Assembly: GCA_003279655.1 (NCBI GenBank)
Contig: QCHI01000001.1
Location: 124,001-188,000 of the forward strand
Reading direction: 5' to 3'
Length of the DNA stretch: 64,000 nucleotides
From: Prochlorococcus sp. AG-402-A21
GTDB taxonomy: Bacteria; Cyanobacteriota; Cyanobacteriia; PCC-6307; Cyanobiaceae
Shown here: positions 1-64,000 of the stretch, one piece after another
Layout of the letters: every line of letters starts with the position of its first letter
Position numbering within the stretch: position 1 is the first letter of the stretch
The notes under the pieces: model-generated
Told to the model about the DNA's origin: nothing
What the model saw: only the letters and a program-made list of their open reading frames with translations
Database searches by the model: none
Made by a program: the position numbers and the translations under genes

Positions 1-211
1 ATCCTCTTGTCCCAACAATGCCGGCTACATAGAGAGGTGTATCAATCGAAAATGTTGTAGCAGCCATCGACATTCCTGCAAGTAAACCATTGAGACGACG
101 ACCAGCGACAAAATAGTCCGCTTCATTATGATTTTTTTGAGAGATATAAATTCCTAATACCAAGGAAAATATTAAATAAAGAAATAAAATAAACCAATCA
201 ATAAATGTCAT
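1..211 (-). CDS. Sodium:solute symporter family protein, N-terminal part (cut by window edge)
   Basis: The visible 70 residues begin MTFIDWFILFLYLIFSLVLG, a first membrane helix, followed by ISQKNHNEADYFVAGRRLNG. The A-DYF-AGR motif after helix 1 is typical of the SSF (sodium:solute symporter, APC fold) family, and it is followed by the MSMAATTFSIDTPLYVAG stretch seen in these transporters. The protein would sit in the inner membrane and couple solute uptake to sodium. The substrate cannot be told from this part. The gene lies 28 bp downstream of rlmN on the same strand, so the two may share a transcript. The rest lies beyond the left edge. Confidence 0.75.
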   Translation of the reverse strand, partial: MTFIDWFILFLYLIFSLVLGIYISQKNHNEADYFVAGRRLNGLLAGMSMAATTFSIDTPLYVAGIVGTRG

Positions 212-239
212 AAGAGTTCAAAGTCATTATTTTTCTTAC

Positions 240-1498
<1,259 letters not shown>

Positions 1499-1534
1499 TT
1501 AGAAAATTTAGCAGAGTATTGTAGAAAAATTCAT

Positions 1535-5686
<4,152 letters not shown>

Positions 5687-7594
5687 TTATGAGGTAGCTG
5701 CTACAGCATCGATAATTGTATGATTCATTACTACTCGACCAACTGTGGTCAAGATGTAACGGCTAATCAAACCTCCATCTTCATCCAATCGATCGCGTCT
5801 ATATGTCCATTCCTCAATACGAGTACCATCTTTCAAAGTCTCGGAATTACGCGGTTTCTGAAGCTCATCGTCATCCTCAATTTCACCAACAAATCGTACC
5901 CAAACCCAATCATGTAAATCTATTCTTTTATCTTCAAGAGCTTGTAAAACGTCTTCAAGTGATGCATATGTATGTGCATAATCTCCAAACTTAGGCTGAT
6001 TTGCTTGAGGATGAGTTGCGGTTAGGTAATAGGAACCTAGAACCATATCTTGAGATGGAGTAACAATTGGATCCCCAGTTGCAGGGGAAAGAATATTATT
6101 GCTTGCAAGCATTAACATCCTTGCCTCTGTTTGCGCCTCGATTGCTAAAGGAACATGAACAGCCATTTGATCTCCATCAAAATCGGCATTAAAAGCTGGA
6201 CATACCAATGGATGCAACTGTATGGCTCGCCCTGCAACTAATTTTGGCTCAAAAGCTTGAATACCTAGTCGGTGTAGAGTAGGGGCACGATTGAGCAGGA
6301 TTGGATGACCATCTATAACTTCCTGTAATACCTGCATCACTTCATCGTCGGCTTTCTGGATCAATTTCTTTGCTGCTTTAATATTGTTGACAATATTCTG
6401 ACGAATCAATCTATGAATAACGAAAGGTTGAAAAAGCTCTATTGCCATTTCCTTTGGCAATCCACATTGATGCATTTTCAACTTGGGTCCAACTACAATT
6501 ACGGAACGACCTGAATAGTCAACTCTTTTCCCTAGTAAGTTCTGTCTAAATCTGCCTTGTTTACCTTCGATAATATCACTTAAAGATTTCAAGGGACGAT
6601 TATTTGCACCAACAACAGTTCTACCTCTTCTACCATTATCAATAAGTGCATCTACAGCCTCTTGCAGCATCCTTTTTTCATTTCTAACTATTATCTCTGG
6701 GGCTAATATTTCTTGTAGACGGGCAAGACGATTATTCCTATTTATTACTCTCCTATATAAGTCGTTTAAATCTGAGGTCGCAAATCTACCACCATCTAAT
6801 TGGACCATAGGTCGCAAATCAGGAGGTATTACAGGTATCGCATCTAAAACCATCCACTCTGGACTTGCACTAGTAGCAATAAAATTATCTATTACTCTTA
6901 GCCTTTTGATAAGCTTAGCTCTTTTTTGGCCTTTACTTGTGGAAATGTCCTCTCGCAATTGCTCCGCCACTTCTTTTAAGCTTAAATCTTCAAGTAATTG
7001 TTTTAAAGCTTCTGCACCTATTCCAACAATGGGTTCATTCTCAATAGTTGAATCCTCAGCATAAATCTCGTCTTCAATCTCAAGCCATTCGTCTTCAGTT
7101 AGTAATTGCTTATATTTAAGATCTTTACTATCTCCTATATCTAAAACGACATAACAATTAAAATAAACAATTTGTTCGACATCTCTAAGAGGCATATCTA
7201 ATAAAATAGCGACGTAGCTAGGAATGCCTTTTAAATACCAAACATGAGATACGGGCGCTGCCAGTTTAATAAATCCCATTCTATGCCTTCTTACACGACT
7301 TTCAGTTACTTCAACACCGCACCTTTCACAAACAATTCCACGATGTCTAACTCTCTTATATTTTCCACAATGACATTCCCAATCCTTAGACGGACCAAAA
7401 ATCTTTTCACAAAATAATCCGTCCATCTCAGGCTTCAGTGTTCGATAATTTATTGTTTCAGGCTTGGTAACTTCTCCTACAACCTGGCCATTGGGCAAAG
7501 TTCTTTGCCCCCATTCCATTATTCTTTCAGGTGAAGCTAGTTTGATTTTGACGTAATCAAAATGATTTTCCGTACGTAGATTGCTATTAGTCAT
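5687..7594 (-). CDS. rpoC1: DNA-directed RNA polymerase subunit gamma (RpoC1)
   Basis: The N-terminal part of the beta' subunit, a separate polypeptide in cyanobacteria. It carries the active-site motif NADFDGDQM (around residue 475), whose three aspartates hold the catalytic magnesium. The zinc-binding clamp cysteines are in [13 protein letters not shown] and VCERCGVEV near residues 70-90. The 635-residue length is normal. It lies 42 bp downstream of rpoB and directly before rpoC2, so the three subunits are co-transcribed. Confidence 0.98.
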
Positions 7595-7636
7595 GTGAAA
7601 TTTGGATGTTTAAATGATTTGTTTCGATTGAGTAGA

Positions 7637-10600
7637 TTACTCCTCGTATTCTTTACCTAATGATTCATAGGTAGGTCTACTTGGCGTGCTCCTACGGGGA
7701 TTGACATCTTGCATTAAATCAACCTCTTTTCCATCATCTGTATAAACTCCGATATCTAATCCCAATGACTGAAGTTCTCTCATTAAAACTTTGAAAGACT
7801 CTGGGGTACCTGGCCTTGGGATTGGTTTACCTTTTACAATTGAATTAAGAGCCTCATTACGACCTTGCATATCATCAGACTTAACAGTTAACAGTTCTTG
7901 CAACGTATATGCGGCTCCATACGCCTCGAGTGCCCATACTTCCATTTCTCCCAATCTCTGTCCACCTTGTTGGGCCTTACCACCAAGAGGTTGTTGAGTC
8001 ACTAAAGAATATGGACCTGTAGAACGAGCATGAATTTTATCGTCTACGAGGTGTACAAGTTTTAGGAAATGGGCATAGCCAACAGCAACTGGTTGGTCAA
8101 ACGGCTCACCAGTTCTCCCATCAGTAAGAAGCAATTTCCCAGGTGACTTGGGGTCGTATACCCATGATTTACCAGGCTGATTTGCCGCTTCTTTCAAATA
8201 AGCTTGAACTGTTTGATTAGACATCTCCGGTCCATACATCTCATCAAAAGGTACAATTTTAACTCGACAATCCAAGTTTGAGGCGGCCCAACCCATGAGA
8301 AGCTCAAATACTTGCCCTACATTCATTCGACTTGGAACTCCTAGTGGATTAAGGCATATATCTACAGGCGTGCCATCTGGGAGGTAAGGCATGTCCTCTC
8401 TAGGCAAAATTCTACTGATAATCCCTTTATTACCATGCCTACCTGCCATTTTATCGCCAACTTGGATCTTCCTGCGTTGCGCCACATACACCCGGACAAC
8501 CATATTTGCACCAGGTGGAAGCTCATCACCTTGTTCTCTTGTATAGATTCTTACATCTACTACTCTTCCTCTCTCAGTTGAGGGCACTCGTAGAGAGTTG
8601 TCTCTTACATCTCTAGCTTTTTCTCCAAAGATAGCTCTTAAAAGTTTTTCCTCAGGGGGTTGATCTGATTCCCCTTTTGGGGTTACTTTCCCAACAAGAA
8701 TATCTCCGCTCTCAACGAAAGCACCTATTCTAATAATTCCCATTTCATCCAAATTCCCAAGATTTTCTTCCGAGACATTTGGTATCTCTCTTGTTATTTC
8801 CTCAGGACCTAACTTTGTTTGACGTGCTTCTATTTCATATTTTTCTATATGGACAGAAGTATATAGATCATCTTTAACTAATCTCTCGCTAACTAGAATT
8901 GCATCTTCATAGTTGTAACCTTCCCAGGGCATATATGCAATTAATACATTTTGACCGAGAGCTATTTCCCCTCCCTCACATGCTGATCCATCAGCCAAGA
9001 CTTGCCCAACAATTACTGGATCTCCATTAAAAACTATAGGCCTGTGGTTCAAGCAAGTATCTTGATTAGATCTCTGATATTTTTGCAAATAGTGCGTGTG
9101 GTCATTGCCTTCGTCATCAGTAACTACAATTGCATTCGCATCAACATAAGTCACTGTTCCATTTACTTTTGAGATTGGGACCATTCCAGAGTCTCTAGCA
9201 ACTTGTGTCTCCAAACCAGTTCCAACTAGTGGTCTTTCCGGACGTAAAAGAGGAACTGCTTGTCTTTGCATGTTTGAACCCATCAGAGCTCTATTAGCAT
9301 CATCGTGTTCCAAGAATGGAATCAAAGATGCTGCTACAGAAATAACCTGAACAGGTGATAGTTGGACATAATCAACTTGTTCAGGAGAAACCGTTTCAAA
9401 GTCTTGTCTATACCTAACGGGAACAAGTTCTGCTAATATTTTTCCTTCTTCATCTGTAGCCACATCTCCTGGAGCGACCCGACACTCATCTTCTAAATCT
9501 GCAGACAAGTAAATAGGGTCCCCTTCTTTAATTAATCGTCCATTTTCCACTTTCCAAAATGGTGTCTCAATAAAACCATATTCATTAACTCGAGCGTGCG
9601 TTGCTAAAGAATTTATTAGGCCTGCATTTGGCCCTTCAGGAGTTTCAATTGGACAAAGTCTTCCATAATGAGAAGGATGAATATCTCTCACTGCGAAACC
9701 AGCTCTTTCACGAGTCAAACCTCCTGGTCCCAAAGCAGAGATACGTCTTTTATGAGTTAATTCAGCTAATGGATTGGTTTGATCCATAAATTGACTTAAT
9801 TGACTTGAACCAAAAAATTCTTTTATTGCAGCAACTAAAGGTTTTGGATTTACCAATTGCGCTGGGGTAAGTGAGTCTGTCTCCCCAACAGTCATTCTCT
9901 CTTTAATTATCCGTTCAAGCCTGTTTAAACCAACTCGAACTTGATTTTGTAAAAGTTCTCCAACTGACCTCACTCTCCTATTACCTAAATGATCAATATC
10001 ATCTAAAGTTGCTCCACCAACGTCTAATTCTAAATTGATTAAATAATCTAGTGTAGATAGAACATCTTCGTTTGTAAGTGTTCTTACATTGTCAGGAATA
10101 GTTAAACGTAATTTTTTATTTATTTTATATCTTCCAACTCTTCCTAAGTCATAGCGTTTTGGATCGAAAAATCTTGTTTGAAGTAACTGTTGTCCACCAC
10201 TTACTGAAGGAGGCTCACCTGGTCTTAACTTTTTATAAAGCTCTAGCAATGCTTGATCTTCTGAACTTATACCTTCTTCATTTGCTGCATCAATTGACTT
10301 TTTATAAAACTCAGGATGTCTTAGTTTATCTATTACATCATTATCCGATAAACCCATTGCCCTCATTAGAACATGAGCATTGATTTTTCTTGTTTTATCT
10401 ACTCGGACATGCAACAAATCATTTTTATCAGTTTCAAACTTTAACCATGCTCCGCGATTAGGAATAACACTTGCGTTATAAGTTCTTCTACCATTTTTAT
10501 CTTGCTCATCTTTAAAATAAACTCCTGGACTGCGAACAATTTGATTGACTATTACTCTTTCAGCACCGTTTATTATAAAAGTTCCACGCTCAGTCATTAG

Positions 10601-10924
10601 AGGTAGTTCACCTATAAAAACTTCTTGTTCTTTGATCTCTCCCGTTTCTTTATTAACTAAACGACAAGTAACATACATTTGAGATGCAAACGTAGCATCT
10701 CTTCTCTTGGCTTCTTCTACATCATGCCTAGGGCGCTTAAGCTTGTATTCTGCTCCTATAAAATGCAACTCAAGCTTACCAGTATAGTCAGTAATGGGAG
10801 AAAAATTGTCTAATTCTTCTATTAAACCTTTATCCAAAAACCACTTAAAACTTGATCTTTGCACCTCAACCAAATCAGGCAGATATGTAGCTGCTTTGGC
10901 TACCTGAATCGCGCTTCTGCTCAT
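7637..10924 (-). CDS. rpoB: DNA-directed RNA polymerase subunit beta (RpoB)
   Basis: The beta subunit of RNA polymerase. It forms the catalytic cleft with beta' and carries the rifampicin pocket: the [31 protein letters not shown] and [13 protein letters not shown] motifs lie at about residues 380-450. C-terminal motifs ([32 protein letters not shown]) are intact. The 1095-residue length is typical of cyanobacteria, which lack the larger insertions of the E. coli protein. It is first in the rpoB-C1-C2 operon, with about 255 bp between it and tatD. No ribosomal-protein genes (rplJ/L) lie upstream in this window. Confidence 0.98.
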
Positions 10925-11179
10925 TCGAGAACCTGCGTTTAATTTTAGAGGACGGGGTTTATGTCTTGTCTTTTAGGTCAAAGAATGATCTTTACTAAGA
11001 AAAAAACAAAAACAGTCTGCTAAAGGACTGAAATTTGAAAATGAATTTACTTAATCAACGAACAAACCGACTCAAAAGGTAAAACCTTCTTAAAGGATTA
11101 AGCGCAGATACCACGCTAGTCAAGACAATAAATAACTCTACACTCAAAACAGAGAATTAACTAGGGGAAATGATGATAT
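10925..11179. promoter_or_regulatory. Region between tatD and rpoB; probable rpo promoter and leader
   Basis: These 255 bp separate tatD from rpoB, both read leftward, so the rpo operon promoter should be here. A short inverted repeat (cagtc/gactg with an 8-base loop, about 11012-11029) is the only structure seen. No reading frame of convincing size is present, and no promoter elements were placed with confidence. Confidence 0.3.
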
Positions 11180-11971
11180 TTAAGGCAACGCAAACAATTC
11201 CCTTGCGTTTTGAGTAGTTTTTTCAGCAATTTCAAAAAAGCTTTCACCTCTAATCTCCGAAATTTTATCTACAACATGCTTTACAAAAGACGGCTCATTC
11301 CTTTTTCCTCTATGAGGAACAGGTGACAAAAAAGGGCTATCAGTTTCAACTAGAAATCTACTTGCCGGAACCTCTTTGGCGCATTCATGAATATCAATAG
11401 CGTTTTTGAAAGTTACATTTCCACTGAAGCTGATGTAAAAGCCAAGATCAAGAAACTCTCTCATCTCTTTAACATTTCCACTCCAGCAATGCATAACCCC
11501 TTTTGGACAGCAACCATCTTCAGAAAGTTTTGACAAAACTGCTGACATCTCTTTCGCTGCATCTCTGCAATGCACAATGACTGGTAAATTCAATTCAAAA
11601 GCTAAGTTCAATTGCGGCATTAAAATTGAAAGCTGCTCAGTCAAATTTTCTGCTTTAAAAAGATCAAGTCCTAATTCTCCTATTGCCACAACTCTACTGT
11701 CATCTAGAGCTGCCTTTTTTAAAACGCTTAAAGTTTCTGGTTCCCAATGATGCACATCCAATGGATGCACTCCAACTGAATATCTCATTTCCTGAAATTG
11801 ATCAGCCATTGATTTAATTGCTGGAATTTCAGAGGGTTCTACGCAAGCATGTAACAAAGCCTTTACCCCTTCTGATCTCCACCTTTCGGCAACCTTATCT
11901 CTATCTTCATTAAAGCTAGAGAATACGATATGGCAGTGACTGTCAATTATTGAACTTTTAGAATCGCTCAA
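11180..11971 (-). CDS. TatD family metal-dependent hydrolase
   Basis: A 263-residue TIM-barrel metal hydrolase of the TatD/YcfH type. The first metal ligands are the D10-SH12-CH14 cluster (DSHCHIVF). VAIGELGLD supplies the central glutamate, PVIVHCRDA and GVMHCWSGN give the next histidines, and LVETDSPFLSP carries the last aspartate. Family members are 3'-5' DNA exonucleases or related hydrolases, but the physiological substrate is not settled. Length is normal. It lies downstream of rpsT on the same strand, 49 bp away. Confidence 0.88.
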   Translation of the reverse strand: MSDSKSSIIDSHCHIVFSSFNEDRDKVAERWRSEGVKALLHACVEPSEIPAIKSMADQFQEMRYSVGVHPLDVHHWEPETLSVLKKAALDDSRVVAIGELGLDLFKAENLTEQLSILMPQLNLAFELNLPVIVHCRDAAKEMSAVLSKLSEDGCCPKGVMHCWSGNVKEMREFLDLGFYISFSGNVTFKNAIDIHECAKEVPASRFLVETDSPFLSPVPHRGKRNEPSFVKHVVDKISEIRGESFFEIAEKTTQNARELFALP

Positions 11972-12020
11972 GATAAAAAATAAAAAGTTCTTTCAAGATT
12001 AAACATTAGACTATTTGTTC

Positions 12021-12407
<387 letters not shown>

Positions 12408-12434
12408 TCAAATTGAACCAATAGCCAAAAGTTC

Positions 12435-13784
12435 ATGAAGCAAATAATTAATAAAGACGAGGTTCAAAAAACCTCTTCACAAAAGTCCATTATAAAAATA
12501 GCTAGAAATATTGATCAGGCTAACTTTGAGCTTAAGAAAATTACTGAGCGAACATCTGGAGCTGTTCAAGATAAAGCAATAAAGGTGGTTAACGATATTC
12601 TTAAAAACGTCATTAAAAGGGGGGATGAAGCTCTTTTAGAATACACTTCTCGCTTTGATGGTTTTCTGGCTGAGAAATTTGAAGTTCCATCAGATTTAAT
12701 AATGAAAGCATGGGAAGAGACCCCCAAGGCTTTGCAAGATTCACTCTTGTTGGCAAAAAAAAGAATTGAAAATTTTCATCGTCTTCAAATACCCCAAAAC
12801 ATCACTTACAACGGTCCTCATGGTGAGTCTTTAGAAAGAAGATGGAGTCCAGTTGAAAAAGCTGGAATATATGTACCTGGAGGAAGAGCCTCCTATCCAA
12901 GTACAGTTTTAATGAATGCTATTCCTGCATATGTCGCTGGAGTCAATCAAACCATCATGGTTTCTCCGGCCAACTCTAAAGGGGAAGTTAACCAAACCGT
13001 TTTAGCTGCAGCACATATTACAGGTATCAATAAGGTTTTTCGTATTGGTGGAGCTCAAGCAATTGGAGCTCTTGCAAATGGAACTGAATCAATTCCTAAA
13101 GTAGATGTAATTACTGGACCAGGGAATATATATGTGACCTTGGCAAAGAAAATCGTTTACGGAAAAGTTGGTATTGATTCTTTAGCTGGTCCTAGTGAAA
13201 TTCTAATCATTGCAGATCAATCAGCAAAAATAGAACATGTTGCATCAGACATGTTAGCGCAATCTGAACACGATCCCTTAGCTTCTGCAATCCTAATAAC
13301 TACTGACAAAAAATTATCGGAAAATTTGCCGTTTGAAATTGAACGTCAATTAATTAATCATCCAAGATTTGAAATATGCAAAAAATCAATTATGGATTGG
13401 GGGTTAATTATACTTTGCGATGATTTAGAAACTTGTGCAAAATTAAGTAATGCTTTTGCTCCAGAACATCTTGAATTACTTGTAAAAGACCCCAGAAAAT
13501 TATCAAAAAGAATCAAGAATGCAGGAGCAATATTCATGGGCTCATGGAGCCCTGAGGCTATTGGCGATTATCTTGGAGGGCCAAATCATACTCTTCCCAC
13601 TTCTGGAACTGCAAGATTTGCTGGCGCTCTTGGCGTAGAAACTTTTATGAAAAATACCTCAGTTATAGATTTTTCAAAGGAAGCCTTCAATGAGACTAAA
13701 AATGCTGTTGTGCATTTAGCCAATAGCGAGGGACTACATAGTCATGCAGAGTCAATAAGAATTAGAGATACTAAATCTTATTAA
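12435..13784 (+). CDS. hisD: Histidinol dehydrogenase
   Basis: Catalyses the last two steps of histidine synthesis, L-histidinol to L-histidine, with NAD and zinc. The 449 residues include GIYVPGG, the [15 protein letters not shown] region, [14 protein letters not shown], and the zinc and catalytic segments SEHDPLASA and AFAPEHLEL, followed by [12 protein letters not shown]. Length is slightly above the usual 430 because of an N-terminal lead. It overlaps convergent rpiA by 14 bp at the 3' end. No other his genes are adjacent. Confidence 0.96.
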
Positions 13785-14481
13785 GTGATTTAACTCCCAC
13801 TTCATCATTTTCAACTTTCCCAACTAAAACCTCGTCAGTCAAATTCACAAAAAGTCCATTCTCAAGAACACCTGGAATGTTATTAATTTGACTCTCAATT
13901 AGCTCAGGTTGGTCAATACCATTCTTAAAAGTTAAATCAAGTATTAAGTTTCCCTGATCAGTTACTATAGGTCCTGCCTTTTTCTGGGCCATCCTTAGAT
14001 TCCCTTCTCCTCCTATATTTTTCAGTGTTTTTTGGACTTGTTTCCAGGCAGAAGGAAGAACCTCTACTGGTAATTTGAAATCAAGATTCAATTTCTCAAC
14101 AAGTTTTGTTGAATCAACAACAACTATAAATTTTTTAGCCAAAGCAGCAACAAGTTTTTCCTGAACATGACAGGCTCCTCCACCTTTTATGAGTTGAAAT
14201 TTTGGATCGACTTCATCTGCACCATCAATAGCAAGGTCAATTTCTGAAATTGAGGTAAGGGATTTAAGTGGTATTCCCAATTCAGTCGCAAGCACTTCTC
14301 CCTGAAAAGATGTAGTCACTCCAACAACATCTGTAATTTCTCCTGTTTTTATTTTCATAGCAAGAGCTTCAATCATCAAGGCTGCCGTGGAACCAGAACC
14401 AAGGCCAAGAATCATTCCGTTTTGAATTTGATTAACTGCTGCTTGAGCAACTGCTTGTTTCATCTGAGTTTGAAGATCCAT
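13771..14481 (-). CDS. rpiA: Ribose-5-phosphate isomerase A
   Basis: Interconverts ribose 5-phosphate and ribulose 5-phosphate in the Calvin and pentose phosphate cycles. The 236-residue protein shows the phosphate-binding [15 protein letters not shown] segment, the GADEVDP catalytic aspartate region, and [14 protein letters not shown] with the catalytic glutamate. Length is normal. The gene reads leftward, overlaps the end of hisD by 14 bp, and follows the HtrA gene by 36 bp, so it may be read from the htrA transcript. Confidence 0.96.
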
Positions 14482-14517
14482 TTAGTCGTACCTTTTCAAG
14501 AGACAGTAGCAAGATTT

Positions 14518-15696
<1,179 letters not shown>

Positions 15697-15725
15697 TCAA
15701 CTTAAAACAAAAAGAATTAGATTTT

Positions 15726-15838
15726 AGAGGTAACCGAAACCTTTATCTAGTAATATTAAACTGCCTGACGGTACCTCTTTAAATAGGGGAGTCAAAACTT
15801 AACCGCTCGGGCTTCCTGCCCGACCTCGATACCGTCTT
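15726..15838 (+). promoter_or_regulatory. Structured leader upstream of rimP with competing stems
   Basis: Three pairings are visible. (1) agaggtaaccg (15726-15736) pairs with cggtacctct (15769-15778), leaving one bulged A. (2) gacggta (15767-15773) pairs with taccgtc (15830-15836), just ahead of the TTG start at 15839. (3) tcgggc/gcccga (15807-15812 and 15818-15823) form a perfect hairpin with a ttcct loop. Stems 1 and 2 share bases 15769-15773 and exclude each other. TAATAT near 15752 could be a -10 box, in which case only stems 2 and 3 would lie fully in the RNA. Autogenous control is inferred, not shown. Confidence 0.45.
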
Positions 15839-16309
15839 TTGTCTAATCAAACTGTTTCAGACTTGAAAATTCTTACAGCAAGGTCAGCTACTCATTATGG
15901 CTTTGATGTAACTGATTTTAAGATTTTCACTCATTTAAATCCTTTATCAATTCAAGTTAATATCCGACACAAAAATCCTGAAAAGAAAGTCACTATTGAT
16001 GACTGCTCTACTTTAAGTGAAGATATTGATGAAGCTATCCAAAATTCTTCTATCCTTAATCAGCCTTTCACTCTAGAGATCAGTAGCGAAGGAGTGGGTG
16101 AAATCTTAACTGAAGAAAAAGATTTTCTAATTTTCAAAGGTTTTCCAATTGAAGTTACTTATCAGGATTTAAAAAAAATTGAACAACAAACAAATGGTTT
16201 GCTTCTAAAAAGGACAGATTATGATCTCCAAATAAATCAAAAGGGGAAAACTCAACGAATCCCAGTCGAAGACGTAATTACAGTCCGACTCACAACACCT
16301 TCTGGTTAA
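15839..16309 (+). CDS. rimP: Ribosome maturation factor RimP
   Basis: Needed for 30S maturation. The 156-residue protein has the RimP pattern: an N-terminal alpha-beta domain with DDCSTLSEDIDEAI (around residue 60), then LEISSEGVGEIL and a C-terminal SH3-like domain with IPVEDVITVRL. In most members the ISSPG motif stands where this protein has ISSEG, a typical picocyanobacterial deviation. The start is TTG at 15839 (MSNQTVSDL); no suitable ATG lies nearby. It heads rimP-nusA-ylxR-infB, a very widely conserved operon order. Confidence 0.9.
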   Translation: MSNQTVSDLKILTARSATHYGFDVTDFKIFTHLNPLSIQVNIRHKNPEKKVTIDDCSTLSEDIDEAIQNSSILNQPFTLEISSEGVGEILTEEKDFLIFKGFPIEVTYQDLKKIEQQTNGLLLKRTDYDLQINQKGKTQRIPVEDVITVRLTTPSG

Positions 16310-16364
16310 AATCTAGATATCAACTATCTAAACCAATCATTCTCATCTTTATATCCCATCATCG

Positions 16365-17801
16365 ATGGCTCTTGTTCTACTCCCAGGCTTAAATAACTTA
16401 ATTGAAGACATTAGTGAGGAAAAAAAACTTCCATCACAAGTAGTCGAAGCTGCTTTAAGAGAAGCACTTCTGAAAGGCTATGAAAGATATCGAAGAACTC
16501 TTTACTTGGGTATCAGTGAAGATCCTTTTGAGGAAGATTATTTTAGTAATTTTGATGTTGGATTGGATTTAGAAGAGGAAGGATATAGGGTTTTAGCAAG
16601 TAAAATAATCGTCGAAGATGTTGAGAGTGATGATCATCAAATAGCAATAGCTGAGGTTATGCAAGTTGCTGATGATGCTCAAGTTGGAGATACCGTAGTC
16701 TTGGATGTAACTCCAGAAAAAGAAGATTTTGGAAGGATGGCTGCAGCTACAACCAAGCAAGTTCTAGCCCAAAAGTTGAGAGATCAACAAAGAAGAATGA
16801 TTCAAGAGGAATTTGCTGATTTAGAAGATCCAGTACTAACTGCAAGAGTCATAAGATTTGAAAGGCAGTCAGTAATTATGGCAGTAAGTTCAGGATTAGG
16901 GAGACCAGAGGTAGAGGCAGAGCTCCCTAGAAGAGATCAATTGCCTAATGATAATTATCGAGCTAATGCAACATTTAAAGTATTCCTTAAAGAAGTTAGT
17001 GAGATCCCTAGACGAGGGCCTCAACTTTTTGTAAGCAGATCAAATGCTGGACTGGTTGTCTATTTATTTGAAAATGAGGTTCCTGAGATCCAAGAGGGGT
17101 CAGTAAGAATTGTTGCTGTTGCTCGTGAGGCTAATCCACCTTCAAGAGCAGTGGGTCCTAGAACAAAAGTAGCTGTTGACAGTATTGAAAGAGAGGTTGA
17201 CCCAGTTGGGGCATGTATTGGTGCTAGAGGGGCTCGAATTCAACAAGTAGTTAATGAACTTCGTGGAGAAAAAATAGATGTTATTCGTTGGTCTTCTGAC
17301 CCTGTTCAATACATCTGTAACTCACTAAGTCCTGCAAGAGTTGAAGTAGTAAGACTTGTGGACCCAGAAGGTCAGCATGCACATGTACTAGTACCTCCAG
17401 ATCAGCTTAGTCTTGCCATTGGTAGAGAAGGGCAAAATGTAAGACTTGCCGCAAGGCTAACAGGTTGGAAAATAGATATCAAAAATTCACATGAATATGA
17501 TCAAGCAACTGAAGATTCAGAGGTTGCAGAATTAATTTCTCAACGGGAAGAAGAAGAGTCTTTACAGAGAGATGCTGAGCAGAGGTTAGAAGCAGAACAA
17601 GCAGCCAGAGCAGAAGAAGATGCAAGATTAAGAGAGCTTTATCCTCTTCCAGAAGACGAGGAAGACTTTCCAGATGATCAGTTATCAGACAATACTGATG
17701 GAATAGTATCTGAATCTGCTGAAAGTGATATTGAAGAAATAACCGAAGAGGATATTACTGCTGAAGATAAAGTAACTACAGAAGAGGAAGGAACCCGGTG
17801 A
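16365..17801 (+). CDS. nusA: Transcription termination/antitermination protein NusA
   Basis: Binds RNA polymerase and nascent RNA and modulates pausing, termination and antitermination. Domain order in the 478 residues is an N-terminal polymerase-binding domain (1-130), an S1 domain (about 140-210), and KH1 and KH2 (about 230-380; GACIGARGARIQ and AIGREGQNVRLAARLTGW). The C-terminal tail is very acidic and low in complexity, and there are no AR repeats, as is usual in cyanobacteria. The stop overlaps the GTG start of the YlxR gene by 4 bases. Confidence 0.96.
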   Translation: MALVLLPGLNNLIEDISEEKKLPSQVVEAALREALLKGYERYRRTLYLGISEDPFEEDYFSNFDVGLDLEEEGYRVLASKIIVEDVESDDHQIAIAEVMQVADDAQVGDTVVLDVTPEKEDFGRMAAATTKQVLAQKLRDQQRRMIQEEFADLEDPVLTARVIRFERQSVIMAVSSGLGRPEVEAELPRRDQLPNDNYRANATFKVFLKEVSEIPRRGPQLFVSRSNAGLVVYLFENEVPEIQEGSVRIVAVAREANPPSRAVGPRTKVAVDSIEREVDPVGACIGARGARIQQVVNELRGEKIDVIRWSSDPVQYICNSLSPARVEVVRLVDPEGQHAHVLVPPDQLSLAIGREGQNVRLAARLTGWKIDIKNSHEYDQATEDSEVAELISQREEEESLQRDAEQRLEAEQAARAEEDARLRELYPLPEDEEDFPDDQLSDNTDGIVSESAESDIEEITEEDITAEDKVTTEEEGTR

Positions 17802-18076
17802 GTCAAAGAAACCCCATTCTGCGTAGATGTGTAGCTTGCAAAAAAGTGCTTGATAGGAAGTGTCTTTTAAAAGTTACTAGAGATTTTCAGAATGGAGTAC
17901 TTATCTCATGCGGAATGGGAAGATCAGCCTATCTCTGTCCAACTGAATCATGTTTTGAAGAAGCTTTGAAGCGTAAACGATTACAAAAAGCCTTGAGATG
18001 TGATATTCACTCAAGCGTTTTCAATATGCTCCAAAAACAACTTAATACCTGCAATGATTCAGATACTGAGGCATGA
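17798..18076 (+). CDS. YlxR family RNA-binding protein (DUF448)
   Basis: A 92-residue protein with the YlxR signature RRCVACKK near the N-terminus, then LLKVTRD and GRSAYLCP. The family lies between nusA and infB in many bacteria and is thought to bind RNA. In some species it influences rnpB transcription, but its role here is unknown. It starts at GTG 17798 inside the nusA stop (GTGA overlap), which implies translational coupling. Confidence 0.88.
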   Translation: MSQRNPILRRCVACKKVLDRKCLLKVTRDFQNGVLISCGMGRSAYLCPTESCFEEALKRKRLQKALRCDIHSSVFNMLQKQLNTCNDSDTEA

Positions 18077-18136
18077 TACTCATGAAGAGAACTCAGTTAA
18101 CTCAAAAACCAAATCTAAAGTTCAAGCACAACATTA

Positions 18137-21100
18137 ATGACCAGCAGCGGCAAAATCAGAATTTATGAATTGTCCAAGGACTTAAGCCTTGACAATAAAG
18201 ATGTGCTAGACGCAGCTAGAAAACTTTCTATTGCCGCCAAGAGCCATAGCAGTTCTATAAGCAGTCTCGAGGCAAATCAAATTAAAGATTTTCTAAAAAA
18301 AAGCAATAATGTAAAAGCGACAAGTAAACCCAGTAATAAATTAGATAAAGAAATTCTTTCCGTTAAAAAAAATCCTGTCAAGACTCATAAGAATCAAAAG
18401 CCTGAACCTAAGCAAAATTCTTCTATTTCATCAGAACTTTCACAAGCGAAGTTAAATGTCCCTTTAAAGCCAAATAAAAGTTTAGTTAAATCTCAAGAAT
18501 CAGCTTCATCAAGTAACTATAAAACTTTAAAAAACAAATTCCCTGTACAACAACAAATAAACTCTCCCTCCAAACCAAATAAGCCACTACCTCCAAAGCC
18601 AAGAGAAGAAGTAAAACCAACTATTACGAAGCCATTAACTCAAAACGAGAAAGACATTCCTCTTCCCACACAAAAAAAAGATAACAAATTCATCAATCAA
18701 CCAAAAAGTTCAGAATCAGCTAGAAAGCCAACCATTCAAGCTCAACAAACTTATCGTGAGGAGCCGAAGCGGCCATTAGCACCTCCAAGCAGACCTAAAA
18801 TAAACATTCAAGACAAAAAACAATTACAACCCAAAACCCCTAAGCCAAAAACAAGAATCAATCCAGGTGATAGTTCTTCTCAGAAAGTTTCTCCAGGGAA
18901 TTTTCAAAAAATAAAAAGTCAAAACAGACAGAATCCTCCTTCTAGAACACCCCAACCTCCAACCAAGGGAAATACTCTTGAACTTGTGGGAGCACCCATA
19001 CGAAGAGAAAAGCCTATAAACAAACCACAGAATAATGAAGCAAGAAATAAACCACCAATGCCATCCAGACCTGGCACGCCAAAACCGCCAGTATCTGCAA
19101 ATCGTCAAGGATTATCAAATCGGCCTAGTCCAAATAACAGACTAGGTGTAAGTGGGCCAAATCGTCCTGGCTCCCCAAATCGGCAAGGTCCCAATCGAGG
19201 TGTAGCCAATCGACCTATTCAAGGTCAAAATCGTCCAGGAGCTAATAATCGAACTGGAGCGCCAGTTCGTTCTGGATCTCCAAATCGAGTCGGTATGCAA
19301 AATAGACCTGGAGTTCCTAATAGGAACGCTGGTGGGGCAAACCGTTCTAATAATCGTCCTGGGGTTCCATCTGGCATGAGAAAACCAGTTGCACCAAGTG
19401 AATTAATGCAACTGCAAAAGCCACAAGCCCGACCAAGTGCTCCTCAAAGAAAAACTGATCCTCCCACTAGCCCTAGACCGAAAAGAGAAAATTCAGCTGG
19501 AGCAAGGCCACCAGTAAACAGGCCAACACCAGCAGCTCCTAAAAAGCCAGCTCATAGGCCTGGTGGTACCGCCGGAGCCCCAAGAAGGACAGGAAGACCT
19601 GACTGGGATGACAGTGCAAAGCTTGATGCTTTGAGAAATAAATCTCCTCAAAAACAGCGTCAAAAAGTCCACATCATTGGAGAAAACGATGATGCACTAA
19701 CTGCAGAAAGAGGTGGATTTGCTGGAGAACAACAAGCAGTTGTTCTCTCTGCGAGCTTGGCTCGGCCATCGAAGCCTAAATCAGGGAAGAGAAACAATGG
19801 TAAGCCTTTAACTGCGCTTAAAAAACGTAAAAAAGAAACAACTCGTCAAAGGCAACGAAGACGTGCAATGGAACTTAGGGCCGCCAGAGAAGCAAAACTT
19901 GTCAGGCCTGAAATGATTGTTGTCCCAGAAGACAATCTCACAGTTCAAGAACTTGCCGATATGTTGAGTATTGAAAGTTCTGAAATAATTAAATCATTAT
20001 TTTTCAAAGGAATTACCGCTACAGTCACTCAATCACTTGACCTGGCAACAATCGAGACAGTTGCTGAGGAATTCGGAGTACCTGTTCTTCAAGATGATGT
20101 TGAAGAGGCTGCGAAGAAGACAGGGGAAATGATTGAAGAGGAAGATTTAAAACATTTAATTAGAAGGCCTCCAGTCGTTACTGTGATGGGGCACGTAGAC
20201 CATGGAAAGACATCTTTACTTGATGCTATTAGAAAAGCGAGGGTTGCAGCAGGAGAAGCTGGAGGTATAACTCAACACATTGGTGCTTATCAAATTGAGA
20301 CTGAACACGATGGATCAACAAAGAAACTAACTTTTCTAGACACTCCTGGGCATGAAGCTTTCACAGCGATGAGAGCTAGAGGTACTAGGGTGACAGATGT
20401 TGCGATTTTGGTAGTAGCCGCTGATGACGGTGTTAGACCTCAAACTCTTGAAGCCATTAGTCATGCAAGAGCAGCAAAAGTCCCCATTGTCGTGGCAATA
20501 AATAAAATTGATAAGGAAGGATCTTCTCCCGATCGAGTAAAACAAGAATTATCAGAGCAAGATTTGTTGTCAGAAGAATGGGGAGGAGACGTCGTAATGG
20601 TTCCAGTGAGTGCAATTAAGGGCGAAAACATAGATAAACTTTTAGAAATGGTTTTACTCGTAACTGAAGTAGAGGATTTACAAGCAAACCCAGATAGATT
20701 GGCAAAAGGTACAGTCATAGAGGCTCACTTAGACAAAGCGAAAGGGCCTGTTGCAACATTACTTGTTCAAAACGGTACCCTCAAGTCAGGAGATGTAGTC
20801 GCAGCTGGTCCAGTACTTGGCAAAGTAAGAGCGATGGTAGATGAGAATGGGTCCAGAGTTAAAGAAGCAGGTCCATCTTTTCCAGTAGAAGCTCTTGGAT
20901 TCAACGAAGTACCAACCGCTGGAGATGAGTTCGAGGCTTATCCAGATGAAAAAGCCGCAAGAGCAGTAGTTGGAGAACGTGCTACAGATGCTCGTGCAGC
21001 AAGACTTGCACAGCAAATGGCTTCTAGACGAGTATCACTTTCGTCAATGTCTGGCCAAGCAAGTGAAGGTGAACTTAAGGAATTAAACATTATCCTCAAA

Positions 21101-21691
21101 GCTGATGTTCAAGGAAGTTTAGAAGCAATACTTGGTTCTCTAGAACAGCTTCCTAAAGATGAAGTCCAAGTGAGAGTGTTGCTATCAGCTCCAGGTGAAA
21201 TTACTGAGACTGATGTTGACCTGGCTGCTGCATCAGGAGCAGTTGTAGTTGGATTCAACACTTCAATGGCATCAGGTGCTAAACGTGCAGCTGACGCAAA
21301 TGGTGTTGATGTAAGAGATTACGAGGTTATTTATAAACTATTAGAAGATATACAATTAGCTATGGAGGGCCTTCTAGAACCAGAAATGATAGAGGAAGCC
21401 TTAGGAGTGGCTGAGGTTAGAGCAATATTCACAATTGGTAAAAGTGCCGTTGCTGGTTGCTATGTAACAAATGGAAAAATACAAAGGAATTGTCGAGCAA
21501 GAGTCAAACGAGGTAACCAAATCGTTTTTGAAGGCGATCTAGATTCACTGAAAAGAAATAAAGATGATGTAAAAGACGTATCAACAGGTTTCGAATGCGG
21601 AATAGGCTGTGATCGCTTTGCAAACTGGGCAGAAGGAGATCAAATAGAGGCCTTCAAGCTTGTAACTCAAAGAAGAAAATTAACGAATTAA
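18137..21691 (+). CDS. infB: Translation initiation factor IF-2
   Basis: A GTPase that places initiator tRNA on the 30S subunit and promotes subunit joining. The G domain begins near residue 680 ([16 protein letters not shown], then DTPGHEAF and NKID), followed by domains II to IV. The 1184-residue length reflects a long N-terminal extension. About residues 60-470 are Lys/Pro/Asn/Arg rich and low in complexity, with degenerate repeats of the NRPG-PNR type at about residues 320-420 (19090-19390). This region is probably disordered and basic. The gene closes the rimP-nusA-ylxR-infB operon. Confidence 0.97.
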
Positions 21692-21750
21692 TATACCTAA
21701 TCAAATAAAACCTAAGCCTAACTAAATTCTATTAAATAAATACAGTTAGA

Positions 21751-22011
21751 CTAATCTTCCTGACTCCTATCTTTAAATAACAAAAAGCCAAGAATTACTA
21801 ATGCTGAGATTTGAATTGCAAGATCATTAATAGATACAATCTCTCCAGCAATTATATTTGTAAACATAATAAAAAAGCCTAGGGCTGCTGACCCAAAGAG
21901 AGCTATCCAAACCGCTCTCCTTAATCCCCTATAAGGATTTTTAGACTCTTTTAAAAGTCGAGCTCTTAAATTAGGATCCAAATTGGATTCAGGCTGATTA
22001 GGGTTGCTCAA
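21751..22011 (-). CDS. DUF3493 family small membrane protein
   Basis: An 86-residue protein of the cyanobacterial and plastid DUF3493 family, recognised by LRARLLKESKNPYRGLRRAVW followed by two predicted membrane helices (about 34-52 and 62-80). It ends in a short charged tail. A related plant protein has been linked to photosystem or cytochrome assembly, but I would not assign a function here. It is convergent with infB and lies upstream of tRNA-Thr, which is on the other strand. Confidence 0.75.
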   Translation of the reverse strand: MSNPNQPESNLDPNLRARLLKESKNPYRGLRRAVWIALFGSAALGFFIMFTNIIAGEIVSINDLAIQISALVILGFLLFKDRSQED

Positions 22012-22045
22012 AAAATAAATTCAAAGATGATAACTTTATTCTATT

Positions 22046-22117
22046 GCCGGTGTAGCTCAGGGGTAGAGCAACTGATTCGTAACCAGTAGGTCGGTGGTTC
22101 AATTCCACTCATCGGCA
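22046..22117 (+). tRNA. tRNA-Thr (CGT anticodon)
   Basis: A 72-base cloverleaf. The acceptor arm GCCGGTG pairs with CATCGGC (one G-U), the D arm is GCTC-AGGGGTA-GAGC, and the anticodon arm is CTGATTCGTAACCAG with CGT at 22078-22080. The T loop is GGTTCAATTCC. The discriminator is A, and no CCA is encoded. It reads ACG codons. No other tRNA was found in the window. Confidence 0.93.
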
Positions 22118-22375
22118 TCAAGTAATGACAAGGTTTTACAGAAAGATTTCCTAAGAAAAAATGATTTATTAGCGAATTTAATCAGATATTTCATCTCTTG
22201 TGAAAACTTGGATAAGTGCAGAAAAACCAAGAGCTTTCTCCAAGAAAATAACTTTGTCTGATTATTCTTAGAAAAACTCCTAGTTATTCTGTTCATAACG
22301 AAAGTGATCTCGATATGTTAGGGTCTTAGCGCTCTAAATGTATGTCATCGGTTTTTTCCCTTACAAATAAAGGTT

Positions 22376-23122
22376 ATGACTTCTACTGCACCAAATGAGA
22401 ATGTTAAGGATAATTTAAAAGAACAAATTTCTTGCAAATTAGTCTCAGAAATAATTCGTGAACGTATTCAAGAAAATGGAGCCAGATTCCATGCAAATGA
22501 TAATATTTCCGATTTTATAAAGCCAGGTGAACTTGAAACGCTTGAGAGAGAAGTTGCTACGAGAGTAAGAGATTTACTCAAAACCCTATTAATTGATGTT
22601 GATAACGACCACAACACACAAGAAACTGCAGAACGAGTTTCAAGAATGTATCTCAATGAAGTTTTCAAAGGCAGATATCACCCTCAACCTAAAGTTACTA
22701 ATTTTCCCAATGATAGGAATTTAGATGAGATCTATACACTTGGTCCAATAACTGTTAGATCTGCATGTTCTCACCACTTTGTTCCAATCCTTGGTGATTG
22801 CTGGATAGGGATCAAACCAGGAGAAAAAGTTATTGGGATTTCGAAGTTTGCACGTGTAGCTGATTGGGTGTTCTCTAGGCCACATATTCAAGAAGAAGCT
22901 GTGATGATTCTTGCAGATGAAATAGAACGTTTGTGCGAACCCAAAGGCCTAGCAATCCTTGTAAAGGCCCAACATTATTGTATGAAATGGCGAGGTGTAA
23001 AAGAACCAGAGACAAGCATGATCAACTCAATTGTTAGGGGTGATTTCCGCCATGATGCAAGCTTAAAGCAGGAGTTCTTTGAACTTGTTAAACAGCAATC
23101 AAACTTCGGTAAAAATTACTAA
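22376..23122 (+). CDS. folE: GTP cyclohydrolase I
   Basis: Converts GTP to dihydroneopterin triphosphate, the first step to folate and pterins. The catalytic core shows zinc ligands in SACSHHFVPILGD (around residue 130) and a later Cys in AQHYCMKWRGV, with IGISKFARVADWVFSRPHIQE between them. The 248-residue length includes an N-terminal lead of about 60 residues beyond the bacterial core, common in marine cyanobacteria. It stands alone on the + strand. Confidence 0.95.
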   Translation: MTSTAPNENVKDNLKEQISCKLVSEIIRERIQENGARFHANDNISDFIKPGELETLEREVATRVRDLLKTLLIDVDNDHNTQETAERVSRMYLNEVFKGRYHPQPKVTNFPNDRNLDEIYTLGPITVRSACSHHFVPILGDCWIGIKPGEKVIGISKFARVADWVFSRPHIQEEAVMILADEIERLCEPKGLAILVKAQHYCMKWRGVKEPETSMINSIVRGDFRHDASLKQEFFELVKQQSNFGKNY

Positions 23123-23272
23123 ATCAATGGACCGGTTGGTGTGGTTACTTCAACTTTTGAATAAATCTCTAATAGCGAAAAGAAAATTCTAATAGCATTG
23201 GAAGACAAGAAAACAACATGATCTTTTTTCGCTCTTAGCTGCAATAATCACATTTTCACCCGTGTGACATAT

Positions 23273-23653
23273 TCATTGTTGTTGAGGAGAACTCCCTTCA
23301 ACATCAACGCTTGTTCCAACTGAAGGACCAAAGCGATATCTTAATCCCGCTAAGACTTCCTTCATGTTTTCATTGTCGATTACATAGGCAAGTTGTCTCA
23401 ATCCATCTTCATTTTCAATTTGAACTCTGGGAACCTCTACAGGTCAACCACTTATTTGGAAATCTTGCACTTCAAAAAGGTTCTGATTTGTTTTCTCTTT
23501 CATTGGAATTTAAAATATACAAAGATAACTTTCTACATTTGTAAGGTCCATTCCCCATTTCAAGCCATCAACATATGCATTAACTGGTTGAGAAAAAACT
23601 TAAATAAGAAAAGCAAAAACTACAACCAAAATATATTTAGAAACCTTAGTCAT
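23273..23653 (-). pseudogene. Degraded gene for a small secreted protein (three in-frame stops)
   Basis: One uninterrupted frame of 127 codons runs from ATG 23653 to TGA 23273 and is broken by TAA (23600-23602), TAA (23510-23512) and TGA (23444-23446). Read through, it begins MTKVSKYILVVVFAFLI, stop, VFSQPVNAYVDGLKWGM, which looks like a signal peptide with an NA-Y cleavage site. It ends EVLAGLRYRFGPSVGTSV and a Gln-rich tail. There are no frameshifts; only stop codons have appeared, so decay is recent or the stops are substitutions. I do not recognise the family. No other gene fits in 23123-23807. Confidence 0.6.
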
Positions 23654-23807
23654 AGTTGAATTGGACCTTGTTTAATATTGAAAATATATATCTAGATATA
23701 AATAGCCATTATTTCAACTCTTTGGACGTTACATCTCTAGAATTGAGATAATACCTTTGATATTGACTAAGCAATTCACTTATTCGAAGTAAAATCAAAC
23801 ATTTGCA

Positions 23808-24992
23808 TCAGAACCTGAAAGTAGTTTTTACTAAAGCTCCATTAACGTCCTCTTCACAATCTTTCTCAATAATAAAGATAGCTGGAGTAACTGTAACACT
23901 ATCGTTCACTTTAAAATCATAAAAAGCCTCCCAAGCCAAAGGATCGTCATAGCCACTATCATCTCTATGAGTTTCGGCTGTTCCAATGCCAAAACCAAAC
24001 TTATTCCCTTCAATAAGCGCATCATTCCATAAGAATCCAACAGACCATGTATTGCCATCTTCCACCTTATTCATCGCAGTATCAGGATTGTCCTCATTAT
24101 CAGGATTTTTCCATCCCATCCCTGCACTCAAACTATAGTCATCTCCAAATTGATAGCTACCACTAATTCCAAAAGAGGAGTAGTCGTTAATATCTGGAGA
24201 ATTGTCAGTCTTCCCGTTATCAGCTTGTGTATATGCAGCTGCAAGAGTGAATTTCTCATCAACCCAGGCCAACTGAGTTGTTATATGGTCTTTGCCTTTA
24301 TCAGCTAAGAAACCAATCGAAGAATTTGATGCATCTTCTGAAACGAAAAGTGCAGAGGCAACTAACTTTTCATGAGACCAAGTAATTCCAGCTCCAGCAC
24401 CCATCTTTTTGGAATAAGTATCATTCGCACCTGCCTGATTCAAGACGAACAAAACTCCATCACCTGGATAAGTACTAGGCCATACTCCAAGCAAATCATC
24501 TTGGCGGAGCTTGGGACCAAAAGTTACTTGTATATCATCTCCAACAGGGAACCGATAATAAGCCTTATGTAGTTCTAACGAATCACTACTACTGAAAGCA
24601 GTATCTAATCTTGCCTCACCCATCATCCCGAAGGGCTCCATCATTGCAAAATTACCTATGCGAACAGCAGTTTTAAGCATGTCTTGACCAGTGAAACTGG
24701 TCATAAACATTAACTTTGTATCGTAATGAAAAACTGTTCCATCCTTCTCTTCAGAGGTAGACATTCCATCCATTCCATCCATTCCAGAATCGCTCACGCC
24801 ATCTACTCCACCCAAAACAAAAGTCGTTTTACCCATGAACATAGTTGAGGGGTATGAATCTCCCATATTCATATGCCCACCATGGTGATCATGATGACCT
24901 TTGTGGTTTTCTTCACTTCCTGCTTCAACAGCAATTGGAGCCATGAGACCCAATAAAGCAGGCAACAAAAGTAATCGTGAAAAGAGCTTCAT
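23808..24992 (-). CDS. Outer-membrane porin with His/Met-rich N-terminus
   Basis: A 394-residue protein with signal peptide MKLFSRLLLLPALLGLMAP, cleaved near VEA-G. Next comes a short mature N-terminus rich in His and Met (NHKGHHDHHGGHMNMGD and GMDGMDGM). The rest is Gly/Asp/Ser-rich alternating beta-strand sequence ending in VKTTFRF, the terminal aromatic expected for outer-membrane insertion. Its signal peptide and ending resemble those of the porin at 48399-49409. It lacks the SLH domain of large cyanobacterial porins. The neighbouring DUF3721 and znu genes suggest a role in metal entry across the outer membrane. That role is inference. Confidence 0.75.
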   Translation of the reverse strand: MKLFSRLLLLPALLGLMAPIAVEAGSEENHKGHHDHHGGHMNMGDSYPSTMFMGKTTFVLGGVDGVSDSGMDGMDGMSTSEEKDGTVFHYDTKLMFMTSFTGQDMLKTAVRIGNFAMMEPFGMMGEARLDTAFSSSDSLELHKAYYRFPVGDDIQVTFGPKLRQDDLLGVWPSTYPGDGVLFVLNQAGANDTYSKKMGAGAGITWSHEKLVASALFVSEDASNSSIGFLADKGKDHITTQLAWVDEKFTLAAAYTQADNGKTDNSPDINDYSSFGISGSYQFGDDYSLSAGMGWKNPDNEDNPDTAMNKVEDGNTWSVGFLWNDALIEGNKFGFGIGTAETHRDDSGYDDPLAWEAFYDFKVNDSVTVTPAIFIIEKDCEEDVNGALVKTTFRF

Positions 24993-25269
24993 AGACCTGA
25001 AACGATAGTCAAACTAGTAAAACTATTATCCAAGAAGAAATTCTTAAGATCTATAAAGGTGTGCTTTTCGATACAAATAGGTATGATATTTAGGACTTCT
25101 GGCTTGGCCTCCAGGGGGAATTAATAAGATTTTCTCTCAAAAACTAAGCACTGGAGTGTGAAAGCCCAAACTTATTGATTGTTAATTTGGTTTTCACCTC
25201 TGGAGTTTTTAAAGTTTTTTTAATGACAAAACCTCCTATTTCATTAATCTAAAACTAGACGAGCTAGGT
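24993..25269. other. Divergent region between porin and DUF3721 lipoprotein
   Basis: This 277-bp divergent gap must hold promoters for both flanking genes. An inverted repeat ctagg/cctag (25264-25277, with loop tatg) straddles the possible ATG at 25270. No convincing Zur-type dyad was found. An A/T run and a cctcctatttcatta segment (about 25226-25241) resemble the left arm and loop of the terminator at 49433 but lack the right arm. Confidence 0.3.
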
Positions 25270-25512
25270 ATGCCTAGAAAAATGAACAAGCTCAGACCTG
25301 TTTTCACCACTTTCGTTATTTCCATATCATTTTCACTAATTGGATGCTCTGGTCATTCCCAGACAAACGAAACACCTGCACTTTTTGAAACGAAAGCAGA
25401 AGCCGAAAGAGCAGCAAAAGATTTCAATTGTAGAGGAGCTCATAAAATGGGAGATAAATGGATGCCTTGTAAAAATCATGAATCTCATGATGGGCATCAC
25501 CATCATCACTAG
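25270..25512 (+). CDS. DUF3721 small lipoprotein with His-rich tail
   Basis: An 80-residue protein. Residues about 7-27 form a lipoprotein signal (FSLIGC, lipobox Cys about residue 26). The DUF3721 domain follows: FETKAEAERAAKDFNC, RGAHKMGDKWMPC, then KNHESHDGHHHHH. Cys, His, Met and the His tail could form a metal site in the periplasm. The ATG at 25282 (MNKLRPV) is an equally good start. It shares the domain with the next gene, 12 bp downstream, and both lie between a His-rich porin and the znu genes. Function unknown. Confidence 0.75.
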   Translation: MPRKMNKLRPVFTTFVISISFSLIGCSGHSQTNETPALFETKAEAERAAKDFNCRGAHKMGDKWMPCKNHESHDGHHHHH

Positions 25513-25524
25513 TGTTTTTAGATA

Positions 25525-25968
25525 ATGACAAATTCAAAGAGTACCGAACAGAAAAATTCCGAAGGTTCTTCTCATTGCGGCAGTAAACCAAAAAAAATTG
25601 CAATTGGGATAGCACCACTAGGATATATATCCATTGGAATTGTCCCAATGGGAATTGTTACTATTGGGATTGTTCCCATGGGTGTCGTTTCTATAGGCGT
25701 AGTAGCCATGGGAGTTGTCAATGCCTCAATAGTAGGAATGGGTATATTTTCTGCAGGAATAACAACTATGGGTCTAAAGGTATGGAGTCCAGAGAATAAT
25801 GCTATTCAGGAATCAATAAATCGATCACATTCTCCTTCTTCAAAAAATATATATGCTTATCCAACTAAATCTGAGGCAGAAATCGAAGCCAAAAAGCTCG
25901 GTTGTCTTGGTGTCCATAAAATGGGGACATTATGGATGCCTTGCGCGACCCATATCAATCTAGACTAA
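25525..25968 (+). CDS. Glycine-pentapeptide repeat protein with C-terminal DUF3721 domain
   Basis: A 147-residue protein in three parts. Residues 1-27 are polar with one His-Cys. Residues about 28-85 are strongly hydrophobic with Gly every fifth position (IGIVP MGIVT IGIVP MGVVS IGVVA MGVVN), a regular five-residue repeat of about 11-12 units. The end is a DUF3721 domain (AYPTKSEAEIEAKKLGC, HKMGTLWMPCATH). The repeat could be membrane-embedded or a compact beta-helix. The pair of DUF3721 genes suggests a joint role. Function unknown. Confidence 0.72.
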   Translation: MTNSKSTEQKNSEGSSHCGSKPKKIAIGIAPLGYISIGIVPMGIVTIGIVPMGVVSIGVVAMGVVNASIVGMGIFSAGITTMGLKVWSPENNAIQESINRSHSPSSKNIYAYPTKSEAEIEAKKLGCLGVHKMGTLWMPCATHINLD

Positions 25969-26023
25969 TCTTTAAGTTATAAATAATTTATAGTCCTTAG
26001 ATTAACTAATTAAGAATAAAGCT

Positions 26024-26071
26024 AAAACAAAAGCAATCTTATGATCTTATCAATAAGGTTGCTTTTGTTTT
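26024..26071. terminator. Bidirectional intrinsic terminator
   Basis: An 18-bp stem (26024-26041 with 26054-26071, one T-G wobble) with a 12-base loop. It has A-runs on the left and T-runs on the right, so it works on both strands. It lies between the 3' ends of the DUF3721 gene (25968) and the convergent ribbon-helix-helix gene (26103). Confidence 0.85.
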
Positions 26072-26102
26072 CATGACCGTGCGAGAAATCATATAAAATT
26101 TT

Positions 26103-26720
26103 TTAAGAATATATATCTTCGACTAGCATTGGCCCCTTTTCGCAAATTTGTTGCTGTGAAGGGAACTCTTTATCGGAGCAACAACATTCTCCTCTATCTG
26201 AATTGTTGATCCAATTAATAATCCCTGTTCGGATTGGTTGAGGACATACTTGTCCTTCTTTAAGGTGATTGATTTCTTCGCTTGTTAAAGGATCAGCATG
26301 TTCAATAAAAAGAGACTCTTTAAGCCTAAAAGAACATGTCTCATTCCATTGTTCAAAACAATTTATATGGTTTATAAAATCATTCCATGCTTCTTTCATT
26401 GATCTATATCCCTTCCTTTTTAACTCTTTGCTGAAAACAGCTTTAATGAATTCATTAAAATTCTGCAATTCCTGAGGTGTAAAAGATTGTGTAACATGGC
26501 TTTCATAATCAGGAAAGTCAAGTTTTTTCTCTATTGATTGCAGTCTTTGTTCAATAATATGAAATCGAGAATCTATCGATTCAAAAGGCAGATTCTCAAT
26601 TTGATTAACAAAACATTCAGAGACATAACTAACCAATGATTTTCCCGAAATCCTCGCACTCTCTTTAATCTTTTCTAAAAGTTTTGGGTCAATACTTACA
26701 TTGAGTTGCGTTCTCTTCAT
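26103..26720 (-). CDS. Ribbon-helix-helix DNA-binding protein with C-terminal Cys cluster
   Basis: A 205-residue protein. Residues 1-45 fit a ribbon-helix-helix fold: an RTQLNVSID strand, then PKLLEKIKESARISGKS and LVSYVSECFVNQI helices. A short coiled region (FHIIEQRLQSIEKKL) follows. The C-terminal half has scattered Cys/His, including GECCCSDKEF, QVCPQP and an ending with QQQICEKGP, which could bind metal. The middle and end do not match a family I know. Its place next to znuB and the DUF3721 genes makes a metal-responsive regulator plausible, but that is inference. Confidence 0.65.
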   Translation of the reverse strand: MKRTQLNVSIDPKLLEKIKESARISGKSLVSYVSECFVNQIENLPFESIDSRFHIIEQRLQSIEKKLDFPDYESHVTQSFTPQELQNFNEFIKAVFSKELKRKGYRSMKEAWNDFINHINCFEQWNETCSFRLKESLFIEHADPLTSEEINHLKEGQVCPQPIRTGIINWINNSDRGECCCSDKEFPSQQQICEKGPMLVEDIYS

Positions 26721-26880
26721 GAGTTAAGCAATGAAAGGGTGGAAAATATCCAATTAATCAATATTTTATTGAATTCAAAACCATATCGTTACCATTTTCA
26801 GATTTCTTGATCTTTAAGAAACTATCTCTTTTCATCCATCCAACAAGCACCTCTTAGAAGCAATAAGAGTAAAAATAAAT

Positions 26881-27666
26881 CTATCTACTGTTTGGTAGCA
26901 AAATCAATGAAATCACACAAAGAACACTAATCAAAGGTCCAGGAGGCAAATTCAAAATCATGGCAAGAGAAAAGCCTATAAGAGATAAAATCAATCCAAA
27001 GATGGAGGATCTAACCATCGCAATCCATAAAGATCTTGCTTTCTGTAATCCCAACAAAGTTGGGGTTGAAAGTAACGCAATCACAAGAATGACTCCCACT
27101 GCAGACATTGAACTCACGATGACAAGTGCCGTAGTAAAACCAAGAGCCAAATTTAAAAAAGATACATTAACTCCACTTGAAGCAGCTCCTTCTGGGTCTA
27201 AACCAATATGAACAAGCTTGTCGTAACCAAAAAGCATCAAGCAAATAAATACCGAGAAAGCGATCAACGTTCTTAGCAGATCACTCAAGTTTGCAGTTAA
27301 TAAATCTCCAAATAAAACAGCCTCCAAATCAATCCTGATACCCAGTAGAGGTATAAGCAAAACACCGAGTCCCATCGAACCAGCAAGAATTGTATTCATA
27401 ACTGCTTCATAATTTTGATTTTTTTTATTTGTCAAGCTTTCTGCTGCAATAGCTCCTACCAAGCCACTGACGACTCCTCCAATAGAAGGGTCCAAACCAA
27501 GCGCCATAGCCAAAGCAAGACCTGGCAACACACAATGCGAAATTAAATTAACTTGAAGAAGCCTTTTATGAGTGATCAATACAGTTCCCATGGCAGGGCA
27601 AAGTATTCCTGAAAAGGAAGTTATCAAAAGAGGAATTATCCACCAATTTGTATTGAAAAAAGACAT
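26881..27666 (-). CDS. znuB: Zinc/manganese ABC transporter permease (ZnuB type)
   Basis: A 261-residue inner-membrane permease of the ABC-3 family with about eight hydrophobic segments. It has the usual GTVLITHKRLLQVNLISH and CVLPGLALA motif early, and GASSGVNVSFLNLALG and GVILVIALLSTP later. It imports Zn2+ with ZnuA and ZnuC. Its ATG is only 17-53 bp from the start of the oppositely directed zur gene, which separates it from znuC. The znuB promoter must therefore lie inside zur, or transcripts from znuC must cross zur antisense. Confidence 0.88.
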   Translation of the reverse strand: MSFFNTNWWIIPLLITSFSGILCPAMGTVLITHKRLLQVNLISHCVLPGLALAMALGLDPSIGGVVSGLVGAIAAESLTNKKNQNYEAVMNTILAGSMGLGVLLIPLLGIRIDLEAVLFGDLLTANLSDLLRTLIAFSVFICLMLFGYDKLVHIGLDPEGAASSGVNVSFLNLALGFTTALVIVSSMSAVGVILVIALLSTPTLLGLQKARSLWIAMVRSSIFGLILSLIGFSLAMILNLPPGPLISVLCVISLILLPNSR

Positions 27667-27719
27667 TAAGCCAATGATTCAGTATGGTCAGTAAGAGAGA
27701 TCAAGTTAAGATCTTGCTA

Positions 27720-28124
27720 ATGAGTAAAAGCAAGCCTGAAATCACTAGACGTCAACAGCAACTGCTCAATGAGCTCAAGAAATGTACTGATGAATTGAGT
27801 GGGCAAGAACTGCATAGACAACTTCATAGTGGTGAAAAGGCAATGGGACTGACCACGGTTTATCGAAACCTGCAAGTACTAGTAAAGCAAGGTTTGATTC
27901 GTTCCAGACATCTTCCCAATGGTGAGGTTCTTTATGCGCCAGTTGAAAGAGATATTCATCATTTAACTTGCGTAAGCTGTGGAGAAACCACACGCTTGAA
28001 GGGATGTCCGGTAAACATGATGGATCTGTCGAAAAACACTTCTAAAAAATTTGAGCTTTTGTTTCATACTCTTGAGTACTTTGGTCTCTGCCAAAATTGT
28101 TCTCAGCAACTTAATGCTGGATAA
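27720..28124 (+). CDS. zur: Fur family zinc-type repressor (Zur)
   Basis: A winged-helix metal sensor of the Fur family. The visible pattern is TRRQQQLLNELKKC, SGQELHRQL, then the recognition helix MGLTTVYRNLQVLVKQG, and HHLTCVSCGETTRL. Two CXXC pairs (CVSC and CQNC) form the structural zinc site. I place the start at ATG 27720, which matches Zur N-termini. The in-frame ATG at 27684 adds 12 residues. The gene lies between znuC and znuB on the other strand, so it is most likely Zur rather than Fur or PerR. A 7-1-7 dyad in the znuA/znuC gap is a likely target. Confidence 0.85.
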   Translation: MSKSKPEITRRQQQLLNELKKCTDELSGQELHRQLHSGEKAMGLTTVYRNLQVLVKQGLIRSRHLPNGEVLYAPVERDIHHLTCVSCGETTRLKGCPVNMMDLSKNTSKKFELLFHTLEYFGLCQNCSQQLNAG

Positions 28125-28147
28125 GATTATTTGAATATGAATCAAAC

Positions 28148-28846
28148 CTATAACTTCCACCTCAAATAATTAATTGAACTTAGTTTTTCTTGAACTTCCT
28201 GAGGGCTGCCAGAAGCCAAAATAATCTTATCTAAAGCAACAACCTTGTCATAGGCATTTAAAGATGTTCCCCAGTCATGACTACTAACAAAAACCGTGAA
28301 TCCCGAATCGGCTAGCTGACGAATGATTAAGAGGAAATCTTCTTTAGCGGGAGGATCAAAGGCGGAGCAAGGTTCATCAAGAAGAAAAATTTTGGCTGGA
28401 TTCATTAATGTTTTTGCAAGTAATGCTCTTTGTTGCTGTCCACCAGACAAAGTATCCAGTCTCCTTTTTGCTAAATGAGATATTCCAACACGTTGAAGGG
28501 CAGCTTCTAATTCACAACAAGTCGATTTGGAATGATTTACTCGACCTAAAGAGACTAATCCTTCAACAGTAATTGGAAAATTCCAATTCAGCTTTCCCCT
28601 CTGAGGCATTAAAGCCACTTGAGATCGATTATTTCTCAATGGTTTTCCGTCAACAGTAATTTCTCCTTGATCTGGAGTGCTACTCCCTTGCAGCAAGCTT
28701 AATAATGTTGACTTACCAGCGCCATTCGGACCAACAAGAGCAGTCAAAGTACCTGGCTCAAGCTTAAGAGAAACTTTACTTAAAGCAGGCTTGATATTAC
28801 TGGAATAGGAATATGTCACATTTTCAGCAATCAAACTAGACATCAA
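28148..28846 (-). CDS. znuC: Zinc ABC transporter ATP-binding protein (ZnuC type)
   Basis: A 232-residue ABC ATPase with Walker A GPNGAGKST (around residue 38), the signature LSGGQQQRALLAKTL, Walker B IFLLDEPCSAFD, and the H-loop SSHDW. It energises Zn2+ import through ZnuB. It diverges from znuA across 88 bp that contain the probable Zur site. It is convergent with zur, 23 bp apart. The 'metal ABC' assignment rests on family features plus the znuA/znuB context. Confidence 0.9.
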   Translation of the reverse strand: MMSSLIAENVTYSYSSNIKPALSKVSLKLEPGTLTALVGPNGAGKSTLLSLLQGSSTPDQGEITVDGKPLRNNRSQVALMPQRGKLNWNFPITVEGLVSLGRVNHSKSTCCELEAALQRVGISHLAKRRLDTLSGGQQQRALLAKTLMNPAKIFLLDEPCSAFDPPAKEDFLLIIRQLADSGFTVFVSSHDWGTSLNAYDKVVALDKIILASGSPQEVQEKLSSINYLRWKL

Positions 28847-28896
28847 TCAAAGGATTTGCTGACAAGAAACATAATATACTTGCCAATCTTAAATGG

Positions 28897-28911
28897 AAAT
28901 GATTATCGTTT
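28897..28911. promoter_or_regulatory. Probable Zur operator between znuA and znuC
   Basis: The sequence aaatgat-t-atcgttt is a 7-1-7 dyad with a single mismatch, the form known for Fur/Zur sites. It sits in the 88-bp divergent gap, 23 bp before znuA and about 50 bp before znuC, and could repress both genes when zinc is sufficient. Confidence 0.6.
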
Positions 28912-28934
28912 TGGATACGTTAATTTCTGATTAA

Positions 28935-30452
28935 ATGTCGAAATTGTTCAATCAACGCATCAAGAGCAAATCAATATTTAATAAAACAGTCCTTCAGAAC
29001 TCTTTTCTTGCTGGAGCATTTTTATTTTCGGGAATTCATCAGAGCGCACAGGCAAATTCAAAATCAATTGTTGCTGTAGAGCCATTAGTCTGTGATGTCG
29101 TTTCTGCAATTGCACCACCCTCTACGCCCGTAACCTGCTTAATTGACAGAAAACAAGATGTTCATGATGTCAAGATCACTCCAAGGCAAGCTCAAACACT
29201 AAAAAGTGCGAATCAAGTATTTACGCTTGGTTCAGAGATGACCCCTGCAATTAAAAAATGGTTAGATAATCCCTTAACTGTTGTCGTTGGTGTAAGTGCA
29301 ATAGAAATAGACGATCATCATGACGACCACGATGATCATTCAGCTGCTAAGGATGATGACCACGATGATCATTCAGCTGCTAATCATGACGATCATGATG
29401 ACCACGATGATCATGGTGATAGCCATGGAGAAGGAGCTTTTGAATGGGCTGGCGTTTTTGATCTTTCAGCAGGAACATACAAATGGTCTTTTGCCAAAGT
29501 CGATGGAGACTATGCTGATCCTGCAATGAAAATGGTTATTCTCAACTCTGGTGATATTGAAGCATCAGAAGAGCTTGCTAAAGAATTATTAGGATCTAAG
29601 AATTCAGAAACCAAACGCAATAATGACAAACTTATTGCGCAGGAAAAAGCATATTTTCTTTCATTTAATGAGAAGAAAGATACCACAACATTTACTGTAG
29701 AAATCAAAAAAGCTGGTAAATATGCATTCTTTACTGAGCATATGCCTTTTGAATTTGAAGCCGACGAACATTTCTTTAAGGATGTTTCAGGCGACGATGT
29801 TGAACCGATTGCTCAAGTTCCAGATGAAGGCGATCATCATCATCACCATGACCATGGTGGGCTAGATCCTCATATCTGGCATGACCCTCATAACATCATC
29901 AAGATGGGAAATGTCATTTCTAAAAATATCAATAAGAAAATTTCCTTCTTTGATAGAGAAATGAAAAAAGTTTTAAAAGAAAGAACTCAAGCCGTTAATT
30001 CTATTTTGGAAGATCTAGACTCATGGACTCAAAAACAAGTTGCCACAATTCCTACTGATCGAAGGACAATCGTTTCTAAGCACAAAGCGATGGAATATTA
30101 CGGAGATGCATTTGGCTTGAAGACTTTAAGTCTATTAGATTTCCTTGGTGATTCTTCCAGCCTTAGACCAGAGACTATTTCAACGGTAATAGCTGAGCTC
30201 AAAGAAGAAAACGTGAACGTATTATTCGCTGAGCAAAAGCCTCCTTCCAAGCTATTGAAAAACTTGAGCAGACAAACTTCCACCCCTATTGCAAGAAATC
30301 AAATCTTTGTTGATGGTTTAATGCTAGACGGGAATACTGTTTCAGTAGCAGTTCACAACACATGTACAATTGTTGATTCGCTTGGTGGAGAATGTGATGA
30401 AAAAGAGGGTGAGAAACTCGAGAATGAATGGAATTCCTTAACTAATCCTTAA
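28935..30452 (+). CDS. znuA: Zinc-binding periplasmic protein ZnuA with large inserted domain
   Basis: A solute-binding protein that delivers Zn2+ to ZnuBC. A signal peptide ends near SAQA-N (about residue 41). The N-terminal lobe (SIVAVEPLVCDVVSAI, DVHDVKITPRQA) is followed by an Asp/His-rich stretch (about 125-165). Next is an extra domain (about 168-295, starting FEWAGVFDLSAGTYKWSF), then a second His patch (DHHHHHDHGG). The usual metal-site motif LDPHIWHDPHNI and the C-terminal lobe complete the protein. At 505 residues it is far longer than the usual 300. The inserted domain recurs in the COG0523 protein at 30836. The His loop carries a 33-bp tandem DNA repeat. Confidence 0.92.
   Translation: MSKLFNQRIKSKSIFNKTVLQNSFLAGAFLFSGIHQSAQANSKSIVAVEPLVCDVVSAIAPPSTPVTCLIDRKQDVHDVKITPRQAQTLKSANQVFTLGSEMTPAIKKWLDNPLTVVVGVSAIEIDDHHDDHDDHSAAKDDDHDDHSAANHDDHDDHDDHGDSHGEGAFEWAGVFDLSAGTYKWSFAKVDGDYADPAMKMVILNSGDIEASEELAKELLGSKNSETKRNNDKLIAQEKAYFLSFNEKKDTTTFTVEIKKAGKYAFFTEHMPFEFEADEHFFKDVSGDDVEPIAQVPDEGDHHHHHDHGGLDPHIWHDPHNIIKMGNVISKNINKKISFFDREMKKVLKERTQAVNSILEDLDSWTQKQVATIPTDRRTIVSKHKAMEYYGDAFGLKTLSLLDFLGDSSSLRPETISTVIAELKEENVNVLFAEQKPPSKLLKNLSRQTSTPIARNQIFVDGLMLDGNTVSVAVHNTCTIVDSLGGECDEKEGEKLENEWNSLTNP
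29325..29383 (+). repeat. znuA: 33-bp tandem repeat in the znuA His/Asp loop
   Basis: The 26-base unit starting gaccacgatgatcattcagc is present identically at 29325-29350 and 29358-29383, a 33-bp (11-codon) period. It encodes repeated DHDDHSAA. A third, diverged copy begins about 29400. Such repeats expand and contract easily and may tune zinc buffering. Confidence 0.8.
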
Positions 30453-30460
30453 TCCTGCAA

Positions 30461-30505
30461 GTTTAAATAATGTCTACTTTTATAAAAGATAGACATTATT
30501 TAAAC
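30461..30505. terminator. Long hairpin after znuA (terminator or mRNA stabiliser)
   Basis: A perfect 16-bp inverted repeat (30461-30476 with 30490-30505) has a 13-base loop that itself can pair (cttt/aaag). It starts 8 bp after the znuA stop and ends just before the next ATG at 30509. It lacks a GC-rich stem and a long T-run, so it may attenuate or protect the transcript rather than end it. Confidence 0.6.
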
Positions 30506-30508
30506 TAA

Positions 30509-30826
30509 ATGTTTCCAACCAAAGGGTTTAACGCTTACAAACAACATTGGGAAGATCAGGCAAGTTTTATGGATAAACCACCATGGAATAAAGAAAAGAT
30601 CTTAAAACTGACTATATCAGCTGATTTCGATGAAAATCTAAAAGAACTTCAATTTTCAAATCATTCGCTTAAGAAAGAACATGGAAAATATACACTTAGA
30701 TTAAAAGTTCCCTACAATTATTATGATCTTGATGATTTTGAATCAAAGTCACTAGCGTTATTGGGTATACAAGAGAATTGGCTAACTGATATTTCTCTTG
30801 ACAACTCGCATTGTTCAAATCGTTAA
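30509..30826 (+). CDS. Hypothetical protein in zinc operon
   Basis: A 105-residue soluble protein, MFPTKGFNAYKQHWEDQ to the end, with mixed charged composition and no signal peptide or membrane segment. It has a Tyr-rich segment (VPYNYYDLDDFES). I do not recognise the family. It lies between znuA and the COG0523 GTPase gene (9 bp before the latter), so it is probably expressed with them. Confidence 0.6.
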   Translation: MFPTKGFNAYKQHWEDQASFMDKPPWNKEKILKLTISADFDENLKELQFSNHSLKKEHGKYTLRLKVPYNYYDLDDFESKSLALLGIQENWLTDISLDNSHCSNR

Positions 30827-30835
30827 TTAAAGAAA

Positions 30836-32218
30836 ATGGGTACCAAGCAAAAAGTTCCGGTGACAATACTGACTGGTTTCCTAGGGTCTGGCAAAACGAC
30901 TCTACTTAATCGAATTCTAAGCGAAGAGCACGGAAAAAAAATAGCTGTTATTGAGAATGAATATGGTGAAGTTGGTATTGATCAAGGATTAGTAATCAAT
31001 GCTGATGAAGAGGTCTTCGAGATGTCGAACGGTTGCATCTGCTGCACCGTACGTGGAGATTTAATTCGTGTACTAGGAAACCTCATGAAGAGACGAGACA
31101 AATTCGACTATGTATTAGTTGAAACTACTGGCCTTGCTGATCCTGGCCCTGTCGCTCAAACATTTTTCATGGACGATGAAATCCGTGATGAGTTTTCACT
31201 CGATGGCATTGTCACACTTGTGGATGCAGCTCACATAGAACAACAACTTGGTCGAAGTGATGAAAGTTCGGAGCAAGTTGCCTTTGCTGACGTCCTTGTT
31301 CTAAATAAAACTGATCTAGTTTCAGATGAATCACTCGACAACTTAGAGTCACGGCTACGTGATATGAATCGTATGGCTCGTGTAATACGCAGTAAACAAG
31401 CAGACGTCTCAATTGATACTGTGCTAAATCTAAGTGCTTTTGATTTAGACCAAGTACTTCAGCGTCGTCCAACTTTTCTTGAACCAGAATATCCATTTGA
31501 GTGGACAGGTGTGTTTTCACTTGAAGAGGGTCGCTATGAACTTACGCTCGAAGAAGGTCCTGACCCCACAATGTCTCTCGTCCTGTTATTAGATCAAGGT
31601 AAAGACGAGACAGCGCTTAATACAGGTGCTGAATCATGCGTGAGACTCTACGCAGAACAAGAACAACTTATGAGTCCAGGGGATATAGTTCCAGTCGGCA
31701 AGCATGTGAGCCTTCAACTTCAATCCGAAGGGACTAAGTCCTTCTTCATAGATGTTGATAAGGCAAGGGATATAGGTCTATTCACTCAACATACGGCCGA
31801 AGAATTTAATATGAAATTAACGAAAGTAACTACTCCTTCTACAGACGAGATAGATAATGATCAGAACATCTCTACAATTTATCCAATAGCTGAGCGAACT
31901 TGGGTTGCCGAGCACGAGCACGACGATGCAGTGGGTTCATTTGCTATCGAGCGAGTAGGCGATGTAGATCCTGAAAAACTCAATAGGTGGTTAAGTCGAT
32001 TGCTATCAGAAAAAGGGGTGGATATCTTTCGCACAAAAGGGTTTATTAGTTATGCGGGAGAATCTAGGCGAATAGTTTTTCAAGGTGTACACATGCTCTT
32101 CACAGCTCAACCAGATAAAGAATGGGGCAATGAACCTCGGCGCAATCAACTCGTCTTTATCGGTAGAAATCTTGATGAAGCAGAAATGAGCAGTGAGTTT
32201 GATAAATGTCTGGTATAG
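30836..32218 (+). CDS. COG0523/CobW family GTPase with inserted domain (probable zinc metallochaperone)
   Basis: A G3E GTPase of the COG0523 class. Walker A is GFLGSGKTTLLNRIL (residue about 12), with ENEYGEVGID, the metal-binding CXCC motif (GCICCTV, about residue 62) and NKTDLV. The classic fold ends near residue 215. About residues 218-335 are an extra domain beginning FEWTGVFSLEEGRYELTL, similar to the insert in ZnuA. The CobW C-terminal domain follows (WVAEHEHDDAVGSFAIER to the end). Family members deliver metals, with zinc favoured in znu contexts. The total of 460 residues is long for the family. The end overlaps the WD40 gene by 13 bp. Confidence 0.88.
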   Translation: MGTKQKVPVTILTGFLGSGKTTLLNRILSEEHGKKIAVIENEYGEVGIDQGLVINADEEVFEMSNGCICCTVRGDLIRVLGNLMKRRDKFDYVLVETTGLADPGPVAQTFFMDDEIRDEFSLDGIVTLVDAAHIEQQLGRSDESSEQVAFADVLVLNKTDLVSDESLDNLESRLRDMNRMARVIRSKQADVSIDTVLNLSAFDLDQVLQRRPTFLEPEYPFEWTGVFSLEEGRYELTLEEGPDPTMSLVLLLDQGKDETALNTGAESCVRLYAEQEQLMSPGDIVPVGKHVSLQLQSEGTKSFFIDVDKARDIGLFTQHTAEEFNMKLTKVTTPSTDEIDNDQNISTIYPIAERTWVAEHEHDDAVGSFAIERVGDVDPEKLNRWLSRLLSEKGVDIFRTKGFISYAGESRRIVFQGVHMLFTAQPDKEWGNEPRRNQLVFIGRNLDEAEMSSEFDKCLV

Positions 32219-33279
32219 AAGCATTTAGTCCCAAGGGAATGCTTCACGAAGGTTGGTCTGCTCAAGCTGACGACTACGCGATTGTCTGCGGCTGGGCACT
32301 ACAAGGTAAAACTTTTTTAGTAGGTGATGTCGTTGGTGGGCTTTACGCATTTAAGGGGAAATCTGGAAAGCTCATTTGGCAAGCAAAAGATATACATAAA
32401 GGTGGCTTACTAGCAATGTCTATTCATCCAGATGGAAATACTTTTGCAACTGCTGGCCAGGATGGACAGGTGCATATATGGGAAAGCCAAGAGGGTAAGT
32501 CAATTAAAACCTTGAAACTTGGGAAAGGATGGGTTGAGCACATCAAGTGGTCCCCAGACGGAAAATTTTTAGCTGTAGTTTTTACTAAATACGTTTATGT
32601 TTTTGATGATAAAGGTCAAGAACATTGGCGATCAGAAGAGCATCCCAGCACTATCAGCGCGATTTCTTGGTCTAATTCAAATGAATTAGCAACAGCATGC
32701 TATGGCCAAGTCACTTTTTTTGATGTAGTAAGCGACAAGATCAATCAAAAGTTGGAATGGCGAGGCTCACTGGTATCTATGGTGCTTAGTCCAGATGGAG
32801 ATATAGTGGCATGCGGTAGTCAAGATAATTCTGTTCATTTCTGGCGTCGTTCAACTGATCAAGATTCAGAGATGACAGGCTACCCAGGTAAACCAAGCCA
32901 CCTAGCTTTTGATCAAACCGGCACAGTCCTTGCTACTGGTGGTAGTGATCGAGTGACGGTTTGGAGTTTTCAAGGCGATGGTCCTGAGGGCACTGTGCCA
33001 GGAGAGTTAATGCTCCATACGGAACCCATTTCATGCCTTGCTTTCTCACATAGCGGGATGCTTTTAGCTTCTGGCGCGCGCGATGGTTCAGTTTTTTCCT
33101 GGTTTCTCCAAAATAATGGTCAGGGGGATCCAGTTGGTGGTGCATTTGCAGGTGACCTTGTAAGCCAAATCGCGTGGCATCCTGATGACACTGCCTTGGC
33201 TGCAATAAATGCAAACGGAGGAATTAAAGTTTGGGAGTTTAAGGTTCGGACAAAAACGGCAACTCAAGGATTCGAATAA
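32206..33279 (+). CDS. WD40 repeat protein
   Basis: A 357-residue beta-propeller of about seven WD-type blades. Characteristic pieces are LAMSIHPDGNTFATAGQDGQ, VHIWESQEGKS, HIKWSPDGKFLAV, MVLSPDGDIVACGSQDNS, LAFSHSGMLLASGARDGS and IAWHPDDTALAAINANGG. No signal peptide is seen, so it is cytoplasmic. It overlaps the COG0523 gene by 13 bp and is probably translated with it, which suggests a scaffold or partner for that GTPase. Its molecular role is unknown. Confidence 0.85.
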   Translation: MSGIEAFSPKGMLHEGWSAQADDYAIVCGWALQGKTFLVGDVVGGLYAFKGKSGKLIWQAKDIHKGGLLAMSIHPDGNTFATAGQDGQVHIWESQEGKSIKTLKLGKGWVEHIKWSPDGKFLAVVFTKYVYVFDDKGQEHWRSEEHPSTISAISWSNSNELATACYGQVTFFDVVSDKINQKLEWRGSLVSMVLSPDGDIVACGSQDNSVHFWRRSTDQDSEMTGYPGKPSHLAFDQTGTVLATGGSDRVTVWSFQGDGPEGTVPGELMLHTEPISCLAFSHSGMLLASGARDGSVFSWFLQNNGQGDPVGGAFAGDLVSQIAWHPDDTALAAINANGGIKVWEFKVRTKTATQGFE

Positions 33280-33425
33280 GGTCAAAATTTCTTTTTTCCA
33301 ATAGATTTTCAAGAGCAGCTCTATTGCTATTGGCTAGAAAATTAAAAATTCAACAAGAGTAGTTTTTACTGATGTATAAATATTCCACATAACTTATATA
33401 TGGTTATATTCCACCAGAGGACTCA

Positions 33426-33569
33426 ATGAAAAAAACAATTCTTTGGCTTCAAGAATTACTCATTTCAATGGGAGATGCTCTATTTCATCCTTATCAAGAG
33501 AACTCACCTCCAAGTTTTGAGGCACAGCCTTTCAGAGATGACCCGTATAAGAACAGAGGAATTGCATAG
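33426..33569 (+). CDS. Small hypothetical protein (47 aa)
   Basis: Reads MKKTILWLQELLISMGDALF, then HPYQENSPPSFEAQPFRDDP and YKNRGIA. It is an amphipathic N-terminal helix followed by a polar tail. The ATG is preceded by agagga at a suitable distance, and a terminator follows 27 bp after the stop. This makes it a credible small gene although its function is unknown. Confidence 0.6.
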   Translation: MKKTILWLQELLISMGDALFHPYQENSPPSFEAQPFRDDPYKNRGIA

Positions 33570-33596
33570 ATTAAGGTCAAAATTGTTTTAAATTTC

Positions 33597-33625
33597 AAAG
33601 AGGGGTTCAAATGGGCCTCTTTTTT
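33597..33625 (+). terminator. Intrinsic terminator after the 47-aa gene
   Basis: The stem aaagagg (33597-33603) pairs with cctcttt (33616-33622), continuing into a T-run, with a 12-base loop. It is well placed after the small gene at 33426. Confidence 0.8.
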
Positions 33626-33678
33626 ATTATCTATTTACGAGAAGAAAAAATAACGACCGAACCATAAAGAATTAGACA

Positions 33679-33852
33679 ATGTGCTTTAATATCCTCATGA
33701 ATACAAAGATCAAGAAGAAGTTAAGCACTAGCAATCCTGGCGTTAACTTAAAAAAAACCGAGAATAAACAACCTACTTGGCATTTTGAAGTAGAAGGTAG
33801 CGGTCAAAGAAAGAGATATTTAAGATCTCTTAAAGACAAGGCTGTAGCTTAA
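33679..33852 (+). CDS. Small basic hypothetical protein (57 aa)
   Basis: Reads MCFNILMNTKIKKKLSTS and ends RKRYLRSLKDKAVA. A second ATG at 33697 (MNTKIKKK) is a possible start. It is Lys/Arg rich with a WHFEVEGSG segment and no recognisable family. Support is only an open frame with reasonable composition, so it is uncertain. Confidence 0.4.
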   Translation: MCFNILMNTKIKKKLSTSNPGVNLKKTENKQPTWHFEVEGSGQRKRYLRSLKDKAVA

Positions 33853-34003
33853 TTTATAGACTTTAATTAAAACAACTTCATCAGAATTAAGCATCAGCCC
33901 TAGCTAACCAAGAGAAGGCAAAAGTCCATCTAGGATTTTTATTGAAATGGTCCTTTCAAGCGATTTAAAGTATGCAGAGATCAAGAAACCTTAAAAAAAT
34001 TCT

Positions 34004-34633
34004 ATGAATTTAATAGCTAGTTATAGAAATAAAGGTTTTGAATCTGTTGCAGATGGTGTGATGTCATTTTTCGATCGTCGCACAGACTTGCATCGTAATG
34101 GAATCGCCTTCAGTGATGGGGCAAATAATGATTCAGACCCTGCAAAAATTTCTACTGATATCAGCCTTGTAGCAATAGATCGAACTGATCCAGAATCATT
34201 TGCTTTGTCTGAAGTAATAGTAAGAGGAGTCAATGCTGGTCTTAAAAAATACCTTCAAGAGCGCCCACTTTTTAGCGAATGTGCTCCTGAACAATCCCTC
34301 TTTGTTAATCCCATTTTCAACCTACAACGTTATGCTCCTGGGGAAGGTTTTAAGAAATGGCACTGTGACTGGACTGTTAGCAAAGAAGCGACCGAACCAG
34401 TTCACAGAGTCTTAGCTTGGATTCTGTATTGCAATGATGTCGATTCAGGAGGAACAGAATTTCACTGGCAGGAATATCATGAGACAGCGGAACGAGGAAA
34501 ACTAGTTATTTTTCCCGCTGGTCTTACACATATTCATAGAGGTCGAGTTAATAAGACTCATCCAAAAACAATTGCCACCGGATGGATCAATGCAGGTTCA
34601 AGAAATTCATACATTTCTAGACTGGCTCGATAG
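34004..34633 (+). CDS. 2-oxoglutarate/Fe(II)-dependent oxygenase family protein
   Basis: A 209-residue protein with a prolyl-4-hydroxylase-like core. H120-x-D122 (KKWHCDW) is the first part of the iron facial triad. GGTEFHWQ, KLVIFPAGLTHIHRG (distal His, H176 or H178) and the following K/R give the iron and 2-oxoglutarate sites. Length and motifs fit the family, but the substrate is unknown. It stands alone on the + strand among tiny genes. Confidence 0.78.
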   Translation: MNLIASYRNKGFESVADGVMSFFDRRTDLHRNGIAFSDGANNDSDPAKISTDISLVAIDRTDPESFALSEVIVRGVNAGLKKYLQERPLFSECAPEQSLFVNPIFNLQRYAPGEGFKKWHCDWTVSKEATEPVHRVLAWILYCNDVDSGGTEFHWQEYHETAERGKLVIFPAGLTHIHRGRVNKTHPKTIATGWINAGSRNSYISRLAR

Positions 34634-34864
34634 TTAATTACTTATTCTATTCATTTAATAAGATCTCTCATTAGGAATATTCAATCTAATTCTCTCTAAA
34701 TTCTTTAATGACTCAGGAGTCAGATCTAGATTGATAATAATTCTTTAAGAAACATCAACAGATTGAGAATGTATTGTGTAATATTTACTCACGTTCAGCT
34801 CTACTAGAGTCGCAGTTAGATTCAAGCCATGGAACGGGGACTTGAACAATGTCATCTTATTTTA

Positions 34865-35005
34865 ATGGCTGAACTTACTTACAGAGGACTTAAGTACACT
34901 CAAACTAAATCTGCTAAGGGCTCACAAGAGGTGCACTTGCAATATTGTGGTCATGAAATTATGAGCAAGAGAATTCATGAAGCCATGAAAGCAGAAATGG
35001 GTTAA
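34865..35005 (+). CDS. DUF4278-like small protein (46 aa)
   Basis: Reads MAELTYRGLKYTQTKSAKGS and ends HEIMSKRIHEAMKAEMG. The LTYRG-x-Y motif at the N-terminus marks the cyanobacterial DUF4278 family. Family function is unknown. It has its own upstream region of about 230 bp without any other recognisable feature apart from a tgactc/gagtca dyad near 34710. Confidence 0.6.
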   Translation: MAELTYRGLKYTQTKSAKGSQEVHLQYCGHEIMSKRIHEAMKAEMG

Positions 35006-35173
35006 AATTACATCAAAAAAATTTTATTTACTCTAGTTATATATAATTTTAAATTATATATTTTTACCTTATTATTGTTAGAATACATAATAAAGTAGTT
35101 TTCAAAATACTGAATCAATAACTACAGATTTAATTTAATTATTATATTAAAAGTAACTTCTTTAAAGTTCAAC

Positions 35174-35383
35174 ATGCAATACGAGCCAGGGACAATAGAT
35201 TGCCATGTCTTCTTAGAATGCAAAGAACAAATAGAAAAAATGCTACTTAGATTATACAAAATAGAAAATACTGAGCATATTTGTGATCAACTTCAATCTG
35301 TTCATCAACAAATAGAAGGTATGCACGAGTTAAAAAAAATTAAACGAAAAAAGATTATTTCTAATGAGACCTTAAGTAAATAA
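35174..35383 (+). CDS. Small hypothetical protein (69 aa)
   Basis: Begins MQYEPGTIDCHVFLECKEQI and continues as mostly helix-forming sequence with a Lys-rich end (LKKIKRKKIIS). The composition could fit a short coiled-coil protein. No family is recognised. Preceded by a very AT-rich stretch. Confidence 0.5.
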   Translation: MQYEPGTIDCHVFLECKEQIEKMLLRLYKIENTEHICDQLQSVHQQIEGMHELKKIKRKKIISNETLSK

Positions 35384-35478
35384 AATCAAAAATTACTCTA
35401 ATTATTGATAGATTTTTATTTTTGTATCAATTAAGTCTTAACTTATTCAACTAAATTACCTATAACTGTTTTATCAGA

Positions 35479-35539
35479 AAACCCGTTCCAAAGTTTTCTG
35501 TAGGGAGGTCAGTACTACTGGGAAGGGTTTTGACCTCCC
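35479..35539. ncRNA. Possible structured RNA: two interlocked helices (pseudoknot or switch)
   Basis: aaacccgttcc (35479-35489) pairs with ggaagggttt (35521-35530), with G35485 bulged. gggaggtca (35503-35511) pairs perfectly with tgacctccc (35531-35539). The strands interlock (A, B, A', B'), so they form an H-type pseudoknot or two alternative folds. No base separates A' and B', which makes a full pseudoknot sterically tight and favours a switch. No protein is encoded here. The GC-rich block contrasts with the AT-rich surroundings. Strand is not fixed. Confidence 0.45.
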
Positions 35540-35570
35540 TCCCTAATTTTAAAGATAAAAAATAAATATA

Positions 35571-35777
35571 TTAATTAAATCCTAGTTTCAAAGTCCCCCA
35601 AAGATCAAATGCTCCAAATAAAAAAGCTATAAAAACCAAGTCCCATGCTTTCTGCTTAATAGCCCAAGGAGCAAAAAAGACCTCACCGATCCCATGAAGA
35701 GCTGCTCCAAATCCTGGATGATCTAAAACCAAAAGACCATGAGAAAATAGAAACAATCCGCTAGCAAAGTATCTCAA
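35571..35777 (-). CDS. Small hydrophobic hypothetical protein (68 aa)
   Basis: Begins MRYFASGLFLFSHGLLVLDH and contains two hydrophobic segments (about 4-18 and 46-62) separated by ALHGIGEVFFAPWAIKQKAW. It is probably a small membrane protein. No family is recognised. The composition is more protein-like than expected by chance in such AT-rich DNA. Confidence 0.55.
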   Translation of the reverse strand: MRYFASGLFLFSHGLLVLDHPGFGAALHGIGEVFFAPWAIKQKAWDLVFIAFLFGAFDLWGTLKLGFN

Positions 35778-36131
35778 AAATGTATCGTAAGTTATGAGTT
35801 TAATTTTTTTTTATGTTCGAAAAAGTTATCGCTGATGCAGGGATAGATTTAAAAGCTTTAACCATCTGATCAACCAAAAGTTTTTTATTTTTAATACTTG
35901 ATTTAGTCATGGCTTAGCAAGATTTTATATAATTCAACTTATTAATATTTCTTATAATCTTATGTATCAAAAATTGCTTTGTTAGCTAAATAGAACAAAA
36001 CATATTAATACTTTTCAGTATATTTAAATACTTTATTCTCATGCTTAAAGTAAATAATTCTCTAAAAATGAATTAATAAATACAGTTAGGAATTTATATT
36101 CTAGTAATGTCTGAAACAAATAGAATTTTTG
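35778..36131. other. AT-rich stretch with no convincing gene
   Basis: About 350 bp between the 68-residue protein and the cupin-like gene. One leftward frame (35800-35910, MTKSSIKNKKLLVDQMVKAF and 16 more residues) has a plausible composition but is only 36 residues. Nothing else is supported. A cupin promoter is expected toward the right side. Confidence 0.3.
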
Positions 36132-36641
36132 ATGGAACTAAATTTTGTACCGGTTAATATTTTTAGAGAGACTCCTGAGGTAACTTTTTTAGATGCTAGT
36201 GTTAAAGGTTCAAACGGTAGTGATGTTGTTATTCATAGAGGAGGAGCAACTTCACCACCTGATTTAAATGGCTTTGAGCAATATTATGTACACCATCATC
36301 AAATAGATAATAATCTTGTGGTTGAGGGAGATAGAACTTTCACACTTTTAAATCCTCTGTGGGATGAACCTCATCACATTGTTTATCTTCATAGATTCAT
36401 GGGTGCACTTCAAATCCCTATCGGTACATTTCACAGATCAATATCTGGAAACAATGGAAGTATTGTTATCAATCAAGCAGTTAGAGATGAAAAATTTGAA
36501 GCGAGTACAGAATTCAATCCTACAAGTATTGAAAATAGAATTGATCTACAAAAAGCAAAATCTACCGAGCCTATTGTCTGGTTATGGAAAGATGGAGAAA
36601 TTAAGAGAATAAAAGATTCTCTATTTATGAAAGTAGCTTAA
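36132..36641 (+). CDS. Cupin-like protein
   Basis: A 169-residue protein whose pattern suggests a double-stranded beta-helix. FEQYYVHHHQIDNNLVVEGD offers His ligands and DEPHHIVYLHR more, then MGALQIPIGTFHRS and GSIVINQAVRD. I start it at ATG 36132. A short upstream ATG at 36108 is in another frame (16 codons). Enzymatic activity cannot be told. Confidence 0.65.
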   Translation: MELNFVPVNIFRETPEVTFLDASVKGSNGSDVVIHRGGATSPPDLNGFEQYYVHHHQIDNNLVVEGDRTFTLLNPLWDEPHHIVYLHRFMGALQIPIGTFHRSISGNNGSIVINQAVRDEKFEASTEFNPTSIENRIDLQKAKSTEPIVWLWKDGEIKRIKDSLFMKVA

Positions 36642-36671
36642 ATAGGAGTAAAGTCTAATTAAATAAATCAC

Positions 36672-36800
36672 ATGAATAATATCTCAGAAATATTTATCTT
36701 ATTTACTATTTCTAGGAATAAAACAAACAATACACCTGACATTGCAATTCTCCCATGGATTATCTCAGTTTGGCTTAGTCTTTCGAAAGACATATGCTAA
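36672..36800 (+). CDS. Doubtful small frame (42 aa)
   Basis: Reads MNNISEIFILFTISRNKTNN and ends SVWLSLSKDIC. It follows the cupin gene by 30 bp. It has some hydrophobic character but no motif and could be chance. Confidence 0.2.
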   Translation: MNNISEIFILFTISRNKTNNTPDIAILPWIISVWLSLSKDIC

Positions 36801-36864
36801 AAACAAGTTAACCAATTAATAACAAACTAAACAAATAGAGCAAGTATCAAAAAATCCTTTTTAA

Positions 36865-36903
36865 TGATAATTAAATGAATTAGTACCATTCATTTAATTA
36901 TCA
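36865..36903. repeat. Perfect 16-bp inverted repeat (AT-rich hairpin)
   Basis: tgataattaaatgaat (36865-36880) and its exact complement (36888-36903) are separated by tagtacc. It lies in the 348-bp space between the cupin gene and the zinc-ribbon gene, and nothing else is visible there. It lacks GC pairs and a T-run, so it is a poor terminator. A protein-binding palindrome or an RNA hairpin are both possible. Confidence 0.6.
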
Positions 36904-36989
36904 AAGACTGAGCCCCCAAGTTCTTGTATCTATTAAGACAGACTAAAAATAGTATGCTTAATAACCGTCTAGAATAGATTCAGTAATAA

Positions 36990-37139
36990 ATGAGTCCACT
37001 CTTTAAATGCCTTGGCTGTGGACAAAACATCGAAAGGTCAACAAAGACTTTTTGGAAAAAGAAAGGTCATATTCTTTGCTCTACTTGCCAGGACAAAATA
37101 GAGCGAGAGACTGCTTTTACTCAAACAAAAAAGACTTAA
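36990..37139 (+). CDS. Small zinc-ribbon-like protein (49 aa)
   Basis: Begins MSPLFKCLGCGQNIERSTKT. It carries two CXXC pairs (CLGC and CSTC) about 22 residues apart and ends in a helix DKIERETAFTQTKKT. The spacing suggests a small zinc ribbon or LIM-like finger. It ends tail to tail with urtE, overlapping its stop by 4 bp. Function unknown. Confidence 0.6.
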   Translation: MSPLFKCLGCGQNIERSTKTFWKKKGHILCSTCQDKIERETAFTQTKKT

Positions 37140-37843
37140 ACACTAAGGAATTTCTCTACTACAGATTTACTTAATTCACTCGTTGGGCCATTAGCAACTA
37201 TTCCTCCGCGTTGCATTGCATAATAACGATCTGCTTGCCTCACAAAATGCAGATGTTGCTCTACCAATAAAACTCCAACACCAGTCTGACTAATGATCCT
37301 TTTAACGGCTGACTCAATATCTTGAACGATATTCGGCTGTATTCCTTCCGTTGGTTCATCAAGTAAAAGCAACTTTGGTTTTCCAAGCAATGCTCGCGCA
37401 ATTGCAAGTTGTTGCTGTTGTCCTCCGCTTAAGTCACCTCCTTTACGAGCTAGAAATTGTTTTAAAACAGGAAAAAGTTCATATACAAGCTCATCAATCT
37501 TTTTATTCTTTGCTAACCCTCCAGATAAGGCTTCCAATCCAAGTTGAAGATTTTCCTCTACGGTTAGATAAGGTATTATTTCTCTTCCTTGAGGAACATA
37601 GGCAATTCCAGAACGAGCCCTTTGATGAGGCGGCTTTCTATTTACTAAATCTCCATTAAAAATAATCTCTCCACGCCGTGGTGTTAGTAAACCTATTAAA
37701 GATTTAAGCAGAGTTGTTTTACCTACTCCATTTCGACCAATAAGACAAATCATCTCACCTTGATTGATATTAATATCAACATCTCTAAGAATATGACTCT
37801 CGCCATAGTAGGTATTCAAACCTTTTACCTGAAGCATAGTCAT
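37136..37843 (-). CDS. urtE: Urea ABC transporter ATP-binding protein UrtE
   Basis: One of two LivF/LivG-like ATPases of the high-affinity urea importer. The 235 residues show Walker A GRNGVGKTT, signature LSGGQQQQLAIARAL, Walker B LLLLDEPTEGIQP and the H-loop EQH. It belongs to the branched-chain amino-acid transporter class and is assigned to urea by the urtABCDE order next to urease. The start overlaps the urtD stop by 4 bp. Confidence 0.95.
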   Translation of the reverse strand: MTMLQVKGLNTYYGESHILRDVDININQGEMICLIGRNGVGKTTLLKSLIGLLTPRRGEIIFNGDLVNRKPPHQRARSGIAYVPQGREIIPYLTVEENLQLGLEALSGGLAKNKKIDELVYELFPVLKQFLARKGGDLSGGQQQQLAIARALLGKPKLLLLDEPTEGIQPNIVQDIESAVKRIISQTGVGVLLVEQHLHFVRQADRYYAMQRGGIVANGPTSELSKSVVEKFLSV

Positions 37844-38595
37844 TCTTCTTCCTCCTCAGATTTTCCTAGATAGACCTCTATGACTAAAGGATCTTTTTGT
37901 ATATCTCTCATAGATCCCTCTTTCAATACATGCCCTTGATGTAAAACACTAACAGGACAATCAAGTCTACGGATAAATTCCATATCATGATCAATAACTA
38001 AGACAGTATGATCGCCAGCTAAAGATTTAAGAAGATCAGCAGTTAAGTCTGTTTCTTCATCAGTCAAGCCAGCCACAGGTTCATCAACAAGTAAAAGATC
38101 AGGGTCTTGTCCAACTAGCATCGCTATCTCAAGCCATTGTTTTTGACCATGAGAAAGCGCTCCAGCCCTGATATTGGCTTTTGATTGAAGATTGACAATA
38201 CTCATAAGATGTTGAATTTGATCTAAATGCTTAACCTTTAAACTATTAATTAATAATGAAAAAGGGGTTTTAGGTCTGCTCACTGATAGAGCTAAGTTTT
38301 CTTGTACAGATAAATTCTCAAATATCCTAGGACTTTGGAATTTCCTTCCAATCCCTTTACGCGCTATACGAAATTCTTTTTGACCAAGCAACGATTTTTC
38401 TTTAAAAATAACATCACCCTTTGTCGGTATTACTTTCCCAGTAATTACATCTAAAAATGTAGTTTTACCTGCACCATTGGGACCAATAACTGCTCTAAGA
38501 TCGCCTTTATTCAAAACCAGATTAAGATCTCTGAGAGCAAGAAATCCTTCAAAACTAACTGAAATTTGTTTTAGCTCTAGCAATGGAGAATTCAT
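37840..38595 (-). CDS. urtD: Urea ABC transporter ATP-binding protein UrtD
   Basis: A LivG-like ATPase of 251 residues: Walker A GPNGAGKTT, the signature variant LSHGQKQWLEIAML, Walker B LLLVDEPVAGLTDEE, and IDHDMEF. The LSHGQ (instead of LSGGQ) signature is characteristic of UrtD. It overlaps urtC by 4 bp upstream and urtE by 4 bp downstream, so expression is coupled. Confidence 0.96.
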   Translation of the reverse strand: MNSPLLELKQISVSFEGFLALRDLNLVLNKGDLRAVIGPNGAGKTTFLDVITGKVIPTKGDVIFKEKSLLGQKEFRIARKGIGRKFQSPRIFENLSVQENLALSVSRPKTPFSLLINSLKVKHLDQIQHLMSIVNLQSKANIRAGALSHGQKQWLEIAMLVGQDPDLLLVDEPVAGLTDEETDLTADLLKSLAGDHTVLVIDHDMEFIRRLDCPVSVLHQGHVLKEGSMRDIQKDPLVIEVYLGKSEEEEE

Positions 38596-39719
38596 GAGTT
38601 CACCTCACCTTCTTCATTGACTTCAAGACTTGGATATGTCTCTAGTTTTTTATTAATCCCTATTAAAAAAAGTAAGTTCTTTGGACCGCCTTTTCTTATC
38701 CATCCAAGTACCCCTTCTGGAAGAGCTGTTACTACAAGAATAAATAACCCACCTTGAATAAACATCCAGCTTGCTGGTAATGCTTCACTCACCAAACTTT
38801 TTGCATAATTAATTAACACAGCTCCAAAGATTGCGCCTAATAAAGTTCCTCTACCACCCACGGCAACCCAAATAACCATTTCTATAGAGAAAGGAACCGT
38901 CATAAATTGTGGAGACACTATTCCAGATTGAACTGTATACAAAGCCCCTGAGATACCAGCTAATCCTCCTGCTATTGAAAAAATTATTGTTTTAAAAATT
39001 ACTGGATTATATCCAGTGAAACGAACTCGAGCTTCATCGTCTCTAATTCCAATAAGAATGTTTCCAAATCTATCTCGAACAATCCACCGCGCAAAAAACC
39101 ATGCAAGTATTACTAAAATTGCTGATATCCAAAAAAACCATCTTTGCATTATTTCTGAACCAACCATTTGTCCAAAAAGTTGGGTCACATCTGTTTTTAA
39201 ACCATTTGTTCCATTAATCAATTTCTGTTGCCCATTAAAGAAATTGAAGAAAACCAAAAGAGCCGCTTGTGTAAGAATTGAAAAATAAACACCTTTAATT
39301 CTATTTCTAAAAACTAAATACCCAAGAAGACCAGCAATTATTGCGGGTAACAACCAAATGGAAATAAGAGTAAAAATTGAACTTTTAAATGGTTCCCAAA
39401 AGAATGGAAGCTTTTCGACTCCATACAAACCAAAAAACTCGGGAATACCATTTGGGAATTCTACTGAACTATTCAATTGGAGGAACATTGCAGCACAATA
39501 TCCACCAAGAGCAAAGAATATTCCTTGACCTAAACTCAACATCCCTGTGAATCCCCAAATCAAATCAACTCCAAGAGCAACTATTGCAAGAGATAAATAT
39601 CTTCCTAAGAGATTTAATCTAAAAACAGGAAGTACTGAAGGTGCAGCAATAATCAAAGCAATAATTAAAACCCAAATAGTTAGGTTGAACCAACTTTTTT
39701 TGGTAGAAAAAATACTCAT
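38592..39719 (-). CDS. urtC: Urea ABC transporter permease UrtC
   Basis: A 375-residue LivM-type permease with about nine or ten membrane segments, including VALGVDLIWGFTGMLSLGQG and the GLAGISGALYTVQSGIVSP segment. Forms the inner-membrane channel with UrtB. It follows urtB by 3 bp and overlaps urtD by 4 bp. Confidence 0.95.
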   Translation of the reverse strand: MSIFSTKKSWFNLTIWVLIIALIIAAPSVLPVFRLNLLGRYLSLAIVALGVDLIWGFTGMLSLGQGIFFALGGYCAAMFLQLNSSVEFPNGIPEFFGLYGVEKLPFFWEPFKSSIFTLISIWLLPAIIAGLLGYLVFRNRIKGVYFSILTQAALLVFFNFFNGQQKLINGTNGLKTDVTQLFGQMVGSEIMQRWFFWISAILVILAWFFARWIVRDRFGNILIGIRDDEARVRFTGYNPVIFKTIIFSIAGGLAGISGALYTVQSGIVSPQFMTVPFSIEMVIWVAVGGRGTLLGAIFGAVLINYAKSLVSEALPASWMFIQGGLFILVVTALPEGVLGWIRKGGPKNLLFLIGINKKLETYPSLEVNEEGEVNS

Positions 39720-39722
39720 AAG

Positions 39723-40880
39723 TTAAGACTCCACCATTCTTCCTTTTTGAGGGAACATCCCTGTTGGTCGAAATTGAAGGAATATAACTATTAGCGCAAA
39801 TATCATTACTCTAGCCATGCTTGTTGTCGCAAAAAAATCTATTGTTGAATAAAGAGGTGATGGCATCTCTGGCCAAATGCTAAGTAGTCTTCCTGCTCCT
39901 ATCAAATCGGTCATTATTCCAATAGAGAAAGAAGCAAGAATTGTTCCTAGTAAATTGCCCACTCCACCAAGAACGACAACCATAAAACATCCAACAATAT
40001 AATTCCCTCCAACATTTGGCCCAACTGAGCCAAGGAGCGAAACCGCAACTCCTGCGACACCAGCCAAGCCAGAACCTATTCCAAAAGTAATAATATCTAC
40101 TGTTTCTGTTGATATACCTAAACAATCACTCATAGGTCTATTTTGAGTTACTGCTCTAATTCTTATTCCCCAAGCTGTTTTATCAAGAAAGAAAATTACT
40201 ACTAAAACAGATATTAGGGTAATAAGTATTATTAAAAGACGAGTTTTCGGAAAAGTAATTCCAACAAAATCAATTCCACCTCTCATCCAAGAAGGAGCTG
40301 TAACATCAACATTCCTTGCACTAGCGCGACTAAGTTTGCTTACTAAAGAAGATAAAATGCCTCCTGTTGCGACACCTATTAAGGCAGAAAAGCCCCAATT
40401 ACATGCCCTTATTAATTTACCTTTTGCACCATGCAGTAAGTCATCCGAAATAAATAGCGGTGAAAATAAGCCAAAGAAAAGTGCTATTACAAGTCCACTG
40501 CCATAGGCCAGTGGAACACTTCTGACAAATTGTTGAAGTATTAGGCTAACTCCCCATGTTGCTAAAAGAGTTTCGAGCGGACTTCCATAGAGACGTCTAA
40601 TGACCGTTCGTTCTAAAAGAATGCCAACTGTTCCACTAACCAAGAACGCAATTCCAATAGCAACAATGACATACGAAAAATAAAAAGGTTTTAAGAAAGA
40701 AACTTGTTTAAAAATTAATTGGGTTATGTATGTCGAATATGCTCCAAGCATCATCAATTCACCATGAGCAAGATTGATGACACCCATTAATCCAAAGACA
40801 ATTGCGAGTCCCAGTGCTGCGACAAGCAAAACTGAGCCAATCGCAACGCCATTAAAGAGGCTTTCAAGAATAAGTTGCAC
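39723..40880 (-). CDS. urtB: Urea ABC transporter permease UrtB
   Basis: A 385-residue LivH-type permease beginning MQLILESLFNGVAIGSVLLV, with GVINLAHGELMMLGAYSTY and later VVVLGGVGNLLGTILASFSIGI. Length is normal for UrtB, including a longer middle loop. A strong hairpin separates it from urtA, 77 bp upstream. Confidence 0.95.
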   Translation of the reverse strand: MQLILESLFNGVAIGSVLLVAALGLAIVFGLMGVINLAHGELMMLGAYSTYITQLIFKQVSFLKPFYFSYVIVAIGIAFLVSGTVGILLERTVIRRLYGSPLETLLATWGVSLILQQFVRSVPLAYGSGLVIALFFGLFSPLFISDDLLHGAKGKLIRACNWGFSALIGVATGGILSSLVSKLSRASARNVDVTAPSWMRGGIDFVGITFPKTRLLIILITLISVLVVIFFLDKTAWGIRIRAVTQNRPMSDCLGISTETVDIITFGIGSGLAGVAGVAVSLLGSVGPNVGGNYIVGCFMVVVLGGVGNLLGTILASFSIGIMTDLIGAGRLLSIWPEMPSPLYSTIDFFATTSMARVMIFALIVIFLQFRPTGMFPQKGRMVES

Positions 40881-40902
40881 TAGCTTGGTTGATATTGTAA
40901 AG

Positions 40903-40930
40903 AAATAAGGAGCCCGAAGGCTCCTTATTT
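40903..40930 (-). terminator. UUCG-capped hairpin between urtA and urtB
   Basis: A perfect 12-bp stem (aaataaggagcc, 40903-40914; right arm 40919-40930) with a four-base loop. On the transcribed (minus) strand the loop is C(TTCG)G, the very stable cUUCGg tetraloop. It lacks a long T-run, so it probably allows partial read-through and protects the urtA 3' end, giving more binding protein than permease. Confidence 0.75.
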
Positions 40931-40957
40931 AGAATCTATTTATAACTCAAAATTGAA

Positions 40958-42235
40958 TCACATTCTATATTTTTCACCTTTCTTTGGATCAGTCCAATCA
41001 CAAGCGTAACCTTTTGAACTTGGATGTTTTTGGTTCCATGCTTGTGGTTCAACTACTCCAGTTTCTTCAAGGATCGTAAATCCACCCTCTGCGTTAATTT
41101 CACCGATTCTCACTGTTTGAGATAGATGATGATTTGCCATAACTTCTACTGGCCCTTGAGGAGCATCGAATGTCTGACCAACCAAAGCTTCTCTAACAGC
41201 ATTGTCATCAAATGTTCCAGCATCTTCAACTGCCTGCTTCCATAGATAAACCATGTTATAAGCAGATTCTTGAGGATCAGCTACAACACGATCGCTACCC
41301 CATCTCTTCTTAAAGCTCTTGGCAAACTTTTTAGAAGCGGGAGTATCAATAGACATCATGTAGTTCCAAGCACCGTAATGGCCTTCAAGAAACTCAGGTC
41401 CAATCGTACTAATCTCTTCTTCGGCAATGGAGTAATTCATTACATAGTAGCCATTGGAAGGAGTAATTCCTGCGTCCTGGATCTGCTTGAAGAAAGCAAC
41501 ATTTTGATCACCATTTAAGGTGTTAATGATGATTCCGCCATCAGGAAGAGCAACTTTTATCTTAGAGATAATAGGTGCCACCTCGGTATTACCCAAAGGA
41601 AGATAATCTTCGCCTACAACTTTACCGCCAAGTTGTTTAACTTGAGCTTTAGTAATTGTATTAGAAGTTCTTGGGAAAACATAATCAGAACCAACTAAGA
41701 AGAAATCTCCTCCTGCAGCTGGAGAGCGCTTGTACATGAAATCTGTAGCTGGCTCGGATTGCTGATTAGGAGTCGCTCCGGTATAGAAAATGTTATTAGA
41801 ACACTCTTGGGCTTCATATTGTATTGGGTAATAAAGGAATGCATCTTTAGATTCATAAACCGGAAGCATTGCCTTACGACTTGCAGATGTCCAGCCACCA
41901 AATACAACTGGTACTCCATCCTGGTCAATTAACTTCTTAGATTTCTCAGCGAAGGTAGGCCAATCTGAGGCACCATCTTCAACGATGTACTCAATTTTAT
42001 AGTTTTTACCGTCAACTGTTACACCACCTGCTGCATTGATCTCCTCAATAGCCATTTTCTCTGTATCAACAAGAGTTGATTCGGAGATTGCCATTGTCCC
42101 TGATAGAGAATGAAGAATCCCAACAGTTACGGTGTCATCAAAGTTGCCTGAGGAATCTGATCCACCACAAGCAGTAACAGTTACAGCCAACGAGGCAGTA
42201 GCTAAACCTGCAAAAATGCGCTTTGAAAGCTTCAT
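40958..42235 (-). CDS. urtA: Urea-binding lipoprotein UrtA
   Basis: The solute-binding component of the urea importer. The N-terminus MKLSKRIFAGLATASLAVTV ends in TAC-G, a lipobox, so it is anchored in the periplasm. The mature sequence follows the Leu/Ile/Val-binding-protein fold with VGILHSLSGTMAISESTLVD near the start. The 425-residue length is normal. First gene of urtABCDE. A probable NtcA site lies 126 bp upstream. Confidence 0.95.
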   Translation of the reverse strand: MKLSKRIFAGLATASLAVTVTACGGSDSSGNFDDTVTVGILHSLSGTMAISESTLVDTEKMAIEEINAAGGVTVDGKNYKIEYIVEDGASDWPTFAEKSKKLIDQDGVPVVFGGWTSASRKAMLPVYESKDAFLYYPIQYEAQECSNNIFYTGATPNQQSEPATDFMYKRSPAAGGDFFLVGSDYVFPRTSNTITKAQVKQLGGKVVGEDYLPLGNTEVAPIISKIKVALPDGGIIINTLNGDQNVAFFKQIQDAGITPSNGYYVMNYSIAEEEISTIGPEFLEGHYGAWNYMMSIDTPASKKFAKSFKKRWGSDRVVADPQESAYNMVYLWKQAVEDAGTFDDNAVREALVGQTFDAPQGPVEVMANHHLSQTVRIGEINAEGGFTILEETGVVEPQAWNQKHPSSKGYACDWTDPKKGEKYRM

Positions 42236-42360
42236 GAATTACTAACTAAATTAGTTGTTTGCCCACCTTTGGGGGTTAATGGAAAGTATCCAACTGAACA
42301 CCCTTCTTTTGTATCCAATGAGACTGTTTTAACTTTTTCAGTAAACGAAGATAAGCTTTT

Positions 42361-42374
42361 GTATTCGTCAATAC
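42361..42374 (-). promoter_or_regulatory. Possible NtcA-binding site upstream of urtA
   Basis: The sequence reads GTA-N8-TAC on both strands (gtattcgtcaatac), exactly the NtcA consensus. It lies in the gap between urtA and ureG, 126 bp before the urtA start. A clean TAN3T box was not found at the usual 20-24 bp spacing; TTTACT lies closer, about 15 bp away. The site is therefore probable rather than certain. Confidence 0.55.
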
Positions 42375-42377
42375 ACT

Positions 42378-42986
42378 CTACCGAGTCAAAGGTATTTGTT
42401 TATACAAAAACTCCTCAATTATTTTTATCCCCTCCCCTGATTTGGTGTTAGCAAAGCACCAAGGAAGATTTTTTCTCATTAATAATGTATCTCTCTCCAT
42501 TATTTTCAAGCTTGCTCCAACCATTTCAGCAAGATCAATCTTATTGATCACTAATAAATCTGAACGTGTGATTCCTGGGCCTCCTTTCCTGGGGATCTTA
42601 TCTCCAGCTGCGACATCAATTATGTATATACATATATCTACTAACTCAGGACTAAAACTAGCAGCAAGGTTATCGCCACCACTTTCAACAAATACTAAAT
42701 CTAAAGCTGTAAATTTATGTTCCAACTCTTCAACAGCAATTCTATTTATAGAACAATCTTCTCTTATCGCTGTATGTGGGCATCCACCTGTTTCAACTCC
42801 TTTGATACGCTCAGGTGCTAAAGCCTTTGAATTGGTTAAAAATTTTGCATCCTCTTGCGTATAAATATCATTAGTCACCACTGCAATTTCTAATTGATCT
42901 TTTAGGTTTTCACAAAGTTTCTGAATAATAGCCGTTTTACCAGATCCTACTGGACCCGCTATTCCAACTCTTAATTTACTTTCCAT
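42378..42986 (-). CDS. ureG: Urease accessory GTPase UreG
   Basis: A SIMIBI GTPase needed for nickel delivery to urease. In 202 residues: Walker [15 protein letters not shown] (residues about 11-24), the Ni-site region [30 protein letters not shown] and NKIDLAE. Length is normal. Its start shares one base with the ureF stop. It is last in ureE-ureF-ureG, and urtA follows on the same strand. Confidence 0.97.
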
Positions 42987-43657
42987 TAGCTTCTAAATAA
43001 TCTTGAATAAAGTTCTACATGTGATTGTTGTGCCATGATAGCTCCGACATCACTAACCCAAATTTCTTTGGGATTCTGTTCCAATAAGTAACTTGCTTGA
43101 GACTTAATAAGTATTAGAGATTTTTTTTGAAGCTGTTGAGCTTTTGTTGGCCCTAATGCCAAGAGTCTTAATGCTGCACTTAATTGATTAGCCACCCAAC
43201 AATATAAAAAACCCTCCACTAAATCAATTTCAGGTATTTCCCAGCATACGCCAGCCCAAGCCCAAGCTATCGGCCATATAAATTTCTTTTCATTATCAGG
43301 AAGTGGATGACCAAGATCAATGAGAAGCTGTAATAGAGATTCACCCATTTGTGTTTGTTGAGATCTAATCTCTGGAGAATCTCTTAATGACCTAAGCCAA
43401 GAATTCCACTCTTCAATAACAAATTTATATTGATCATCTTTCTGATCCCTCCAATTAACTAAATCTTTCATTATATTCGCAATTGAGCTTGCCTCAATTG
43501 TTATTTGACCTCGAGAAAGTTCACTTTCAATCCAACTAAAAAGAGTTATCTCATCAAATACTTTTTTATTTTGAACAAGCCACTCCAACCCTTCTGAATA
43601 ACTAAAAGCGCCAACTGGTAATGATGGGCTTATTAATTGTAAAAATTCAAGTTTCAT
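42986..43657 (-). CDS. ureF: Urease accessory protein UreF
   Basis: An all-helical protein that forms the UreDFG activation complex. The family mark is [20 protein letters not shown] at the N-terminus, and the C-terminus has [12 protein letters not shown]. The 223-residue length is normal. It lies 20 bp after ureE and is fused by overlap with ureG. Confidence 0.95.
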
Positions 43658-43677
43658 AAATGGAATTAATCCAACCT

Positions 43678-44118
43678 CTACTCATATGCACCGATCTCGG
43701 GAGAAAAAGGTCTTTTAAAACTTTCTATTGCAAATCCTTGCATTTCTAACATCTTTTTCATAACTACATCATTGAGTAAATATAACTCTTTATCATGTAA
43801 TTCAATTTCAACATGTCTATTACCTAAATGATAAGCAGCTTTTAACAATTTCAATCTATTCTCTGAGCTAATTCTTATTACATCTTCCTTAGCAGCCTCT
43901 ATGCTTACATAAACTTTTGAATTCTCACTTTTCAATACCTCTCCAGGCATCAACCTACCTCCTCCTCTAGGCAAATTTAAAATGACTTCAATCCCATCTA
44001 AAGTTAATCGCTTTCCCCGAAGCTGTGTCCTCTCTTTTGCAGACAAAGGAAGTAGAAGACAATGTTCTATCACTTCAGCACTAATTCTCTCGGTAAGATA
44101 GATTAATTCGTGTGACAA
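43678..44118 (-). CDS. ureE: Urease accessory protein UreE
   Basis: A nickel-carrying chaperone. The 146 residues contain AYHLGNRHVEIELHDKELYL, the metal-binding region with the conserved His. There is no His-rich C-terminal tail as in Klebsiella. The protein starts MSHELIYLTERI. It heads the leftward accessory set and diverges from ureD. Confidence 0.92.
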   Translation of the reverse strand: MSHELIYLTERISAEVIEHCLLLPLSAKERTQLRGKRLTLDGIEVILNLPRGGGRLMPGEVLKSENSKVYVSIEAAKEDVIRISSENRLKLLKAAYHLGNRHVEIELHDKELYLLNDVVMKKMLEMQGFAIESFKRPFSPEIGAYE

Positions 44119-44220
44119 GCTTCAATTCATTGTAGATCTAAATTTTAAAGGTTATATCTACCTGATAAGACATTTATTATTTTCTCAATACTAAATGAGC
44201 AAAATCGACACAACTATGCA
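44119..44220. promoter_or_regulatory. Divergent promoter region ureE/ureD
   Basis: These 102 bp must carry promoters for ureEFG and ureDABC. A gtagat...atctac dyad (44132-44137 with 44156-44161) is present, but the spacing does not fit NtcA's GTA-N8-TAC. TTTATTATT lies about 50 bp before ureD. Confidence 0.35.
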
Positions 44221-45144
44221 ATGACATCCAAATGGCATGGAACTTGTGATCTAAGGCTTTACAAAAGGCCAAAGTATAACAATAGAGATATTAACAAAAC
44301 AATTCATCAAGCAAAATGTACTGCTCCATTAAAATTAATCAAAGTATTCAACGATAAAAAAGATGGGAGATGTGAGATACCAATTCTTCATAGTGCAGGA
44401 GGAATTGTTGGGGGTGATCAACTCACAATCAATGTAAATGCTGAGGAAGATAGCAGTGCGACATGTTCTTCTGTTGCAGCACAAAAAGTTTATGGAAGTA
44501 AAGGTAGATCAAAATTAAATCCTGAAGGGAGCTGGGCGAATCAAAAATGTTTATTTCAGATTGAAAAAAATTCTGACTTCGAGTGGATCCCACAAGAATT
44601 AATTATTTATCAAGGAGGTCTTTTTGAACAAAATATGACTGTTAAACTTGATCCTTCATCAAGCTTTTTATGTGTTGATTTGGTTCGCTTAGGACGAACT
44701 TCTGCAGGCGAACAACTTGGTAATGGAGTATGGAGGTCATCTTTGGAAATCTACCGGGGAAATACTCAAGGCAAACAATATGAATTTAGTGATCGCTTCG
44801 AACTATCTGGAGAAGCTTTAAAATCCATTCACGGTTTAGCAAATCAACCAGTATTTGGATCTTTAACTTGGATAACACCCAAAGAAATAAACCAAAAAGA
44901 TTTATCTGATTTACTAGCAAAATGCCGACAACAAAGAGCTGGACTTGAAGGGTTTATGACTTGCAGCCTTCTTGAAAATGGCATATCGGCAAGATACACT
45001 GGCTCATCAACACAATCAGCTCGGTTTTGGTTTTATAGAATCTGGAGACTTACAAGAATTTTAAGAAAATTAGGCATGCCTGAATACATGAGGATTTGGC
45101 CAATGCAAGAAAACCCAACGACAAACTCAGAATGTCCATTATGA
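44221..45144 (+). CDS. ureD: Urease accessory protein UreD
   Basis: Scaffold that binds the apo-urease for nickel insertion. The 307 residues include HSAGGIVGGDQLTINV, IPQELIIYQGGLFEQNM, and DLVRLGRTSAGEQLGNG in the middle, matching UreD/UreH. Length is normal. It starts the rightward ureDABC set, 49 bp before ureA. Confidence 0.95.
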   Translation: MTSKWHGTCDLRLYKRPKYNNRDINKTIHQAKCTAPLKLIKVFNDKKDGRCEIPILHSAGGIVGGDQLTINVNAEEDSSATCSSVAAQKVYGSKGRSKLNPEGSWANQKCLFQIEKNSDFEWIPQELIIYQGGLFEQNMTVKLDPSSSFLCVDLVRLGRTSAGEQLGNGVWRSSLEIYRGNTQGKQYEFSDRFELSGEALKSIHGLANQPVFGSLTWITPKEINQKDLSDLLAKCRQQRAGLEGFMTCSLLENGISARYTGSSTQSARFWFYRIWRLTRILRKLGMPEYMRIWPMQENPTTNSECPL

Positions 45145-45193
45145 ACTTTTTAGCATTTTATTACTAGTAAAATGAACTTCTAACTTTTGAAAA

Positions 45194-45496
45194 ATGTACT
45201 TAAGTCCTCAAGAAAAAGACAAATTACTTGTAGTAACCGCTGCACTGTTAGCAGAGCGTAGATTAAATAGAGGTCTAAAATTAAATCATCCTGAAGCTAT
45301 CGCTTGGCTTAGCTTTCAGGTACTTGAAGGTGCTAGAGATGGGAAAAGTGTTTCTACCTTAATGAATGAGGGGACTACATGGTTAACAAAAGACCAAGTT
45401 ATGGAAGGTGTTCCCGAACTCATCCATGAAGTTCAAATAGAAGCTGTTTTTCCAGATGGAACCAAGCTTGTAACACTTCACAATCCAATTGTCTAG
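45194..45496 (+). CDS. ureA: Urease subunit gamma
   Basis: Small structural subunit, 100 residues, [20 protein letters not shown], with [20 protein letters not shown]. Assembles with UreB and UreC into the (alpha-beta-gamma)3 enzyme. It ends 8 bp before ureB. Confidence 0.97.
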
Positions 45497-45504
45497 CTCA
45501 AGTT

Positions 45505-45825
45505 ATGTCTTATTTAATTCCTGGAGAACTTATTCCCGAAGATGGTTTTATTGAACTCAATAAAGGAAGAGAAATCACGACCATAACAGTCTCTAATATT
45601 TCTGATCGTCCAATTCAAATTGGCTCTCATTATCATTTCTTTGAATCAAATCAAGGTTTAGAATTTAATCGTCAACAATCTCTCGGCAAACGACTAGACA
45701 TCCCAGCTGGTACTGCTATCAGATTTGAGCCGGGTGACCGAAGAGCAGTTAATCTTGTGCCCTATGCAGGAAACCGAAAAGTTTTTGGATTTAACGGACT
45801 AATAAACGATTCACTTCAAAAATAA
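45505..45825 (+). CDS. ureB: Urease subunit beta
   Basis: A 106-residue subunit with [37 protein letters not shown] and [20 protein letters not shown]. Length and motifs are normal. The stop and the ureC start are 1 bp apart. Confidence 0.97.
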
Positions 45826-45826
45826 A

Positions 45827-47536
45827 ATGCCTTTCAAAATTTCTCGCCAAGCTTATGCAGAGACTTATGGTCCAACTAAAGGAGATCGAATAAGACTTGC
45901 CGATACAGACTTAATCCTTGAAGTAGAGGAGGACCATACTCACTATGGAGACGAAGTTAAATTTGGTGGAGGCAAGGTTATTCGTGATGGGATGGGACAA
46001 TCACAACAAAGTAGAGACAATGGTGTAGTAGATACAGTTATCACAAATGCACTAATCTTGGATTGGTGGGGAATTGTTAAAGCTGATATTGGCATTAAAG
46101 ATGGAAAAATCTCAGGCATCGGAAAAGCCGGCAATCCTGATACTCAAGAAGGTGTGAACATTATTGTAGGAGCCAGTACAGAAGCAATCGCAGGAGAAGG
46201 AAACATTATTACTGCAGGAGCTATTGATAGTCATATTCATTTTATTTGTCCACAACAAATAGAAACTGCTTTAGCTAGTGGGGTTACCACAATGCTTGGA
46301 GGAGGCACTGGTCCAGCGACAGGCACTAATGCAACAACATGTACACCAGGGGCATTTCACATCTCAAGAATGCTGCAATCAGCAGAGGGATTTCCTGTGA
46401 ATCTGGGGTTCTTTGGGAAAGGAAATGCAACCAACAAAGCAGCATTAGAGGAACAAGTAAGAGCAGGTGCTTGTGGGTTAAAACTTCATGAAGACTGGGG
46501 AACGACTCCAGCCTGTATTGATTCGTGCCTAAGTGTGGCAGACCAATTAGACGTACAAGTTTGTATTCATACAGACACCCTAAATGAAGCTGGTTTTGTT
46601 GAAGATACAATTCGAGCAATAGCAGGAAGAACAATTCATACATTCCACACAGAAGGAGCTGGAGGTGGTCACGCTCCCGACATTATCAAAATTTGTGGAG
46701 AATCAAATGTGATCCCCAGCAGTACAAATCCTACTAGGCCTTTTACTCTAAATACTCTTGAAGAGCATTTAGACATGTTGATGGTTTGTCATCATTTGGA
46801 TCCCAAAATTCCAGAAGATGTAGCATTTGCTGAGTCAAGAATACGTCGTGAAACTATTGCCGCTGAAGACATACTCCACGATTTAGGAGCCTTTTCTATT
46901 ATTGCAAGTGACTCCCAGGCTATGGGTAGAGTTGGGGAGGTTATTAGTCGGACTTTCCAAACTGCTCATAAAATGAAAGTTCAAAGAGGGGCCTTACCAG
47001 AGGATAATCAAAGGAATGATAATCATCGCCTGAAAAGATATATCTCAAAGGTAACTATTAATCCAGCGATAGCTCATGGAATAAGTAGTCATGTTGGGTC
47101 GGTAGAAGTTGGCAAACTAGCAGACTTAGTACTTTGGAAGCCTGGCTTTTTTGGAATTAAACCTGACTTAGTAGTCAAAGGAGGATCTATCTCATGGGCT
47201 CAAATGGGAGATGCAAATGCCTCCATTCCTACTCCACAACCAGTCCATGGTCGTCCAATGTTTTCTTCCTTTGGAAAGGCAATAAATCCTTCATGCCTAA
47301 CTTTCTTAAGCGAGAGCGCAATAGAAGCTGGAGTTCCTAAACGACTCAAATTGGAACGCTCTTATGCTCCCGTTAAAGACACAAGAAAAATATCTAAGCA
47401 ATCAATGAAACTAAATGATGCAAGACCCAAAATCGAAGTCGACCCTCAAACATACGAAGTTTTTGCAGATGGAGACCTTTTGACTTGTGAACCAGCTGAA
47501 TCACTACCACTTGCGCAAAGATATCTATTGCTTTAA
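45827..47536 (+). CDS. ureC: Urease subunit alpha
   Basis: Catalytic subunit that hydrolyses urea to ammonium and carbamate. The nickel ligands and active-site residues are visible: [10 protein letters not shown], the carbamylated lysine in [37 protein letters not shown], the VCHHLD flap region with the conserved His, and [10 protein letters not shown]. The 569-residue length is normal. It ends the ureDABC set. Confidence 0.98.
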
Positions 47537-47558
47537 TTGATACTAATTTCAAAAAATC

Positions 47559-47786
47559 TTAGGCTACAAGTGAATCTTCAGTATTAGAACCCGTTATTCT
47601 GAGACGTTGTTCTAAATTTGGGCCATAGGACTCTATTCCCCAAATTTCTAGCTGCGATCCCTCTGGCGCCATAGACGAGAAAACCTCTTGGGGGAAGATA
47701 GCTCGTTCTAAAAAAAATCTATCCGGTCCAATACATTTCAGCACGACCATACTAGAAGTAATGTTTCTATAAGAGAAATCGACCAT
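47559..47786 (-). CDS. DUF1830 family protein
   Basis: A 75-residue cyanobacterial family recognised by LKCIGPDRFFLERAIFPQEV, then FSSMAPEGSQLEIWG. Function unknown. It is convergent with ureC (22 bp apart) and reads leftward from an AT-rich region. Confidence 0.78.
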   Translation of the reverse strand: MVDFSYRNITSSMVVLKCIGPDRFFLERAIFPQEVFSSMAPEGSQLEIWGIESYGPNLEQRLRITGSNTEDSLVA

Positions 47787-47943
47787 AACTGAAAATTATT
47801 TGTGGAAATTAAAACAAATAAATAAAAAATTATTTGTAAATTTTTATACAAAAAACATACATAAAAATATAAAAATTTTCTTAATATGTTCAAAATGAAC
47901 ACCTCCTTAATGACTTATTAGTTATAAAAAACGTAAAAAATTT

Positions 47944-48123
47944 ATGATCTCCACATCAACAAGAATAAAAATAAAAAATATACTTAATCGCTTAGAAACT
48001 AATCAATTAGTTACCCTAGAAGAAAGAATTTTCCTTAATAAATTATCCAATGTATATCCCCTGGTATCAGGTTGGGTTTCATCTGCATTAGGGGCAGAGG
48101 CAAGTTCAATAGATAATGAATAA
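47944..48123 (+). CDS. Small hypothetical protein (59 aa)
   Basis: Reads MISTSTRIKIKNILNRLETN, then QLVTLEERIFLNKLSNVYPL and SGWVSSALGAEASSIDNE. The helical, acidic-and-basic pattern looks like a real small protein. No family is recognised. The 275 bp between it and the porin (48124-48398) is AT-rich and should hold the porin promoter. Confidence 0.5.
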   Translation: MISTSTRIKIKNILNRLETNQLVTLEERIFLNKLSNVYPLVSGWVSSALGAEASSIDNE

Positions 48124-48398
48124 TAATTAAAACAATGGAAACCCAATTTCAAATAAGATAATTCAAAATTAACGTAAGCTATATTTAATCAAAAAGAATT
48201 TACTACTAAATCTAGAATACTTAACCAAGTGCTTTTTAAAATATTTAATTTAACTTGAATTCAATCAAAACAATAGCTTAAAAAAATTCATAATGTAGCC
48301 AAAGATACAATACAGTTTCTGATAATGTAACAACTAATACCCCATATTTAACTACTAAATAATAAAAATATATTGCTCTTAATTTGTGTGAGGACACA

Positions 48399-49409
48399 AT
48401 GAAGCTTTTTCAGCGTTTGCTGGTAGCTCCAGCTGCATTGGGCCTAATGGCTCCAGTTGCAGTGAATGCAGATACTGCATTTTCATCAACTACATCTCTT
48501 TCTGGTGGTGCTGTTTTTACTATTGGTTCTGTTGCCGATGGTGGAACAAGTGATACGGAAGAAGAACTCTATATGCAATATGGATATGGACTTGACGTAA
48601 CTTCCAGTTTTACTGGTGAAGACATGCTTTACATGGGCATGGAGACTGGTAATGCTAGTGGTCCATTAGCAAGTATGGATAGTTCAGTCGGTGGTACTGG
48701 TGCTATTACTTTGCATTCTTTATTTTATGCGTTTCCAGTTGGTGATCTAGAAGTAACTGCTGGTCCTTTGCTTGACCAGGATGATGTAGTTGCTGCAACA
48801 ACTTCTGCTTACTCAGATGCTTTTAGACTAGGCAGTATGCCTTACTCACTAGCTGGTGGTGAAACTGGTCCAGGAGTTGGTGTTGCTTACTCTGGAGACA
48901 ACGGTGTAGTTGCCTCTGTTAGCTTCGTTTCTGTTGGTGGTGCTGATTCCACAGTAGGTATAGGAGCTGATGATGGAGATGATGTTTCTACTTTCACTCT
49001 TGGTTATGACGGAGAAGGCTTTGGTGGCGGTCTTGTAATTGCGACCAACGATGGCGAAGGCGGAACATCTGGATACGACACATTTGGTGGTGGTATCTAT
49101 TACAGCCCTGAGTCAGTCCCTGCAACAATCAGTGTTGCTTATGACACAACAGATCCAGAAACAGGTGCTGATGCTACTGACTTGTTCGTTGGTGTTGACT
49201 ACGAAGTTGGACCTGGCACGTTAAGTGCTGCCTACAATTCAACTGACATTGATGGCAGTGATTCTGAAGATTCAACAGGATTTGAAGTTTCTTACAGCTA
49301 CGGTCTTAATGACTATGTTTCTGTCACAGCTGGTTTCTTCACAGTAGAGGATACGAGTACTGGTGATGACGACACTGGTGTAGTTGCTGAAACTTATTTC
49401 AGCTTCTAA
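48399..49409 (+). CDS. Outer-membrane porin
   Basis: A 336-residue protein from ATG 48399 with signal peptide MKLFQRLLVAPAALGLMAPV, cleaved near VNA-D. The mature part is Gly/Ser/Asp/Thr-rich alternating beta-strand sequence ending VVAETYFSF with a terminal Phe. An AGGA ribosome-binding sequence sits 5-8 bp before the ATG; the earlier TTG in frame is not needed. It resembles the porin at 23808-24992 in signal peptide and ending but lacks the His-rich part. General solute entry is assumed. Confidence 0.78.
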   Translation: MKLFQRLLVAPAALGLMAPVAVNADTAFSSTTSLSGGAVFTIGSVADGGTSDTEEELYMQYGYGLDVTSSFTGEDMLYMGMETGNASGPLASMDSSVGGTGAITLHSLFYAFPVGDLEVTAGPLLDQDDVVAATTSAYSDAFRLGSMPYSLAGGETGPGVGVAYSGDNGVVASVSFVSVGGADSTVGIGADDGDDVSTFTLGYDGEGFGGGLVIATNDGEGGTSGYDTFGGGIYYSPESVPATISVAYDTTDPETGADATDLFVGVDYEVGPGTLSAAYNSTDIDGSDSEDSTGFEVSYSYGLNDYVSVTAGFFTVEDTSTGDDDTGVVAETYFSF

Positions 49410-49432
49410 GCCTTAAAAGTTAAATCAAAAAT

Positions 49433-49460
49433 ACCTCCTATTTCATTAGGGGGTTTTTTG
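49433..49460 (+). terminator. Intrinsic terminator after the porin
   Basis: acctccta (49433-49440) pairs with tagggggt (49447-49454), one G-T, followed by TTTTT. It lies 24 bp after the porin stop. Confidence 0.88.
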
Positions 49461-49509
49461 ATAAATATAAAAACAAATTAAATAATATTAGTAACAACTA
49501 AAACTAATA

Positions 49510-49641
49510 TTATTTAATTTGTTTTGTATTTTTTCTTAAATATGATTTAATTAGCCCTTCATAAGGATCAAGCTGTTCTAATCGAATCATATCCTCATAT
49601 GGGTCAGGACTACTTTTTTGATTTTTGTTAGTTTTTCTCAT
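49510..49641 (-). CDS. Small hypothetical protein (43 aa)
   Basis: Reads MRKTNKNQKSSPDPYEDMIR and ends KSYLRKNTKQIK. Repeated DPYE (PDPYEDMIR, LDPYEGLIK) suggests a real protein. No family is recognised. Confidence 0.4.
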   Translation of the reverse strand: MRKTNKNQKSSPDPYEDMIRLEQLDPYEGLIKSYLRKNTKQIK

Positions 49642-49688
49642 TATTTTTATAGATCACTTATAGATAAATAATTAATTTTATTATATTT

Positions 49689-49865
49689 TTATGCTGCACT
49701 ATCAGATTTCAACCCCCTATCACGACTACCTTTAAACCACTTCATTTGATGAGTAGTGCGATGACCATTAGGATACAAGTAATGCAGATTTTCAATTGAG
49801 ACAAGCTTTTCATTTCTATCAGTTATTTCTTGAAAATCATCATTACTATTTTGATTTAATTCCAT
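49689..49865 (-). CDS. Small hypothetical protein (58 aa)
   Basis: Reads MELNQNSNDDFQEITDRNEK and ends SDSAA. It contains YPNGHRTTHQMKWFKGSRDRG, a basic segment. It is open from ATG 49865 with credible codon use but has no recognised family. Confidence 0.4.
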   Translation of the reverse strand: MELNQNSNDDFQEITDRNEKLVSIENLHYLYPNGHRTTHQMKWFKGSRDRGLKSDSAA

Positions 49866-49998
49866 AATAGATAAAATAGATATACTATTTAAGACATCTG
49901 ATCCATGGATTGGTGTCCATGATGAACAAAGTGACGATTACAAAACGCGATAGTCAAACAAAAAAAAATTACACATACTAAATAATTCTTTAATCAAT

Positions 49999-50027
49999 AA
50001 AAAAGCAGCTAATTTAGCTGCTTTTTT
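49999..50027. terminator. Bidirectional intrinsic terminator
   Basis: A perfect 13-bp stem (aaaaaagcagcta, 49999-50011; tagctgctttttt, 50015-50027) with a 3-base loop, an A-run on one side and a T-run on the other. It follows the end of the leftward gene at 50060. Confidence 0.9.
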
Positions 50028-50059
50028 ACAATAAATTCAATTTTATTTATTTTTGAAGC

Positions 50060-50332
50060 TTAAAAATACTTAAAAGGGAAGAATATCTTATCAGGGCCCG
50101 CAAGCATAACTGAAGCAGCAATAAGAGCAGTAACTACTTGAACACCAATAAATTGTTTTCGAAGGTACTGATAAGACCCTGTTTCAGAAAGCTCAACAGA
50201 TGGTTCATTCTCAGGTAATCCATAATAATAAATTTGAGAGATCTGAAAAAAGATCACTAAACCAGCAATTGCAGCCAAAGGATTAAATCCACCAAAAGTG
50301 ATTGTTGAAAATGGGATTGTTGAGTAAAGCAT
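50060..50332 (-). CDS. Conserved-looking small membrane protein (90 aa)
   Basis: Has hydrophobic segments at about residues 17-30 and 63-78, with a polar middle (YGLPENEPSVELSETGSYQY). The pattern suggests two membrane helices. No family recognised with certainty. It has its own terminator. Confidence 0.6.
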   Translation of the reverse strand: MLYSTIPFSTITFGGFNPLAAIAGLVIFFQISQIYYYGLPENEPSVELSETGSYQYLRKQFIGVQVVTALIAASVMLAGPDKIFFPFKYF

Positions 50333-50497
50333 TAAAAAGTCATCGCTCTTAACTTCTAATCATTACAGCATTAATTTCGGAAAATGCTTCGATCGCTAAT
50401 AGACTGAAATCTTAAATTAATGAAAATTCTAAAACATCGTTCATATAAAAAGTTACGGATTCAACTCGTGCAGTCATGAAAATTCTTCCATATCGAA

Positions 50498-50746
50498 TTA
50501 ATTATTTTTAGGCCTGGCTTTTGTAACCCTGATAGCTCTACCCATCCATTCAACATCTTGAAGATCATCAATTGCTTTTTGTTCTTGAGCATCATCACCC
50601 ATATCAACAAAAGCAAAACCTCTTTTTCTACCAGTTTCTCTCTCTAATGGCAGCTTACAATTAGTAACTTCACCATAACTGCTAAACACACTAACAATAT
50701 CTTCAACCTCAGCATCAAATGAGAGATTCCCGATGTAAATAGTCAT
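50498..50746 (-). CDS. RNA-binding protein with one RRM domain (Rbp type)
   Basis: An 82-residue protein that is a single RRM. RNP2 is IYIGNLSF, and RNP1 is RGFAFVDM. It ends with a short KARPKNN tail and no Gly-rich C-terminal extension. Cyanobacterial Rbp proteins bind U-rich RNA, and some are cold-induced. Here it diverges from rpsU, the S21 gene that often accompanies rbp genes in cyanobacteria. Confidence 0.9.
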   Translation of the reverse strand: MTIYIGNLSFDAEVEDIVSVFSSYGEVTNCKLPLERETGRKRGFAFVDMGDDAQEQKAIDDLQDVEWMGRAIRVTKARPKNN

Positions 50747-50942
50747 TGGTTAACGGACCTATGAAGTAATAATGAATGGTCCGAAAAGGGGGAAACCTCA
50801 ATAATTTGGCTAAAAAGCAAAACTTTGAAGAAAGCTATTTGGATAATTCAGAAAATATTCTAGATCTTTTTCTCCCAAAAAGGTTAAAACAAAAATTTGC
50901 TTTATCGTCCTGTAAAATTATGGAATAGCATTTTTTATCTTT

Positions 50943-51119
50943 TTGACTCAAGTAACTGTTGGAGAAAACGAAGGCATTGAATCAGCACTTCGCCGTTTTA
51001 AACGTCAAGTTTCCAAAGCCGGAATCTTTGGAGAATTAAAGCGCCTGCGTCATCATGAAACTCCTGTGGAAAAATATAAGCGTAAATTGCAACAAAGACG
51101 TAGAAGCAGAAGAAGATAA
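50943..51119 (+). CDS. rpsU: 30S ribosomal protein S21
   Basis: A 58-residue basic protein from TTG 50943: [20 protein letters not shown], then [20 protein letters not shown] and an Arg-rich end. These are S21 features (last protein added to the 30S). A TTG start is used; no ATG lies in frame nearby. It is transcribed away from the RRM gene. Confidence 0.93.
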
Positions 51120-51178
51120 ACAAAATTTTAAAAATGTGAAAAAGTTAAAAATTTGAAAACTTGTACTAGTTGAATCAA

Positions 51179-51403
51179 ATGGAAAGAGAAAATTGTTGGG
51201 TTTGGTTTAAAGGTTCACTCAAAGAAGGAGGATCTTGGAAGGGAGGTTTTACATACAAAAAAGATGAGAATCCTGGTGTACTTATTCAAAATCCAGGATA
51301 TGTTCAATGTCGAGTCCCTGATTGGCGCATAAGCACTACAGAGCCACCGGATAAACATATAGGACCAAAAATACCTGAAAACTCAGTCTGGAAACTTTTA
51401 TAA
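51179..51403 (+). CDS. Small hypothetical protein (74 aa)
   Basis: From ATG 51179 (TTG 51170 is also open): MERENCWVWFKGSLKEGGSW. Rich in Trp, Gly and Pro, it contains NPGYVQCRVPDWRISTTEPP and ends NSVWKLL. It looks conserved but I do not recognise the family. Follows rpsU by about 60 bp. Confidence 0.6.
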   Translation: MERENCWVWFKGSLKEGGSWKGGFTYKKDENPGVLIQNPGYVQCRVPDWRISTTEPPDKHIGPKIPENSVWKLL

Positions 51404-51452
51404 AGTGAAAAAGCTTTATTTAATAATTTTTTGACATTCAATTTCTTAATTT

Positions 51453-51971
51453 CTAATTAACACCGGCTCTAACAAGAGGAGTTAAATACTTAACAACCGC
51501 TGGAGTAATTAATAACACAGCTATTAACCTAAATGCATGAATTGCTGCCACTGCAGCTCCAACCCCAAGTTCTGCTCCAACAAGGCTCATACCAAGGGTT
51601 CCTCCAGGAGCAGAGCCTAACAAGGCTATTAGGGGATCAATCCCAAACAAACGGACCACCAAAAAACCAACAATGAGACCTGTAAGAATCAAAGTGATAG
51701 TAATTAATATAGCCGGCTTCCAAAGAGTTTGTAACTCTGAGAGAGTATCTCTATTAATACCCGTACCAATAACAGTTCCTACACCAATTCCAAGCAAAGT
51801 TTTTGTACCCATGGGCCATTGGGCAGGTTCAAACTGACCACTTATGCTTAAGCATCCTGCCGCCAAAATCGAGCCAAGAAGAGGAGCAGCAGGAATACCA
51901 CTAAGCAACATCAAACTTCCTAGAGCAGCACCGCTGAGAATGTATATGATTAAAGTCATTGAAGGATTCAT
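51453..51971 (-). CDS. AbrB family membrane protein, half-size
   Basis: A 172-residue membrane protein with about five or six hydrophobic segments. It resembles one half of the AbrB/ammonia-monooxygenase-like family (PF05145), with GIGVGTVIGTGINRDTLSEL and GSAPGGTLGMSLVGAELG. Typical members are about 350 residues with two repeats, so this is a single repeat, either a natural half-protein or a truncation. Substrate unknown. Confidence 0.72.
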   Translation of the reverse strand: MNPSMTLIIYILSGAALGSLMLLSGIPAAPLLGSILAAGCLSISGQFEPAQWPMGTKTLLGIGVGTVIGTGINRDTLSELQTLWKPAILITITLILTGLIVGFLVVRLFGIDPLIALLGSAPGGTLGMSLVGAELGVGAAVAAIHAFRLIAVLLITPAVVKYLTPLVRAGVN

Positions 51972-52264
51972 AATCCAAGCCTTGAAGCGATATCTTTAGT
52001 CTGATCTATTTTTTGTTTTTTAAATCAATTGATCAATATCAATTAAAAAAAGCTTCTATAAAAAGCTTTTTATTTCTATTAAATTTTGATCTTACGACTT
52101 CAAAAAAAAATGCAAGAATGATCTCTATAACTAAGCTTTGGCTAGATTTACAATAGATTTGATTTTTCCCCTTTTTACTTTTAACCTGATTTTCAATCAA
52201 AATGGTCAACAAATTGTTAGTGTTTACATCTAAATAATTATTTTTGTGATTGATAGATGTTCTG
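51972..52264. other. Divergent gap with an orphan terminator-like hairpin
   Basis: Apart from the hairpin aaaaagctt/aagcttttt (52047-52055 with 52063-52071) I see no gene here. Both flanking genes start at the edges of this gap, so the hairpin does not end a known gene. On the minus strand it is followed by a seven-T run. A short RNA may end here. Confidence 0.35.
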
Positions 52265-53878
52265 ATGAAAGCAAATTTAACTTCTGAATTAAAAATTCTG
52301 GGACCTAAATCAGAGGCTAAGATCTTGTACGTCAGACTGCCTTGTAATCCTATTTTTCCAATTGGACCAATTTATTTAGCTGATCATGTTCATAAATGCT
52401 TTCCAAAAATACAACAATTAATCATAGATTTAGCTTCCTTACCCATTTTAGATGTAGAAAGGGTATTAATAAATAGTATTAAAAATTTTAAACCTACATT
52501 ATTAGTTTTCTCATGGCGAGATATACAAATTTATGCGCCTGTAGATGGTAGAGGAGGAAATCCATTACAAAATTCATTTGAAGTTTTTTATTCTAGTAAT
52601 CCTCTCAAAAAAATTCGTGGCGCTTTTGGTGGTTTTCAACTATTAAGAAGTCATTATGGTGAGATATGGAGAAACCAAAGATTAATTAGGAAGGGACTAA
52701 AATATGCAAAGAAATACAAGCCAAATGCAAGTGCAATATTAGGAGGAGGTGCTGTTAGTGTTTTTTATAATCAATTAAAAAATTCGCTTCCAAAAGGGAC
52801 TATTATTTCTTTAGGTGAAGGAGAACTATTAATAGAAAAATTAATAAGAAATGAATCGATTAGTGATGAAAGATGTTTTGTTGTTGGTGAATCTCCTAGA
52901 GAAAAGTTGATTCATGAAAAACCAAACAACATAATTAAAACTGCTTGTGACTATGGCTATATTCAATCTATTTGGCCTGAATTTAAATGGTATCTAGATG
53001 GTGGCGACTTTTATATTGGAGTACAAACCAAGCGAGGTTGTCCTCATAACTGTTGTTATTGTATTTACACTGTTATCGAAGGTAAAAAAGTCAGAATTAA
53101 TCCAGTAAGTGAGGTTATTAAAGAAATTAAACAGTTATACAAACTTGGAGTTCGCGGTTTTTGGTTTACAGACGCCCAATTCATACCCTCTAGAGGACAT
53201 ATTCAAAATGCTAAAGATATTCTTCAATCTATCTATGATGAAGGCTTGCATGATATTCATTGGGCAGCATATATAAGAGCGGACAATATAGATGAAGAAT
53301 TAGCAGAATTAATGGTTCGAACAGGTATGAGCTATTTCGAAATTGGAATAACTTCTGGATCCCAAGAACTTGTCCGAAAAATGAAAATGGGATACAACTT
53401 AAAAACAGTTCTGAAAAATTGCGAACTTCTAGCAAAAGCAGGTTTTAAGGCACAGGTTTCAGTCAATTACTCGTTCAATGTTATAGACGAACGTCCTGAA
53501 ACAATAAGACAAACAATTGCTTATCATAGAGAATTAGAAAAGATTTTTGGAGCTGATATTGTTGAACCCTCTATATTTTTTATAGGACTTCAACCTCATA
53601 CTTTGTTAGAAGAGTATGGACTGAAAAAAGGGTTATTAAAACCTGGCTATAACCCTATGAGTTTAATGCCTTGGACTGCTAGAAAACTTCTCTGGAATCC
53701 AGAGCCAATGGGGAAGGAATTTGGAAGGATTTGCTTAGAAGCCTTTGATAAAAATCCAAGTGATTTTGGTAGAACAGTGATGAACTTATTAGAAAGAGAT
53801 TATGGAGTTTCATCTTTAAACGATGCATTAACTGTAGAGGCTAAAAATCGTCCGGTTCTTGCAAAAAGCCTTCGTTGA
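52265..53878 (+). CDS. B12-binding-type radical SAM protein
   Basis: About 537 residues from ATG 52265 (a TTG 15 bp earlier is also open). The N-terminal part (ILYVRLPCNPIFPIGPIYLA, up to about 230) looks like a cobalamin-binding-type Rossmann domain. The radical SAM core begins with the CX3CX2C motif RGCPHNCCYC around residue 260, followed by VRGFWFTDAQFIPSRG. C-terminal SPASM-like Cys clusters are absent. Picocyanobacterial members have been annotated as photosystem II high-light acclimation enzymes; I do not claim that function. The 3' end overlaps the CPBP gene by 79 bp on the other strand. Confidence 0.75.
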   Translation: MKANLTSELKILGPKSEAKILYVRLPCNPIFPIGPIYLADHVHKCFPKIQQLIIDLASLPILDVERVLINSIKNFKPTLLVFSWRDIQIYAPVDGRGGNPLQNSFEVFYSSNPLKKIRGAFGGFQLLRSHYGEIWRNQRLIRKGLKYAKKYKPNASAILGGGAVSVFYNQLKNSLPKGTIISLGEGELLIEKLIRNESISDERCFVVGESPREKLIHEKPNNIIKTACDYGYIQSIWPEFKWYLDGGDFYIGVQTKRGCPHNCCYCIYTVIEGKKVRINPVSEVIKEIKQLYKLGVRGFWFTDAQFIPSRGHIQNAKDILQSIYDEGLHDIHWAAYIRADNIDEELAELMVRTGMSYFEIGITSGSQELVRKMKMGYNLKTVLKNCELLAKAGFKAQVSVNYSFNVIDERPETIRQTIAYHRELEKIFGADIVEPSIFFIGLQPHTLLEEYGLKKGLLKPGYNPMSLMPWTARKLLWNPEPMGKEFGRICLEAFDKNPSDFGRTVMNLLERDYGVSSLNDALTVEAKNRPVLAKSLR

Positions 53879-54663
53879 ATAAATATGGTAATTAATAAAA
53901 TTATTATCCCAATTACGCTACCAATTGGATTCACCATATTTTGTGTTGGTCCCAATAAAAAATAAGGAGTATCAACAGAAAAAGAAACCGTTCCCGAATC
54001 AAATAGATGCCAAATACCAACCAATCCGCCATGTAAACCAATACAACCCCATAACGATCCTCTATCAATAGTGCGCCTTAAAGTTAAAACTAATCCAAAA
54101 AGAAACAGACCAATAAAAAAAGGAATTAAAGCTAATAAACCCATGTCATGTCTGTAATGAGCAAGACTAAAAATCATAGACTGAAAAATGATTCCTTTTC
54201 TCAAACCAAACAAAAGTACCATTTCCTCCATTAACCATCCACGAAAAACTATCTCCTCAGCAAAAACAATACCCACTATCAATAGTATTGAGTTTAATAG
54301 AGCACCTAATTTTATACTATCAATTCTATCAACCCAGCCAAAAAAGTAAAGAAACAGAAAAAGAATAGATAGAAGAAAAACTGAAAATATAAATCCACTA
54401 AAAAATATTTTTAAAGCTTTAATTTTATTTTTAAAATCTAACCCTATAGATACCCATAGATGATTAGTTTTCCATCTAATACGTCCCCAACTAGGAAGAA
54501 CACATAGAAAGATAATAAATGATATTATAGTCCCTATAATACTTAAATCATTGGGACTAATCTCTCGATTAAAAAGATAGACAACATGACTAATTAACCA
54601 TCCAGCAGGATATAAAAATAAAAAAAGAGTAAATGTTGGTATAAATTGCATCTTTTGATGCAA
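53800..54663 (-). CDS. CPBP family intramembrane glutamic endopeptidase
   Basis: A 287-residue membrane protein with about seven or eight hydrophobic segments and the CAAX/CPBP (Abi) motifs: EEIVFRGWL (conserved glutamates and Arg), SLAHYRHD, and the later GCIGLHGGLV. The family cleaves substrates in the membrane, but the substrate is unknown. The last 26 codons are antisense to the end of the radical SAM gene. The gene lies 33 bp downstream of clpS. Confidence 0.85.
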   Translation of the reverse strand: MHQKMQFIPTFTLFLFLYPAGWLISHVVYLFNREISPNDLSIIGTIISFIIFLCVLPSWGRIRWKTNHLWVSIGLDFKNKIKALKIFFSGFIFSVFLLSILFLFLYFFGWVDRIDSIKLGALLNSILLIVGIVFAEEIVFRGWLMEEMVLLFGLRKGIIFQSMIFSLAHYRHDMGLLALIPFFIGLFLFGLVLTLRRTIDRGSLWGCIGLHGGLVGIWHLFDSGTVSFSVDTPYFLLGPTQNMVNPIGSVIGIIILLITIFIQRRLFARTGRFLASTVNASFKDETP

Positions 54664-54695
54664 CCATTTATTCCATAAACGACTAATTAATGATT

Positions 54696-55007
54696 TCAGC
54701 TTTCTAATTCTATAGTACTTGTTAGGCCTTTTGCCTTTAGAGATTCAGAATAAAATTCAGCAGGTTCTAAGTCACAAGTAATAACAAGTCCAACACCACT
54801 ATTATGAGTTTCTAACATTATATTTAAAGCATCCTGTTCACTTAATTGTGGAACCACCTGCCTTAAAGTTTCAACTACATAATCCATAGTATTTACTGGA
54901 TCATTATGAAGCAAAACCTTATATTTGGGAGATAATTTCCTAACTCGTTGGACTTCCCGATCAATAACAGCAGTGTCTCCATCATTTTGATTTACAGAAT
55001 CAACCAT
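54696..55007 (-). CDS. clpS: ClpS adaptor protein
   Basis: Delivers N-degron substrates to ClpAP/ClpCP. The core shows YKVLLHNDPVNTMDYVVETL and LETHNSGVGLVITCDLEPAEFY, with the N-end-rule binding Asp/Asn positions visible. I start at ATG 55007, giving 103 residues. An upstream ATG at 55067 would add 20 residues that do not look ClpS-like and overlaps the dapL stop. Confidence 0.92.
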   Translation of the reverse strand: MVDSVNQNDGDTAVIDREVQRVRKLSPKYKVLLHNDPVNTMDYVVETLRQVVPQLSEQDALNIMLETHNSGVGLVITCDLEPAEFYSESLKAKGLTSTIELES

Positions 55008-55066
55008 AATTAATTTGCCAAGATGAATAGCACTTTTAAAAAAAGAACTTACCATGATATTACGCA

Positions 55067-56290
55067 TTAAAGTTTTACGATTCTTTCCATAGCTTTCTCG
55101 ACATTTTCCCTACTGTTGAAGGCAGACAATCGAAAATAACCTTCTCCCGCAGCCCCAAAGCCACTTCCTGGAGTTCCCACAACATTTGCTTTTTTAAGCA
55201 AGAAATCGAAAAAATCCCATGAGCTCATGTTTTCAGGTGTTTTAATCCAGGCATAGGGGGCATTGATCGCCCCAAAGACTTCAAAACCTGCAGAAGTCAA
55301 ATTGGATTTAATAATTTGCGCATTGTCCATATAAAAACTTATCAATCTTTTAATTTGAGCTTGCCCTTGTTCAGAGTAGACAGCCTCAGCCCCTCTCTGG
55401 ACTATGTAATTTACACCATTGAATTTAGTACTCTGACGACGATTCCATAAAGACCATAAATCAACTTCTTTGTTTCCTGCTTTACCTTTTAAAGTCTTAG
55501 GAATCACTGTAAAAGCACATCGTATTCCTGTGAAACCTGCATTTTTTGAAAAAGAACGAAACTCAATTGCACAATCTTTTGCTCCTTCAATTTCATAAAT
55601 GGAATGAGGAATTGATTCATCTTGAATGAAAGCCTCATAGGCAGCATCAAAAAGAATCAATGAATTGTATTTCTTTGCATAATCAACCCAAGATGCTAAT
55701 TGTTCTCGAGTCGCTACAGCTCCAGTTGGATTATTAGGAAAACAAAGATAAATCAAATCAAATTTTTCTTTTGGTATTTCTGCCTCAAAACCATTTTCTG
55801 AATGAATTGGAATGTAAGTTAAACCTTGATATTCCCCTGACTCATTTACTTCTCCTGTCCTCCCAGTCATTACATTAGTGTCAACGTATACCGGATAAAC
55901 AGGATCAGTTACTGCGATTTTATTTTCCTTACCGAGAATATCTAAAATATTGCTGCTGTCGCATTTTGAGCCATCTGAAATAAAGATTTCGTCTGCTGAG
56001 ATCTTACAACCACGAGATAAATAATCATTTAGACAGATGCTCTCGCGAAGCCAAGAATAGCCTTGCTCCGGGCCATACCCCCGAAAACCTTCAGCAGTTC
56101 CCATCTCTTCAATAGCCACTTTCATTGCTTCACGACAAGCCATAGGAAGAGGTTCAGTGACATCACCAATCCCTAAACGGATCAAATCACTATCTGGATA
56201 CTTAAAACTAAATTCCTTAATTCTTCTAGAAATCTCTGGGAAAAGATAACCTGCTTTTAATTTCAGGTAATCAGCATTAACTTGAACCAC
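55067..56290 (-). CDS. dapL: LL-diaminopimelate aminotransferase
   Basis: Converts tetrahydrodipicolinate directly to LL-diaminopimelate with PLP and glutamate, the cyanobacterial/plant route to lysine and peptidoglycan. The 407 residues contain [27 protein letters not shown], the PLP lysine in [15 protein letters not shown] and [15 protein letters not shown]. Length is normal. It is followed by clpS on the same strand. Confidence 0.96.
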
Positions 56291-56680
56291 TTGAAAATCA
56301 ACTAGATTTATTTAAGGATAATCCCTCAAACCCCTTCAGATATTCAAAGTTAGACGATCATATAATTTAGAACGATTTTTCCTATCCTGACTAATACCAA
56401 ATAAAGAATTTTAAAAAAGTGATCCTGTGTTAATGTAATTATTACTAAGCAAACAGGTTTAAGTCCTTATTGTTCTTAGTTAACGTCAGTTATTCTTAAA
56501 GGGAAACCTAGATTAAACTCTGGCAACTCCGGAAATAAACCGGAATATATTTAATTCCCACTTCGAACAGTCGTCAAAAATCTCTTTAAGTTTGTTTGGC
56601 GTTAAAAAATTTACAACGATCAATTTGCAGTTTTTCTGCTGATTTGTTTTTTAATAGCTTGAAAAAGCTCAACATTATAT
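56291..56680. promoter_or_regulatory. Long 5' region of rne with a hairpin
   Basis: 390 bp between divergent dapL and rne without a gene. The only clear structure is a hairpin tccgg/ccgga (56528-56532 with 56540-56544, 7-base loop). A U-rich tail (ttttctgctgattt, then gtttttt) follows at 56630-56655, as in RNase E leaders that serve autoregulation in other bacteria. That function here is inferred. Confidence 0.4.
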
Positions 56681-58603
56681 ATGCCCCAGCAAATTGTCAT
56701 TGCTGAGCATTTGCGAATTGCCGCTCTGCTCACTGATGAGAGACTAGATGAATTAATTGTGGCTCAAGGTAGCTACCAAATAGGAGATGTTTTCTTGGGA
56801 ACAGTTGAAAATGTTCTTCCAGGAATAGATGCAGCTTTTGTCAATATTGGAGAAAGTGAAAAAAATGGTTTTATTCATGTAAATGATCTTGGACCACTGA
56901 GATTAAAAAAAGCCACTGCTGGAATAACAGAGTTACTCGAGCCAAGGCAAAAGGTTTTAGTTCAAGTAATGAAAGAGCCCACTGGATCAAAAGGTCCTAG
57001 ACTGACTGGGAACTTAGCTCTTCCAGGTAGATATCTTGTCCTTCAACCTTATGGACAAGGTGTCAATATTTCGAGAAGAATTAGTACTGAGAGTGAAAGA
57101 AATCGACTTAGAGCATTAGGAGTCCTGGTCAAGCCTCCAAGCACTGGTCTTCTGATGAGAACAGAAGCGGAAGATGTTTCTGAAGAACTGTTAATAGATG
57201 ATCTAGAAAGTCTTCTTAAACAATGGGAGCTTATTCAACAAGCATCTGAAAGTTGTACCCCTCCAATTCTTTTAAATAGAGATGAAGACTTTATTCATAG
57301 AATCCTGAGAGATCATATAGGCCAAAATGTTCAACATATGATCGTAGATAATCCTGAAGCAGTTGGTCGTATAAAAAATTTCCTTGGCAAGGATAGTAAA
57401 GAACTAACAATAGAACTTCATAGCGAATCACAAAATATATTAGAAAAATACCGAGTAATTTCTGCAATTACTGATGCATTAAAACCAAGGGTAGATCTAC
57501 CATCTGGTGGTTATATAATAATAGAACCAACAGAAGCTTTAACTGTTATTGATGTCAACTCTGGTTCATTTACTCGTTCAGCAAATTCCAGAGAAACAGT
57601 TCTATGGACAAATTGTGAAGCAGCAATAGAAATAGCAAGACAATTAAAATTAAGGAATATTGGTGGGGTTATTATCATTGATTTTATAGATATGGATACA
57701 AGAAGAGATCAACTTCAATTATTAGAGCATTTCACATCTGCTATTAACGGTGACTCGGCACGGCCACAAATTGCTCAAATTACAGAACTGGGACTTGTTG
57801 AGTTAACCAGAAAAAGACAAGGTCAGAATATATATGAATTGTTTGGAAAAACTTGTCCTAATTGCCAAGGGCAAGGGCATCTTCCAAATATCACTATTCA
57901 AGACAAAATCCAAACAATCTCAACTGAATCTGGTGTAATCAATTCAAGTTTAGTCATAGGGAATGAAATACAATCTATACAAGAAAATAATATCAAGAAG
58001 AAGCGAACTAATAAAACAAAAGATACAGAAACAAGCTTAATTAATGACGAGAATAAATCAATTCTAAATAATAATTTGGTGCCTGTATTAACAGATACAA
58101 GTGGTGACGACATTTCTTTAAACAATAACAAAAAGAAAGAAAAAATTACAATTAATATACATATGAATAAGAGTGAGGAGTTTGTATACAGTTCAATGGG
58201 ATTAGATCCTATTCTTCTCTTAGAAGAACCTCCATCAACTGAAAACTACACTGTTAATATAATCAGACCTGGGGAAGAAATAGGGGAGGAAAGAAACAAT
58301 ATACTTGAGCCAGATCAAGGAAACACACTTAATAATAATCCCCATGACAAGCATAGAAAAAATAATAAGGATATTATTCGTCTTAAAAACAACAATCCTA
58401 TTGAGAAAAAATCAACCAATTCTGAAGAAATAGAAAATGTCGAAGAAGAAAAGATCAATGTGGATTTCGATGAAGAAACAAATGAATTAACTATTGCTGA
58501 CAATATTATAAAAAATGAAAAGAATGAATCTAGTTCTACTGAATCACAAGAAGTTAATGAGGATCCAAGAAGAAAAAGAAGAAGGTCTTCCGCTTCTTCT
58601 TAA
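56681..58603 (+). CDS. rne: Ribonuclease E/G
   Basis: The main endoribonuclease for mRNA decay. The 640 residues hold an S1 RNA-binding insertion (about 35-125; [20 protein letters not shown]), a 5'-sensor and RNase H-like region, the catalytic DNase-I-like domain with magnesium Asp residues ([10 protein letters not shown] and IIIDFIDMD), and the zinc link CPNCQGQG (about residue 395). After residue 400 the protein is long, Asn/Lys/Glu rich and disordered, and it ends in [11 protein letters not shown], which matches the cyanobacterial peptide that binds polynucleotide phosphorylase. It is followed by rnhB after 2 bp. Confidence 0.96.
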
Positions 58604-58605
58604 AC

Positions 58606-59193
58606 ATGGAGTCCAAGAAATCTCTGATTGCAGGAGTTGATGAAGTAGGGAAAGGTTGTTTATTTGGCCCCGTTTTTGCTGGAGCAGTAATATTAAGCAA
58701 AGCAAACGCAACAAATCTCTTAAGACAAGGCCTGAAGGACAGTAAAAAATTAAGCCCCCGAAAAAGACATGACTTAGTTCCTTTAATAAAAACAAACTCA
58801 ATAGATTGGGCGATAGGCCAGGCTTCAGCAAGAGAAATTGACAGTATCGGAATCCGAAAGGCTACTGAGAAAGCAATGCTAAGAGCATTAGAAAAATTTT
58901 CATCCCCACCAGACTTAATTCTCGTAGACGGAATATTACCCATTCACCTGTGGCCAGGACAACAAAAAACACAAGTTCGAGGTGAGGATCATTTCCCCTC
59001 AATTGCAGCCGCAAGTGTTTTAGCAAAAGAAGCAAGAGATGAATTGATTAAACGACTAGCTCGCCAATACAGTCTTTATGGGCTAGAAAATAATAAGGGG
59101 TATGGAACTGCAATCCATAGAATAAATCTAATCAAATCAGGGGCAACAAAACTCCATCGAAAAAGTTTTCTCTCCAGATTGGAAATAGGTTGA
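58606..59193 (+). CDS. rnhB: Ribonuclease HII
   Basis: Removes ribonucleotides from [23 protein letters not shown] carries the first acidic pair (DE), [10 protein letters not shown] follows, and ILVDGILPI and [22 protein letters not shown] carry the other catalytic residues. The 195-residue length is normal. The 2-bp gap to rne means co-transcription. Confidence 0.95.
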
Positions 59194-59207
59194 TATTTAT
59201 TTTGTAA

Positions 59208-59720
59208 CTATTTTTCTTTACACCAATTATTAAAGTCAACAATTAGCTGCTTCTCAACCCTTGCCTTAATTCCTAATAAAATTCCATTTAATATTGATTG
59301 CCCTGTGGACTCGAGTATTTTAGGAGGAATTAATCTCAATAGCTGAGGCTGACTGACTGTTACACCCAAAAGAGCCTCGCCTTCAAGGCCTGAAGGTTTT
59401 GCCTCCAGAACTGCATCTAAGGTTAAATCAAAATCATCAACTAATCCCAAGCCATCTAATTGACTTTCCGTAACATACATTCTGATTTTTCTATCAGTAT
59501 TTTCGACCCCTATTGATACAACTGGATTTATTTGAAGTTGAAAAACCTTAAAGCTTGTGACTTCGTACTTAAAACTACCTGGCCCCAAAGTAGTCAATTT
59601 TTTAGGATCAAGCATTGCTCCTACAACTCTTTCCTGTTGTAGGAGATAATCAGGAAGTTGATCCTCATTATCTTGAACAACTAGATCAATTTTTTGTCGC
59701 GCTGTAAAGGCAAGAGCCAT
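59208..59720 (-). CDS. DUF1997 family protein
   Basis: A 170-residue cyanobacterial and plant family protein (DUF1997), from ATG 59720 (MALAFTARQKIDLVVQ). Features are YLLQQERVVGAMLDPKKL and, near the end, VSQPQLLRLIPPKILEST. No membrane segment is clear. Function is unknown. It diverges from pheA. Confidence 0.72.
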   Translation of the reverse strand: MALAFTARQKIDLVVQDNEDQLPDYLLQQERVVGAMLDPKKLTTLGPGSFKYEVTSFKVFQLQINPVVSIGVENTDRKIRMYVTESQLDGLGLVDDFDLTLDAVLEAKPSGLEGEALLGVTVSQPQLLRLIPPKILESTGQSILNGILLGIKARVEKQLIVDFNNWCKEK

Positions 59721-59774
59721 TATCAAAAACTTGCTCAGATTGATCTTATCGGCATTTACCCCTTTTTTTTTCCA

Positions 59775-60605
59775 ATGTCAACTCGAGTGGCCTACCTTGG
59801 GCCAAAAGGAACATACGCTGAGAAGGCTGCAAAAGCTCTAGCAGCACTAGAAAACCTTAACTTTCCACAGTTCTCTCCATGTAAAGGGTTGAGGTCTGTG
59901 GTGGATAATCTTGCAAACAATCTTTGTGAAGCAGCCGTAGTACCAATTGAAAATTCAGTAGAAGGTGGTGTTACAACAACATTAGATTCTCTATGGAGAC
60001 ATAAAAATCTATTTATTCACAGAGCTCTGGTGCTCCCCATAAAGCACTCACTAATGAGCAGCGGATCAATATCAAGTGTTTCAGAGGTCCTTTCCCATCC
60101 TCAGGCAATAGCTCAATGCAGCCAGTGGTTAAACGACAACATTCCAAATGCCGTGCATTTACCAACAAATTCAACGGCAGAAGCCATAAGAATGGTAAAA
60201 GGCAGCTCATTTAGAGCAGCGATAGGATCCAAAGATGCAAGTCAAGATCTAAATATTCTGGCTTACCCTATTAATGATATTGAAGGTAATTGCACAAGAT
60301 TTGTTCTACTTAGTAAGAACAACATTAAAGTTGATGGGAATAAAGCAAGTATGGCTTTTTCTCTTAAGTCAAATAGTCCAGGTGCATTACTAAAAGCATT
60401 GAATTGCATAGCAAATCTTGGCTTGAATATGAGTAGAATAGAGTCTCGTCCTTCAAAAAGAGAATTAGGGGAATATGTCTTTTTCATAGATCTTGATTTA
60501 AATAATTCTAATAAAAAAGACTTTGAAAAAATTACTGAAGAGTTATCTCCACTTTGCAATCAAATAATTAATTTTGGATGTTATTTCGGATCAGAAGTTG
60601 AGTAA
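59775..60605 (+). CDS. pheA: Prephenate dehydratase
   Basis: Converts prephenate to phenylpyruvate for phenylalanine. I start at ATG 59775 (MSTRVAYLGPKGTYAEKAAK), 276 residues. The catalytic VPIENSVEGGVTTTLD follows, with NCTRFVLLS, and a C-terminal ACT domain (FSLKSNSPGALLKAL, then the conserved LNMSRIESRPSK) for feedback by Phe. The longer frame from TTG 59694 runs into the DUF1997 start. Confidence 0.95.
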   Translation: MSTRVAYLGPKGTYAEKAAKALAALENLNFPQFSPCKGLRSVVDNLANNLCEAAVVPIENSVEGGVTTTLDSLWRHKNLFIHRALVLPIKHSLMSSGSISSVSEVLSHPQAIAQCSQWLNDNIPNAVHLPTNSTAEAIRMVKGSSFRAAIGSKDASQDLNILAYPINDIEGNCTRFVLLSKNNIKVDGNKASMAFSLKSNSPGALLKALNCIANLGLNMSRIESRPSKRELGEYVFFIDLDLNNSNKKDFEKITEELSPLCNQIINFGCYFGSEVE

Positions 60606-60606
60606 T

Positions 60607-61539
60607 TTATCCTCTTGCTTTGAAAACTCCAAATTTCATCAAACCTCTTGAAAAAGACCATCTCATCATTAGTATCGTTGGGATTTCTCTAAATGCCTTT
60701 AAAAGAGACCTAAGGCCTAACCTCAAGATAGATGAAGGCCTTCTAAACCCTTCATATATCGATTCATTCCAAGATTGGATTGTGTATTTTGTCCAATTAG
60801 AAGTCTCTACAGAGCTCCCATAATAAGGACTGTTTAATAAGTTGTTTTTAAACCCTTCAATACTTGAAAATTCAGGATGGGTCCATTGAATTAGTAATTG
60901 ATTCATAATGAACTTTTCCAATAAATTTAAGGGGTACTTTATTGAATCTCTTTGATTCCAATCGGCAATTGCTAAAACGCCACCAGGCCTAAGGACTCTG
61001 AGCATCTCATCTGCGAACGTTTGTTTATCAAAGATATGAGGCCCAGCTTCAACACTCCAAACCCCATCAAAGCTTCCTTTTTCAAACTTTAAATCAAGTG
61101 CATCCATTACCTCGAAACGACAAAAATCGTTTTTAGCAGTTAATTCATTTGCTCTTTTAATTTGTTCTTGGCTTATGGAAATACCAATGACATCAAATCC
61201 ATAGTGATCAGATAATATTCTTGAACTTCCTCCAATTCCACATCCAACATCTAAAACCCTTGAGCCTTTTGGTAATTTATCCAAACCGCTCCAACGAACT
61301 AATTCATGAACAAAATCAACCTTTGCTTTTCTAAAGTCTTTTTTTATTTTTGGTCTTTCGTAAAAACCAAGATGTATATGTTCTCCCCAGAGATTTTCTA
61401 ATAAACGATCATTAGTCCAGGAATCATATGAGGATGCAACACTATTAACTGATTCATATTTCCGACTTTTCTTGAGCCATAGAGTACTTAAAGTAAATAG
61501 AAATAAAGTACTAAATATAAAAATTAATATCCATTGCAT
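60607..61539 (-). CDS. 2-methyl-6-phytyl-1,4-benzoquinone/tocopherol-type methyltransferase
   Basis: A 310-residue SAM methyltransferase with one N-terminal membrane helix (residues 2-22). After that come VASSYDSWTNDRLLENLWGE and HIHLGFYERP, then the SAM motif VLDVGCGIGGSSRIL, and VWSVEAGPHIFDK. This layout matches the Synechocystis Sll0418-type MPBQ methyltransferase (quinone and tocopherol synthesis) that I know from memory. It lies 2 bp from the LON-domain gene. Confidence 0.82.
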   Translation of the reverse strand: MQWILIFIFSTLFLFTLSTLWLKKSRKYESVNSVASSYDSWTNDRLLENLWGEHIHLGFYERPKIKKDFRKAKVDFVHELVRWSGLDKLPKGSRVLDVGCGIGGSSRILSDHYGFDVIGISISQEQIKRANELTAKNDFCRFEVMDALDLKFEKGSFDGVWSVEAGPHIFDKQTFADEMLRVLRPGGVLAIADWNQRDSIKYPLNLLEKFIMNQLLIQWTHPEFSSIEGFKNNLLNSPYYGSSVETSNWTKYTIQSWNESIYEGFRRPSSILRLGLRSLLKAFREIPTILMMRWSFSRGLMKFGVFKARG

Positions 61540-61541
61540 AA

Positions 61542-62204
61542 TTAGTTGTTAGCTTGATCAGCGTTTGAAAAAGTATCTTTTAAAGCAGTTCTGGCAGCTA
61601 GTTGCCTTCTTGTGTGATCAAGAAGTTCGTATTCTCTTTCCAATCGATGGTAAGTATTTGTTAACTCTAATAAATTTTGCTGTTCACTTGCTACTGGACC
61701 TCCAAGATGAGCAGCTATCCAAAAAGACAACTCTCTGGGGATTTCGGGCAAAGAGTCAGGAAGTACCTTCTCAGAATCAGTTAATTTGGAGGTAAGAGAA
61801 ACTACATCCTTCAGGGCGATAGCAACGGAGTCTTTGAGTTCTAATAGTTTTGTTTGATCTGAAATTTGATCATCATCGACCCAACTAACTAAAGCATTAA
61901 TAAAAGGGGTTTCGCTAATGATTTCTAAGACTCGAAATCTTTGCTGTCCAATAGTAACTATGTTACTTCTACCATCTTGTGAAGTTTGATGCTTGATGAT
62001 CTCAGCACAACAACCAACATCTGCCATTTTTTTTTCAACTGGATCCCATCTAACAACTCCAAAACGGCTATCCGATTTCAAAACAGATTGAAGCATCACT
62101 CTATAGCGAGTCTCAAAAATATGAAGAGGCAAGTATTCCTGAGGAAAGAGCACAACCTCAGGCAATGGGAAAAGTGGCAGCTCCCTAACTGAAAGTTCGC
62201 TCAA
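61542..62204 (-). CDS. LON peptidase substrate-binding domain protein
   Basis: A 220-residue protein containing only the N-terminal domain of Lon (PF02190): LPLFPLPEVVLFPQEYLPLH and IFETRYRVMLQSVLKS at the N-terminus. There is no ATPase or protease part. Such proteins occur in cyanobacteria; their role is unclear. It lies between rpsJ and the quinone methyltransferase on the same strand. Confidence 0.88.
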   Translation of the reverse strand: MSELSVRELPLFPLPEVVLFPQEYLPLHIFETRYRVMLQSVLKSDSRFGVVRWDPVEKKMADVGCCAEIIKHQTSQDGRSNIVTIGQQRFRVLEIISETPFINALVSWVDDDQISDQTKLLELKDSVAIALKDVVSLTSKLTDSEKVLPDSLPEIPRELSFWIAAHLGGPVASEQQNLLELTNTYHRLEREYELLDHTRRQLAARTALKDTFSNADQANN

Positions 62205-62264
62205 ATGAGTATTCCTAATTAAACATATCCTAGATAATCAATCTCGGGTTTGAGAGAAAAAGAT

Positions 62265-62585
62265 CTAGAGCTTAACTTCTATATCAACTCCGCTTGGAAG
62301 GTCCAACTTCATCAAAGCGTCTATAGTCTTTGCTGAAGGGCTATAAATATCAATAATTCTTCTATGTGTTCTTGTTTCAAAATGCTCTCTTGAGTCTTTA
62401 TCAACATGAGGGGAACGAAGAACACAATAAATTTTTCTTTTTGTAGGAAGAGGAATAGGACCAATTGCTGAAGCAGCTGTTGTATCTGCAGTCTCAATAA
62501 TTTTATCGCAAGATAAATCTAGCATTCTTCTATCAAAAGCCTTTAGGCGAATGCGTATTTTTTGCTGAGCAATTGCAGTTGACAT
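62265..62585 (-). CDS. rpsJ: 30S ribosomal protein S10
   Basis: 106 residues including [40 protein letters not shown] and [20 protein letters not shown]. Length and sequence are standard. In cyanobacteria S10 follows tuf, as it does here. Confidence 0.98.
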
Positions 62586-62631
62586 GATGGGATGACCAAA
62601 AGTTAATTAAGTTTTCTAGGTTCTTTTAAGT

Positions 62632-62649
62632 ATGAACTCATCAGTTCAT
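62632..62649. other. Short hairpin between rpsJ and tuf
   Basis: atgaact (62632-62638) and agttcat (62643-62649) pair around a catc loop. Together with the stronger hairpin at 62666 this region may regulate tuf-rpsJ read-through. Confidence 0.35.
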
Positions 62650-62665
62650 TTGTTTTTCCAATCTA

Positions 62666-62698
62666 GAGGATGACCTGAATAAATAACAAGTCATCCTC
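62666..62698 (-). terminator. Hairpin after tuf (probable partial terminator)
   Basis: gaggatgac (62666-62674) and gtcatcctc (62690-62698) pair perfectly, 8 bp after the tuf stop. A long T-run is missing on the transcribed strand, so transcription may continue into rpsJ. Confidence 0.6.
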
Positions 62699-62705
62699 AA
62701 AATCA

Positions 62706-63905
62706 TTACTCAATTATTTTAGAAACTACTCCAGCTCCAATGGTACGACCACCTTCACGAATTGCGAATCTCATACCTTGTTCTATCGCAACAGGAGATA
62801 TCAATTCTCCTGTCATTTTTATTCTGTCACCAGGCATGACCATTTCAACATTGCTGCCATCATCAGATGTGAATGCAGTAATTTGACCTGTTACATCGGT
62901 AGTACGAATATAGAACTGAGGACGATAACCAGCAAAGAAAGGAGTATGGCGGCCACCTTCTTCTTTTTTTAATACATATACCTCACCCTCGAATTTGGTA
63001 TGAGGAGTAATGGATCCTTTTTTAACAAGAACCATTCCTCTTTCAATATCTTCTTTTTGAATACCTCTCAAGAGAAGTCCAACATTATCTCCAGCCATAC
63101 CTTCATCAAGAAGTTTTCTAAACATCTCAACTCCAGTTACGGTTGTAAGTCTTGTATCTCTAATTCCTACAATTTCCACCTCCTCTCCGACTGTTACTTT
63201 TCCTCTTTCAATTCGTCCAGTAGCAACAGTTCCTCGACCAGTAATTGAGAAAACGTCTTCAATAGCCATTAAGAAAGGCTTATCAACTTCACGCTCGGGT
63301 TCTGGAATTGAAGAATCAACAGCAGTCATCAATTCATCTATTTTCGTCTCCCAATCTGCTTCTCCTTCTATAGCTTTTAATCCAGAAACTTGAACAACAG
63401 GAATGTCATCACCAGGGAAGTCATAACTCGTGAGAAGTTCACGAATCTCCATTTCTACAAGTTCTATCATTTCTTCATCATCGACCATGTCACATTTGTT
63501 TAGTGCAACGACCAATGCTGGTACACCAACCTGCTTGGCCAAAAGAATATGTTCTTTTGTTTGTGCCATTGCTCCATCGGTAGCTGCTACAACAAGAATT
63601 GCACCGTCCATTTGAGCAGCACCTGTGATCATGTTTTTTACATAATCAGCGTGACCTGGGCAATCAACATGAGCGTAATGCCTACCATCAGTTTCATATT
63701 CAACGTGAGCGGTGTTGATTGTGATCCCACGTTCACGCTCTTCTGGAGCTCCATCAATTTCAGCATAATCTTGCGCTTCGGCTTGACCTTTTTTGGCTAA
63801 AACCTTTGTGATTGCAGCAGTAAGTGTTGTTTTGCCATGGTCAACGTGGCCAATAGTACCTATGTTGACGTGAGGTTTGTTCCTCTCAAACTTCTCGCGA
63901 GCCAT
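62706..63905 (-). CDS. tuf: Elongation factor Tu
   Basis: A 399-residue GTPase that brings aminoacyl-tRNA to the ribosome. [32 protein letters not shown] and ALNKCDMVD mark the G domain. The C-terminal domains end AGVVSKIIE. Length is standard. The gene lies downstream of fusA on the same strand. Confidence 0.99.
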
Positions 63906-63946
63906 TTTTTTTAAAGAATCGGGGGTTGGTTAGTAAATTTTAGAGA

Positions 63947-64000
63947 TCAGGAATTGCCCTGATTCTTGGAGATAATTGCTTCAGCAACATTACGAGGAAC
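63947..64000 (-). CDS. fusA: Elongation factor G, C-terminal end (cut by window edge)
   Basis: The last 17 residues VPRNVAEAIISKNQGNS and a TGA stop at 63947-63949 are visible. VP-NVAE-II---QG is the usual C-terminus of EF-G, and the gene precedes tuf in the str operon. The rest lies outside the window. Confidence 0.88.
   Translation of the reverse strand, partial: VPRNVAEAIISKNQGNS

Follow-up and report, generated by a model that had tools for sequence, protein, structure and literature searches.

Small RNAs of Prochlorococcus and related systems

According to Steglich 2008 (PMC2518516), regulatory proteins are very scarce in Prochlorococcus, which is thought to rely on RNA regulators. The same study reports the small RNAs (sRNAs) Yfr8–Yfr21, with their MED4 coordinates in its Table 1, and, in the passages used here, presents Yfr13 as the only new ncRNA of the study with NATL homologues. 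Further members of the group, namely Yfr28, Yfr29 and Yfr106–Yfr108, are treated in Lott 2020 (PMC7368042), where Yfr28 is given as an RNA of 72 nt that is induced by nitrogen loss. NsiR4 of Synechocystis and NsrR1 of Nostoc are, in turn, described as NtcA-regulated sRNAs (PMC6778093). A structural comparison is offered by H-type pseudoknots and kissing-loop RNAs, in which two loops or arms can pair in the order A-B-A'-B'.

The element discussed here lies in a window of 64,000 nucleotides of Prochlorococcus sp. AG-402-A21, which is the whole stretch of DNA that was analysed and to which the position numbers refer. It is intergenic and is placed between an ORF of 69 aa (35174-35383, +) and one of 68 aa (35571-35777, -), which converge, so that their 3' ends face it. 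An earlier, sequence-only reading had described a block without any coding frame between a small plus-strand gene and a small minus-strand gene, and this agrees with the ORF list, which holds these two ORFs and none of at least 40 aa over 35479-35539. Like the Yfr sRNAs, which occur in the same organisms, the element is short, intergenic, structured and clade-limited. It lies elsewhere than Yfr28, which is located between ftsQ and ftsZ. With NsiR4 and NsrR1 it has in common a proposed control by NtcA, a likeness by description only, and with H-type pseudoknots and kissing-loop RNAs it shares the potential for pairing between two loops or arms in interlocked order. Unlike the latter, its conserved fold consists of two plain hairpins, with the possible extra contact limited to one branch. 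The element is probably a gene for a trans-acting sRNA of about 70 nt, with two hairpins, a seed loop and, in relatives of the high-light-type (HL) genus (g18), an NtcA-type promoter.

The model that we propose starts from the computed conservation, homology, fold and upstream box, and from these we infer that the element is transcribed, and from which strand, as well as its control by nitrogen, the role of the seed and the masking. Transcription would begin at the element's own promoter, at about 35473 on the plus strand, and the RNA would fold into two hairpins, the 5' one presenting the loop CCGUUCCAAA and the 3' one, which is GC-rich, closing the molecule. As a seed, this loop would then pair with target mRNAs. 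In the HL relatives, an NtcA box at -41.5 would be expected to raise the RNA under nitrogen shortage. In the genus of the window, the right half of the box differs, which makes the activator less certain. Only there does hairpin 2 have a loop that complements the seed, and this loop may mask it; the pairing corresponds to helix A of the sequence-only reading.

Comparison with Rfam and with Yfr8–Yfr21 placed the element in neither. Rfam release 15 gave three matches at gathering score in the whole window, none of them over 35472-35545, and a permissive scan of 35380-35600 returned nine matches with E values of 0.7 to 9.1, all below gathering score. In 13 MED4 stretches that cover Yfr8–Yfr21, the loop occurs only with at least two mismatches, and a covariance model built from HL sequences only (R2) has no match at E ≤ 10. 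Identity with Yfr13 was considered and rejected, as the MED4 stretch does not bear it out. In the genome that we take to be MED4 (G187), R2 places the element at G187:C1:689152-689217; the genomes that are presumably MIT9515 (G292) and SS120 (G050) gave no R2 match. In G002, a complete genome of the window's genus that is presumably NATL2A, the equivalent site is G002:C1:1537150-1537217. Although set apart from Yfr8–Yfr21, the element may well be an sRNA of a later catalogue. Yfr22–Yfr27 are reportedly those of Voigt 2014.

Table 1. Parts of the candidate sRNA locus (window positions) and the second locus of HL relatives.
Feature	Position	Strand	Basis
Conserved upstream box GTATCAATTAAGTC	35424..35437	+	Mean identity 99% at 35426-35440 (33 distinct segments)
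-10 element TATAAC of the putative promoter	35461..35466	+	Sequence; conserved with few exceptions in the alignment
Candidate sRNA, about 70 nt (start placed from the -10 element, end from hairpin 2)	35473..35545	+	Conservation, fold z -3.2, covariance models
Hairpin 1, stem 35475-35482 with 35493-35500	35475..35500	+	99.5% of cells paired, 25 distinct sequences
Loop CCGUUCCAAA, proposed seed	35483..35492	+	Identity 0.97 (35471-35485) and 1.00, rounded (35486-35500), 33 segments
Hairpin 2 (helix B of the sequence-only reading), 35502-35511 with 35531-35540	35502..35540	+	Pairing kept in relatives
Inner extension of hairpin 2 (ACU/GGU, CU/AG)	35514..35528	+	RNAalifold; A-U to G-C on both sides in one sequence
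GGGAAGGG, complement of the seed loop	35520..35527	+	No change in any of its 8 columns (25 distinct sequences); absent in HL copies
Helix A of the sequence-only reading, entire, 35478-35489 with 35521-35531	35478..35531	+	Less stable, conserved only in part
Second HL locus (L331 828-914; also L326, L327, L329, L330, L337)	G154:C1:1088027-1088113		

Conservation of the element

Conservation was measured against the window over 33 distinct segments, namely those that fit a text pattern. In addition to the values in Table 1, 35516-35530 has an identity of 0.98 and is flanked by two blocks of 0.88. Identity is low further out, with 0.58 at 35366-35380 and 0.60 at 35546-35560, and reaches 78% at 35561-35575. 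The upstream ORF has blocks with values between 0.73 and 0.95 ahead of its last bases, and values of 0.91 to 0.98 are reached at the end of the downstream ORF. In effect, the candidate sRNA is framed by less conserved stretches, but it is not the sole well-conserved part of the region. Few parts are as well conserved as the loop CCGUUCCAAA, and most HL copies, together with the second copies found in HL genomes, carry this same loop on stems that differ between subfamilies. A coding peptide was rejected as an explanation, as an ATG-led short frame is present in some HL copies and missing in others.

Perfect stems of at least 9 bp, with at least 5 G/C and within 70 nt, number four in the window and one to three per shuffle (n=6); a single GC-rich stem is therefore only mildly unusual by itself. 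It is conservation, and not the strength of its stems, that sets the element apart.

Distribution and homology

The element is single-copy in its own genome, where one match was obtained. In the genus of the window, 35 of 41 genomes have a full match; among those with a completeness of 90% or more it is 16 of 17, the exception being G023. When 400 genomes of the family were searched by BLASTN, 90 were matched at E ≤ 0.01, in g18 mostly through a 22-nt core. R2 matched 102 of the same 400, including 61 of the 68 genomes of g18, some of which had contributed to the model, and 35 of the 41 genomes of the window's genus. In 34 of these 35, the match falls where the element is known to lie (E 4e-6 to 0.02), and in the remaining one, G012, it is elsewhere. 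Since R2 had not seen this genus, these matches provide independent evidence of homology. One genome of g28 was also matched at the known place, and five more matched genomes belong to g4 (two), g31, g35 and g39. R2 gave no match in G023 or in seven of the 68 HL genomes. In the opposite direction, R1 was run over 300 genomes; it found the g18 copies weakly (E 0.009-0.09) and also gave matches in g3, g6, g11 and g47 at E 0.015-0.093.

A search with the core pattern yielded at least 118 matches in named genomes, and the 80 titled matches listed all belong to Prochlorococcus or Synechococcaceae; a second core match is present in G013. Some matches look like chance, namely the GC-rich L222 and L226, one of the two in g22, and those with three mismatches in g10, g40, g45 and g48, which have no second hairpin. 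A phage origin was rejected: neither the core nor the hairpin of the second copy has an exact match in viral contigs, and phage records gave only short weak matches (18 records, none covering 80%).

One of the two g4 genomes, G099, has a locus (L328, G099:C5:37012-37080) that reaches 31.3 bits with R2, as strong as the copies in the window's genus. This locus has a changed loop and a GTT-N8-TAC box upstream, and it may be a distant member of the family. The other, G126, scores 23.7 bits but does not have a seed-type loop. The matches in g31, g35 and g39 are weak (18.8-22.3 bits), and the full pattern is absent from the ones in g35 and g39. A second R2 match, of 24.3 bits, occurs in G005.

Additional matches were observed in HL genomes. 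In one of them, G353, R2 has three matches (L231, L324 and L325; C1:184465, C1:191007 and C4:122218), with scores of 83.1, 62.9 and 45.8 bits, and two of the three loci are 6.5 kb apart. Separately, six HL genomes have a second related locus (Table 1) in which the loop is carried by another stem. Three of the six stems are perfect ACAGAAU/AUUCUGU helices, two have an inner U-U and one has an inner C-C, in locus counts in which some places occur more than once.

Putative promoter and nitrogen control

The candidate is assigned to the plus strand because the conserved box, TATAAC and the 5' hairpin follow one another in plus-strand order. A scan with the sigma-70 consensus found no plus-strand promoter at the element. 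It found two minus-strand promoter-like sites, with 0.9 expected; one of the two, at 35574-35546, points into the element from the other side and lies in a poorly conserved stretch.

Canonical NtcA-activated promoters are stated to have the NtcA consensus centred at -41.5 (PMC3898017). In the HL relatives, GTA-N8-TAC is found in 107 of 120 distinct 75-nt upstream sequences, which come from related genomes and are not independent, and in 1.8% of shuffled upstreams. It sits 55-57 nt before the CCC of the loop. The 13 remaining HL upstreams differ by one base of the right half, 12 of them having GTA-N8-CAC and one AAC. Counted from the start that is suggested by TATTAA, the centre of the HL box is at -41.5, and the HL copies thus present the GTAN8TAC arrangement of an NtcA class II promoter. 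The second HL copies also have a GTT/GTA-N8-TAC box upstream, which in five of the six is 4 nt further out. From these sequences, control by nitrogen through NtcA is likely in the HL relatives.

In the window, a conserved box occupies the place of the HL box, but it is GTA-N8-GTC, centred at -42.5, and only its left half fits NtcA. The right half differs from TAC throughout the alignment, so that the class II arrangement is not found in the window's genus, where nitrogen control is uncertain. Three LLI-type genomes (L386, L387 and L389, at 1501-1519) have a box similar to that of the window, with three mismatches, about 230 nt upstream of what is, by its sequence, a Pcb-type antenna gene. Because a similar box precedes this gene, another regulator is possible in the window's genus.

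The sRNA might, for instance, be controlled by phosphorus or light and not by nitrogen, which we consider unlikely. The gene upstream of the element encodes a phosphate-type ABC ATPase, probably pstB as named from its sequence, in three of the four HL genomes with listed neighbours. Nevertheless, the passages of Steglich et al. used here (PMC2518516) report that no ncRNA of MED4 responds to phosphorus starvation, but the present RNA is outside their list. The case for light lies in the likeness to the conserved site upstream of the antenna gene, but such sites are barely above the control (18 places in five genomes, five of which are the element's own box, compared with 13 for the reversed pattern). 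In addition, for both phosphorus and light, the HL box fits the consensus and the position that are given for NtcA (PMC3898017).

Two hairpins and the interlocking helices

In the sequence-only reading, two strong pairings, A and B, interlock as A-B-A'-B', cannot easily form fully at once, and suggest a two-state RNA or an ncRNA with a tight pseudoknot. Both pairings do exist at that place. Helix A joins 35478-35484 and 35486-35489 with 35521-35531, for 11 bp with G35485 bulged, and helix B joins 35503-35511 with 35531-35539, for 9 perfect bp, or 10 bp with A35502-T35540. The interlocked order is as described, and the two cannot both be complete, as their 3' arms share T35531. There is, however, a third strong pairing that was absent from that reading. 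This is hairpin 1, of 8 bp (CAGAAAAC/GTTTTCTG), which uses the 5' arm of helix A and is compatible with helix B. The minimum-energy fold consists of two plain hairpins, namely hairpin 1 (CAGAAAAC, loop CCGUUCCAAA, GUUUUCUG) and helix B with an inner extension, and the second of these is probably the 3' end hairpin of the sRNA. On the plus strand, the fold reaches -28.9 kcal/mol, compared with a shuffle mean of -19.4 (z -3.2; 1 of 200 shuffles does as well). The minus strand, over a slightly longer stretch, is less clear (z -2.2; 6 of 200 shuffles).

In the two-hairpin fold, the 5' arm of helix A falls in the stem and loop of hairpin 1, and its 3' arm falls in the loop of hairpin 2 plus the first base of the 3' arm of the hairpin 2 stem. 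When helix A is enforced alone, the energy is -16.7 kcal/mol, which is 12.2 worse than that of the two hairpins. As a contact from loop to loop, helix A could keep 6 bp around the bulged G, or 7 if the innermost pair of hairpin 1 opens. For the two loops, the register chosen by duplex prediction has 8 bp and a single G-A mismatch, at -10.6 kcal/mol. On this modelling, a loop-loop contact of 6-7 bp is possible in the window's genus.

Pairing in relatives was followed in an alignment (A2) of 25 distinct sequences, 24 from the window's genus and one from g28 (L058). This alignment leaves out G012, G032 and G028 (L031 and L057), the latter being without the bulged G and off the text pattern. The two-hairpin structure has 99.5% of 425 cells paired in A2; changes in its stems are one-sided, to G-U, with two broken cells, one of which is in hairpin 2. 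The structure made of helices A and B has 98.3% of 475 cells paired. In helix A, the seven core pairs (CCC + UUCC) are complementary in 24 or 25 of the 25 sequences, and 6 of them break the pair 35480-35529 (columns 9-58); that is, the G-C-rich core is kept in the window's genus and the A-U part is not. In G028, where the bulged G is missing, the 7-bp core is perfect. Covariation, which had been suggested as a check on the interlocking helices, gave no compensatory change in A2: two-sided changes occur in neither helix, and 10 of the 19 pairs never vary. H-type pseudoknots with compensatory changes in both helices are, accordingly, not what A2 presents. The change in the inner extension of hairpin 2 (Table 1) is the sole two-sided one in the window's genus.

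For the HL relatives, a second alignment (A3) contains 33 of 50 distinct sequences, which differ by at least two bases and some of which have ends shifted by one base. The two-hairpin structure has 94.3% of 561 cells paired in A3, compared with 37-53% for slid partners. In hairpin 2, two pairs have changed on both sides, in three cells, and 5 and 0 of 500 shuffles reach this. Partners slid by -2 and -3 columns match the two-sided count, with two pairs and four and three cells, and because of this the changes are weak support. It was also observed that A3 columns 30-35, 38-44 and 63-68 hold two AGGUCU repeats that compete for one 3' AGACCU arm, and that each pairing has some two-sided change. 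RNAalifold prefers the first repeat paired with the 3' arm; this alternative has one two-sided change and is 2.9 kcal/mol less stable in one HL sequence. As modelled, the HL copies may be two-state through these repeats.

That the element of the window is a two-state RNA or a tight pseudoknot, with the change between A and B as its function, is quite improbable. The near-complete complementarity of the helix A core and the invariance of GGGAAGGG are what this reading would expect, and the energy of the loop duplex and the perfect core of G028 agree with it, but helix A is far less stable alone, one of its pairs is broken in 6 of 25 sequences, no two-sided change occurs in it, and the HL copies, which keep the loop of hairpin 1, are without the GGGAAGGG partner. 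The invariant pairs of helix A are uninformative either way. Single-strand folding and conservation favour two separate hairpins over interlocking helices, and helix A is at best a side contact between their loops. In the genus of the window, the energies and the broken pair thus speak against both the tight pseudoknot and the A/B switch. The suggestion of an ncRNA has fared better, as the upstream box, the order of the parts, the structure and the sequence are conserved across two genera. Our confidence in the sRNA is nevertheless slightly reduced, because the slid-partner control equals the two-sided count and because conservation is also high outside the RNA on one side.

It is less probable still that there is no independent RNA and that the locus is a structured end of transcription common to the two converging genes, for, although it lies between the 3' ends of these small ORFs and its GC-rich hairpin can be read from both strands, a scan for intrinsic terminators (GC stem plus T run) gave 0 sites in 35380-35620, conservation of the upstream box equals that of the hairpins, and the HL copies lie beside different genes yet keep the box, the -10 element and both hairpins. 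Many HL copies have a T-rich stretch after hairpin 2.

Candidate seed, targets and possible masking

Exposed loops that serve as seeds are familiar from other bacterial sRNAs. As CCGUUCCAAA is conserved and single-stranded in the fold, a seed is its natural reading, and by analogy it is proposed to act as such on target mRNAs. A shared target was not found among perfect complements of the 9-nt seed (TTGGAACGG), which number 60 in eight genomes, compared with 96 for the reversed pattern; nine of the 60 are the element or its second copy. A wobble-tolerant 12-nt pattern occurs at 53 places in 10 genomes, and 10 of these places are the element. The 43 others compare with 17 for the reversed control, an excess that may come from codon usage. 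When 26 of the 60 complement sites were inspected, 23 lay in or close to a sense open frame, with some of these frames short and doubtful. Two sites are at W-N-G codons of hli-like genes. A complement of the seed also recurs at one fixed position within a psbB-like gene, and does so in each of the five HL genomes searched (L352, L359, L361, L371 and L378; 1501-1509). Both gene names were read from the sequences.

In the window's genus only, GGGAAGGG may mask the seed through the loop-loop contact, an idea drawn from its invariance in A2 and its absence in HL copies. A wider reading, which is tentative and rather doubtful, would join these parts into one nitrogen-controlled sRNA family that spans HL and LLI-type genomes and includes the second copies, with a shared, nearly invariant seed loop on changing stems and, in the LLI-type, a built-in anti-seed kissing mask that targets or proteins could open. 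An sRNA that is conserved across two genera of this abundant phototroph, with a nearly invariant loop and, in HL strains, an NtcA-type promoter, would connect post-transcriptional control with the nitrogen regulator. A genuine masking contact would provide a case of intramolecular gating of an sRNA seed.

Other RNA motifs in the window

Two other RNA motifs were observed in the window. A glutamine-II riboswitch aptamer lies at 34789-34846 (+), 0.6 kb upstream of the candidate sRNA and at the start of a small ORF (listed 34829-35005). At 45982-46268 (-), there is a match of 94.9 bits to the Rfam family 5_ureB_sRNA (RF02514), which is unexpected here, this being a family of Helicobacter.
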